In this document: piece after piece, positions 1 to 37,382 of the stretch | Layout of the letters: each line of letters starts with the position of its first letter | Numbering within the stretch: the first letter of the stretch is position 1 | NCBI RefSeq assembly: GCF_001434465.1 | Contig: NZ_AZGE01000019.1 | Span: 1 to 37,382, forward strand | DNA: 37,382 bases | Source of the DNA: Limosilactobacillus oris DSM 4864 | GTDB taxonomy: Bacteria > Bacillota > Bacilli > Lactobacillales > Lactobacillaceae | Direction of reading: 5' to 3' | Made by a program: the position numbers and the translations under genes | The notes under the pieces: model-generated | The model's input: only the letters and a program-made list of their open reading frames with translations | What the model was told of the DNA's origin: nothing | The model's database searches: none

Positions 1-674
1 TCGGCACCAGAAGCGGCGATTGGCAGGAGGCCAACCGGGCAGAGGACGGAGTAGCGGCCACCGACCCCATCAGGAATGACAAAGGATTCGTAACCGTTGG
101 TGTCGGCCTCGGTCTTCAACGCCCCCTTGGCCTTGTCGGTTGTGGCGTAGATCCGCTTGTTAGCTTCTTCCAGGCCGTACTTTTCAATCAGCTTCTTCTT
201 GAAGATCCGGAAGGCAATTGACGGTTCAGTCGTCGTCCCGGACTTGGAAACGACATTGACGGAGAAGTCCTTGTCACCAATTAGTTCCAGCAGGTCGTGA
301 ACGTAGGTCGAGCTGAGGGAGTTCCCGGCAAAGATGACCAGTGGGTACTTCCGGTCTGCCGCACTTTGCGCCTGATAGAAAGTGTTGTGGAGGAAGTCGA
401 TTGCCATCTGAGCACCGAGGTAGGAGCCCCCGATTCCAATGACAACCAAGATGTCGGAGTCAGACTGGATCTTCTTGGCGGCTTGCTTGATCCGCTCAAA
501 TTCATCCTTGTCGTACTCGCTTGGCAGGTGGAGCCAGTCGCGGTAGGCGGCCCCGGCACCGGTCCCGTTGCGGAGTTCATCATCCGCGGCCTTGACCATT
601 GCCTGCATTTCACCAAGTTCGTTGTCATGAACAAATTGTTTCAAGCCTTGTGTATCAAATGAAAGATGTGCCAT
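1..674 (-). CDS. pgi: Glucose-6-phosphate isomerase, 5' part (runs off the left edge)
   Basis: Interconverts glucose 6-phosphate and fructose 6-phosphate in the cytoplasm. The first 224 codons are present. The reading starts [12 protein letters not shown] and contains the sugar-phosphate (SIS) domain motif [25 protein letters not shown], and the family signature [16 protein letters not shown] close to the window edge. The ATG at 672-674 follows a GA-rich ribosome binding site (AGAAGAGAG). The C-terminal half lies outside the window. The gene diverges from a SemiSWEET gene, and its promoter at 746-774 carries a cre-like site and a LacI-type palindrome, which suggests carbon-source control. Family assignment is firm; regulation is inferred from the sites. 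Confidence 0.96.
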
Positions 675-745
675 AAACTGCTCTCTTCTTTCTCAATTAC
701 TATTCTCGCTCCCTGATGAAGCGGTTACTTTTCTTAACGGTTTAT

Positions 746-774
746 ATGATAGCGCTTACTATTTTATATGTCAA
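746..774 (-). promoter_or_regulatory. pgi promoter
   Basis: On the minus strand a perfect -35 TTGACA (769-774) is followed by 17 bp and the -10 TATCAT (746-751). It is the best sigma-A promoter upstream of pgi. The -35 lies inside the palindrome 768-785 and the -10 overlaps the cre-like site, so two repressors could block polymerase here. Confidence 0.75.
747..760. promoter_or_regulatory. cre-like catabolite site
   Basis: TGATAGCGCTTACT agrees with the CcpA cre consensus TGWNANCGNTNWCA at every fixed position except the last base. It overlaps the pgi -10 box, a position usually linked to repression. Binding by CcpA is inferred. Confidence 0.6.
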
Positions 775-785
775 CCGGTTGACAT
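768..785. promoter_or_regulatory. 18-bp perfect palindrome, LacI-family-type operator
   Basis: ATGTCAACCGGTTGACAT is a perfect inverted repeat with a central CG, as expected for LacI/GalR-family operators. Each arm contains TTGACA, so the same element supplies the -35 box of both divergent promoters. A related site with the same half-site, TGTCAAnC, lies over the adh promoter (25070-25091). Confidence 0.7.
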
Positions 786-807
786 TAACTTTTTTAGAGA
801 ATAAGAT
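779..807 (+). promoter_or_regulatory. Probable SemiSWEET promoter
   Basis: The right arm of the palindrome gives -35 TTGACA (779-784). Seventeen bases later lies TAAGAT (802-807), four of six matches to the -10 consensus. It is weaker than the opposing pgi promoter. Confidence 0.45.
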
Positions 808-879
808 ATGAGAAAAGCGGTTAATATAGTGCTCTTATATGTAAAATTAATCTCATAGATGAAAGGACTCGTTATCATT

Positions 880-1167
880 ATGGATAATCAAAAACTAACG
901 ACCAAGCAGACGGTCCGGAAGTTCACCGGAAACTTTGCCACGATTGCCTGCCTGGTTATGTACTTCTCCTACATTGAACAGATTATTGCCAACTTTACCG
1001 GCCAGCCAGTTTCACCTGTTCAACCGTTCTTTGCCTCCATCAATGCCTTGTTATGGGTAATCTACGGTTGGGTAAAGCCCGATAAAAAGGATTGGCCAGT
1101 GATTATCGCCAACTTCCCTGGAATTATCTTCGGGTTAGTAACGGCAATTACTTCATTTGTTCACTAG
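880..1167 (+). CDS. SemiSWEET family sugar transporter
   Basis: A 95-aa membrane protein with three predicted helices (about residues 14-35, 42-60 and 66-90), the size and topology of bacterial SemiSWEETs, which dimerise to pass sugars across the membrane. Family features include SYIEQIIANFTGQPVSP after helix 1, INALLWVIYGW in helix 2, and DWPVIIANFPGIIFG in helix 3. The usual PQ pair is EQ here. ATG 880 is preferred over the in-frame ATG 859 because AAAGGA (862-867) precedes it, although the gap is long at 12 nt. It diverges from pgi, so sugar uptake and the first steps of hexose phosphate metabolism may share control. Transport substrate cannot be read from sequence. Confidence 0.85.
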   Translation: MDNQKLTTKQTVRKFTGNFATIACLVMYFSYIEQIIANFTGQPVSPVQPFFASINALLWVIYGWVKPDKKDWPVIIANFPGIIFGLVTAITSFVH

Positions 1168-1276
1168 CTGTAACATAAATCTACTGCTTTAACAGCGCAG
1201 TATACAAAGAGGGCTCCAGTGCTTGGCCAAGCACTGGAGCCCTCTTTATTTCTAAAAACTAGCTACCCGCTTTAGT
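1164..1276. repeat. Dispersed intergenic element, copy 1
   Basis: Layout: CTAGCT, then AACATAAA, a CCAG-containing hairpin, TTTCTAAAAACTAGCT and GCTTTA. The same order of words with point differences occurs at 8914-9000, also just after a plus-strand gene. The hairpin inside this copy is the terminator at 1206-1247. Confidence 0.55.
1206..1247. terminator. Bidirectional terminator between SemiSWEET and macro genes
   Basis: A perfect 42-bp palindrome whose 21-nt arms (1206-1226 and 1227-1247) begin AAAGAGGG and end CCCTCTTT. It is A-rich on one side and T-rich on the other, and lies between convergent genes, so it should terminate both. Confidence 0.85.
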
Positions 1277-1778
1277 TATTAACAGCTGCTTGGTATGCTC
1301 GAGCAGTTGTCGGGTCAAAGCAGACCATCGTCACTTCTTCCACGTGACTGGCCGAGCGTAAAAATTCCCGGATTGTGCGGACGGCAATTTGAGCGGCCCG
1401 GTCTAAGGGAAAAGAATAGACGCCCGTACTGATCGACGGGAAAGCCACGGTCCGACAACCGTATTCGTCCGCCAGCGTCAAACTGTTGCGGTAAGAATTC
1501 GCTAGCAGCTGTTCCTCTCCATGGTCGCCCCCGTGCCAAATGGGACCCGGGGTGTGGATAATATACTTCGCCGGCAAATTAAAGCCACTGGTAATTCGGG
1601 CCTCCCCGGTCGGGCAACCGCCAAACTTTTCACAAGCCGCGTATAGGGCTGGGCCCGCCGCCCGGTGAATTGCGCCGTCAACACCGCCGCCACCCATCAG
1701 CGTGGTATTAGCAGCGTTGACAACTGCGTCTGCCGCGATGGTCGTAATATCGCCTTGAACTACCTGAATTGTTTTCAT
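1272..1778 (-). CDS. Macro domain protein (probable ADP-ribose / O-acetyl-ADP-ribose hydrolase)
   Basis: A 168-aa single macro domain of the YmdB type. Ligand-binding motifs are in order: QGDIT (8-12), VVNAAN (19-24), GGGGVDGAIHRAAG (29-42) and SISTGVYSFP (about 114-123). Proteins of this family hydrolyse O-acetyl-ADP-ribose or remove ADP-ribose from proteins in the cytoplasm; the substrate is not determinable here. The ATG overlaps the stop of the upstream regulator gene (TAATG), so the two are translationally coupled. The gene lies back-to-back with the SemiSWEET terminator. Confidence 0.9.
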   Translation of the reverse strand: MKTIQVVQGDITTIAADAVVNAANTTLMGGGGVDGAIHRAAGPALYAACEKFGGCPTGEARITSGFNLPAKYIIHTPGPIWHGGDHGEEQLLANSYRNSLTLADEYGCRTVAFPSISTGVYSFPLDRAAQIAVRTIREFLRSASHVEEVTMVCFDPTTARAYQAAVNN

Positions 1779-2422
1779 TACCGATTCCTTCTTTGCTTAA
1801 ATTGCGGATAAAGCCAAATTGCTTCAACAATTGACAATGCTGACAAGGCCACTACAAAGCCCCGTCCAAAGCCGGCCCCAAGCCCGTATGCCGTCGCCGA
1901 ACCTGAATAGCTAGTAAAATCAAGCTTGATCAGTAACGCTGTAACTACGATAAAGGTCAAGATCGCCCCCACCTGAGTGACCCGATTTTGCTTCTTCCAA
2001 TCGGCCTTGCTTAACAGGAAATAAACATTTACAGATAAGAGGCCAACGACTGCTCCAGCTAAAAAACGGCCCAGTGGTGGCAGCTGGTTAATCATTCCGG
2101 TTCCAAATAGTGCCCGCCATAAAAAGTATAAACTGATCACGACATTACACAAATACGAAATTGTAAAAATCCGGTCCTGCTTAGCCAACGATGCGTGTTC
2201 TTGCTTATAGTTATTAATCATCTCGTGGTCCTCCCGTAATAAATCATCTAAGCTAACCTGGTAGAGGTCACTGAGCTGGACCAGCATAAAAATGTCGGGA
2301 TACGAGCGCCCATTTTCCCAGCTAGAAATCGTCTTCCGGGATACCCCGAGTTTAGTTGCGACTTCCTGCTGGGTCCAGTCATTGTGGGCCCGGTATTGTT
2401 TGATTTTCTCTGCGAATTCCAT
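1778..2422 (-). CDS. XRE-family regulator with a C-terminal membrane domain
   Basis: A 214-aa protein. Residues about 1-65 form a Cro/CI-type helix-turn-helix (TQQEVATKLGVSRKTISSWENG). The remainder holds four predicted membrane helices (about 88-107, 118-138, 148-168 and 184-203), so the DNA-binding domain is tethered to the membrane. ATG 2420-2422 follows GGAGG at a good distance. It is the first gene of a two-gene operon with the macro-domain protein, whose start codon overlaps this stop. The palindrome at 2447-2460, just upstream, could be its own operator. Target genes are unknown; autoregulation is inferred. Confidence 0.85.
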   Translation of the reverse strand: MEFAEKIKQYRAHNDWTQQEVATKLGVSRKTISSWENGRSYPDIFMLVQLSDLYQVSLDDLLREDHEMINNYKQEHASLAKQDRIFTISYLCNVVISLYFLWRALFGTGMINQLPPLGRFLAGAVVGLLSVNVYFLLSKADWKKQNRVTQVGAILTFIVVTALLIKLDFTSYSGSATAYGLGAGFGRGFVVALSALSIVEAIWLYPQFKQRRNR

Positions 2423-2446
2423 TCAGTGCCTCCGTATTTCAAATTG

Positions 2447-2460
2447 ATTTCCCGGGAAAT
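2447..2460. promoter_or_regulatory. CCCGGG-centred palindrome upstream of the XRE/macro operon
   Basis: ATTTCCCGGGAAAT is a perfect 14-bp palindrome 25 bp upstream of the XRE start codon. The same core recurs between genes at 21573-21590 and 23970-23983. An operator role is possible but unproven. Confidence 0.35.
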
Positions 2461-2522
2461 AATTCTTGCTAACAAGATACCAAGCTGGCCCCCAAATGTC
2501 ACGCTAACCTTTCCAGACAAAC

Positions 2523-2564
2523 AAAAATCACTGGATGCTCATTTTCTGAGCCCCAGTGATTTTT
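2523..2564 (-). terminator. pepO terminator
   Basis: Arms AAAAATCACTGG (2523-2534) and CCAGTGATTTTT (2553-2564) form a 12-bp stem. A second small stem (GCTCA/TGAGC) lies inside the loop. It is placed about 75 bp after the pepO stop codon and has T-runs on both strands. Confidence 0.8.
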
Positions 2565-2639
2565 AATTTTTGATGACCGGCAAAGTGCCCCAGGGCCGGA
2601 CGCATCCCTTGTCGAGGAGGTTATTTCCCCTCCCAATAG

Positions 2640-4544
2640 CTACCAAATATTGACCCGGTCTTCCGGCGCCTTGTACATCTGGTCGCCTGGCTGGATCCCA
2701 AAGGCAGTGTAGAAGTCAGCCTGGTTTTGCGCCTGGACGTTGGCCCGCAGCTTTTGCGGTGCGTGAACGTCAATTGACAGCAATAATTGTTCATATTGCT
2801 GGGTGGCCTTCATCCGCCAAATCGTTGCCCAGTTGATAAAGAACTCTTGGGCGTTGAAGTCGTCCTCTTCCTTCGCCGCTTCCAAGGCGCAGGACAGGCC
2901 CCCGCCATCGGCGATGTTTTCGGAGACCGTCAGCTTCCCGTTGACCTTCTGGCCCGCAATTGGCAAGCCGTCAAATTCGTCGATCATCTTCTGGGCGAGT
3001 TCCTTAAAGTGGGCGGAGTCTTCCGGCGTCCACCAATTGTTCAAGTTCCCGTACTCATCAAAGAGGGCCCCATTGTTATCGAAAGCGTGGGAAATTTCGT
3101 GGGCGATGACCGCGCCAATTCCCCCGTAATTCTGGCTACTCGTTTGTTTCAGCGAATAGAATGGCGCCTGCAGGATAGCAGCTGGGAAAACAATAATGTT
3201 CTTAAACGGGTGGTAGTAAGCGTTGACCGTGGCGGCGCTCATTTCCCAGCGCATCCGGTCAACCGGCTTGTTCCAACGGCTAAACATTTCCTTGCTAGCA
3301 ACGATACTCAATTGGTTAAGGTTAGCAATCAGTGATTCCAGCTCATCGACCTTTAAGTGGTCGTACAATGACGGAATTTTGTCTGGGTAGCCGACTTGGA
3401 TGCCCAGCTTATCTAGTTTGAGAACTGCCTTATCCCGGGTTGCCTTGCTCAACCAGGTGTTATTGGTCAGGCGTTGCTTGTAGACGGCAATCATCTGCTC
3501 AACCATGTGGTGGACGTCCGCCTTAGCTTGCGGTCCGAAGTAGGTCTTGCCATAGTAGTCCCCCGCCACCTGGCTAAAGATGTCCCGGGCCAGGTAGTAG
3601 GCAAACTTCTGCTGGCTGACCGGCTTCTTGCTCCCGGATAACGCCCGGCTGTACCGGCCGTTGATTTCCCGCATCTCATCATCCAGGTAACTGGCGTTGT
3701 CGCGGACAACATTGATCAGTGCCCAACTCTTAAAGAGGTCAAAGTGGTCCTTGAGAATGTTGTTCAGGGCCTTAAAGTAGGCCGGTTCCATCACGATGAC
3801 CTTGTCCGGCGTTGCCCCTACCAGCTGCTTGATGACGGCTGCTAGATCCAGTTGGTCCGTGGAAGCAGCCAGCTCGGCAACTGTCTGTGGATTGTACATC
3901 TTACTGTAATCGGCTGCCTCTTCCGCACTCTTCACGTTCGGCGCCAAGAGCGCATCAAAAGCCTGGGCTTCCTTGATCAGTTGGGCAGCCTGCTCTTCGG
4001 TGTAGTCCAGCTTTAACAATAGCTCCTTAACCATTGCAGCCCAAAGTTTCATCAACTGGTCATGCTGGTCCTTCTTCGCCGGCTCGTAGTAACTCTTATC
4101 AGGCAGAATCAGCGATGGTGAAGAAACAAACAGTGCATAGACCGTGGCGTTCTTCATATCCGCATCAATATCAAACAATACCGGTGATGGTAGCCCCATC
4201 AGCACCCAGTTCTTCCACTGCTTCTGGTAGTCAGCGTATGAATCAAGGGCTGTGACGCTGGCTAGCAAGCGTTGTAACGGCACAGGGCCGACCTTTTTCC
4301 GCAGGTCAAACTTCTTCGCCACCCGGTACAGCTTAATCATCTCGTTAAAGCGCGAATCGTCTGACGTCTTCTTACCGTCTGCGTAGTCCTCAAAATCAGC
4401 CATCATCTGCTTATCGATTTCGTCGACCAGGTCGTTAAAACCTCCCGTTGCTGGTTTGTCATCGGGAATCTTAGCGTCCTTGATCCAGGCACCATTGACA
4501 GCTTCGTAAAGGTCATCCTTGATTAATTCCTTGTTAATTGCCAC
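2640..4544 (-). CDS. pepO: M13 family endopeptidase PepO
   Basis: A 634-aa zinc metallopeptidase of the neprilysin family, which cleaves oligopeptides taken up from milk or plant protein. The zinc site HEISH lies in VIAHEISHAFDNNG (about residue 480) with the third ligand in ENIADGGG. The NAYYHPFKN region and the C-terminal end VNIW are typical for lactobacillar PepO. There is no signal peptide or membrane anchor, so it should be cytoplasmic. The start is GTG at 4542-4544, preceded by GAGGAGG. It is probably monocistronic: it has its own -10 (TATAAT, 4577-4582, minus strand) and terminator. Length matches the family. Confidence 0.95.
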   Translation of the reverse strand: MAINKELIKDDLYEAVNGAWIKDAKIPDDKPATGGFNDLVDEIDKQMMADFEDYADGKKTSDDSRFNEMIKLYRVAKKFDLRKKVGPVPLQRLLASVTALDSYADYQKQWKNWVLMGLPSPVLFDIDADMKNATVYALFVSSPSLILPDKSYYEPAKKDQHDQLMKLWAAMVKELLLKLDYTEEQAAQLIKEAQAFDALLAPNVKSAEEAADYSKMYNPQTVAELAASTDQLDLAAVIKQLVGATPDKVIVMEPAYFKALNNILKDHFDLFKSWALINVVRDNASYLDDEMREINGRYSRALSGSKKPVSQQKFAYYLARDIFSQVAGDYYGKTYFGPQAKADVHHMVEQMIAVYKQRLTNNTWLSKATRDKAVLKLDKLGIQVGYPDKIPSLYDHLKVDELESLIANLNQLSIVASKEMFSRWNKPVDRMRWEMSAATVNAYYHPFKNIIVFPAAILQAPFYSLKQTSSQNYGGIGAVIAHEISHAFDNNGALFDEYGNLNNWWTPEDSAHFKELAQKMIDEFDGLPIAGQKVNGKLTVSENIADGGGLSCALEAAKEEDDFNAQEFFINWATIWRMKATQQYEQLLLSIDVHAPQKLRANVQAQNQADFYTAFGIQPGDQMYKAPEDRVNIW

Positions 4545-4576
4545 GTTGTATTCCTCCTCAAAGTGAGTTTGTCACT

Positions 4577-4582
4577 ATTATA
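4577..4582 (-). promoter_or_regulatory. pepO -10 box
   Basis: TATAAT on the minus strand, about 33 bp upstream of the GTG start. No convincing -35 is seen. An AGCGCT-centred, weakly cre-like sequence lies upstream, too degenerate to call. Confidence 0.45.
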
Positions 4583-4612
4583 CTATTTTTAGCGCTTTTG
4601 CTGGGAACTTAA

Positions 4613-4909
4613 CTACTCTTGGAAGGGCCGGAGCAACTCCTGGCGGGCACTCGCCGCAAACCACTGACCGTGGTCGATCAGCAACTGATTAACACTTCGG
4701 TAGTCCGCCAGGTCAACTCGGCCGGGCAAGAGACCGCCTCGTTGCAACTGCCGTGCTAGGGCCACATCCTGTCTTTCCAAAACATCCCGGTAAATTGGCT
4801 GCTGGTCCGGCTCCCATTCTTCATTTAGCAGCGCTGCCGCCCGCACGTAGTTTCTTCCGTGCGTTAGCACCGCGAGCATCGTTTCCGGTGGTAATATTCG
4901 TTCAGTCAT
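4613..4909 (-). CDS. Small unknown protein of the MoxR-VWA operon
   Basis: A 98-aa protein with no family I recognise. It is charged, probably helical and soluble, with no signal peptide or membrane helix. ATG 4907-4909 lies inside the end of the upstream VWA gene (8-bp overlap) and is preceded by GAGGAGGGAGC, so expression must be coupled to that gene. Its fixed position as last gene after a MoxR ATPase and its VWA partner suggests an accessory of that pair. No function can be assigned. Confidence 0.7.
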   Translation of the reverse strand: MTERILPPETMLAVLTHGRNYVRAAALLNEEWEPDQQPIYRDVLERQDVALARQLQRGGLLPGRVDLADYRSVNQLLIDHGQWFAASARQELLRPFQE

Positions 4910-6179
4910 TTTGCTCCCTCCTCAGTTCCAAAACGTGGCTGGCTGGTGCTGGTACCGATAGCTGGTCACGCTTCGTTGTCAGCAGCCAAAACACATTGCG
5001 GTAGTGGTGGCAACGGAGCGTGCTCTCACCCCAGCCATCGGTGATGATTACAACCATGGTTCCGGTCGTCGGAACATGGTGGTCACGAAGATAATCAAAA
5101 ACACACTGAAATTGCGTCCCACCACCGCCCTGGCGGGTAAGGCGCGGCGCTTGTCTGGGCCGAAGACGCGTCCCCTTGCCACTTACCTTGGCGTCAAATG
5201 AATACAGCCAGGCTGGCAGCCCCAGTGTTCCCGTCATCTGCCCAATTGCAAGCAAAGCGGTGGAGAGCTCTTCATCGGAAACAGACCCCGAATTGTCAAC
5301 AAAGATATGAACAGCGGGTACTAAACGGCTGACTTGTCCTGGAAGATCCATGCGTAGCGGCTGACGACGGTTAAAGCGGTTCGCCCGGGGCTGATGACCC
5401 TGGGCAATTTTGCCCAGCTGACGACGGAGGAGCAGTTGCCAAATAGGGACCGCAGCTGGCTGATGATTGGGGTGTGCAATCTGCTCCCGAACATCTCCTG
5501 GCAATAAGCCACGATCACGCTGGGGCGTTTGCCGCCAGGCTTGGCGTACAAGCTGTTTGACTGCTGCCAAGCGGGCACCTTGGTCCGCATTTATTTGAGC
5601 ACCATTAGCCCACCCGGCATGACTTTCAACTGGCTGCTCGGCAGCTGTTTTCATGTCTTTTCCTGTATTGGTACCGCCCACTGCATGAAGCAACTTTTCT
5701 CGTTCTTCTTGACTGGCACCATTAATAATTTGCAGGTATTCCTGCGAATCAAGTTTTTCTGGAACTGGCCGCCGAAGGACTCGCCGCAGCTGAGCAAGAC
5801 TGGCGGTCCCCTGCGGCGTTCCCGGGAGGTACTGGTTAACCGCAATATCCGTTGCCACGGCTACTAGTTCCTGGTCCGAATAATTCGCATACCGAACCGG
5901 GTGTTCCCAGACCACGTGCAAGGCCAAATGAGCCAGCAGCAAAACCGCATCATCCTGACGCAGTGCTAACAGGCGGTCCGGATTAACGCTGATGACCAGT
6001 TGGTTGCCAACCCAGGCTAACCCCATCGTCGCCTGTAATTGGCGGTCAAAACGGTGGGGTAATTGTAGAATAATTTCACCCATCAACCGCTGATGGTGCA
6101 AAAGGACTGTTACTAATTGGTAGTAGCGCCGGTCCGCGCTTGGTGCTGGATTCCTAAATATTTTCTGCCAGAAGGTCAT
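4902..6179 (-). CDS. VWA-like (DUF2201-type) protein, MoxR partner
   Basis: A 425-aa protein. The N-terminal half resembles the DUF2201 putative metallopeptidase region, but the expected HExxH reads HLALH (in LAHLALHVVWEH, about residues 82-93), so the catalytic Glu is missing. The C-terminal part is a VWA-like domain with a MIDAS site: DxSxS in FVDNSGSVSD (about 290), a Thr in GGGGTQF, and an Asp in ITDGWG. Such proteins commonly work with MoxR AAA+ ATPases in assembling or activating target complexes. Its start overlaps the MoxR stop (ATGA), consistent with stoichiometric expression. The client is unknown. Confidence 0.8.
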   Translation of the reverse strand: MTFWQKIFRNPAPSADRRYYQLVTVLLHHQRLMGEIILQLPHRFDRQLQATMGLAWVGNQLVISVNPDRLLALRQDDAVLLLAHLALHVVWEHPVRYANYSDQELVAVATDIAVNQYLPGTPQGTASLAQLRRVLRRPVPEKLDSQEYLQIINGASQEEREKLLHAVGGTNTGKDMKTAAEQPVESHAGWANGAQINADQGARLAAVKQLVRQAWRQTPQRDRGLLPGDVREQIAHPNHQPAAVPIWQLLLRRQLGKIAQGHQPRANRFNRRQPLRMDLPGQVSRLVPAVHIFVDNSGSVSDEELSTALLAIGQMTGTLGLPAWLYSFDAKVSGKGTRLRPRQAPRLTRQGGGGTQFQCVFDYLRDHHVPTTGTMVVIITDGWGESTLRCHHYRNVFWLLTTKRDQLSVPAPASHVLELRREQND

Positions 6180-7345
6180 CCGCGGCGCTCCCCTTGACTA
6201 GCCGCTCGCGCTAACTCTTGGTAGAGCCTGGCTACGGCGCCTGCTGGTGCAGAAGTAGCCTGTCGGTACATCGCCGTTAATAATGGCAGGCCGGCCTCCC
6301 CGACTGACTTAGCAACCGCCACCTGCCCATCAGCACTGATTGAGCGAAGAAGTTTAAGAAAAACCGCGGCGCCTTGGTCCGTGTCCAGACTATAATCACC
6401 AGGCTGGTTGAGCCATTCTCGAAGGAGCTCTACCTTGACTGCTTCATCCGCCGTTTTAAATTGCCTTTGACCGTCAGCAGTTGTTTGCACAGCCTCCAAG
6501 GTCAATTCTCTACCCTGAGCCAGGAAAAATTGGGCGAAGGATTCGCCGACTGTTGCACCCAGGTCACCACTAAAGAGGTCACCGGCCAATTGCTCTTGCG
6601 TCTCCCGTGGTAATTTCTGCAATTCATCAAGGTTCTTGCTAACCCGCTCCCAAGCCCGGGGCGTTGGCTCAAGGTCGCTCTCAGGGCTATTAGCAACCAT
6701 CATCAAGCGATCGGGGTGACTATCCAAGTACTTAATCACCAGAGCATTGATTGCTGGTTGCCGGTGTCGTGCCCATTCTAGCCACTCGGTCGTCGAAGTA
6801 GCCATCACCAGGCGGACGGTTCGGTCGTTGATTGCCGCGTCACCAATGGCAACGTCATATTCTCGGTCATTAAAGCCAGCCATGGTGCTGTCCGGGTTTT
6901 CCGCTATAATCATCTTCACCTGGGCGGGAAGCTGCAATGAATTGATTCGCCGCTGCAAAACTAAGTTCATCAGTTCGCTTTGGACTGCTTGGCTCCCCCG
7001 GTTGAATTCATCCAGGAACCAGATAATCGGCTGGCCGGGATGCTCTTCCGCAAACTGAATAATTCGAATCAGAGTTTCCGCATAGCCATACTGCACGTTT
7101 GCCAAGCGTCCGTAATTTTTAGTTTCCACAAAGGAATCACTCGTCAGGGGCGGTACCGGAATTGCCAGGTCACCCTTTTCGCTCAGGCTAACCACCGTGG
7201 TGTAGAGCTGGGCACTCATTTGCCGCGCAACATCTTCCACCAGCGCCGACTTCCCGATTCCGGCGTCACCAACGATATTAGGGACGTTGCCCGCACGCAG
7301 TACCAGTGGAATCGCCGTTAATAACTGTTGATAAGTCAGTGCCAT
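6176..7345 (-). CDS. MoxR-type AAA+ ATPase
   Basis: A 389-aa ATPase. Walker A is GDAGIGKS (about residues 26-33), Walker B is IIWFLDEFNRG (about 107-117) and the sensor region is MIIAENPDS (about 145-153). The organisation matches MoxR-family AAA+ proteins that pair with VWA proteins as chaperone-like remodelling machines in the cytoplasm. The start codon directly abuts the mpg stop (TAGATG), and the 3' end overlaps the VWA gene by 4 bp. The four genes mpg-moxR-vwa-small protein are therefore one tightly coupled operon. The remodelled substrate is not evident. Confidence 0.85.
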   Translation of the reverse strand: MALTYQQLLTAIPLVLRAGNVPNIVGDAGIGKSALVEDVARQMSAQLYTTVVSLSEKGDLAIPVPPLTSDSFVETKNYGRLANVQYGYAETLIRIIQFAEEHPGQPIIWFLDEFNRGSQAVQSELMNLVLQRRINSLQLPAQVKMIIAENPDSTMAGFNDREYDVAIGDAAINDRTVRLVMATSTTEWLEWARHRQPAINALVIKYLDSHPDRLMMVANSPESDLEPTPRAWERVSKNLDELQKLPRETQEQLAGDLFSGDLGATVGESFAQFFLAQGRELTLEAVQTTADGQRQFKTADEAVKVELLREWLNQPGDYSLDTDQGAAVFLKLLRSISADGQVAVAKSVGEAGLPLLTAMYRQATSAPAGAVARLYQELARAASQGERRG

Positions 7346-7978
7346 CTAAGCTCGCCACCCTTGCGTTTTCAAATCCATGTCCCGCTTCCGGATTCCCGAC
7401 ACGTAGGGATTGCCGGCCACGTAAAAGCGCTGGGGAGCTGCGCCGTCTTTGCCCGCGAGGTTAACCCCGACCCGGGGAGCTGTAATTATTTCCCGGGGAA
7501 TTTTAAACTTTTCTAAATCCACCGTCAGCTGGTTGCCCTCCATCGGTTGACCATCAAGCTGCCGCGAGTGAATTCCCAGTGCCTGTACTAATTTTGCGGG
7601 CCCGTTCGTGACGTTGACCCCTGACATTCCCCGGTGATGGGCCATTACGTCCGGATTAATTGCCGGCTCAAGGCCCCGCAAGAGGATTCCCTGGGGCTCC
7701 TCGGCATCCTGGACAACGATGTCAAAGCAGTAGTGACCCCGAATTTGGTACAGGTAAATATTTCCCGGTTGACCATACAGCGATTCCGAATAACCGGTTC
7801 GCCGACCATTAAAGGCGTGTGAAGCAGAGTCGTTCTCACCCAAATAGGCTTCACACTCGACGATATACCCACCGGTCCGACCATCAGGGCCGTCATAGGT
7901 CACCAGTTTCCCCAAAAGGTCCCGGGCAATCTCGATGGTCGGCCGCCCCGTAAAGAATTGTTGAAATGCCGACAGCAT
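7346..7978 (-). CDS. mpg: DNA-3-methyladenine glycosylase (AAG/MPG family)
   Basis: A 210-aa base-excision repair enzyme that removes alkylated or deaminated purines. Family motifs are ARDLLGKLV, the catalytic stretch IVECEAYLGENDSASHAFNG (Glu in VECEAY), GNIYLYQIRGHYCFD, LLRGLEP and NGPAKL. Length is typical. The start at 7978 follows GAGGAGG. It is first in an operon with the MoxR/VWA genes, an unusual neighbour for a repair glycosylase, and diverges from the DUF488 gene across only 66 bp. Confidence 0.95.
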   Translation of the reverse strand: MLSAFQQFFTGRPTIEIARDLLGKLVTYDGPDGRTGGYIVECEAYLGENDSASHAFNGRRTGYSESLYGQPGNIYLYQIRGHYCFDIVVQDAEEPQGILLRGLEPAINPDVMAHHRGMSGVNVTNGPAKLVQALGIHSRQLDGQPMEGNQLTVDLEKFKIPREIITAPRVGVNLAGKDGAAPQRFYVAGNPYVSGIRKRDMDLKTQGWRA

Positions 7979-8044
7979 AATTGAAATCCTCCTCTATTAA
8001 ACTTATCCTAAAGGTAACACTAAACGAAAGGTGGTTCATCTGCA

Positions 8045-8401
8045 ATGCTTAAAACTGAACGAATTTACACCAAACCAATCGATGAGGACGGCTACCGAAT
8101 CCTGGTTGACCGCCTCTGGCCCCGCGGGATCTCCAAGGTCAACGCCCACCTCGACTGCTGGCTCAAAGAGGTCGGCCCCAGCAATGAACTTCGCAAGTGG
8201 TTCGGTCATGACCCAGCTAAGTATCCAGAATTCAAAGAACGCTACCTCGCCGAACTCCACGATAACGTCGCCTACGCCATCCTCAAAGAACTGGTCAGCA
8301 GCCATGCTCAAGAAAATATTATCCTCCTGTATGGCGCTAAAGACGAGGAGCATAACCAGGCCGTCATCCTCAAGGAACAGTTGGAACAAGACCTGGGTTA
8401 A
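8045..8401 (+). CDS. DUF488 family protein
   Basis: A 118-aa protein matching the short DUF488 family: RIYTKP at the start, the hallmark VDRLWPRGISK (about 22-32), WFGHDP, and LLYGAKDEEHNQAVIL near the end. The biochemical role of the family is not established. ATG 8045 is preceded by GAAAGGTGG. It diverges from mpg. A small hairpin (TGGTTGCG/CGCAACCA, 8406-8425) follows the stop but lacks a T-run. Confidence 0.85.
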   Translation: MLKTERIYTKPIDEDGYRILVDRLWPRGISKVNAHLDCWLKEVGPSNELRKWFGHDPAKYPEFKERYLAELHDNVAYAILKELVSSHAQENIILLYGAKDEEHNQAVILKEQLEQDLG

Positions 8402-8517
8402 CTCCTGGTTGCGGGTTCGCAACCATTAATTACCCGGGAAATATTCGGAGGTTCTTGTTGCTACCCTCATTTCCCTTATAATTGATAGTACGAATTCAAC
8501 GAAACGAGGAAGTAACA

Positions 8518-8898
8518 ATGAATCAGTTCCAACAACAACTAACTAAATTGCGGCAGGCAGCAGGCCTTTCCCAGGAGCAGTTAGCCGACCAGCTCCATGT
8601 TTCTCGCCAGGCTATTTCTAAGTGGGAAAACGGCAGTGCCCTCCCCGATATTGAGAAAATTATCCAAATCGCCAGTATTTTACACGTTTCCCTCGACGAA
8701 CTGGTACTGGCTAAGGAACCCGCTGTCAGCCAGTCCAAGCTGGACCGGCTTATCGACGCCCATATCCAGCAAAACCAGCAGGAAAATCACTGGCGTTATC
8801 AGGAAATCAACAACGGCTGGGAATTTCTCGCCCGTTACTGGTGGATCATCCCCGCCCTCGGCGGCATTATTTGCGGCATTGTTGGCACCTTTAGATAA
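8518..8898 (+). CDS. XRE-family regulator with one C-terminal membrane helix
   Basis: A 126-aa protein with an N-terminal Cro/CI helix-turn-helix (LSQEQLADQLHVSRQAISKW, about residues 16-35) and a single C-terminal hydrophobic segment (WWIIPALGGIICGIVGTF). Start ATG 8518 is chosen because GAGGAAG lies just upstream; the longer in-frame start at 8482 has no ribosome binding site. An imperfect CCCGGG palindrome (about 8430-8442) lies upstream. The architecture parallels the regulator at 1778-2422 but with a shorter membrane part. No obvious target gene follows. Confidence 0.85.
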   Translation: MNQFQQQLTKLRQAAGLSQEQLADQLHVSRQAISKWENGSALPDIEKIIQIASILHVSLDELVLAKEPAVSQSKLDRLIDAHIQQNQQENHWRYQEINNGWEFLARYWWIIPALGGIICGIVGTFR

Positions 8899-8913
8899 GG
8901 CTACTGCAGCTAC

Positions 8914-9000
8914 CTAGCTAAAACATAAACGGCCTCCAGTACTCGGCAAAGTGCTGGAAGCCGTTTGTGCTTTCTAAAGACTAGCTGCTTACTGCTTTAA
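8914..9000. repeat. Dispersed intergenic element, copy 2, with hairpin
   Basis: It shares with 1164-1276 the words CTAGCT, AACATAAA, the CCAG hairpin, TTTCTAAA, GACTAGCT and GCTTTA. The hairpin AAACGGC-TCCAG / CTGGA-GCCGTTT (8927-8939 and 8954-8966) probably terminates the XRE gene, although its T-run is poor. Confidence 0.5.
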
Positions 9001-9042
9001 AGATACAAATACAACAACGTAGTAGCTAGCAGAGGTAGGACT

Positions 9043-9100
9043 GTGACAGGGGGGTGGGACGACGAACTAGATAATCTAGTTCTGTCCCACTCCCTGTCAC
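9043..9100. repeat. Long intergenic hairpin of the GGGGTGGGACGACGAA ... GTCCCACTCCC type
   Basis: Three stacked perfect stems: GTGACAGGG/CCCTGTCAC (9043-9051, 9092-9100), GTGGGAC/GTCCCAC (9054-9060, 9084-9090) and GAACTAGAT/ATCTAGTTC (9064-9072, 9074-9082), 25 bp in all. The outer words resemble a widespread Firmicutes intergenic hairpin, by recollection only. It lies between convergent genes and may act as a terminator. Confidence 0.7.
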
Positions 9101-9110
9101 GCTCCCACTC

Positions 9111-9434
9111 TCACTGATTCTCTAGAATTGCCAGCCCCTGCTGGAGAACGTCATCCGTCACCTTGACTGTTAAGAAGCGCTGTAAAGGAGTCTCACTGTG
9201 GCGATCCTTAAAGGCCATTGGTTCTGCCGCCAGGATAACCACTGGCAGGTTATTTTCCGTCAGCATCACCTGACCGGGGCCCTGGTACTTACCCTTAGTG
9301 TGTTTCCCAGTCCGCCAGGTGTGGAGCTTAACTGCACCATGCTGATCGACTTTAAGCTGGTACTTGCCACCGGCGTCCGCCTCGACCGGAATTCCCGTGA
9401 ACTTTTGCACCGGATACTGGTTTTTCTTACTCAT
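9111..9434 (-). CDS. Unknown protein, second gene of a two-gene operon
   Basis: A 107-aa basic to neutral protein, probably beta-rich in its centre, with no signal peptide and no recognised family. ATG 9432-9434 overlaps the stop of the upstream gene by 4 bp (ATGA) and has AGGTGG as ribosome binding site, so it is co-translated. No function proposed. Confidence 0.7.
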   Translation of the reverse strand: MSKKNQYPVQKFTGIPVEADAGGKYQLKVDQHGAVKLHTWRTGKHTKGKYQGPGQVMLTENNLPVVILAAEPMAFKDRHSETPLQRFLTVKVTDDVLQQGLAILENQ

Positions 9435-9847
9435 TTCTTTTCTTCCACCTCGTCATCTGTATCCACTAACTTTAACAGTTGGTAAAAGTAGCCAGCCTGC
9501 ATTGCCGTCGCCCAAGTTCCCCGTTGAACATCCTCCCCATCGATAATCAGGGACAGCAGGGCGTTTGCCACCCGCGCGTTGTTAATCAGCAGGGCTTGGC
9601 TCACAGTTAGCTCATTTAATTTAGGCTTGATATGAAAATGACGGAGCGTTTTCCGGTACTTATGGTCATACAACGGACTGGCCTTAAATTTGCGTACAAA
9701 ATCCAGTAACTGCTGGTCGTACAACGGGTAGCCCGCCCGAACTAGCCCGTCCTCTGGTTGTGAAATGGTCCAAGCAACTTTCTTGCCCGCCATCTGTTGA
9801 AAATATTTTTCTTCACTTTGCCACTTCAAGCAGATCACCCTCTCCAT
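9431..9847 (-). CDS. Unknown protein, possibly DUF6508-like
   Basis: A 138-aa soluble protein. The C-terminal segment LLSLIIDGEDVQRGTWATAM followed by a YQLLKLVD helix resembles the DUF6508 pattern (two helices around an RG/DG-E and W-A motif), but I am recalling this, not computing it. The ATG at 9845-9847 lacks an upstream ribosome binding site. A TTG in frame at 9829, preceded by GGAGAGGGTGA, is a credible alternative start. It is coupled to the small gene at 9111-9434. Confidence 0.6.
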   Translation of the reverse strand: MERVICLKWQSEEKYFQQMAGKKVAWTISQPEDGLVRAGYPLYDQQLLDFVRKFKASPLYDHKYRKTLRHFHIKPKLNELTVSQALLINNARVANALLSLIIDGEDVQRGTWATAMQAGYFYQLLKLVDTDDEVEEKK

Positions 9848-9947
9848 TTTACATTAAGTGTACCGACTTCCTGGATGAATGTCACTCACCAACCTCGGGA
9901 AATTCATGTTACCATTAAGGTAAGACTTACTAATTGGAGGTAGTTTT

Positions 9948-10589
9948 ATGGAAGAAAAAGCGATTACCGCAGAACAAATGCGTCATTACGACTCGTTTAC
10001 CATTAATACCATCGGCGTTCCTTCCCTTGTTTTGATGGAACGGGCGGCATTGGCAGTCCGGGATGAAATTTTAAATGCCTACCCGCTCAACCTCGGCCAC
10101 GTTGTGGTGGTTGCTGGCAGTGGCAACAATGGTGGTGACGGCTTAGACGTCGCCCGGCTCCTCCATATTGCGGGTGTCAAGGTCACCATCCTCAACGTTG
10201 GCAACCCGGATCATGCCTCAGAGGAGCACCGAGTACAAGACCATATCTGCCAATACTACCAGATTCCGCAAACTACCGACCTCGCAATTCTCGACCAGGC
10301 AACGCTGGTTGTCGACGCCCTTTTTGGTATCGGAATCGACCGGGTGGTAAAGGGGGATTACGCGGCCGCCATCGATGCCATCAACGCCAGTGACGCCGTA
10401 GTAATTGCCGTCGACATGCCATCCGGCATCAACACTGATACCGGCGAAGTAATGGGAACCACCGTTAAGGCAGACGTTACAGTGACGTTTGCTTTCAATA
10501 AGGTCGGGCTCACGACTGACGCCGGGAAGGAGTACGCTGGCCGAGTTGCCATTGCTGATGATATGGGCACTTACGCCGTTGACGATTAA
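9948..10589 (+). CDS. nnrE: NAD(P)H-hydrate epimerase
   Basis: A 213-aa YjeF N-terminal-type epimerase. It interconverts the R and S forms of hydrated NAD(P)H so that the dehydratase can repair them. Motifs: GSGNNGGDGLDVARLL (about 57-72), VDALFGIGI (about 122-130) and VDMPSGINTDTG (about 160-171). The dehydratase half found in fused proteins is absent, so the partner must lie elsewhere. GGAGG lies 7 nt before ATG. A nitroreductase-type gene follows after 21 bp, probably in the same operon, linking two nicotinamide cofactor functions. Confidence 0.92.
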   Translation: MEEKAITAEQMRHYDSFTINTIGVPSLVLMERAALAVRDEILNAYPLNLGHVVVVAGSGNNGGDGLDVARLLHIAGVKVTILNVGNPDHASEEHRVQDHICQYYQIPQTTDLAILDQATLVVDALFGIGIDRVVKGDYAAAIDAINASDAVVIAVDMPSGINTDTGEVMGTTVKADVTVTFAFNKVGLTTDAGKEYAGRVAIADDMGTYAVDD

Positions 10590-10610
10590 AATTACAAGGG
10601 GTGACCATTA

Positions 10611-11381
10611 ATGATCCATAATCAAACAATTGATAACCAACTTAACCACCGAACGATTCGAGCGTTCAAAGACCAGCCATTAACCGCTGACCAGCTGCAG
10701 ACTCTCTACGCCGCGGCCAGTCATACTTCAACCAGCATGTTCATGCAGCAGTTTAGCATTCTCCACTTAACCGACCCCCAGCTGCGGCAAGCTGTCCGGG
10801 AAATCTCTGGTCAGCCCTACGTCGGAGCCAATGGGGACCTGCTGATTTTTGTCGTCGACCTTTACCGCAACCAACAAATCCGCCACCAAATGGGCAATGA
10901 CGATGGCCGACTCCACACCACCGATATCTTTATGCAGGCGGTAGAAGACACCGTCCTCGCCCTCCAAAACACCCTGGTCGCCGCAGAAAGTATGGGACTG
11001 GGTGGCGTAATCCTCGGCTCAATCAAGAATGATCCGGCCCGCCTGGTCAAAGTCCTGAAACTGCCGAAAATGACAATGCCCCTCTTGGGCTTACAAGTCG
11101 GAATTCCTGACCAGCAACCACAGCTCAAGCCCCGGTTGCCACTCGACTTCATAGCCTTTGACAACCACTACCCGACTGAGTTCGATGTTCACGACCTGGC
11201 CGATTACGACCACGACGTTCATCAGTATTACGACTTGCGGGATGCCAACCGCCGCGTCGATAGTTTCACTAACCAGATCAACGGTGCCAAACTCAACCTA
11301 GGTGACCCTGACAAGCGGGATGACCTCGCCCAGGTATTGCAGGAGCAAGGACTCGCTCTCGACTGGAAGCGGGCGGACTAA
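10611..11381 (+). CDS. NfrA-type NADPH-dependent FMN oxidoreductase (nitroreductase family)
   Basis: A 256-aa flavin reductase of the NfrA group. It has the N-terminal HRTIRAFKDQPLT motif typical of FMN binding, ASHTSTSMFMQQFS, GLGGVILGSIKND (about 127-139) and PLLGLQVGIPDQQPQLKPRL (about 157-176). It likely uses NADPH to reduce flavins, quinones or nitro compounds in the cytoplasm. AGGGGTGA precedes ATG 10611. It is the second gene after nnrE, and a terminator lies at 11401-11445. Confidence 0.88.
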   Translation: MIHNQTIDNQLNHRTIRAFKDQPLTADQLQTLYAAASHTSTSMFMQQFSILHLTDPQLRQAVREISGQPYVGANGDLLIFVVDLYRNQQIRHQMGNDDGRLHTTDIFMQAVEDTVLALQNTLVAAESMGLGGVILGSIKNDPARLVKVLKLPKMTMPLLGLQVGIPDQQPQLKPRLPLDFIAFDNHYPTEFDVHDLADYDHDVHQYYDLRDANRRVDSFTNQINGAKLNLGDPDKRDDLAQVLQEQGLALDWKRAD

Positions 11382-11400
11382 CTTGAATTTAAACACAAAA

Positions 11401-11445
11401 AGGTGCTGATTAGTGGGCCAGCCAATGACCCGTTCGTCAACACCT
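11401..11445. terminator. Terminator shared by the nfrA-type gene and hisS
   Basis: AGGTGCTGA (11401-11409) pairs with TCAACACCT (11437-11445) with one C-A mismatch. The element is followed by TTTT on plus and by T5 on minus, and lies between convergent genes. Confidence 0.7.
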
Positions 11446-11452
11446 CTTTTAC

Positions 11453-12730
11453 TTACTTCAAATACTTAGCAGGGTCCGCTACAAAGTCAGCAACCTTAAC
11501 GTCGACCGCATCCTTAGTCGCCGCGTTCTTCAGTTGGAATTGACCCTCACTGACTTCCCGGTCACCAAAAACGGCAAAGTACTTAGCGTTGCGGCGGAAG
11601 GCTTCCTTGATCTGCTTGCCGACCTTCACGCCACTGTAATCCTTGTCGGCAACAATTCCTTGTTGACGAACCTTGCTCAGAACCTCAAAGGCCAGGTTGT
11701 CACCCTGGTCATCAGCACTCGCCAAGAAGAGGTCGAGTTGGTCCTGTGGTGCGAAATCTGGGTTCTCCTGTTGCAGGAGGAGCATTAAGCGTTCAACCCC
11801 CATTCCGAAACCAATTCCCCCTTCTTCAGGGCCGCCAAGCTGGGAAATCAAACCGTTGTAACGACCACCGGCGCAAACCGTTGTGTAGCCGCCACCGAAG
11901 ACTGGTGAGTCGGACATAATTTCAAAGATGGTGTGGTTGTAGTAGTCCAAGCCCCGCACCATGTTGGTATCAATCTCGTAGTCAATGCCTAGTTCCTTGA
12001 GCAGCTTTTGGACCTGGTCAAAGTAGCTTTGTGATTCATCGTCCAGGTAGTCCAGAATCGACGGCGCGTCTGCGACTAATTTCTGGTCACCCTCATCCTT
12101 ACTGTCCAGGACCCGGAGCGGGTTCTTGTAAAGCCGTTCCTGCGAATCCGCGCTCAGTTCATCATAGTGGGGCTTGAGGTAGTTAATCAGCGCTTCCCGG
12201 TAGTCTTGACGGACCTGCTTGTCACCGAGCGTGTTAATAACCAGCTTGACGTTTGGCACCCCAAACTTCTTGAAGAGCGCCATCGCCATCGCAATGACTT
12301 CAACGTCAATCTGTGGTGATTCGTTGTTTAATGCTTCGACCCCAATCTGGTGGAATTCACGCTGCCGACCGGACTGCGGCCGTTCGTAACGGAACATTGG
12401 TCCCATGTAGTAGACCTTGTACGGCTTTGGGTATTCCGGACCGTAGAGCTTGTTTTCCACGTAGGCCCGCACAACTCCGGCCGTCCCTTCTGGCCGCAGG
12501 GCAATGTGCCGGTCACCCTTATCGTGAAAATCATACATTTCCTTTTCCACGATATCGGAGGTGTCCCCCACGTTCCGCGCGAAGACACGGTAATCTTCAA
12601 ACATCGGCGTCCGGATCCCCCGGTAGCCAAATTGGCGGAAGACTTCCCGGGCATTGGCTTCGACCTTTTCCCACAAGCCGGTAGTCCCTGGCAGCAGGTC
12701 CGCAGTTCCCTTTGGTTTTTGATAATCCAT
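11453..12730 (-). CDS. hisS: Histidyl-tRNA synthetase
   Basis: A 425-aa class II synthetase that charges tRNA-His. Motif 2 is GPMFRYERPQSGRQREFHQ (about residues 110-128). The histidine-specific motifs are VRGLDYYNHTIFE (about 258-270) and GGGYTTVCAGGRYNGL (about 279-294). The C-terminal anticodon-binding domain is present. ATG 12728-12730 follows AAAGGGG. No aspS follows, although hisS-aspS is common in Firmicutes. Expression is probably controlled by the His T-box at 12752-13010. Confidence 0.97.
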   Translation of the reverse strand: MDYQKPKGTADLLPGTTGLWEKVEANAREVFRQFGYRGIRTPMFEDYRVFARNVGDTSDIVEKEMYDFHDKGDRHIALRPEGTAGVVRAYVENKLYGPEYPKPYKVYYMGPMFRYERPQSGRQREFHQIGVEALNNESPQIDVEVIAMAMALFKKFGVPNVKLVINTLGDKQVRQDYREALINYLKPHYDELSADSQERLYKNPLRVLDSKDEGDQKLVADAPSILDYLDDESQSYFDQVQKLLKELGIDYEIDTNMVRGLDYYNHTIFEIMSDSPVFGGGYTTVCAGGRYNGLISQLGGPEEGGIGFGMGVERLMLLLQQENPDFAPQDQLDLFLASADDQGDNLAFEVLSKVRQQGIVADKDYSGVKVGKQIKEAFRRNAKYFAVFGDREVSEGQFQLKNAATKDAVDVKVADFVADPAKYLK

Positions 12731-12751
12731 CGTTCAATTTCCCCTTTCATT

Positions 12752-13010
12752 AATAAAGCCCTCTAAGGCCATAGACCTTAGAGGGCGATTTTACTCACTG
12801 TCCCACCTCTATTTGCATCAGCCTCACAGCCAATGCCTCCAGAAGTTGTGCTAACTTCACGACGATAACGGGTCATCCGGAACCGGCTACTATTTTCCCC
12901 GGTTCAGCTCAGTAGAGGTGGCTTCACAACCACGGCTAGTTCTCAGCATTGCTAGTTCTCTGTCAAAATGTGGCTGCTTTTATTCTACTTCCAGTGCTTT
13001 TCAGTTCACC
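12752..13010 (-). ncRNA. His-specific T-box leader of hisS
   Basis: On the minus strand an extended -10 (TGG-TAAAAT, 13015-13020) starts a leader of about 250 nt. The stem I arms GCAGCCAC/GTGGTTGT and AGTAGA/TCTACT enclose a loop carrying the specifier CAC (12918-12920), which is His. The T-box bulge GGTGGGACAGTG (12796-12807) contains TGGG, complementary to a CCCA tRNA end, as expected for tRNA-His with discriminator C73. The terminator is GCCCTCTAAGG/CCTTAGAGGGC (12758-12786) followed by TTTATT. Uncharged tRNA-His should favour readthrough. Confidence 0.87.
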
Positions 13011-13046
13011 AGTGATTTTACCATAAGTCGTCGCGTTTGGGTATCA

Positions 13047-14231
13047 CTATTTGCTGTCGTCACTGAGCCGGCGCAGCCGTAACAGGTAGGCAAAGACCCC
13101 GCCGAGGGTGACCGTCATCAGCAGGAAGACAGAAATAAAGAGCTCTTGGTAGTTCCCGTGATCAATCACAAAACCGCCGTAAAGGGGCCCGATTGCCCGC
13201 CCAATCGACATCATGATGTTAAGCAGACCCTGGTAGTGCCCAGCCTCGTTCACCGTTGTCAACTGGGCGATCCAAGCCGGCAGCCCCGCGAAACTGGCCA
13301 TTTCGCCAATCGTCAAGAGAACAAAGTCAAGCACGAAGGCCCATAGGTTCCGAGCAAAGATCAAGAGGAGAAAGGAACTGGCAAAAATCAGAATACCGAC
13401 CATAATCTGGCTGGATAAACGAACATAGGGGCTAAGTTTGTTCACCAATGGCTGGCCGACGATAATCAGCACCCCGTTAAGAGTCCACAGGAGGCTGTAC
13501 GCGTAAAAAGGAATTCCCATATTCGTCATGTGCACAGCCATTACGCTCTCCCAGAGTGAGTAGCTGAGGTGGATCGTTACGAAGTTTAGGAGGATCAGCC
13601 AGATTAACACGAGGGCTTGCTGGTGGCTCCTAGAGGCCAACTTCTCCCGGGACCGTGGTGTTTTCGGCGGTAACGGGACCCGGACTTTGAGGGCAAATAC
13701 GACCACCAGGGCCAGCAGGAAGTAAAAGACGGTGGCAACCGTAAAGACCAGCACGACGCTGATCGGCAGGAGAACCCCCACCGCCAACGTGCCAATTACG
13801 ACCCCGACATTGAAGGCCATGTAAATATAGTTAAAGACGTAGCGCGAACTGTGATCGCTGACCAGGGAGCCGTAAGAATTAACGATGGTCATGTTAATAC
13901 CATCCCCCAGGCTGTTCAGCATCATCAGGACCGCGAACCACGGCCAGCCGTGCGCAAAGATCAGAGTAAAGATCGCCACCGTTGAGATCGTTACCCCTAA
14001 GACCGCCGTATGGTACTGGTCCCAGTGGTCAAACAACCACCCACCCAGGTAGTTGCCGACCATCATGCAGATCGACATCAAAAGCATTACTACCCCTGCC
14101 GTCGTCAGACTTTCGTGGAGGTAGTTGTGCATGTACATTGTTGTCAACGGCCACAAAAAAGCAGCCCCAGTGTTGTTAAGCAAACTTGCGAGGGCTACCC
14201 ATTTTAACTTAACCTGCCTCTGCTTTGTCAT
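13047..14231 (-). CDS. MFS transporter (probable efflux pump)
   Basis: A 394-aa protein with 12 predicted membrane helices and a basic loop in the middle (about residues 185-207). The N-terminal half has GNYLGGWLFDHW, the position of the MFS loop 2-3 signature. The overall pattern resembles small drug-efflux MFS proteins (YttB/MdtH type), but the substrate is unknown. The start needs care: GGAGG lies 16 nt before the ATG, and an in-frame CTG between them would fit better. It follows a membrane protein gene after 22 bp, probably in one operon. Confidence 0.85.
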   Translation of the reverse strand: MTKQRQVKLKWVALASLLNNTGAAFLWPLTTMYMHNYLHESLTTAGVVMLLMSICMMVGNYLGGWLFDHWDQYHTAVLGVTISTVAIFTLIFAHGWPWFAVLMMLNSLGDGINMTIVNSYGSLVSDHSSRYVFNYIYMAFNVGVVIGTLAVGVLLPISVVLVFTVATVFYFLLALVVVFALKVRVPLPPKTPRSREKLASRSHQQALVLIWLILLNFVTIHLSYSLWESVMAVHMTNMGIPFYAYSLLWTLNGVLIIVGQPLVNKLSPYVRLSSQIMVGILIFASSFLLLIFARNLWAFVLDFVLLTIGEMASFAGLPAWIAQLTTVNEAGHYQGLLNIMMSIGRAIGPLYGGFVIDHGNYQELFISVFLLMTVTLGGVFAYLLRLRRLSDDSK

Positions 14232-14253
14232 TTTTGATCTCAGCTTGACCTCC

Positions 14254-14874
14254 TTAGCGTTCGTGAACCATTTCTGATGATGGTACCCGAATCAGGGTAT
14301 ACGTTGCGGCATCACGGTTGGCACGCAATCCCAGGCCGTTAATAACGGTATTCTGGTAGCGAACCGTCATTGTCGCAGCAAAAGCGTGCCCGCTTTCCTG
14401 GTCCATCTTCTTCAGTTTCGCCTTGTTCCACGGCAAGGTACTAGCATCCAGCGTCACTAACCGTTGTCCATCAGAGACCGAGCCGAAGCGGGAATTAGTC
14501 GTATAACGATTTCCCTTCGCCCAGTAAGTGTACGAAACGACCGGGTGCTGGCCATTCTTGCTGCGGGAAGCGAGCACGTAGTAGTAGTCATTTCCCTGGT
14601 TGTGCAACTGCAGGTTGGCATACTGCATTGAAATCCTCGTTTCCTGCCGGTCGTTAATGGCAACCTGGCGGAAGAAGGTCAGGTGCAGCATCGCCCCAAG
14701 CCAAGCGAGGGCGATTACCACCAGGACGACGTACCGCCAAAACAGCTTCGGTGCAAACGCCTTTTTCGTTTTTGCAATCAACATCAGTTGTTGGACGCGA
14801 ATATAGTGAATTACCCAGCAGAAAAAGGCAACTGCCAGGATCCACGACAGCCATCCCAACCAATTCCAAGTCAT
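14254..14874 (-). CDS. Two-helix membrane protein, LVIS_2131-like
   Basis: A 206-aa protein with two N-terminal membrane helices (about residues 6-26 and 45-67) and a C-terminal domain of about 135 residues, probably beta-rich. It resembles a Lactobacillaceae-specific family named LVIS_2131 (from memory). No enzymatic motif is visible. The start follows GGAGAG. It precedes the MFS gene by 22 bp and may assist it. Confidence 0.65.
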   Translation of the reverse strand: MTWNWLGWLSWILAVAFFCWVIHYIRVQQLMLIAKTKKAFAPKLFWRYVVLVVIALAWLGAMLHLTFFRQVAINDRQETRISMQYANLQLHNQGNDYYYVLASRSKNGQHPVVSYTYWAKGNRYTTNSRFGSVSDGQRLVTLDASTLPWNKAKLKKMDQESGHAFAATMTVRYQNTVINGLGLRANRDAATYTLIRVPSSEMVHER

Positions 14875-14985
14875 ATCTACAACTCTCCATTCTATTTGCC
14901 AAGGTTATACCTTGATTATCACATAAATACTGCTCCATGTCCCGCTTATTGCCGCCGATTTTCTTAAATAAATTGGTGTTTCTTT

Positions 14986-15013
14986 TTGGTAACTCTCTAA
15001 ACTGTGCTAAACT
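14986..15013 (+). promoter_or_regulatory. Promoter for the 61-aa protein gene
   Basis: -35 TTGGTA (14986-14991), a 16-bp spacer, and an extended -10 TG-C-TAAACT (15008-15013), about 100 bp upstream of the start codon. Confidence 0.5.
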
Positions 15014-15110
15014 TAAAAATGGTATTTAACCAGTTTGTCTCACCAGTGGACGAATTAGTGAAAACGAATTTTAATTGACGACCTGGTCAAATAAGGAGGA
15101 AAATGATTTC

Positions 15111-15296
15111 ATGGATAATTTGAGTGAGTTAGCGCAAGAATTAATCAAATTTGAGCATGATAACGACTTAAACGATAATGAAGTTGCCTTCGGGAGCCAT
15201 TTGTCAGTCGAACGAATTCATGACATTAAGTCATCAAATTCCGCAGCGACCTCTGAAGAAGCCGAATTGCTCCAACGGTTTATGCAAAGTAAATAA
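15111..15296 (+). CDS. Small helical protein, LBP_cg2779-like
   Basis: A 61-aa protein, all helical in appearance. FGSHLSVERIHDIKSSNSAAT has the spacing of a minimal helix-turn-helix. It resembles the Lactobacillaceae family LBP_cg2779, recalled from memory. The start is ATG 15111, preceded by AAGGAGG (15093-15099); the upstream in-frame start at 15075 has no ribosome binding site. It has its own promoter and a strong terminator, so it is a single-gene unit. DNA binding is only suggested by the pattern. Confidence 0.7.
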   Translation: MDNLSELAQELIKFEHDNDLNDNEVAFGSHLSVERIHDIKSSNSAATSEEAELLQRFMQSK

Positions 15297-15300
15297 GCAG

Positions 15301-15344
15301 TAATAAAAAGGTGCGGGCCTACAATGACCCGCACCTTTTTATTA
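15301..15344. terminator. Strong bidirectional terminator
   Basis: A 17-bp perfect stem (15301-15317 with 15328-15344) with arms TAATAAAAAGGTGCGGG and its complement, a 10-nt loop, and T-runs on both strands. It separates convergent genes and overlaps the lacI stop codon. Confidence 0.9.
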
Positions 15345-16280
15345 CTGGCGGAAGGTAACTGGCAGGGTCGTCGACGGCACCTGGACGGTGGGCTGAGCGA
15401 CCCGCTGCAATAGAGTCTTAATCAGGGCCGTCGCAAGCTCTGGAATTGGTTGGACAACCGTTGGCAATTGGGGAGCTACTTTCTGAACCAGCTGCGAACC
15501 GTCGTAACCGGTAATGAAGAAGTCCCTACCCATCCGGAGACCATGCGCACGGTAAACAGCGGCGATTTCGAGCGCTTGAATATCATTTGAGGCGACCACC
15601 CCATCATAAATTCCCGGGAAAGTAGTCGTAAAGTCAATGCTATCCAGTGCTAAGGGATCAAAACTCCGGTGCTCTTCTGTCAACCGGTCAACGGCCCCCT
15701 GAAGCCGGTTCAGCGTCGGTGACGCGGAGGTGTCCTCGTCCACGATCACCGCGATATGTCGGACAGCATGCTGGAGAAGGTAGTCAACCGCTAGTTTCCC
15801 GCCCCGGTAACTATCCGAAGCAACGATTGGAATATTATCCGCCAGGTAGCGGTCAAAGGAAACGATTGGCGCCGCAACCTGGTGGTATTCCTGAATATCA
15901 AGGTTGTGCGAACCGGAGATGATTCCGTCAACCTGGTTAGCCATCAGCATGCTCAAATACTCATGTTCAATTTCAGGATTTTCCGCTGAAGAAGCAATAA
16001 TGGTCTTATAGCCCTGCTCAAACAGCTGCCGTTCCAACTCGTTTACCAGTTCAGCAAAGAAGGGGTTCGTTAGGTTAGGGAAAATCAAGCCAATGAACTT
16101 GGAAGGCTTGCCCTGCATTGCCCGGGCCAACGCGTTCGGCTGGTAATTCAGTTCCCGCATTGCCGCGTGGACCTTCTTGATGGTCTTGTCACTCAGCGAG
16201 CCATAATTGTTGATGACCCGTGAGACCGTTGTTACTGACACCCCAGCTAATTTAGCAACATCCTTTAACTTTGCTACCAT
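15342..16280 (-). CDS. LacI-family transcriptional regulator (ScrR-like)
   Basis: A 312-aa repressor. The helix-turn-helix is KLKDVAKLAGVSVTTVSRVI (about residues 4-23) and the hinge helix region is QPNALARAMQGK. A periplasmic-binding-like sugar domain follows (IGLIFPNLTNPFFAELVNEL, DGIISGSHN, SFDRYLADNIPIV, GYDGSQLV). The pattern SFDRYLxDNIPIV is close to sucrose regulators ScrR of lactobacilli. No sugar operon adjoins it, so it must act in trans or on itself. Its promoter has TATAAT (16323-16328, minus strand) and GAGG before the ATG. The LacI-type palindromes at 768-785 and 25070-25091 are candidate targets. Confidence 0.9.
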   Translation of the reverse strand: MVAKLKDVAKLAGVSVTTVSRVINNYGSLSDKTIKKVHAAMRELNYQPNALARAMQGKPSKFIGLIFPNLTNPFFAELVNELERQLFEQGYKTIIASSAENPEIEHEYLSMLMANQVDGIISGSHNLDIQEYHQVAAPIVSFDRYLADNIPIVASDSYRGGKLAVDYLLQHAVRHIAVIVDEDTSASPTLNRLQGAVDRLTEEHRSFDPLALDSIDFTTTFPGIYDGVVASNDIQALEIAAVYRAHGLRMGRDFFITGYDGSQLVQKVAPQLPTVVQPIPELATALIKTLLQRVAQPTVQVPSTTLPVTFRQ

Positions 16281-16663
16281 TCTTCTACCTCACATCATAT
16301 CAGATCTTAAAAGCTCTTATATTATATCCTAGTGTTCACCAAACAGAAATTGTTTCTCTCATTACGACCAAATTAACATATGTTTTTCTAAGCATTTAAC
16401 AAAAACTGTCTGTCAGTTGATAAAGACGCATTAAACGGCCCTACTGGTTAAGATTATTAACGACTTCGTGGTTGTCAAAATATAAATATACTTATTTTAC
16501 CTGCCGGATTCGATTGACGTTTTGCACCGAAAATGATAATTTTATAGATAGTGAAATCTTAATAACTTCTTAACTTTTTTATTTCAATTCTATAAAACGA
16601 GCAGGTGGTTCCAGCTTTTGGTTTGAACTATCGCGTTTTAAATGACAGGGGGAGCTAACGAAC
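16281..16663. promoter_or_regulatory. Divergent intergenic region, lacI / autolysin (383 bp)
   Basis: The lacI -10 (TATAAT, minus, 16323-16328) is the only clear promoter element. For the autolysin, candidates are TTGACG (16514-16519) with a poor TAATTT 17 bp later, or TATAAA at 16591-16596. The region is AT-rich. No riboswitch of a class I recognise and no TGTCAA-type palindrome was found. Confidence 0.4.
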
Positions 16664-18511
16664 ATGAAACAAGCAGAACTTAACAGTGCCACTCACTTTA
16701 AGATGTACAAGAGTGGCCGGAAGTGGGTTGTCGCCGGTTTAACCGCCGTTTCACTGCTGACCGCCACCGGAGCAATCGCTCACGCTGACGATAACGGTCA
16801 GGCAGCAACGCAGGCACCCGTGGCTAACGTCAACACCCAAAATACGACGACGGCCAACCAGACTAACAACAATCAACCAGCTAACAATAACCAAAGTGCT
16901 AATACCCAGCAAGCTAACGACCAAACGGCAACTACCAACACGCTGAATGTTCAGGCAGCTCCACAAGCGCAGGCGCTGACTGCTTCGGCTTACGCTGCAC
17001 AAGCAAATACTGTTCAGCAGCCACAAAACCAAACAACGGACGTCAGCTCCCTCCACTTTAGCAATAATGCTCGTTGCCAACAATTCATCCAAAATGTTGC
17101 TCCAGGGGCTATTAATGGCTGGAACAAGTACCAAGTGCTTCCTTCAGTTACGGTTGCTCAAGCCATCCTCGAAAGTGGTTGGGGCCAAGCCGCTCCTGGC
17201 AACAACCTCTTCGGTATCAAGGGCTCTTACAACGGACAGTCCATCCGGCTTCAAACTCGTGAAGTCTACAACGGCCGGAGCGTTTATATTTACGACAACT
17301 TCCGCGCCTACCCTAGTCTGAGCGAATCTGTTGAAGACCACGGACGTTTCCTGGCGGTCAACAGCCGGTATAACAACTTGCTTGGCGACACTAACTACAT
17401 TTCCGTAACCAACAAGCTGCACCTCGACGGTTACGCAACCGACCCTAATTACGCCTACTCTTTGCAGAACCTGATTCGGACTTACAATTTGACACAGCTC
17501 GATTCAGTGGCCTTCTCTGGCAAGGTCGTTGTCAACAAACAGCAGAATGACAACTCCTCGAGCAGTTTTAGCAACAACACTAACTACTACACTGTTCAAA
17601 GTGGGGACACCCTCTCCGGCATTGCTAACCAGTTCTCAACTACGGTTAACACCCTGGCGCACCTGAATGACATTCAAAACGTCAACCAGATTTACGTTGG
17701 GCAGCGGCTCCTGGTTCGGCAGGCAACCAGCCAACCGGCAACGCCAAGTCAACCCGCTGCTAACAACCAGCAAAGTAATAACAGTCAAAGTAGCTACACT
17801 GTCCAGAGCGGGGATACCCTCTCCGGCATCGCGGGTCAGTTTGGCATGAGCTATTCACAATTAGCCCAGATTAATAACATTACTAACCCTAACCGGATCT
17901 ATGTCGGACAAGTCCTACAATTACGGACGGCGACTGTTAACCACCAGACAACGGCGCCAACTAACACTAATACTAATGCTAACTCCGCGACAGCATCATA
18001 CACCGTCCAAAGCGGGGACACCCTCTCTGGCATCGCGAGCCAGTTTGGCATGAGCTACTCACAATTGGCCCAGATCAATAACATTGCCAACCCTAACCGG
18101 ATCTACGTTGGGCAAGTCCTGCGGGTCGGCGGTACACAGGCCAGCTCAGTTAACACCGTTAGCCAACCGCAACGCAGCAACACTAGTGCTGCTGGATCCT
18201 ACACCGTTCAAAGTGGTGATACCCTTTCCGGGATTGCCAGCCGGCTCGGGGTTTCCTATAAGCAATTAGCCCAAAGCAATGGCATTGCTAACCCTAACCG
18301 GATCTACGTTGGACAGGTTCTGCGGGTCAACGGTCAAGCCACTAGCTACCAAGCTCCAGCAGCTGCATCCCACGGTGCTTACACCGTTCAAAGCGGGGAC
18401 TCCTTATCAGCGATCGCGGCGCAGCACGGTCTTGACTGGCGGGCACTCGCTCAACGGAATAATTTGCAGGCCCCATACACCATTTATGTCGGCCAACAGT
18501 TGAGCCTCTAA
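16664..18511 (+). CDS. Secreted GH73 glucosaminidase with five LysM domains
   Basis: A 615-aa cell-wall hydrolase. The KxYKxGKxW-type signal region reads [15 protein letters not shown] (about residues 11-25), with predicted cleavage near AHADD (about 42). A Q/N/T-rich linker follows (about 45-125). The GH73 domain spans about 128-272, with the likely catalytic Glu in AILESGWG (about residue 170). Five LysM repeats start near residues 307, 376, 445, 512 and 572, each beginning YTVQSGD and ending in IYVGQ; repeats 2-4 are nearly identical. It should cleave peptidoglycan while bound to the wall. AGGGGGAG precedes ATG. Confidence 0.93.
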
Positions 18512-18526
18512 TTAAAAAAGTTACTA

Positions 18527-18569
18527 CCGAAAAAGCAAAGGGTTATTATTGACCCTTTGCTTTTTTCGG
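18527..18569 (+). terminator. Autolysin terminator
   Basis: CCGAAAAAGCAAAGGGT (18527-18543) pairs with its complement at 18552-18569, with one bulged T. The loop is 8 nt, followed by TTTAAAT. Confidence 0.85.
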
Positions 18570-18579
18570 TTTAAATATT

Positions 18580-18602
18580 AAAATTATAGTAATAATAATT
18601 TT
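18580..18602. promoter_or_regulatory. AT-rich inverted repeat upstream of arsR
   Basis: AAAATTAT (18580-18587) and ATAATTTT (18595-18602) form perfect arms around a TATAGT-like -10. It is a candidate ArsR-family operator by position and AT-richness only. Confidence 0.35.
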
Positions 18603-18638
18603 GATATTCCGTGGCAAGATACAAATGGGGGAAGTCCA

Positions 18639-18965
18639 ATGGTCAGTCAAACTTCTGGGGAACTAACGAATATTGAAAAAGCCAGCCAGCTCTTTAAAAT
18701 CCTAGGCAATCCAAAACGGTTGCGGCTAATTTACCTGTTGATCCAGCATTCAATGAGTGTCTCTGAAATCAGCGAACGACTTCACTGGGAGCAGTCTGGT
18801 GTTTCCCACCAGTTGCAGATCCTGCGTAAACTTCACCTGGTCCAGCAGCACCGGCACGGCAAGGTCATCATCTACCAGTTGGAAAATCCCCAACTAATGA
18901 CCCTGGTTGCCGATGTCTTGAGCCACGCTGACGAAATCATGAATAAACCAGCCACAGAAAAGTAA
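18639..18965 (+). CDS. ArsR/SmtB-family regulator
   Basis: A 108-aa winged-helix regulator: FKILGNPKRLRLIYLLI, the recognition region VSEISERLHWEQSGVSHQLQ (about residues 46-65) and wing HRHGKVIIYQL. The C-terminal helix DVLSHADE keeps one His and acidic residues but not the full His-rich metal set of CzrA/SmtB, so metal sensing is uncertain. GGGGGAAG precedes the ATG. No metal transporter adjoins. A 17-bp hairpin (18968-18984 with 18991-19007, including G-U pairs) follows the stop. Confidence 0.88.
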   Translation: MVSQTSGELTNIEKASQLFKILGNPKRLRLIYLLIQHSMSVSEISERLHWEQSGVSHQLQILRKLHLVQQHRHGKVIIYQLENPQLMTLVADVLSHADEIMNKPATEK

Positions 18966-18967
18966 CT

Positions 18968-19007
18968 GAGCGGCAGGGAGGAAAACTAAATTTCTTCTCT
19001 GCCGCTC
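18968..19007 (+). terminator. Hairpin after arsR
   Basis: GAGCGGCAG and CTGCCGCTC form the base; with G-U pairs the stem reaches 17 bp around a 6-nt loop. The T-run is weak (GACTATTTT). The rest of 19010-19125 holds nothing I can name. Confidence 0.55.
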
Positions 19008-19125
19008 GACTATTTTAAAGATATTAATGCTCCGCCAATTGCGCCAGACCGGCTTTGCAACGAGCAATAAATGGCATGAAATGGCCCAGCAGCCACTCTG
19101 CCTTACCCCTTGGCTTTGGGCCGTC

Positions 19126-19347
19126 TTAAATTAGTTTCAGCTGGAAGTCATCCGTACTTTGGATGTCCCTGACCTTTACAGTTGCCCCATCCTGTAACTG
19201 ACTTTGCTTCAACCAAAAGCTCGGGTGCTGGTGACTATAAAAACGAAACTGGTAATACGGTGCTGCTAGCTGCACTACTCCCTGGCTACCATCAGAACAG
19301 TGAATTGTTTGCGTCCGCTCATTGGCGTGAAGATAAACGGTCGTCAC
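19126..19347 (-). CDS. Small unknown protein
   Basis: A 73-aa protein, probably beta-rich, with no recognised family, signal peptide or membrane helix. I prefer GTG 19345-19347 (protein MTTVYLHANERT) because GGAGGTGA lies just upstream. An in-frame ATG at 19360-19362 sits at the predicted transcription start, so it would have to be leaderless. The extended -10 TGC-TATAAT is at 19369-19374 on the minus strand. It stands alone between terminators. Confidence 0.6.
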   Translation of the reverse strand: MTTVYLHANERTQTIHCSDGSQGVVQLAAPYYQFRFYSHQHPSFWLKQSQLQDGATVKVRDIQSTDDFQLKLI

Positions 19348-19446
19348 TGCTATCACCTCCATGCCACCATTATAGCACTTATTTTGGTATACCTAAAAAT
19401 AAAGTGATACTAATTTAAATTATTAGTCAAATCAACTAATAACGTC

Positions 19447-19491
19447 AAACAACCGCGGCTAAGTAGTCATCCTACCAAGCTGCGGTTGTTT
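19447..19491. terminator. Terminator of the fused ABC transporter gene
   Basis: A 14-bp stem (19447-19460 with 19478-19491, one G-U pair) with arms around AACAACCGC/GCGGTTGTT, located just after the stop of the gene at 19502-21484. Confidence 0.7.
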
Positions 19492-19501
19492 ACTTCTTAA
19501 A

Positions 19502-21484
19502 TTAATCGGCTGCCAGAGCGTCAATCGGGTTCAGCTTAGCTGCGTGCCGGGCCGGCAATAGGGCAGCGATGAATGAAATTACTACGGCAACCACGATTGC
19601 AAAAATTACGTTCCCCACCGTAATCTGGACGATGTTGTACTTAATCAGGCCGTAAAGGGCGTGGTTGAGAAGCAAAGCTACCACCGCGACAATTCCCAAG
19701 GCCAGGATAGCCGAGAATAAACCGATAAAGATTGACTCGGAGGTAAACAGCCGCCGAATGTCTTTCTTCCGTTCACCCAGCGCCCGCAGGATACCGATTT
19801 CCTTCGTCCGTTCTGAAACCGACATATACATCGTAACAATAATCATCAGTGCGGAAACCAGGAGCGAAATCCCGGCAATAGCTGCAAGGATGGTGGAAGC
19901 AAGGTGGACATAGGTATTAACGGTCTTGAGAACCGAACCAACAGTAATTGCGCTTAGGATCCGCTCATTTTGGCCGTTGCGGAGGTTATTAATCCGGTTG
20001 GCCGTGCTTTCGACAGTCGCAAGATCCTTTGCATTAGCCACCGCAAAGTTCGGCCGGGTATCAGCATTATGCTGACGTAATAACCGTTGGAGGGTTGCGT
20101 AATTAATGGTTGTCCCAGCACTAGCACCCTCACTCAGACCAGCGACCTTTAGTGTCCCATCGATTGCGACCGGCGCTCCCTGCTTGTTTACCCAGTTAAA
20201 GCTGATTTTAATCTGCTTGCCAACCAGCTGACGGTAACTTCGCGGCCCGGTCAGCTGGATTGCCTGCTGCTTGGTCAAAACGATTTCGTTATTTCCAGGA
20301 CGGTGCCCATGCTTGATTGAGCTTGCCGTAACCGACTTATTCCAGGTCGTCATGTTGGCCCCACTTTGCTGCAATTTGCCATAGTTAAGCCGGTAGCCGC
20401 CAATCATGTTCCCCTTTTGAACGCTGGTAACCCCAGCTACCTTTGCCAGCCGGTCCAGGTCTGCATTACTGATGACCATCGACTGGGGATCCGCTGACAT
20501 ATTCTGCATTAGGGCAGATTGAATCTGGTCCTGCGTCAGCCGCTTCCCCGTTGGATTCTTGAAAACAGTAATGGAACGCGGGTTAGTCAGCGAGTTAATC
20601 TGGTTTTGAATATAACCGTTGACCCCGTTTCCCAATCCGCTGAACAGGAGGACGGCAAAAATTCCAATTGCCGTTCCTAACATAATCAGCGAGTTGCGCC
20701 AGAAGTTGTACATCAGGTGTTTAAACGCCATCCGGTAACTAGCCATGGCCGGGAGCTGTTTGGGTTTGATGGTCGTGGGGTCCGCTGGGAGCGGGTAAGC
20801 AGGCCGCAACCGCTGGTCCCCATCAATCTTCCCGTCGGCGAGGTGAACAATCCGGGTACCGTGGTCCGCCACTTCTTGGGAATGGGTCACCGCAATCACC
20901 AGTTTGCCATCCTTGGCAATGTCATCCAAAAGGGTCAAGACTTCCTGGGTATTTTCCGAGTCTAAGGCCCCGGTTGGTTCGTCGGCAATGATAATTTGGG
21001 GATCACTCGCCAACGCCCGGGCGATTGCAACTCGTTGCTTTTGCCCCCCTGAAAGGTGATTGGGGTGCTTGTGGACCTGTTCGCTCAGGCCCACCTGATC
21101 CAGCAGTTTCAGTGCCCGGGCCCGCCGTTCTTCCTTGCTCAAGGTCGTCATATCAAGGGCAACGAGCACGTTATCCAGGACGGTCAGGTGGGAAATCAGG
21201 TTATAGGACTGGTAGATGTACCCCACCATGGCCCGCCGGTAATCATCAAGCTGCTTTTCCTTTTCGTGATCCAGCAGCTGACCATTGACCAACACCTGGC
21301 CCTCAAAATTCCGGTCCAAGCCGCCAATGATGTTCATCAAGGTCGATTTTCCCCCACCGGATTCGCCCAGGATCGAAACGAACTCCCCCCGGGAAAACTG
21401 GAGGTCGATACCCTTGAGCACCGGAAAGGCCTGCTTATCCAGGTAGTACGATTTCCGAATGTCGTGTAATTCTAAAAACGCCAT
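19502..21484 (-). CDS. Fused ABC transporter, ATPase plus MacB/FtsX-type permease
   Basis: A 660-aa protein. The N-terminal ATPase has Walker A LGESGGGKSTLMN (about residues 37-49), signature LSGGQKQRVAIARAL and Walker B IIIADEPTGALD. A linker leads to a MacB-type permease: first membrane helix about 265-285, a large extracellular domain, and three C-terminal helices (about 530-650). Such proteins export peptides, antibiotics or lipids, or act by mechanical coupling; the substrate is unknown. AAAGGAG precedes ATG. It has its own extended -10 (TGC-TATAAT, 21513-21518), although it follows the TetR-ABC genes by 105 bp. Confidence 0.92.
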   Translation of the reverse strand: MAFLELHDIRKSYYLDKQAFPVLKGIDLQFSRGEFVSILGESGGGKSTLMNIIGGLDRNFEGQVLVNGQLLDHEKEKQLDDYRRAMVGYIYQSYNLISHLTVLDNVLVALDMTTLSKEERRARALKLLDQVGLSEQVHKHPNHLSGGQKQRVAIARALASDPQIIIADEPTGALDSENTQEVLTLLDDIAKDGKLVIAVTHSQEVADHGTRIVHLADGKIDGDQRLRPAYPLPADPTTIKPKQLPAMASYRMAFKHLMYNFWRNSLIMLGTAIGIFAVLLFSGLGNGVNGYIQNQINSLTNPRSITVFKNPTGKRLTQDQIQSALMQNMSADPQSMVISNADLDRLAKVAGVTSVQKGNMIGGYRLNYGKLQQSGANMTTWNKSVTASSIKHGHRPGNNEIVLTKQQAIQLTGPRSYRQLVGKQIKISFNWVNKQGAPVAIDGTLKVAGLSEGASAGTTINYATLQRLLRQHNADTRPNFAVANAKDLATVESTANRINNLRNGQNERILSAITVGSVLKTVNTYVHLASTILAAIAGISLLVSALMIIVTMYMSVSERTKEIGILRALGERKKDIRRLFTSESIFIGLFSAILALGIVAVVALLLNHALYGLIKYNIVQITVGNVIFAIVVAVVISFIAALLPARHAAKLNPIDALAAD

Positions 21485-21512
21485 TTCATTCTCCTTTTAG
21501 TTTAATGGCTTA

Positions 21513-21518
21513 ATTATA
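21513..21518 (-). promoter_or_regulatory. -10 of the fused ABC gene
   Basis: TATAAT preceded by TGC on the minus strand (extended -10), 29 bp before the ATG. The -35 region is poor. It indicates transcription separate from the tetR operon. Confidence 0.5.
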
Positions 21519-21572
21519 GCAAAGTCGCCACCAGCCAGGGAATAGCCGGCATAATTCCTTCAGAGAAAAACA

Positions 21573-21590
21573 ATATTTCCCGGGAAATAT
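21573..21590. promoter_or_regulatory. 18-bp palindrome between the two ABC modules
   Basis: ATATTTCCCGGGAAATAT is perfectly palindromic and ends at the last base of the upstream ATPase stop codon. It has the same core as 2447-2460. It could be an operator for the fused ABC gene, or a weak terminator on minus because TTGTTTTT follows. Confidence 0.35.
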
Positions 21591-22264
21591 CACTTCTCCT
21601 GAACCATTTTCCCGTCCATTAGCTGGTAAATATGGTCGGCGAATTCCCGCAGACGCAGGTCATGGGTCACAACCACAATCGCCTTGTCATGGTTGCGGGC
21701 CATCTGTTTTAAGAGGCTTCCAACTACCTTAACCCGGTTGCTGTCAAGCGCCGCCGTTGGTTCATCCGCCAAGACGATTTCCGGGTCGGGATACAGGGCC
21801 CGGGCAATTGCCACCCGCTGGTTCTGGCCACCAGACATTTCATCAGGAAAATGGTTTCTGAGGTCAGCAATTCCCAATTCCGTCAATAACCGCTGAAATT
21901 CCACGGTCGATAAATTACCCGTCTTTTTTACTTTGCGAACCAGGGCAAACTGGTCGGCCACATTCAGGTACGGAAGCAGGTTGTACGATTGTAGGACAAA
22001 GCCGATTTTGTTCAGCCGCAGTTGGTCCCGCTCCTTGGATGTTAGCTTGCCTAGGCGCTTCCCTTCGACCGTTACGGTACCACTGGTCGGCGTCTGGAGT
22101 CCTCCAGCAATCGTTAAAAAGGTACTTTTCCCGGAGCCCGAGGGGCCCAAAATCAGACTTAGCTCCCCCCGGTCCGCCTGGAAGTTAATATTATCCAAAA
22201 CCTGGACCCGGCCAATTCCTTCACCAAAGGTCTTACTGATGTTTGTTAACTCAATTACTGCCAT
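21590..22264 (-). CDS. ABC transporter ATPase (LolD/MacB type)
   Basis: A 224-aa ATPase: Walker A LGPSGSGKSTFLT, Q-loop LQSYNLLPYL, signature MSGGQNQRVAIARAL, Walker B VLADEPTAALDSN and H-loop VVTHDLRLREFA. The start is ATG 22264 because AGGAGGG is 5 nt upstream; a longer in-frame ATG at 22282 would begin inside the preceding gene. It pairs with the permease 22275-23345, whose stop is 10 bp upstream, to form an exporter controlled by the TetR regulator. Confidence 0.92.
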   Translation of the reverse strand: MAVIELTNISKTFGEGIGRVQVLDNINFQADRGELSLILGPSGSGKSTFLTIAGGLQTPTSGTVTVEGKRLGKLTSKERDQLRLNKIGFVLQSYNLLPYLNVADQFALVRKVKKTGNLSTVEFQRLLTELGIADLRNHFPDEMSGGQNQRVAIARALYPDPEIVLADEPTAALDSNRVKVVGSLLKQMARNHDKAIVVVTHDLRLREFADHIYQLMDGKMVQEK

Positions 22265-22274
22265 CGTATCCCTC

Positions 22275-23345
22275 CTAGCCATTCAGCGCCCGCACTGGGT
22301 CAATTTTAAGAATCATCCGGACCGGCAAGAGTGCCCCCAGGACGCCTAGAATAATCAGTACAACCACCATTAGCGCAATCAGCGGCCAATCCAGTACCAG
22401 AGCAACGGTCGTCGGCATTAACCAGGTGGTCAGCAGGGTCAATAACAGGCCGCCGCAGATTCCCGCCGCCATGAGGATCACTGCCTGGTGGATCGTCGTT
22501 GCAATCAGGTAGCGGGCAGGAATCCCTTGGGCACGCAGGACGGCATAATTAGGCATTTTCTGCATCGTCAAAATGTACAGGAAGACCGCAATGATAATCA
22601 ACGAGATGACCATCAAGAAGCCAATCATAAACGCAAAGGTGTTATTCTGGGCCGCATAACCAGGCAATTTCTGGATAAATTCCTGACTCGTGTACCGGGC
22701 CAAATTAGTGAAGCGCTCGCCACCCTCCAGCCGGTTGCTAATAATTCCGCTTGCCACTACCTGCGAGTTAACACCCCGCAGCGTTTTCCAGGTCGCAAGT
22801 CGGCCATAAATCACCGGGGCCACGTTTAGTTGTGCGTCCTTGGCAAAACCGACGATCCGGTAACGGTCGGCAGTCGAATTCAGCCGAACCTGATCTCCTA
22901 ACCGGTAGCCCTTTGCCCGCAGGCTCTGGTCAACTACCAACTCATCAGCATGACGAGCGTGCCGTCCACTGACCAGGGGAATGTTTTTCTTGGCAATCGC
23001 CTGGTCTGGTTTTAGGCCAATAAACTGAGCACTTTGCTTATCAACCCCGCCAGCTGCCTTGGTAATAACGACGGGAGCCTGACCGACCAGCGACTCATGC
23101 TCATTAAGCCGCTGACCGCCTAGCTGATCCTTGGTAATCAGTGACTGACTCAGATTGTCATTGGCATTTTTATTCAGGAAAACGGTCTGGGTATGCCAGG
23201 TAGTAATTGCCGCCTTATTTTCATTTGCAAGCCCGATCATCATGCCCATCAGGACAAACATCAGGTAGCTAATCATTACAATCATCGCAACGATCAGCCC
23301 GTAGCGGACCTTTTCATGTTTAATTTCGCGTAATGCTAAGAACAT
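22275..23345 (-). CDS. FtsX-family ABC permease
   Basis: A 356-aa permease with four membrane helices: one at about residues 14-38, then an extracellular domain of about 200 residues, and three near 240-265, 283-310 and 320-345. This is the DevC/LolC-like MacB-type layout. Its ATG lies just after the tetR stop, and the ribosome binding site GGAGGTGA overlaps that stop. It forms the transporter with the ATPase downstream. Confidence 0.9.
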   Translation of the reverse strand: MFLALREIKHEKVRYGLIVAMIVMISYLMFVLMGMMIGLANENKAAITTWHTQTVFLNKNANDNLSQSLITKDQLGGQRLNEHESLVGQAPVVITKAAGGVDKQSAQFIGLKPDQAIAKKNIPLVSGRHARHADELVVDQSLRAKGYRLGDQVRLNSTADRYRIVGFAKDAQLNVAPVIYGRLATWKTLRGVNSQVVASGIISNRLEGGERFTNLARYTSQEFIQKLPGYAAQNNTFAFMIGFLMVISLIIIAVFLYILTMQKMPNYAVLRAQGIPARYLIATTIHQAVILMAAGICGGLLLTLLTTWLMPTTVALVLDWPLIALMVVVLIILGVLGALLPVRMILKIDPVRALNG

Positions 23346-23349
23346 CTAA

Positions 23350-23868
23350 TCACCTCCGTGCTAGTAACGCGGTCAATGCCGCGGCTAACCGCTGGACCGC
23401 CTGTGAACTATCCTGAGGCTGCCAGAGGGCCTCCTTAATCGTCTCATGTACTAATACCATTACTGCCCACTCCGTCGCGCTGGTAGGCCTTAACCGGGGC
23501 ACCGCCTGGGTATGCAGCAGCGCTTCGTTGACGGCGTAGTGGCGTTGAATCAGCTCATAATACGGACTAGCAGTCACCTGCTCCAGAAATGCCGTCACCT
23601 GGGCAACATACTCCTCGGCCGTCAAAAGCCGGTGTGTCCGAATGCTGTCATCGTGGAGGTCATTCATCGCAAATTGGTACAGGTAGCGGTAAGCAGCAGT
23701 TAAGTCAGTAAAATACCTATAAAAGGCCCCCCGCGCAATCTGGGCATTTTTGACAATTCGCGCCACCTGGGCGTCGGCTAGGTCATGGTTACTAAATTCT
23801 TCTAAAAGGGCCTGGCGAACTAAGGCCTGCTTACTCTGAGGTAAATTTTCAAACGTTTGACTTGGCAT
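23350..23868 (-). CDS. TetR-family regulator of the ABC operon
   Basis: A 172-aa repressor. The helix-turn-helix is near residues 25-60 (VARIVKNAQIARGAFYRYF, ending in the typical YRYF). The C-terminal ligand domain is divergent, so the inducer is unknown. The start at 23868 is chosen because GGAAAGGA precedes it; a longer in-frame ATG at 23943 would start inside the promoter. It is the first gene of the operon tetR-permease-ATPase. Tandem GTGACAC operators in its promoter point to autoregulation and drug-induced expression of the exporter. Confidence 0.9.
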   Translation of the reverse strand: MPSQTFENLPQSKQALVRQALLEEFSNHDLADAQVARIVKNAQIARGAFYRYFTDLTAAYRYLYQFAMNDLHDDSIRTHRLLTAEEYVAQVTAFLEQVTASPYYELIQRHYAVNEALLHTQAVPRLRPTSATEWAVMVLVHETIKEALWQPQDSSQAVQRLAAALTALLARR

Positions 23869-23882
23869 AATTTTTCCTTTCC

Positions 23883-23943
23883 GTGACACCATGTCACTCG
23901 ATTGATTATCAATTAGTATAGGCTCTAAGTGACACGGTGTCAA
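23883..23943 (-). promoter_or_regulatory. tetR operon promoter with tandem TetR operators
   Basis: Minus strand: -35 TTGACA (23938-23943), exactly 17 bp, -10 TATACT (23915-23920). Operator A, GTGACACCATGTCAC (23883-23897), lies just downstream of the predicted start. Operator B, GTGACACGGTGTCAA (23929-23943), covers the -35 and spacer. The two are near-identical inverted repeats in opposite sense, the layout of a self-repressed TetR promoter. Confidence 0.85.
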
Positions 23944-23954
23944 CTTTGCTGCAT

Positions 23955-23980
23955 AAAAAATCCCGGGGAATTTCCCGGGA
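23955..23980 (-). terminator. Alcohol dehydrogenase terminator
   Basis: On the minus strand TCCCGGG (from 23974-23980) pairs with CCCGGGA (from 23961-23967), followed by T6 (23955-23960). A GC-rich 7-bp stem and clean T-run right after the adh stop. Confidence 0.75.
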
Positions 23981-23996
23981 AATAACTTGTAATCGC

Positions 23997-25010
23997 TTAT
24001 GCTTCCTCACCGGCCAGCTTAACAACGGCCTTAGATACATTCTTAATCCGGCCGTTAACGAAGTCGTCAACTTCCTTAACGTCAAATTCGTGGGAAAGCA
24101 ATGGCAGGACATCAACCTTGCCAGAAGCCATCAGTGCAATGGAGTCTTCGAAGCAGTAAGGGTTAATGAAAGCACCCTGGATCTTCAGTTGCTTCTGGAA
24201 GACTTCGTAACTGTTGATGGAGAACTTGTCATCAGGGTTACCGACACCGAACATGGAAACCTGACCACCCCGGGCAGCAGCTTCAACAGCCTGTTCCTGG
24301 GTCTCTGGCCGACCAACGGCTTCGATTACGATATCGTATTCGTTAGTTGGAATCTGTTCACCCTTAGCAGTATTAATGGTCTTGGCACCGAAGCGGTCGT
24401 GGTTGAGCTTCAGCTTTTCATCATTGCGACCGCTCAGCGTTACTTCGCTTACCCCGTAGGCTTGCAGAGTCTGAACAAATAATTGACCCATGAAGCCATC
24501 ACCGATTACCAGTGCCTTCTGGTATGGGTGGATTTCCAACAGGTCAACACCGTGAACGGCACATGACAATGGTTCCGTAACGGCCGCAGCCTTCAGGGAA
24601 ACACTGTCTGGAATGGCGTAAACAACCTTCGCAGGGGCAGTGAAGTAGTCTTCGAAGCCCCCATCGCGGGTCACACCTACGGCAGAAAGGTTTTCACACA
24701 TTTCAGGACGGGAAGTCCGGCAGTACTTGCATTCACCACAGTAGATGTTTGGGTCAACCGTTACCCGGTCACCGACCTTAACGTTCTTAACTTCAGAACC
24801 AACCTTAGCAACGACCCCAGAGTTTTCGTGGCCCAAAACAATCGGTGGGACCGCGCTGGCAGAGCCTGGCAGACCTGCATACAGGGCGTGGTCAGTTCCA
24901 CAAATTCCGGCGTAAGCGGTGTGAACCAGAACTTCATCCGGCTTAACTTCTGGCGTTTCCACGTCCTGGACTTCGAGCTGCTTAATTCCAGTTAAAACAA
25001 GTGCTTTCAT
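23997..25010 (-). CDS. Zinc-dependent alcohol/polyol dehydrogenase (MDR family)
   Basis: A 337-aa medium-chain dehydrogenase. The catalytic zinc ligands are in GICGTDH (Cys, about 37) and GHENSGVV (His/Glu, about 61), and the structural zinc Cys4 lobe is CGECKYCRTSRPEMC. The Rossmann region starts at ALVIGDGFMGQLFVQ. It belongs to the sorbitol/threonine/butanediol dehydrogenase branch; the substrate is not certain. Start ATG 25010 follows AAGGAG with a good gap; a TTG two codons earlier is less likely. The promoter carries a LacI-type operator, suggesting sugar or polyol induction. Confidence 0.88.
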   Translation of the reverse strand: MKALVLTGIKQLEVQDVETPEVKPDEVLVHTAYAGICGTDHALYAGLPGSASAVPPIVLGHENSGVVAKVGSEVKNVKVGDRVTVDPNIYCGECKYCRTSRPEMCENLSAVGVTRDGGFEDYFTAPAKVVYAIPDSVSLKAAAVTEPLSCAVHGVDLLEIHPYQKALVIGDGFMGQLFVQTLQAYGVSEVTLSGRNDEKLKLNHDRFGAKTINTAKGEQIPTNEYDIVIEAVGRPETQEQAVEAAARGGQVSMFGVGNPDDKFSINSYEVFQKQLKIQGAFINPYCFEDSIALMASGKVDVLPLLSHEFDVKEVDDFVNGRIKNVSKAVVKLAGEEA

Positions 25011-25048
25011 AATCAATTCTCCTTAGATGTAATAACTAAATCTGCCCT

Positions 25049-25091
25049 ATTATAGTGAAAATAATCACTACTTGTCAAACGTTTATCAAGT
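25049..25091 (-). promoter_or_regulatory. adh promoter with LacI-type operator
   Basis: Minus strand: -35 TTGACA (25073-25078), 18 bp, -10 TATAAT (25049-25054). A 22-bp near-palindrome (25070-25091) with central AAACGTTT and outer ACTTG/CAAGT covers the -35; only two base pairs break symmetry. Its half-site TGTCAAAC matches that of the pgi/SemiSWEET operator (TGTCAACC). Confidence 0.72.
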
Positions 25092-25178
25092 GGACCGTTT
25101 TACCTAACAAAGCGGCCATCCTTAAATTTTTTCTAAATTTATTTCCCCCGCCCTCCGGCATTCGTTGCAACCGTTTAC

Positions 25179-25324
25179 TTTGGTTACCAGCCGCCAACTT
25201 CTTTTTCAGCAGACCCGTTTTTAAGGCCCAAAAAGCCGTTAAGACGGCGATTTTCCGTTGAAATGTAATATTTTTTATGCTACCCTAACAAAGTATTCGA
25301 ATTAAGTTAATTTTGGTTACCAAA
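25179..25324 (+). promoter_or_regulatory. mntH control region
   Basis: TTTGGTTACCA occurs twice, at 25179-25189 and 25312-25322; the second extends to the near-palindrome TTTGGTTACCAAA. Between them is a possible promoter: -35 TTGAAA (25258-25263), 17 bp, extended -10 TGC-TACCCT (25281-25286). AATTAAGTTAATT (25300-25312) is a perfect odd palindrome. These may be binding sites of a DtxR/MntR-type Mn regulator, judged by shape only. Confidence 0.4.
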
Positions 25325-25360
25325 TCAAGTTAACAAAACAAGGAGAAAGGTGGATTTGGC

Positions 25361-26959
25361 GTGGACAACACAAAAAATCAACGTAAAAAGCATCACTTGA
25401 TTGAGTATGCTAACGGTAAGTCACTTGAAGAAATTAACGGGACCGTTGAAGTCCCTCACGGTAAGGGCTTCTGGCGAACGCTCTTCGCCTACTCTGGCCC
25501 TGGCGCCCTCGTTGCTGTTGGTTACATGGATCCTGGTAACTGGTCAACTTCCATTACCGGTGGTCAAAGTTTCCAATATACCCTGATGACTACTATCTTG
25601 ATTTCAAGTTTGATTGCGATGTTGCTACAATACATGGCGGCTAAACTCGGAATCGTGAGCCAAATGGACCTTGCCCAGGCAACACGGGCACGGACCGGTA
25701 AAGCATTAGGGATCGTATTATGGATTATGACCGAGCTGGCCATTATGGCGACCGATATTGCGGAAGTTATCGGGGCGGCGATCGCGCTGAACCTGCTCTT
25801 CCACATTCCATTGATTCCGTCAGTGTTCATCACTGTTCTGGATGTCCTGGTACTGTTGCTACTGACCAAGATTGGTTTCCGGAAGATTGAGGCCATCGTT
25901 GCCTGCCTGATTCTGGTAATCCTGTTTGTCTTCGCCTACCAGGTAGCTTTATCTAACCCAAACTGGGGTGGCGTCTTCATGGGCTTGCTGCCGTCAGCAA
26001 AGGCCATCGCCCAGCACCCCGAAGTCGGTGGGATTACTCCTTTGACCGGGACCCTGGGGATTATCGGGGCTACGGTGATGCCGCACAACCTCTACCTCCA
26101 CTCAGCAATTTCACAGACCCGGAAGATTGACCATGACGACCTTGATAGTATTCGGCAGACCGTCCGCTTTACGACTTGGGACTCCAACATCCAATTATCA
26201 CTAGCATTTATCGTTAACTCATTACTGTTAATCATGGGGGTTGCAGTCTTCAAGACTGGGGCTGTCCAGGATAGTTCCTTCTTCGGTCTGTATGACGCCT
26301 TGAACAACACTTCAATGCTATCCAACCCGGTCCTGATTGCGGTTGCTAAGTCCGGTGTCCTCTCGACCCTGTTCGCGGTCGCCCTACTAGCATCTGGGCA
26401 AAACTCAACTATTACCGGGACCCTGACCGGGCAGGTAATCATGGAAGGGTTCGTCCACATGAAGATGCCGCTTTGGGCCCGGCGGCTGGTAACCCGGATT
26501 ATCTCGGTTATCCCTGTTTTAGCCTGCGTTGCCATGACGTCCGGTGAAAACACCATCCAGCAACACACGGCCCTGAACCTGTTGATGGAAAACTCGCAGG
26601 TCTTCCTGGCCTTTGCCCTCCCATTCTCAATGCTGCCACTGCTGATGATGACTAACAGTGAGGTCGAAATGGGTGAATTTAAGAACCGGCTCTGGGTCAA
26701 GATCTGTGGTTGGATTTCCGTTATCGCCCTGACTTTCTTGAACCTCTACAACCTGCCATCCACTTACGAAGGCTTTGGTATTTGGTCCAAGGGACTCTCT
26801 GACGTGCTCGCCTACATTACGATTATTGCCATCCTGGTCCTGCTGCTTTGGACTTGTATCGAACTGTACCGCGGTGACAAGCGCTTTGCCGCGGAAGGAC
26901 GGGGCTTTGGTCAAAAGGAAGCCGCAATGGAAGGCGCCAAGACGAAAGAGAACGACTAA
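25361..26959 (+). CDS. mntH: Nramp-family Mn2+/H+ symporter
   Basis: A 532-aa membrane protein with about 11 helices. The metal site motifs are DPGNW in helix 1 (about residue 57) and MPHNLYLHS in helix 6 (about 240), both complete. Lactobacilli accumulate manganese as an antioxidant, and MntH is their main importer. The start is GTG 25361, preceded by AAGGAGAAAGGTGG. It diverges from adh and ends at the terminator near 27066. The long hydrophilic N-terminus (about 35 residues) and C-terminal tail are typical for this group. Confidence 0.95.
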   Translation: MDNTKNQRKKHHLIEYANGKSLEEINGTVEVPHGKGFWRTLFAYSGPGALVAVGYMDPGNWSTSITGGQSFQYTLMTTILISSLIAMLLQYMAAKLGIVSQMDLAQATRARTGKALGIVLWIMTELAIMATDIAEVIGAAIALNLLFHIPLIPSVFITVLDVLVLLLLTKIGFRKIEAIVACLILVILFVFAYQVALSNPNWGGVFMGLLPSAKAIAQHPEVGGITPLTGTLGIIGATVMPHNLYLHSAISQTRKIDHDDLDSIRQTVRFTTWDSNIQLSLAFIVNSLLLIMGVAVFKTGAVQDSSFFGLYDALNNTSMLSNPVLIAVAKSGVLSTLFAVALLASGQNSTITGTLTGQVIMEGFVHMKMPLWARRLVTRIISVIPVLACVAMTSGENTIQQHTALNLLMENSQVFLAFALPFSMLPLLMMTNSEVEMGEFKNRLWVKICGWISVIALTFLNLYNLPSTYEGFGIWSKGLSDVLAYITIIAILVLLLWTCIELYRGDKRFAAEGRGFGQKEAAMEGAKTKEND

Positions 26960-27065
26960 ATTTAACGCAAGAATGTCACAACTCGTTCACACAATTTTCA
27001 ACTTTGGCGAGTATCTTATAGACAATCCCAAATTCATATAATCTCCCAAAGTAAATAATGATCTG

Positions 27066-27106
27066 AAACGGCCACCCGCACACAGCGGATGACCGTTTTA
27101 GTTTTA
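27066..27106 (+). terminator. mntH terminator
   Basis: AAACGG/CCGTTT (27066-27071, 27093-27098) with inner CCGC/GCGG, followed by TTAGTTTT. Confidence 0.75.
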
Positions 27107-27212
27107 CCGCTTGCCAGCAATGAACAATGTTATAATATAGACTTGAGTATTAACACACCACTAACAAGTAACACCGAAGTTCTTTTACAACTTCCTAAAT
27201 GAGGTGAAGACA

Positions 27213-27758
27213 TTGAATAACAACGAAGAACGACCAAGCCGGGTGCAGCTTTATGACTCCCGAACTAAGAAACGGGGAACCGGCAAATTAAAAAGCAGTA
27301 AGGGCCACCACCCGCAAAAGCCGGGCCGGGGCAAGAAAATTTTTAAAATCCTCCTGGCAATTTTGCTAACAATCCTGCTGGTAATGATTATTATTTTCAT
27401 TGTCAAACAGCACAACCCAATCAAGACCAACACCAACAATGACCAATCCGTTTCGACCAGCTCGAAGCGGTCAAGCAGTCACCGTCACCGCCACTCGTCA
27501 AGCTCCAGCAGCGATGACGATGATACCGGCACGACTGGCACCAGTAATACCTACTCTTACTCGATTCCAACTGGGCAAACCGGCAACCAGCAAACGCCAA
27601 CCAACCAGGGTCAAGGACAGGGACAACAGAATAATAATGCTGGTCAGCAGCAAGGCAGCCAACAACAGGGCAGCCAAAACTCTGGCAACCAAACTCCGCA
27701 AGCCCCTAGTGGCAACTCTACTGGTAGCACCCCTGCTGACACCGGTACTCAGCGCTAA
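27213..27758 (+). CDS. Single-pass membrane protein with Ser/His/Gln-rich tail
   Basis: A 181-aa protein. A basic N-terminus (about 45 residues rich in Lys/Arg) precedes one membrane helix (about 47-66, ILLAILLTILLVMIIIFIV). The tail is low-complexity: Ser and His/Arg first, then Asp, then Gln/Asn/Gly/Thr. The positive-inside rule puts the tail outside. Start TTG 27213 is preferred: GAGGTGA lies 5 nt upstream, whereas the in-frame GTG at 27204 overlaps that site. An extended -10 (TGT-TATAAT, 27131-27136) is upstream. I do not recognise a family; a wall-spanning or surface role is only a guess. Confidence 0.7.
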   Translation: MNNNEERPSRVQLYDSRTKKRGTGKLKSSKGHHPQKPGRGKKIFKILLAILLTILLVMIIIFIVKQHNPIKTNTNNDQSVSTSSKRSSSHRHRHSSSSSSDDDDTGTTGTSNTYSYSIPTGQTGNQQTPTNQGQGQGQQNNNAGQQQGSQQQGSQNSGNQTPQAPSGNSTGSTPADTGTQR

Positions 27759-27783
27759 TAATTTAACTTTTTTGAAAAAGGAC

Positions 27784-28064
27784 TTGCCAAAGTCAAAATG
27801 GGTGTTATAATTCTAGTCAATCAAAAGGAAATGCAAACAACCACTGCTTAACCAGGGAATTGCGACCTTGACTGGAAGCCGCATTGAGTCGACAGTTGCT
27901 TGTACCACCTTGTTAGATTACCGGCCGAAATAAGGCTGGTCGGGTCGTGTCCGTTAACACACCATAGAGAGAGCTGAATTTAGTTCTGAACATGGGTGGA
28001 ACCACGCTAACTATTGTTAATTAACGTCCCAAGTGCACTACTGCTGTGCACTTGGGACGTTTTT
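27784..28064 (+). ncRNA. Thr-specific T-box leader of thrS with promoter
   Basis: Promoter: TTGCCA (27784-27789), 16 bp, TATAAT (27806-27811). In stem I, CAGGG (27853-27857) pairs with CCTTG (27908-27912), leaving the specifier ACC (27904-27906), Thr, followed by A. The T-box GGGTGGAACCACGC is at 27994-28007; its TGGA would pair with a UCCA tRNA end. The terminator is a perfect 15-bp stem (28024-28038 with 28046-28060) and a T-run. Readthrough should rise when tRNA-Thr is uncharged. Confidence 0.92.
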
Positions 28065-28093
28065 AATTTATTTTACCAAAAGGAGAGATTTAT

Positions 28094-29896
28094 ATGGCAC
28101 AGATTGCAGTTATGTCTGTTGATGGATCAGTCAAGAAGATTGATCGCGACTCAGAAGAAGGTTTACAAGCACTACGGAAGTTAGCTTCCCTGTTGCTGAA
28201 GGATTCCTTACACCAAGAATTTAAGGGAATCCGCTTGGGTGAAAGTGTTGCTGATGAAAATGGTTTCCACGTTGATTCCGACAAGGACGAGCAACAAGTC
28301 TCTGCTGACGAGTTATCAGCATTGCAAGACGCATTACTGGCTAAGGCCAAGAATGCCAAGGTTGAATTTGTCGAAGTTGACCTGGATGATGCCCTGGCAG
28401 AAGTCAAGGACGACCCTTACTCCAGCGAACTGATCAAGGAAGCTGCTAAGGACGGCAAGGTTGCAATGTACCAAGTTGGTGACGTCAAGGCCGTTGCTGA
28501 CGACGACATCCTACTTTACGGTGACGCCATCAAGCACCTCAAGCTCTTATCCGTTGCCGGCGCCTACTGGAAGGGTATGTCATCCAACCCAATGCTCCAA
28601 CGGATTTACGGGACCGTCTTTTTCAACAAGGAAGCCCTGGACGAAGATATGAAAAAGCGTCAGGAAGCCCGTGAACACGACCACCGGGTGATCGGTAACC
28701 AACTCGACCTCTTCTTCGTTGATCCAAAGGTCGGCGCCGGTTTACCATACTGGATGCCGAAGGGTGCAACTATTCGCCGGACGATTGAACGTTACATCAT
28801 CGACCGGGAAGTTGCCGATGGTTATGAACACGTCTACACCCCAGTACTGATGAACCTGGACGCCTACAAGACCTCTGGTCACTGGGAACACTACCGGGAC
28901 GACATGTTCCCGCCAATGGACATGGGTGACGGCGAAATGCTGGAAATCCGGCCAATGAACTGCCCAAGCCACATTCAAATTTACAAGCACCACATCCGTT
29001 CCTACCGTGACCTGCCAATGCGGATTGCCGAACTCGGGATGATGCACCGTTACGAAAAGTCTGGTGCCCTGTCAGGTCTGCAACGGGTTCGTGAAATGAC
29101 CCTGAACGACGGCCACACTTTCGTTGCTGTTGACCAGATCCGGGACGAATTCGCTAAGATTCTGAACTTGATTATGGACGTCTACAAGGACTTCGACATC
29201 ACCGATTACAGCTTCCGCCTGTCCCTGCGTGACCCGAAGAACAAGGAAAAGTACTACGGGAATGACGAAATGTGGGATGAATCTCAAAAGCTGCTGAAGG
29301 CCGCCATGGATGACCTGAACCTCGACTACTACGAAGCCGAAGGGGAAGCCGCCTTCTACGGTCCAAAGCTGGATATCCAAACTAAGACGGCCCTTGGAAA
29401 CGACGAAACGATGTCCACTATCCAACTGGACTTCATGCAACCAGACCGCTTCGGCCTGTCCTATGTTGGTAAGGATGGTAAGGAACACATGCCTGTCATG
29501 ATCCACCGTGGAATCGTTGGTACCATGGAACGGTTCGTTGCCTACCTGACTGAAATTTACAAGGGTGCTTTCCCAACCTGGTTAGCCCCAGAACAAGTCC
29601 ACATCATCCCAGTTAGCGAAGAAAAGCACGGCGACTACGCTCAGAAGCTGGCTGACAAGATGAAGGCCGCCCAAATCCGGGTAGTGGTTGACGACCGGAA
29701 CGAAAAGATGGGTTACAAGATTCGTGAAGCCCAGACCCAGAAGGTTCCATACACGCTGGTTGTCGGTGACGATGAAGTCAAGAACAACGCTGTTTCTGTT
29801 CGGAAGTACGGTGAGGATGCTCAAAACAGCATGAGCCAGGACGACTTCATGAACGAAATTCTTGCTGACATCGCCTCCTACTCACGGAAAAATTAG
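28094..29896 (+). CDS. thrS: Threonyl-tRNA synthetase lacking TGS and a recognisable editing site
   Basis: A 600-aa class II synthetase. The catalytic core is complete: motif 2 [18 protein letters not shown], zinc ligands Cys in MNCPSH, His in NDGHTF and His in [13 protein letters not shown], and the C-terminal anticodon domain. The N-terminus is unusual. Only about 20 residues precede the editing-domain fold, so the roughly 60-residue TGS domain is missing. Where active enzymes have HxxxH (RHSxAHLL) this reads RKLASLLL, and CxGPH is replaced by LLYGDAIKH. Charging should work; removal of Ser-tRNA-Thr should not, at least in cis. The T-box upstream confirms it is expressed as a ThrRS. Confidence 0.93.
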
Positions 29897-29935
29897 TGAA
29901 GAACTCTCCCAATAACGTTTAATAACTGCACTGTG

Positions 29936-29965
29936 CCTGCCCGGCTGACCCCACGGCTGGGCAGG
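29936..29965 (+). other. Small GC-rich hairpin after thrS
   Basis: CCTGCCC (29936-29942) pairs with GGGCAGG (29959-29965), with further GGC/GCT pairing inside. No T-run follows, so it is not a classical terminator; possibly an RNA 3'-end stabiliser. Confidence 0.35.
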
Positions 29966-30005
29966 GCCATATAAATACTCATTAACCTCCAAATTAATGA
30001 TGTAA

Positions 30006-30045
30006 GGCACCCGTCAGATGTACTGTCTGGCGGGTGTCCTTTTTA
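30006..30045 (+). terminator. thrS terminator
   Basis: GGCACCCGTCAGA (30006-30018) pairs with TCTGGCGGGTGTC (30026-30038), with G-U pairs, followed by CCTTTTTATT. Confidence 0.8.
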
Positions 30046-30083
30046 TTATCAATATTTTTTCTCATCTTTTTTTAATTTTTCTC

Positions 30084-30409
30084 TTGATTTTGCCATAATA
30101 GGGTGCTATCCTACAAACAATCAATTATTACAAAAGACGTTGATCGAGAACGAGGGCACGAACCGGTAGCAGAGAGCTGGTGGGTGGTGCGAACCAGCAG
30201 ATGGACCGTGCGCTTCAATCACTCGGGAGTCGTATGTCGAACGAAGAATCAAGTAGAGCGTACTGGTAGCACCCATTATCGTGCCGGCTAATTGCCGTTT
30301 ACGGACGGCAGTTGGTTAAGGCGGTTTAATAGCCGTAAAGAAAGGTGGTACCACGCTCAGAGCGTCCTTTTCAGTTCCTACTTATAGGAGCCGGGAAGGA
30401 CGCTTTTTT
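30084..30409 (+). ncRNA. Ile-specifier T-box leader upstream of FAH/hicD genes
   Basis: Promoter: TTGATT (30084-30089), 17 bp, extended -10 TGC-TATCCT (30107-30112). Stem I: CGAG and GGCACG pair with CTCG and CGTGC, enclosing the loop GCTTCAATCA; the codon before the final A is ATC (30218-30220), Ile. AGAGAGC (K-turn region) is present. The T-box GGTGGTACCACGC is at 30344-30356; TGGT fits the ACCA end of tRNA-Ile. Terminator: AGCGTCCTT/AAGGACGCT (30361-30369, 30396-30404) plus T6. No synthetase follows. It should switch on downstream genes when Ile-tRNA is uncharged. Confidence 0.85.
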
Positions 30410-30442
30410 ATTTCTTCGTCAATCTTAAAGGTGGTGATGGTC

Positions 30443-30526
30443 ATGGCAGACAGCGACATTAGCAACATTCAAATCCAACAACAATTAATCCATGCGCAAA
30501 AAAATAAATATTTATGTCGTAGTTAA
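30443..30526 (+). CDS. 27-codon ORF between T-box and FAH gene
   Basis: It begins ATG 30443, 8 nt after AAAGGTGG, and encodes MADSDISNIQIQQQLIHAQ and a short basic end. Four of its first sixteen codons are Ile (ATT, ATT, ATC, ATC), the amino acid read by the T-box above. No T-run terminator follows; a small GCCCG/CGGGC stem lies at 30533-30550. It may be a leader peptide, a remnant, or chance. Confidence 0.4.
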   Translation: MADSDISNIQIQQQLIHAQKNKYLCRS

Positions 30527-30589
30527 CGATTAGCCCGTTCCAGATCGGGCGAAAGGTAACGGCGGCAAACGTTCAAGGAGGAAATTACA

Positions 30590-31399
30590 ATGACTGAACA
30601 ACACGTTACCTTAAACCAACAACAAGAAGCATTCGCCCAGGCCCTCGCAAAGGCCTACCAAAGTAAGGAACCGCTCCAGATGGCTGACTGGCAGGGTGTC
30701 GTGACCGATGACGATACCGCCTACGCCGTCCAGGACCGCTTCGTCGCCCTCAAGAAACTCCCGACCGGCGGCTACAAGGTTTCCCTAACCTCCAAGCAGA
30801 CCCAGGACATGTTTGATTCCGACAGTCCCCTCTACGGGCAGCAAGTCGACTCCCACTTTCTGCCTGCCCCAGCCCACTTATCACTAAAGGAACAGACAAT
30901 GGACCCCCTGCTCGAAGTCGAGCTTGGCTTCCGGGCCACTGAAGACCTGCTGGCGACCGATAGTTTGGACGACCTCCTCCATAAGACCACCGTGTGTGGG
31001 ACCGTCGAATTGCCGGACAGCCGCTTTGCCGACTGGTTCCCCGACCTCGACAAGTTCAGCGTGATGAGTGACTGCGCGGTCGGCGGATTCGTCGTTTATG
31101 GTGAAGAACGCCCAAGCGCTGAAGTCTTCCCAACCGTTGCGGACGCCGCCAACGTCAACGTGACCCTCTACCATGACGGCAAGGAAGAAGCCACCGGCAG
31201 CTCCAGTGAAGTGCTCGGCAACCCGTTCGAATCCCTCGCCTGGCTGGTCAAGAAACTCGCCGCCCAGGGAAAGGTTTTCCAGGCCGGCCAGCTAGTTTCC
31301 TCCGGGACCTTCCTCCTGCCGCCGCACCTGACCGCGGGCAAGTGGGAAGCCAAGTTTGACCACGGTTTCGGTAACGTCACGGTTAACGTCGTCGACTAA
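30590..31399 (+). CDS. FAH-superfamily hydratase/decarboxylase (2-keto-4-pentenoate hydratase-like)
   Basis: A 269-aa protein of the MhpD/DmpH-like branch of the fumarylacetoacetate hydrolase superfamily. Motifs: GGYKVSLTSKQTQ (about 61-73), the metal-binding pair PLLEVELGF (ExE, about 105-113), ELPDSRF (about 143-149) and the C-terminal VSSGTFLLPPHLTAGK. These enzymes hydrate or decarboxylate 2-keto acids with Mg or Mn. AAGGAGG precedes ATG. It is the first large gene behind the Ile T-box and lies 30 bp upstream of the hydroxyacid dehydrogenase, so a shared 2-keto acid route is likely. The precise substrate is unknown. Confidence 0.82.
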   Translation: MTEQHVTLNQQQEAFAQALAKAYQSKEPLQMADWQGVVTDDDTAYAVQDRFVALKKLPTGGYKVSLTSKQTQDMFDSDSPLYGQQVDSHFLPAPAHLSLKEQTMDPLLEVELGFRATEDLLATDSLDDLLHKTTVCGTVELPDSRFADWFPDLDKFSVMSDCAVGGFVVYGEERPSAEVFPTVADAANVNVTLYHDGKEEATGSSSEVLGNPFESLAWLVKKLAAQGKVFQAGQLVSSGTFLLPPHLTAGKWEAKFDHGFGNVTVNVVD

Positions 31400-31429
31400 T
31401 TAAGCACACATACGAAAGGGAGTTTTATT

Positions 31430-32371
31430 ATGACAAGAAAAGTAGCAGTAGTTGGAATGGGCCACGTCGGCGCCACAGTCGCACATTACCTCGTCGCCGG
31501 TGGTTTTACAGATGATTTAGCACTCTATGACACAAATGAAGCCAAGGTGCAGGCCGACGCCCTCGACCTCCGGGACGCCATGGCAAACCTGCCCTTCCAC
31601 ACCAACCTGACGGTAAACGACGATTCTCAACTGGCAGACTGTGACGTGGTCGTCTCCGCCCTCGGGAAATCCAAGCTGGTCGACACCCCCGACCACGACC
31701 GCTTCGCCGAATTTAAATTCACCCGCACCCAAGTGCCGTTGGTCGCCAAAAAGCTGGTCGATAATGGTTTCCACGGCAAACTGGTCGATGTCACGAACCC
31801 CTGTGACGTCATCACCTCGATGTACCAAAAATTAACCGGTCTGCCAAAGGAGCACGTTATGGGAACTGGGACCCTGCTGGACTCTGCTCGGATGCGGGCC
31901 CGGGTCGGGGAAGCCCTCAAGGTCGACTCCCGCTCGGTCGACGGCTTTAACCTCGGTGAACACGGGAATTCCCAGTTCACTGCCTGGTCCACCGTCCGGG
32001 TTCTTGGCAAGCCCCTGTTAGAGCTGGTCAAGGAACGGGACTTAGACCTCGCCGACTTAGAAGAACGGGCCCGCCAAGGCGGCTACCTGGTTTACCAGGG
32101 AAAGAAGTACACCAACTACGGGGTGGCCACCGCCGCGGTCCGTTTAACCAACGCCCTCCTCAGTGACTCACGAACCGTTATGCCGGTTTCCAACTACCGG
32201 GCCGAATACGGCACCTACCTTTCCTACCCGGCAGTGGTCGGTCGCGACGGGGTCGTCGAGCAGTTGCAGCTCGACTTAACCGCGGAAGAGCAAGAAAAGC
32301 TCGCTACCTCCGCCAAATACATCAAGGAACGCTTGCAGGCGGAAGAAGAACGGGCGGCCCAGGCAGAATAA
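31430..32371 (+). CDS. hicD: L-2-hydroxyisocaproate dehydrogenase
   Basis: A 313-aa NAD-dependent enzyme of the LDH/MDH fold that reduces branched-chain 2-keto acids to L-2-hydroxy acids, reversibly. It has VVGMGHVGATVAHYL (nucleotide binding), GTGTLLDSARMR, and catalytic His in FNLGEHGNSQFTAWS. NLGEHGNSQF and WSTVRV closely match the L-HicDH of Weissella/L. confusus as I recall it, rather than ordinary L-LDH. The C-terminal tail is highly charged. AAAGGGAG precedes ATG. It is co-oriented behind the Ile T-box and FAH gene; no terminator separates them. Confidence 0.85.
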   Translation: MTRKVAVVGMGHVGATVAHYLVAGGFTDDLALYDTNEAKVQADALDLRDAMANLPFHTNLTVNDDSQLADCDVVVSALGKSKLVDTPDHDRFAEFKFTRTQVPLVAKKLVDNGFHGKLVDVTNPCDVITSMYQKLTGLPKEHVMGTGTLLDSARMRARVGEALKVDSRSVDGFNLGEHGNSQFTAWSTVRVLGKPLLELVKERDLDLADLEERARQGGYLVYQGKKYTNYGVATAAVRLTNALLSDSRTVMPVSNYRAEYGTYLSYPAVVGRDGVVEQLQLDLTAEEQEKLATSAKYIKERLQAEEERAAQAE

Positions 32372-32439
32372 CCGCTTGGCACTTTAGTGAAGTATGACCA
32401 ACCATAAAACATAGATTAGAATAATTTTTAATTTATGGC

Positions 32440-32468
32440 TTGCAAAATTAAAACTCTAATGATATTCT
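32440..32468 (+). promoter_or_regulatory. Promoter of the steT leader
   Basis: -35 TTGCAA (32440-32445), 17 bp, -10 TATTCT (32463-32468). The predicted start near 32475 leaves a short leader before the peptide's ribosome binding site AAAGGAG (32488-32494). Confidence 0.6.
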
Positions 32469-32502
32469 AATAAACATCAAGTACACGAAAGGAGAAAGAT
32501 CA

Positions 32503-32574
32503 ATGTTAATGTTAGTATTTGCTAATCAATTGCAACAATCTTCCTCCTCAGCCTCTAACTCTATTCGAGGCTGA
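32503..32574 (+). CDS. Serine-rich leader peptide upstream of steT
   Basis: A 23-codon ORF starting ATG 32503, with AAAGGAG 8 nt upstream. Codons 13-20 read SSSSASNS (TCT TCC TCC TCA GCC TCT AAC TCT), six Ser in eight, ending four codons before TGA 32572-32574. A hairpin CTCAGCCTC/GAGGCTGAG (32547-32555, 32567-32575) overlaps the Ser codons and the stop. The next gene is a Ser/Thr exchanger. The layout is that of an attenuation peptide measuring seryl-tRNA. Short, so chance cannot be fully excluded. Confidence 0.7.
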   Translation: MLMLVFANQLQQSSSSASNSIRG

Positions 32575-32614
32575 GTGGTTTTAGTGTACCTAAAATAGAA
32601 CGGTTTAATAAATT

Positions 32615-32676
32615 ACCGGGTTCACTTAATCATTTGGCAATTTCCAGATGGTTACGGGTGGACCCGGTTTTATTAT
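32615..32676 (+). terminator. Attenuator terminator ahead of steT
   Basis: ACCGGGTTCAC (32615-32625) pairs with GTGGACCCGGT (32658-32668, one G-U), with an inner stem CATTTGG/CCAGATG (32631-32650), then TTTTATTAT. A competing pairing of TTAGTGTACC (32581-32590) with the 32619-32626 region would disrupt it. A ribosome at the leader stop would cover 32581-32590; one stalled on the Ser codons would not. Confidence 0.65.
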
Positions 32677-32702
32677 GCCGATTTTGAATTGGAGGAATGG
32701 TG

Positions 32703-34031
32703 ATGAATAATCAACCAACAGAAGAACTAAAACGGTCGTTAGGTTTTTGGTCGGCAATTTCGATTGTCGTGGGGACAATTATTGGTTCAGGAATCTTCTT
32801 CAAGCAGGGTTCTGTCCTTGATAGTGCCGGTTCGTCAACTCTCGCCATTGCTGCCTGGGTATTCGGGGGAATTATTACCCTAACTGGTGGGTTGACCATC
32901 GCCGAAATTGGGGCGCAAATGCCATACACCGGTGGTCTTTACGTCTATATTGAAAATCTCTACGGCCGGATTCTCGGTTTTCTTGCCGGCTGGATGCAGA
33001 TAATCATCTACGGCCCCGCAATCATCGCTTCGGTTGCCGGGTTTATGAGTATCTTAATGGCTAACTTCTTTGGTCTTGGCACCGCGTGGCGGATTCCACT
33101 GGCCGTCATCACCGTTCTGGCAATCGGTGTGATGAACCTTTTTGAAAACAAGGTTGGGGCGATCTTTGCCATCATTACAACGACGGGGAAAATGATCCCA
33201 ATCGCAGCAATCATTATCTTTGGTCTCCTCTTCGGTAACCAGCACGCCTTCGGTCAAACCGTTACCGAAGTTCAACACGCTACTGGGGGCTTCGGTGTCG
33301 CCGTTTTAGCTACCCTCTTCGGTTACGACGGTTGGATCCTAATCGCTAACCTTGGTGGTGAAATGAAGAACCCGCAAAGGCTGTTACCAAGGGCAATCAT
33401 CTTGGGAATTACCGCTGTCTTAGTAATCTACACGTTAATTACTATCGGAATCCTCAAGTTCCTGCCGGCGAACTTAATCCACCATCTGGGCGAAAATGCC
33501 ACTGCCTACCTGGCAACTAAAGCCTTTGGCGCGATTGGTGGCAAACTTCTCTCGGCCGGAATTATCATCTCGATGATGGGAACCTTGAACGGGAAAATGA
33601 TTACCTTCCCGCGGATCGTTTACGCAATGGCGCGCCGGGGCGACCTGCCATTCTCGCGTTTTCTATCGTTTGTTACGCCCAAGGGGAAGTCGCCCGTCAT
33701 TGCCACATTGTTCATTGTGGCCCTTGCAACGGTGATGATGTTCTTCTTCGATCCCGACCACCTCTCGGATCTCTGTGTCTTCACTGTTTACTGCTTCTAC
33801 CTGTTAGCATTTTTTGGGATCTTTATTCTAAGAAAGAAAAATAAGGGGAACCGTCCCTTTAGCACCCCTCTTTACCCGCTTGTCCCAATCATTGCGATTG
33901 CCGGTGGAATCTTCGTCCTGGTCAGCGAACTGTTCAACGATCCGGCCGGTGTCCTGCTCTTCATCGGAATCGTCATCGTTGGCCTCCCTATCTTCTACGC
34001 TGTTAAACGAATGGACGCCAAGCGAATGTAA
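32703..34031 (+). CDS. steT: APC-superfamily Ser/Thr exchanger-like amino-acid permease
   Basis: A 442-aa transporter with about 12 helices. The LAT-type hallmark VVGTIIGSGIFFKQG (about 19-33) in helix 1 binds the amino-acid backbone, and FGYDGWILIANLGGEMKNPQ (about 212-231) lies in helix 6-7. It resembles the Bacillus Ser/Thr exchanger SteT and other L-type exchangers. The Ser-rich leader peptide upstream supports serine as a substrate, an inference. Start ATG 32703 is 7 nt after GGAGG; the ATG at 32697 is too close to it. A terminator follows at 34062. Confidence 0.8.
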   Translation: MNNQPTEELKRSLGFWSAISIVVGTIIGSGIFFKQGSVLDSAGSSTLAIAAWVFGGIITLTGGLTIAEIGAQMPYTGGLYVYIENLYGRILGFLAGWMQIIIYGPAIIASVAGFMSILMANFFGLGTAWRIPLAVITVLAIGVMNLFENKVGAIFAIITTTGKMIPIAAIIIFGLLFGNQHAFGQTVTEVQHATGGFGVAVLATLFGYDGWILIANLGGEMKNPQRLLPRAIILGITAVLVIYTLITIGILKFLPANLIHHLGENATAYLATKAFGAIGGKLLSAGIIISMMGTLNGKMITFPRIVYAMARRGDLPFSRFLSFVTPKGKSPVIATLFIVALATVMMFFFDPDHLSDLCVFTVYCFYLLAFFGIFILRKKNKGNRPFSTPLYPLVPIIAIAGGIFVLVSELFNDPAGVLLFIGIVIVGLPIFYAVKRMDAKRM

Positions 34032-34061
34032 GAAAGTGCCTTTGCTAAACGCCGAAAGACG

Positions 34062-34106
34062 AACACCGCAAATTAGCTGCCTGCCAGCCGATTTGCGGTG
34101 TTTTTT
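34062..34106 (+). terminator. steT terminator
   Basis: AACACCGCAAAT (34062-34073) pairs with ATTTGCGGTGTT (34091-34102), then a T6 run. Confidence 0.88.
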
Positions 34107-34121
34107 GACCCATTTTCCGTA

Positions 34122-34187
34122 AATTCCGAACATTCAACGACGATTTTTAAAATAACGATTGATTTTTAACTATTTTCTTTGTATTAT
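34122..34187 (+). promoter_or_regulatory. PurBox and promoter of the nucleobase permease operon
   Basis: AATTCCGAACATT (34122-34134) matches the PurR box consensus AWWWCCGAACWWT at every position. The promoter is -35 TTGATT (34159-34164), 17 bp, -10 TATTAT (34182-34187). The box centre is about 65 bp upstream of the predicted start, where an activating PurR (as in Lactococcus) would sit. A degenerate inverted copy (11 of 13) lies near 34228-34240. Confidence 0.6.
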
Positions 34188-34248
34188 CAAAGCAAAGTTA
34201 AACAATATTTGCAATTTCATTTATATCGTTCGTATTTAGGAGGTTAAC

Positions 34249-35319
34249 ATGCACTGGTTTGCAGACATTATGGCGGCGCTCGGCGTTGTCCTCAACGGGA
34301 TTCCCCAGGGGATCATGGCGATGGGCCTTGGCTTTGCCGTTTTTCCCACCACGTTTTCGTTTCTCTTAGTCTCCGGGATTAACCTTGCTTTTAGTTCCGT
34401 CGCCCCGGTTTCGTTTCAGGCCGAGTCGCTTGCGTTGACCGGCAATCTGGGGAAGAACACCCGCGAGTATACCTCGATCATTTTTGGTGGCTCGATCATC
34501 ATGCTAATTATCGGGCTCACCGGGACGCTGACCAGGATCGTGCAGGTGTTTGGCAACCATATCATCACCGGCATGATGGCCGGCGTCGGCATTATGCTGG
34601 CTAAAATTGCCCTCAACATGAGCAAGGGCCACGGCTGGACTGGCTGGGTTTCCATTGCGGCAGCCGTCATTACCTACTTGATTTCCAAGGACCTGGTCTG
34701 GACAATCTGCCTGTCCGTCATTCTATCAAGTCTCTTTGCGGTCTTCGTTGAGCACTACCAAAACGAGTTGCCCCAGAACGTCACCGTCCGCCGGTTCATT
34801 TTCACCAAGCCGCTCTTCAACCTACGAATTCTGCGGGGAGCACTGGGCCTGGCCTGCTTAAATATTGGGGCCAACCTCTCATACGGGTTGATTACCGGAC
34901 AAATGACCGGGATTAAGCCCAACCCCGTCAACCTGAACCTCTTGACCTCCTCCCAAGCCCTAGCCGACATGGGAACCAGCCTGCTCGGCGGTGCCCCGGT
35001 CGAAACAATCATCTCCGCGACGGCGAGTGCCCCAGAACCAGTGATTGCCGGAGTCCTAATGATGCTGATCATGGCCGTGATCCTGTTCGTCGGCTGGCTG
35101 CCCAAGATTGGGAAGTACGTCCCCAGCAGCTCCATCGCCGGCTTCTTGCTGGTCCTCGGTCTCTTCGTGACTTTCCCGGAAAATGCCGCCACTGCCCTGG
35201 CCGGCAAGGAACAGCTGACTGCCGCAACCACACTGGTGATTACCGCCCTCGTCGATCCCTTTACCGGTTTACTGGCCGGTGGGGCAATGAAGTTTGTCCT
35301 GCCACTGCTTGGTCTTTAA
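34249..35319 (+). CDS. NCS2-type nucleobase permease
   Basis: A 356-aa membrane protein with about 10-12 helices. The region GTSLLGGAPVETIISATASAP (about residues 242-262) has the conserved pattern of the substrate loop in NCS2/AzgA-like nucleobase permeases. It is shorter than most NCS2 proteins (about 430 aa), but there is no sign of truncation. AGGAGG precedes ATG. A phosphoribosyltransferase follows after 16 bp, and a PurBox lies upstream. Together they suggest import and salvage of a purine base; which one is unknown. Confidence 0.72.
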   Translation: MHWFADIMAALGVVLNGIPQGIMAMGLGFAVFPTTFSFLLVSGINLAFSSVAPVSFQAESLALTGNLGKNTREYTSIIFGGSIIMLIIGLTGTLTRIVQVFGNHIITGMMAGVGIMLAKIALNMSKGHGWTGWVSIAAAVITYLISKDLVWTICLSVILSSLFAVFVEHYQNELPQNVTVRRFIFTKPLFNLRILRGALGLACLNIGANLSYGLITGQMTGIKPNPVNLNLLTSSQALADMGTSLLGGAPVETIISATASAPEPVIAGVLMMLIMAVILFVGWLPKIGKYVPSSSIAGFLLVLGLFVTFPENAATALAGKEQLTAATTLVITALVDPFTGLLAGGAMKFVLPLLGL

Positions 35320-35335
35320 TTTAAGGAGGCTCACC

Positions 35336-35899
35336 ATGACTAACTATTACCAACTAAAGCTCGGTCCCCTGACGCGCAAACTGCCGATTATTCCCATCAG
35401 TGCCGACACGGCCATCGCTTCGTTTGTCCTCCTCGGAGATGATGAATTGTCCCGCACCGCCGCCGACATGCTTAGACCCCAGCTGCCAGCACAGTTTGAC
35501 TATATCGTGACGGTGGAAAGCAAGGGCATCCCCTTCGCCCACGACCTCAGCCTCGCCACACGGCACCCCCGTTCCTTCGTTATCCGCAAATCAATCAAGG
35601 GCTACATGCGTAAACCGCTGGAGCAGGACGTCAATTCAATTACGACTAAGCAGAAACAGGAATTGGTCCTCGACGGTCAGGACGCCCAGCAGCTTCAGGG
35701 AAAGAAGGTCCTGCTCGTCGATGACGTGATCAGCACCGGCAGCTCCATTCACTCGGCCGCCACCCTGCTAGAAAAGGCCGGCAGCCACGTTGTCGGCAAG
35801 GTCGCCATCCTCGCTGAGGGAGACGCCGCCAAGCGCGACGACATCATTTTCCTTGCTAAGCTACCGCTGTTCAAGCCCGACGGTACTATCAAGGCCTAA
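35336..35899 (+). CDS. Purine phosphoribosyltransferase family protein
   Basis: A 187-aa type I phosphoribosyltransferase. The PRPP-binding loop is VLLVDDVISTGSSI (about residues 123-136), and YIVTVESKGIPFAHDLS is the loop shared with adenine and xanthine PRTases. It converts a base plus PRPP to a nucleotide. Start ATG 35336 follows AAGGAGG; the earlier in-frame ATG at 35294 lies inside the permease gene. It is cotranscribed with the permease. Base specificity (adenine, xanthine or other) cannot be fixed from the sequence. Confidence 0.85.
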   Translation: MTNYYQLKLGPLTRKLPIIPISADTAIASFVLLGDDELSRTAADMLRPQLPAQFDYIVTVESKGIPFAHDLSLATRHPRSFVIRKSIKGYMRKPLEQDVNSITTKQKQELVLDGQDAQQLQGKKVLLVDDVISTGSSIHSAATLLEKAGSHVVGKVAILAEGDAAKRDDIIFLAKLPLFKPDGTIKA

Positions 35900-35948
35900 G
35901 TATTTCCAAGCAGAATTGTGAATGGGAAATAACCTTCTCGACAGGGCG

Positions 35949-36010
35949 TATGGCTAACCTAGAACGATAGTTGGCACGGCACGGGCCGGCTAGCGTTCGT
36001 AGTTAGATAC
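35949..36010. other. Long imperfect hairpin after the PRTase gene
   Basis: GTAT, CTAAC, GAACG and TAG on the left pair with CTA, CGTTC, GTTAG and ATAC on the right, giving about 16 bp with small bulges around a GC-rich loop. No T-run follows. Possibly a small RNA or mRNA 3' structure. Confidence 0.35.
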
Positions 36011-36048
36011 TTATTTCGCACGTTATCTTTATAATAGTTAAGAACTAG

Positions 36049-36092
36049 CACGAGGCTGGTGAGAAAACCATCGTTTTCTCACCAGCCTCGTG
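36049..36092. terminator. Bidirectional terminator
   Basis: A perfect 20-bp stem (36049-36068 with 36073-36092) and a 4-nt loop CATC. ATTATTT follows on plus. It lies between the PRTase gene (+) and the small membrane protein gene (-). Confidence 0.85.
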
Positions 36093-36104
36093 ATTATTTC
36101 CATC

Positions 36105-36287
36105 CTACTTGCGCTGGCCCATTAAAGACATAATAACCAGCACTGCACTATTAACCAGAAAGAGGGTCATCAATGGGTAGAAAAGCCAATTGCTGCTGAT
36201 TTTGTCGTCAAGCCAAATTCCACCCCAGATCAGGATAAAGTTTAATCCTGAACAGGCCCGAACAATTACTTGGGCATTTAATCTCAC
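36105..36287 (-). CDS. Small two-helix membrane protein
   Basis: A 60-aa protein with two hydrophobic segments (about residues 10-24 and 33-53) and a basic end (GQRK). The GTG start at 36285-36287 is chosen because GGAGG (36296-36300) lies 8 nt upstream; a longer in-frame ATG at 36356 has none. No family recognised. It follows the frameshifted MFS gene by 65 bp on the same strand. Confidence 0.6.
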   Translation of the reverse strand: MRLNAQVIVRACSGLNFILIWGGIWLDDKISSNWLFYPLMTLFLVNSAVLVIMSLMGQRK

Positions 36288-36352
36288 TAAATATTCCTCC
36301 AAATACCATAAGATTTCAGCTGTCCTGCCGCTTGAATCACAAAAGCGCGTGC

Positions 36353-37382
36353 TCACTTACTAGATTGTGGCAAGGCCAGAAAAACAACCAGCCCGACGGC
36401 AAACAGCACTGCTAATGACGTTATCCCGATCGTCGACTTCCCCGTTAGCTGGGTGACCAGGCCGACAACGAGCGGCCCCAGGATTGCCGAAAACTTACCC
36501 AAAATATTGTAAAAGCCGAAAATTCGCTGCTTGCTTCCTTCGGGATAAGCTGACCAAAGTAGGACCGGCTCAAAGCCTGCAACCCGCCTTGACTGGTACC
36601 GATTAAGATTGCCAGGAACCAGAAATCAAACAAGCTATCGAGCTTCAAGGCATATAAACAAATAAACAAGTAAACGCAAATCCCAGTCAGGACGGCAGCC
36701 CGACTGGACGTCCGCCGGGCCAGCCAGCCGTAACAGGAGGGAAAACGGAAAGGCAATTAGCTGGACTACCAATAAGACAATCATCAGCGTGGTAGTGTCA
36801 ACTCCCATGTCCTTCCCAATCGCGGTTGCCATTGTGAAAATGGTATCGACCCCGTCAATGTAAAAGAAGTAGGCGACCAAAAACCAGGTAACCCGGCGGT
36901 ACTGTTTGATGTGCCGGAAAGTCATTACCAGCCGCCGCAGACTATCGGTCAGGGGGTTGCGTACCGCCGTTACGCTATAACGCTGGTGCCCGTGACGAAG
37001 CAGAGGCCAGGCGAAAATAATCCACCAGACCGCGGCAACGATAAAGCTAAACTGGGCCACGCCATAGCTGGACAGCAAACCGCCAAAGCCGTTGCTCAAC
37101 TGGGCCGCGAGGAAAATAACAAAGGCCGCGACTCCACCGAGGTAGCCCATCCCGTAACCGGTCGCGGATACCAGGTCCATCTGCCGGTCGTCCGCCACGT
37201 CGGTCAGAAAACTATCATAAAAGAGGTTCCCACCGGAATAGCCGATGACGCTCAACACGTATATTCCTAACAGGGCCTGCCACTGCTGCGGTGGCACGAC
37301 GGCAAGGGCGAAGGTTAAGAGAATCCCGGTCCATGTAAACAGGTTCAGCCAGCAGTGAAGTGCAACAAAAAAGTTAGACAAA
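36353..37382 (-). pseudogene. UMF1/Atg22-like MFS transporter, two frameshifts, 5' end outside window
   Basis: Three pieces in two frames reconstruct an UMF1-type MFS protein. Frame A (37381 down to about 36733) holds SVIGYSGGNLFYDSFLTDVA and ends in QLIAFPFSLL. An extra A (plus strand, 36732-36733) moves to frame B, reading YGWLARRTSS, ILIGTSQGGLQALSRSYFGQ, LIPKEASSEF. A missing base in the AAAA run 36519-36522 returns to frame A: FGFYN, GPLVVGLVTQLTG, stopping at 36353-36355. The shifts compensate, so only about 70 residues are out of frame. It may be a recent pseudogene or a sequence error. Confidence 0.75.

Follow-up and report, generated by a model that had tools for sequence, protein, structure and literature searches.

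Attenuators of amino-acid operons in Proteobacteria follow a general scheme in which a leader ORF carrying a run of codons is followed by overlapping hairpins and a terminator. The trp, his, thr and leu attenuators share with the leader analysed here, which lies upstream of the permease gene steT in Limosilactobacillus oris DSM 4864, a codon-run leader ORF, overlapping 1:2, 2:3 and 3:4 hairpins and a terminator placed before the gene, features that PMC1183508 describes for trp attenuation. The steT leader differs from them in the amino acid that it would sense (serine), in preceding a transporter gene rather than a biosynthetic operon, in lacking an Rfam match, and in a closing helix around the leader Shine-Dalgarno (SD) sequence and ORF.

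Leader-peptide attenuators of Gram-positive bacteria include the Leu-rich attenuator peptide of the Staphylococcus aureus ilv-leu operon, which is supported by suppressor mutations and promoter activity (PMC5794164); unlike the steT leader, it uses Leu/Ile codons, controls a biosynthetic operon and belongs to another family. That paper also points to BCAA leaders predicted for Lactococcus lactis, Corynebacterium and streptococci. In bacilli, His leader peptides of hisZ and hisS* were predicted by comparative genomics and replace a T-box (PMC2965389). These are likewise predicted Firmicutes leader peptides, but they carry His codons and precede tRNA-synthetase paralogues, and the word serine does not occur in the main text of that paper. 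As PMC2965389 and PMC5794164 present it, leader-peptide attenuation serves mostly biosynthetic operons and genes for tRNA synthetases, and it is sparsely documented in Firmicutes.

Two other systems are alike in the signal rather than in the RNA. The T-box (RF00230), abundant in the genome studied here, also responds to the supply of an amino acid by controlling a terminator, but the leader has no match to the T-box covariance model. T-boxes read uncharged tRNA directly, without translation. In the B. subtilis SinR sensor, as described in PMC3862929, UCN codons also sense serine starvation, but they lie in the body of the regulator gene and act without an attenuator RNA.

A candidate attenuator upstream of steT

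The window, by which we mean the whole stretch of DNA analysed (37,382 nt), carries steT at 32703..34031 on the plus strand, as are all features of the leader given below. The gene encodes a SteT/BasC-like APC amino-acid permease (PF13520, 192 bits) whose best solved relative, 6f2g (E 1.4e-84), we take to be BasC, an Ala/Ser/Cys exchanger; by these two matches it is related to the APC exchangers. The closest named SteT matches are those of L. portuensis, L. urinaemulieris and L. vaginalis, at 96-97% identity. The longest ORF opens at 32697, but translation probably starts at the ATG at 32703, 7 nt from the SD (32691..32695). Since no NCBIfam model over its own cut-off names the permease, serine transport is read from homology together with the leader, which suggest serine as a substrate, and the name 'Ser/Thr exchanger' follows from homology. 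For serine biosynthesis, no PGDH was found over the curated cut-off in the genome, the best match reaching 189 bits against 454.

Upstream of this gene, we find what is very likely a ribosome-mediated transcription attenuator for serine. A promoter-like site (32440..32468), already proposed in an earlier note on this DNA, consists of TTGCAA (32440-32445), a 17-nt spacer and an extended -10 TGATATTCT (TGnTATTCT, 32463-32468). Because it has only 8/12 consensus matches, our promoter scan (threshold 9) does not report it and lists instead a different weak site at 32394-32422. Among the 37 leaders described below, a TTGnnn-15..19-TAWnnT string occurs anywhere in the upstream stretch of 32, and TATTCT in 27. 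The leader ORF (32503..32574, 23 codons, MLMLVFANQLQQSSSSASNSIRG) follows an SD, AAAGGAG, at 32488..32494; the presence of an SD was a selection criterion when the 37 leaders were picked. Codons 13-20 include six Ser (SSSSASNS), read from the run TCT TCC TCC TCA GCC TCT AAC TCT (32539..32562), and the stop codon lies at 32572. Both the good ribosome binding site and the Ser-rich 23-codon ORF had been recognised in the earlier note. Across both strands of the whole window, only two SD-preceded ORFs of 12-45 aa have at least five identical residues in eight: the leader ORF, and a second one with a TTG start.

Folding places the ORF within a set of mutually exclusive hairpins. Segment 1 (32547..32555, CTCAGCCTC) pairs with 32567-32575, so the 5' arm of the 1:2 hairpin consists of run codons and its 3' arm holds the stop codon. 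Segment 2 (32567..32590) pairs either with segment 1 and the 5' arm of the closing helix P1 (GTACAC, 32481..32486, paired with 32584-32589) or with segment 3 (32615..32638), which is at the same time the 5' arm of the terminator. In the fold of 32570-32640, before the last terminator arm, the antiterminator comprises an 11-bp main helix (32570-32580 with 32628-32638), one arm of which overlaps the leader stop codon, and an inner part (32583-32590 with 32619-32626). As the 3' arm of P1 is also used by this inner part, P1 belongs to the 1:2 state. The competing pairing of 32581-32590 with 32619-32626 that had been proposed earlier does exist, but it makes up no more than the inner part of the antiterminator; the main helix, the 1:2 hairpin and P1 had been missed. 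Segment 4 (32644..32677) supplies the 3' arm and U-rich tail of the terminator, which extends from about 32615 to 32668 with the tail to 32677 and ends, as had been noted, before the steT SD. The fold of 32600-32680 reaches -42.5 kcal/mol (z -8.36), and the terminator is absent from our simple terminator scan, the loop and tail rules of which are narrow.

With sufficient Ser-tRNA, the leader ribosome would run to the stop codon and cover segment 2, so that segments 3 and 4 would form the terminator and steT would be off. When Ser-tRNA is short, probably above all that of the UCN readers, the ribosome would halt on the serine run and cover segment 1; segment 2 would then pair with segment 3 as an antiterminator, RNA polymerase would read into the permease gene, and more serine would be taken up. 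At the sequence level this scheme is supported by the RNA parts, by covariation of P1, 1:2 and 2:3, and by the codon run and its placing, while real termination at the leader terminator and a response to serine are what we infer.

A degenerate T-box, or another riboswitch that binds tRNA or a ligand without translation, would be an alternative at home in this genome, where T-boxes give 24 matches at E <= 0.001, seven of them over the cut-off. The 3' arm of the terminator moreover reads GGGTGGACCCGG, which resembles the T-box sequence, although that sequence belongs in the antiterminator rather than in the terminator 3' arm, and relatives such as L001 and L002 do not preserve the string. The leader region itself has no Rfam match, either at the gathering cut-off or at E <= 1, on which ground the T-box and other Rfam families were rejected; we regard this alternative as extremely improbable. 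Elsewhere in the window, the stretch 30131-30526 holds a T-box match (83.8 bits, under the cut-off) followed only by a 27-codon ORF (30443-30526, MADSDISNIQIQQQLIHAQKNKYLCRS) ahead of an HpaH-like gene at 30590, and may be what is left of a gene under T-box control.

Recurrence and covariation of the leader

A protein scan selected 61 loci, which together with the window make 62 places. A Ser-run ORF with an SD lies 5' of the permease in 33 of the 61 loci, or 34 of the 62 places, whereas 40 dinucleotide shuffles of the 62 upstream regions contained 0.8 such ORFs on average and four at most, so a chance Ser run was rejected. With three leaders from a search of the genus (L063, L083, L084) the set comprises 37 leaders and 30 distinct peptides, each with 4-8 Ser; many are close relatives, and the counts are therefore not independent. 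All 33 leader-bearing loci fall among L001-L034, which represent Limosilactobacillus and a few other lactobacilli (Lactobacillus jensenii and L. psittaci among them), one record (L026) being titled Bacteroides. No Ser-run leader was seen in L. gastricus (L029), nor within 400 nt upstream of any of the 27 distant steT orthologues (L035-L061, 54-59% identity).

Of the 50 genomes of the genus, 48 carry a steT orthologue (E <= 1e-100). The covariance model R1 (see below) matches next to steT in 35 of these 48 genomes (not every match was read individually), and one further steT leader (L187) was recognised by eye; the leader is absent from 11 of the 48, and in one genome (G015) the contig starts within the gene, so that its upstream region cannot be read. 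The conservation of Ser codons that the earlier note proposed to check thus holds for the 37 leaders collected, but not for these 11 orthologues. At one locus (L195, G034:C1:1469100-1469800), the leader region is gone and steT begins right behind the stop codon of the preceding gene, for which reason attenuation has probably been lost there.

We assessed the helices by pairing each arm with its own partner or with partners from other leaders, in 10,000 permutations. Own partners paired more strongly than swapped ones in P1 (mean -10.4 vs -7.7 kcal/mol, 34 distinct pairs), in 1:2 (-16.6 vs -13.1 kcal/mol, 31 distinct pairs) and in 2:3 (-15.2 vs -13.4 kcal/mol, 36 distinct pairs), with 0/10,000 permutations reaching the observed value in each case and again none when the test was repeated with 16 representatives. 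Alignment A2 and its model R1 were built from 23 of the 37 leaders, leaving out seven in which P1 lies elsewhere or is weak (L018, L019, L020, L023, L025, L026, L033) and seven near-duplicates (L002, L003, L010, L011, L017, L034, L063). In A2, 94.7% of cells pair, and two-sided changes occur in 8 of 15 pairs, including 5 of the 6 pairs of P1; two-sided cells number 27 against 7.2 in shuffles, a count reached by 0/500. Further pair types, one of five covariation measures, stand at 17 against 15.9 by chance and are equalled in 134/500 shuffles. P1 was also tabulated for 35 leaders, with arms chosen by eye from duplexes and L026 and L033 not entered. All six pairs are kept in 32 of them and five in L012 and L025, while L016 scores 1/6 because of a wrong register, its duplex having -11.9 kcal/mol. 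The arms read GTACAC/GTGTAC in 17 of the 35 leaders, and GTACAG/CTGTAC, ATGCCA/TGGCAT, ACACAC/GTGTGT and others elsewhere. Covariation thus backs P1, 1:2 and 2:3, whereas the earlier note would have taken a lack of covarying stems as refutation; the 3:4 terminator is predicted from folding.

Folding with a masked ribosome

To follow the switch, the transcript was folded up to the terminator loop with an assumed ribosome footprint of -18..+12 from the first A-site base. Averaged over the 37 leaders, the antiterminator has 10.3 pairs in naked RNA, 19.3 with a ribosome stalled on the second run codon and 2.2 with one at the stop codon, this last loss following partly from the mask itself. A stall exceeds the stop position by more than two antiterminator pairs in 37/37 leaders and exceeds the naked state in 32/37; in the other 5/37 it adds two pairs at most. 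With no ribosome on it, the RNA is divided almost evenly between the two states (11.3 pairs for 1:2, 10.3 for 2:3). As the stalled ribosome was moved along the leader, the mean rose from about 11 antiterminator pairs upstream of the run to 15.7 one codon before it and to 17.4-19.4 while run codons 0-5 occupied the A site, before dropping to 3 at the end. This peak on the run codons indicates that the run sits where classical attenuation needs it. The stop-versus-stall logic of the earlier note agrees with the model, though the antiterminator is larger than it had supposed, with a main arm that extends over the stop codon.

A threonine counterpart of the leader

R1 gives two matches in 19 of the 50 genus genomes. 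In the genome of the window (G000), the second match (G000:C1:148598-148712, L186:620-682, E 0.005) contains the ORF MQLFKIKILIELTSTTTTTN, which reads LTSTSTTTT in relatives, and is followed by a permease gene whose best NCBIfam match is the ThrP threonine/serine transporter (561.6 bits; curated cut-off 850). We collected 22 Thr-run leaders, 21 from the genus and one from another; an N-terminal motif served to recognise the downstream genes, of which two (L145, L136) were scanned. In the mask model these leaders form 9.0 antiterminator pairs naked, 15.0 at a stall and 1.0 at the stop, the stall exceeding the stop in 22/22 and the naked state in 16/22. A region fetched for its R1 match in another genome (L185, G023) has no run-bearing ORF.

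R2, a model of the Thr leaders, matches in 72 of 396 family genomes at E <= 0.1, many of these matches being weak. Among the 38 loci read from this search, 24 have a Thr-rich leader before a ThrP-like gene, including 18 from five other genera; this count is not independent of the run, since R2 holds Thr codons, and two of the 24 (L246 and L251) have only four Thr and three Ser. The remainder are three Ser leaders before steT, one Thr run at a contig end, one Leu run before leuA, one unrelated Tyr run, and eight loci without an ORF that passed the run filter. Mixed runs also occur before steT (TSSSTTTTS in L126, TSSSTTTS in L084).

ThrP-like proteins were matched in 62 of 91 genomes. We surveyed 40 upstream regions, namely the best match of 37 genomes and a second copy in three, leaving out G000, G028, G037, G053, G061 and G072, whose leaders had already been read, as well as G017, G066 and the lower-scoring rest. 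A Thr-run leader lies in two of the 40 (G136, also found by the model, and G070), and no other Ser or Thr run was seen in them. Such runs therefore seldom arise by chance, and the Thr leader is a feature of the closest orthologues of ThrP; none precedes the second ThrP paralogue in the genome of the window. The leader codon thus appears to follow the transporter, with Ser runs before SteT-like and Thr runs before ThrP-like permeases whose substrates are assigned by homology. The fit between sensed amino acid and transporter pointed out in the earlier note is borne out to this extent, with the Thr/ThrP paralogue as an internal control.

Further leaders of this sort came to light in passing. A Leu-run leader, MKSYAISQININNAALLLNLFSQS, precedes a 2-isopropylmalate synthase-like gene (L250, G225:C1:164800-166900, minus strand) and is probably a leu attenuator. 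Another, MTNFNTNIINNALLLNLLLI, precedes a PTS_EIIC_2 gene (L135, G067:C1:157476-157590), and in a different genus a leader with STSSDSTVLPSS stands before a further APC permease (L137, G317, minus strand).

Translation and codon choice

Among close relatives, single-codon changes ahead of the run comprise 54 synonymous and 13 non-synonymous ones (54/67, where 16% synonymous is expected at random), and 58/67 fall at third positions; as the compared pairs share ancestry, no formal probability is attached to this excess. Such synonymous change suggests that the leader ORF is translated. The corresponding purifying selection within clades would also suit a leader of the ermC type, which senses a small molecule or arrests on its nascent peptide and has no need of codon-specific stalling. 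Between clades, however, the N-terminal part differs (MLVFNNQLQQ, MIKPFFNILSV, MNNTNQINLFMLNT) while the Ser run is common to all, and Thr leaders combine the same layout with a different run residue. We therefore hold an ermC-type leader to be very improbable. Control of that type would hide the SD or start of the downstream gene in an alternative hairpin; the steT SD lies beyond the terminator. The earlier label 'translational attenuation' is a term for ermC-type control, and ribosome-mediated transcription attenuation is the proper one.

Serine residues among the first four run codons are encoded by UCN in 141 of 143 cases, and exclusively so in 36 of 37 leaders, against a background UCN share of 60% in the 22 long ORFs of the window. 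In B. subtilis under serine starvation, ribosomes are described as slowing at UCN rather than AGC/AGU codons (PMC3862929). Conceivably, the run is instead kept for RNA pairing, its TTCCTCC being complementary to GGAGGAA in either the leader SD or the steT SD, in an SD-masking switch that would have nothing to do with serine. CCTCC is present in 28/37 Ser leaders and 20/22 Thr leaders, and in the minimum-energy fold the leader SD GGAG does pair with CUCC of the run. Yet the 9/37 Ser leaders that lack CCTCC still keep 4-8 Ser, CCTCC is missing from 21 of another 27 leaders, most of which carry Thr runs, and at positions 6-8 of the run, past the stretch that could pair with the SD, Ser still occupies 79 of 110 codons, drawn from both UCN (59) and AGY (20). 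Codon identity moreover tracks the type of transporter. The CCTCC-free leaders disfavour anti-SD pairing as the sole reason for the run, and we consider a masking switch improbable.

Discussion

The earlier observation is confirmed and its interpretation is largely right: the steT leader is very probably an attenuator of a known kind with a new amino acid, target and clade. Among the open-literature matches listed, a set outside which most subscription papers fall, we found neither a serine leader peptide nor leader-peptide control of these permeases, and in the text seen of a Caulobacter genome paper serine codons are mentioned only for pausing; such silence is a weak sign of novelty.

Whether the Ser and Thr leaders form one Lactobacillaceae attenuator family, operating in parallel to T-boxes and retuned by first-base changes between UCN Ser and ACN Thr codons within a kept RNA scaffold, so that each version follows its transporter and hybrid steT leaders such as that with TSSSTTTTS sense both amino acids, seems to us evenly balanced. 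It is the cross-matches between the covariance models that suggest common descent of the two kinds of leader. The Ser/Thr pair with its codon replacement is what lifts the steT leader above routine annotation.

If the attenuator is real, attenuation acts on genes for uptake and senses serine in a large bacterial family known from gut and food. The attenuators would then come as a matched Ser/Thr pair, so that the way in which codon replacement changes sensor specificity could be tested directly in harmless, tractable species, and leader codons can help to assign transporter substrates. If the family reading is true as well, serine would be a previously unreported leader-peptide signal, and these bacteria would possess a sensing layer beside their T-boxes.
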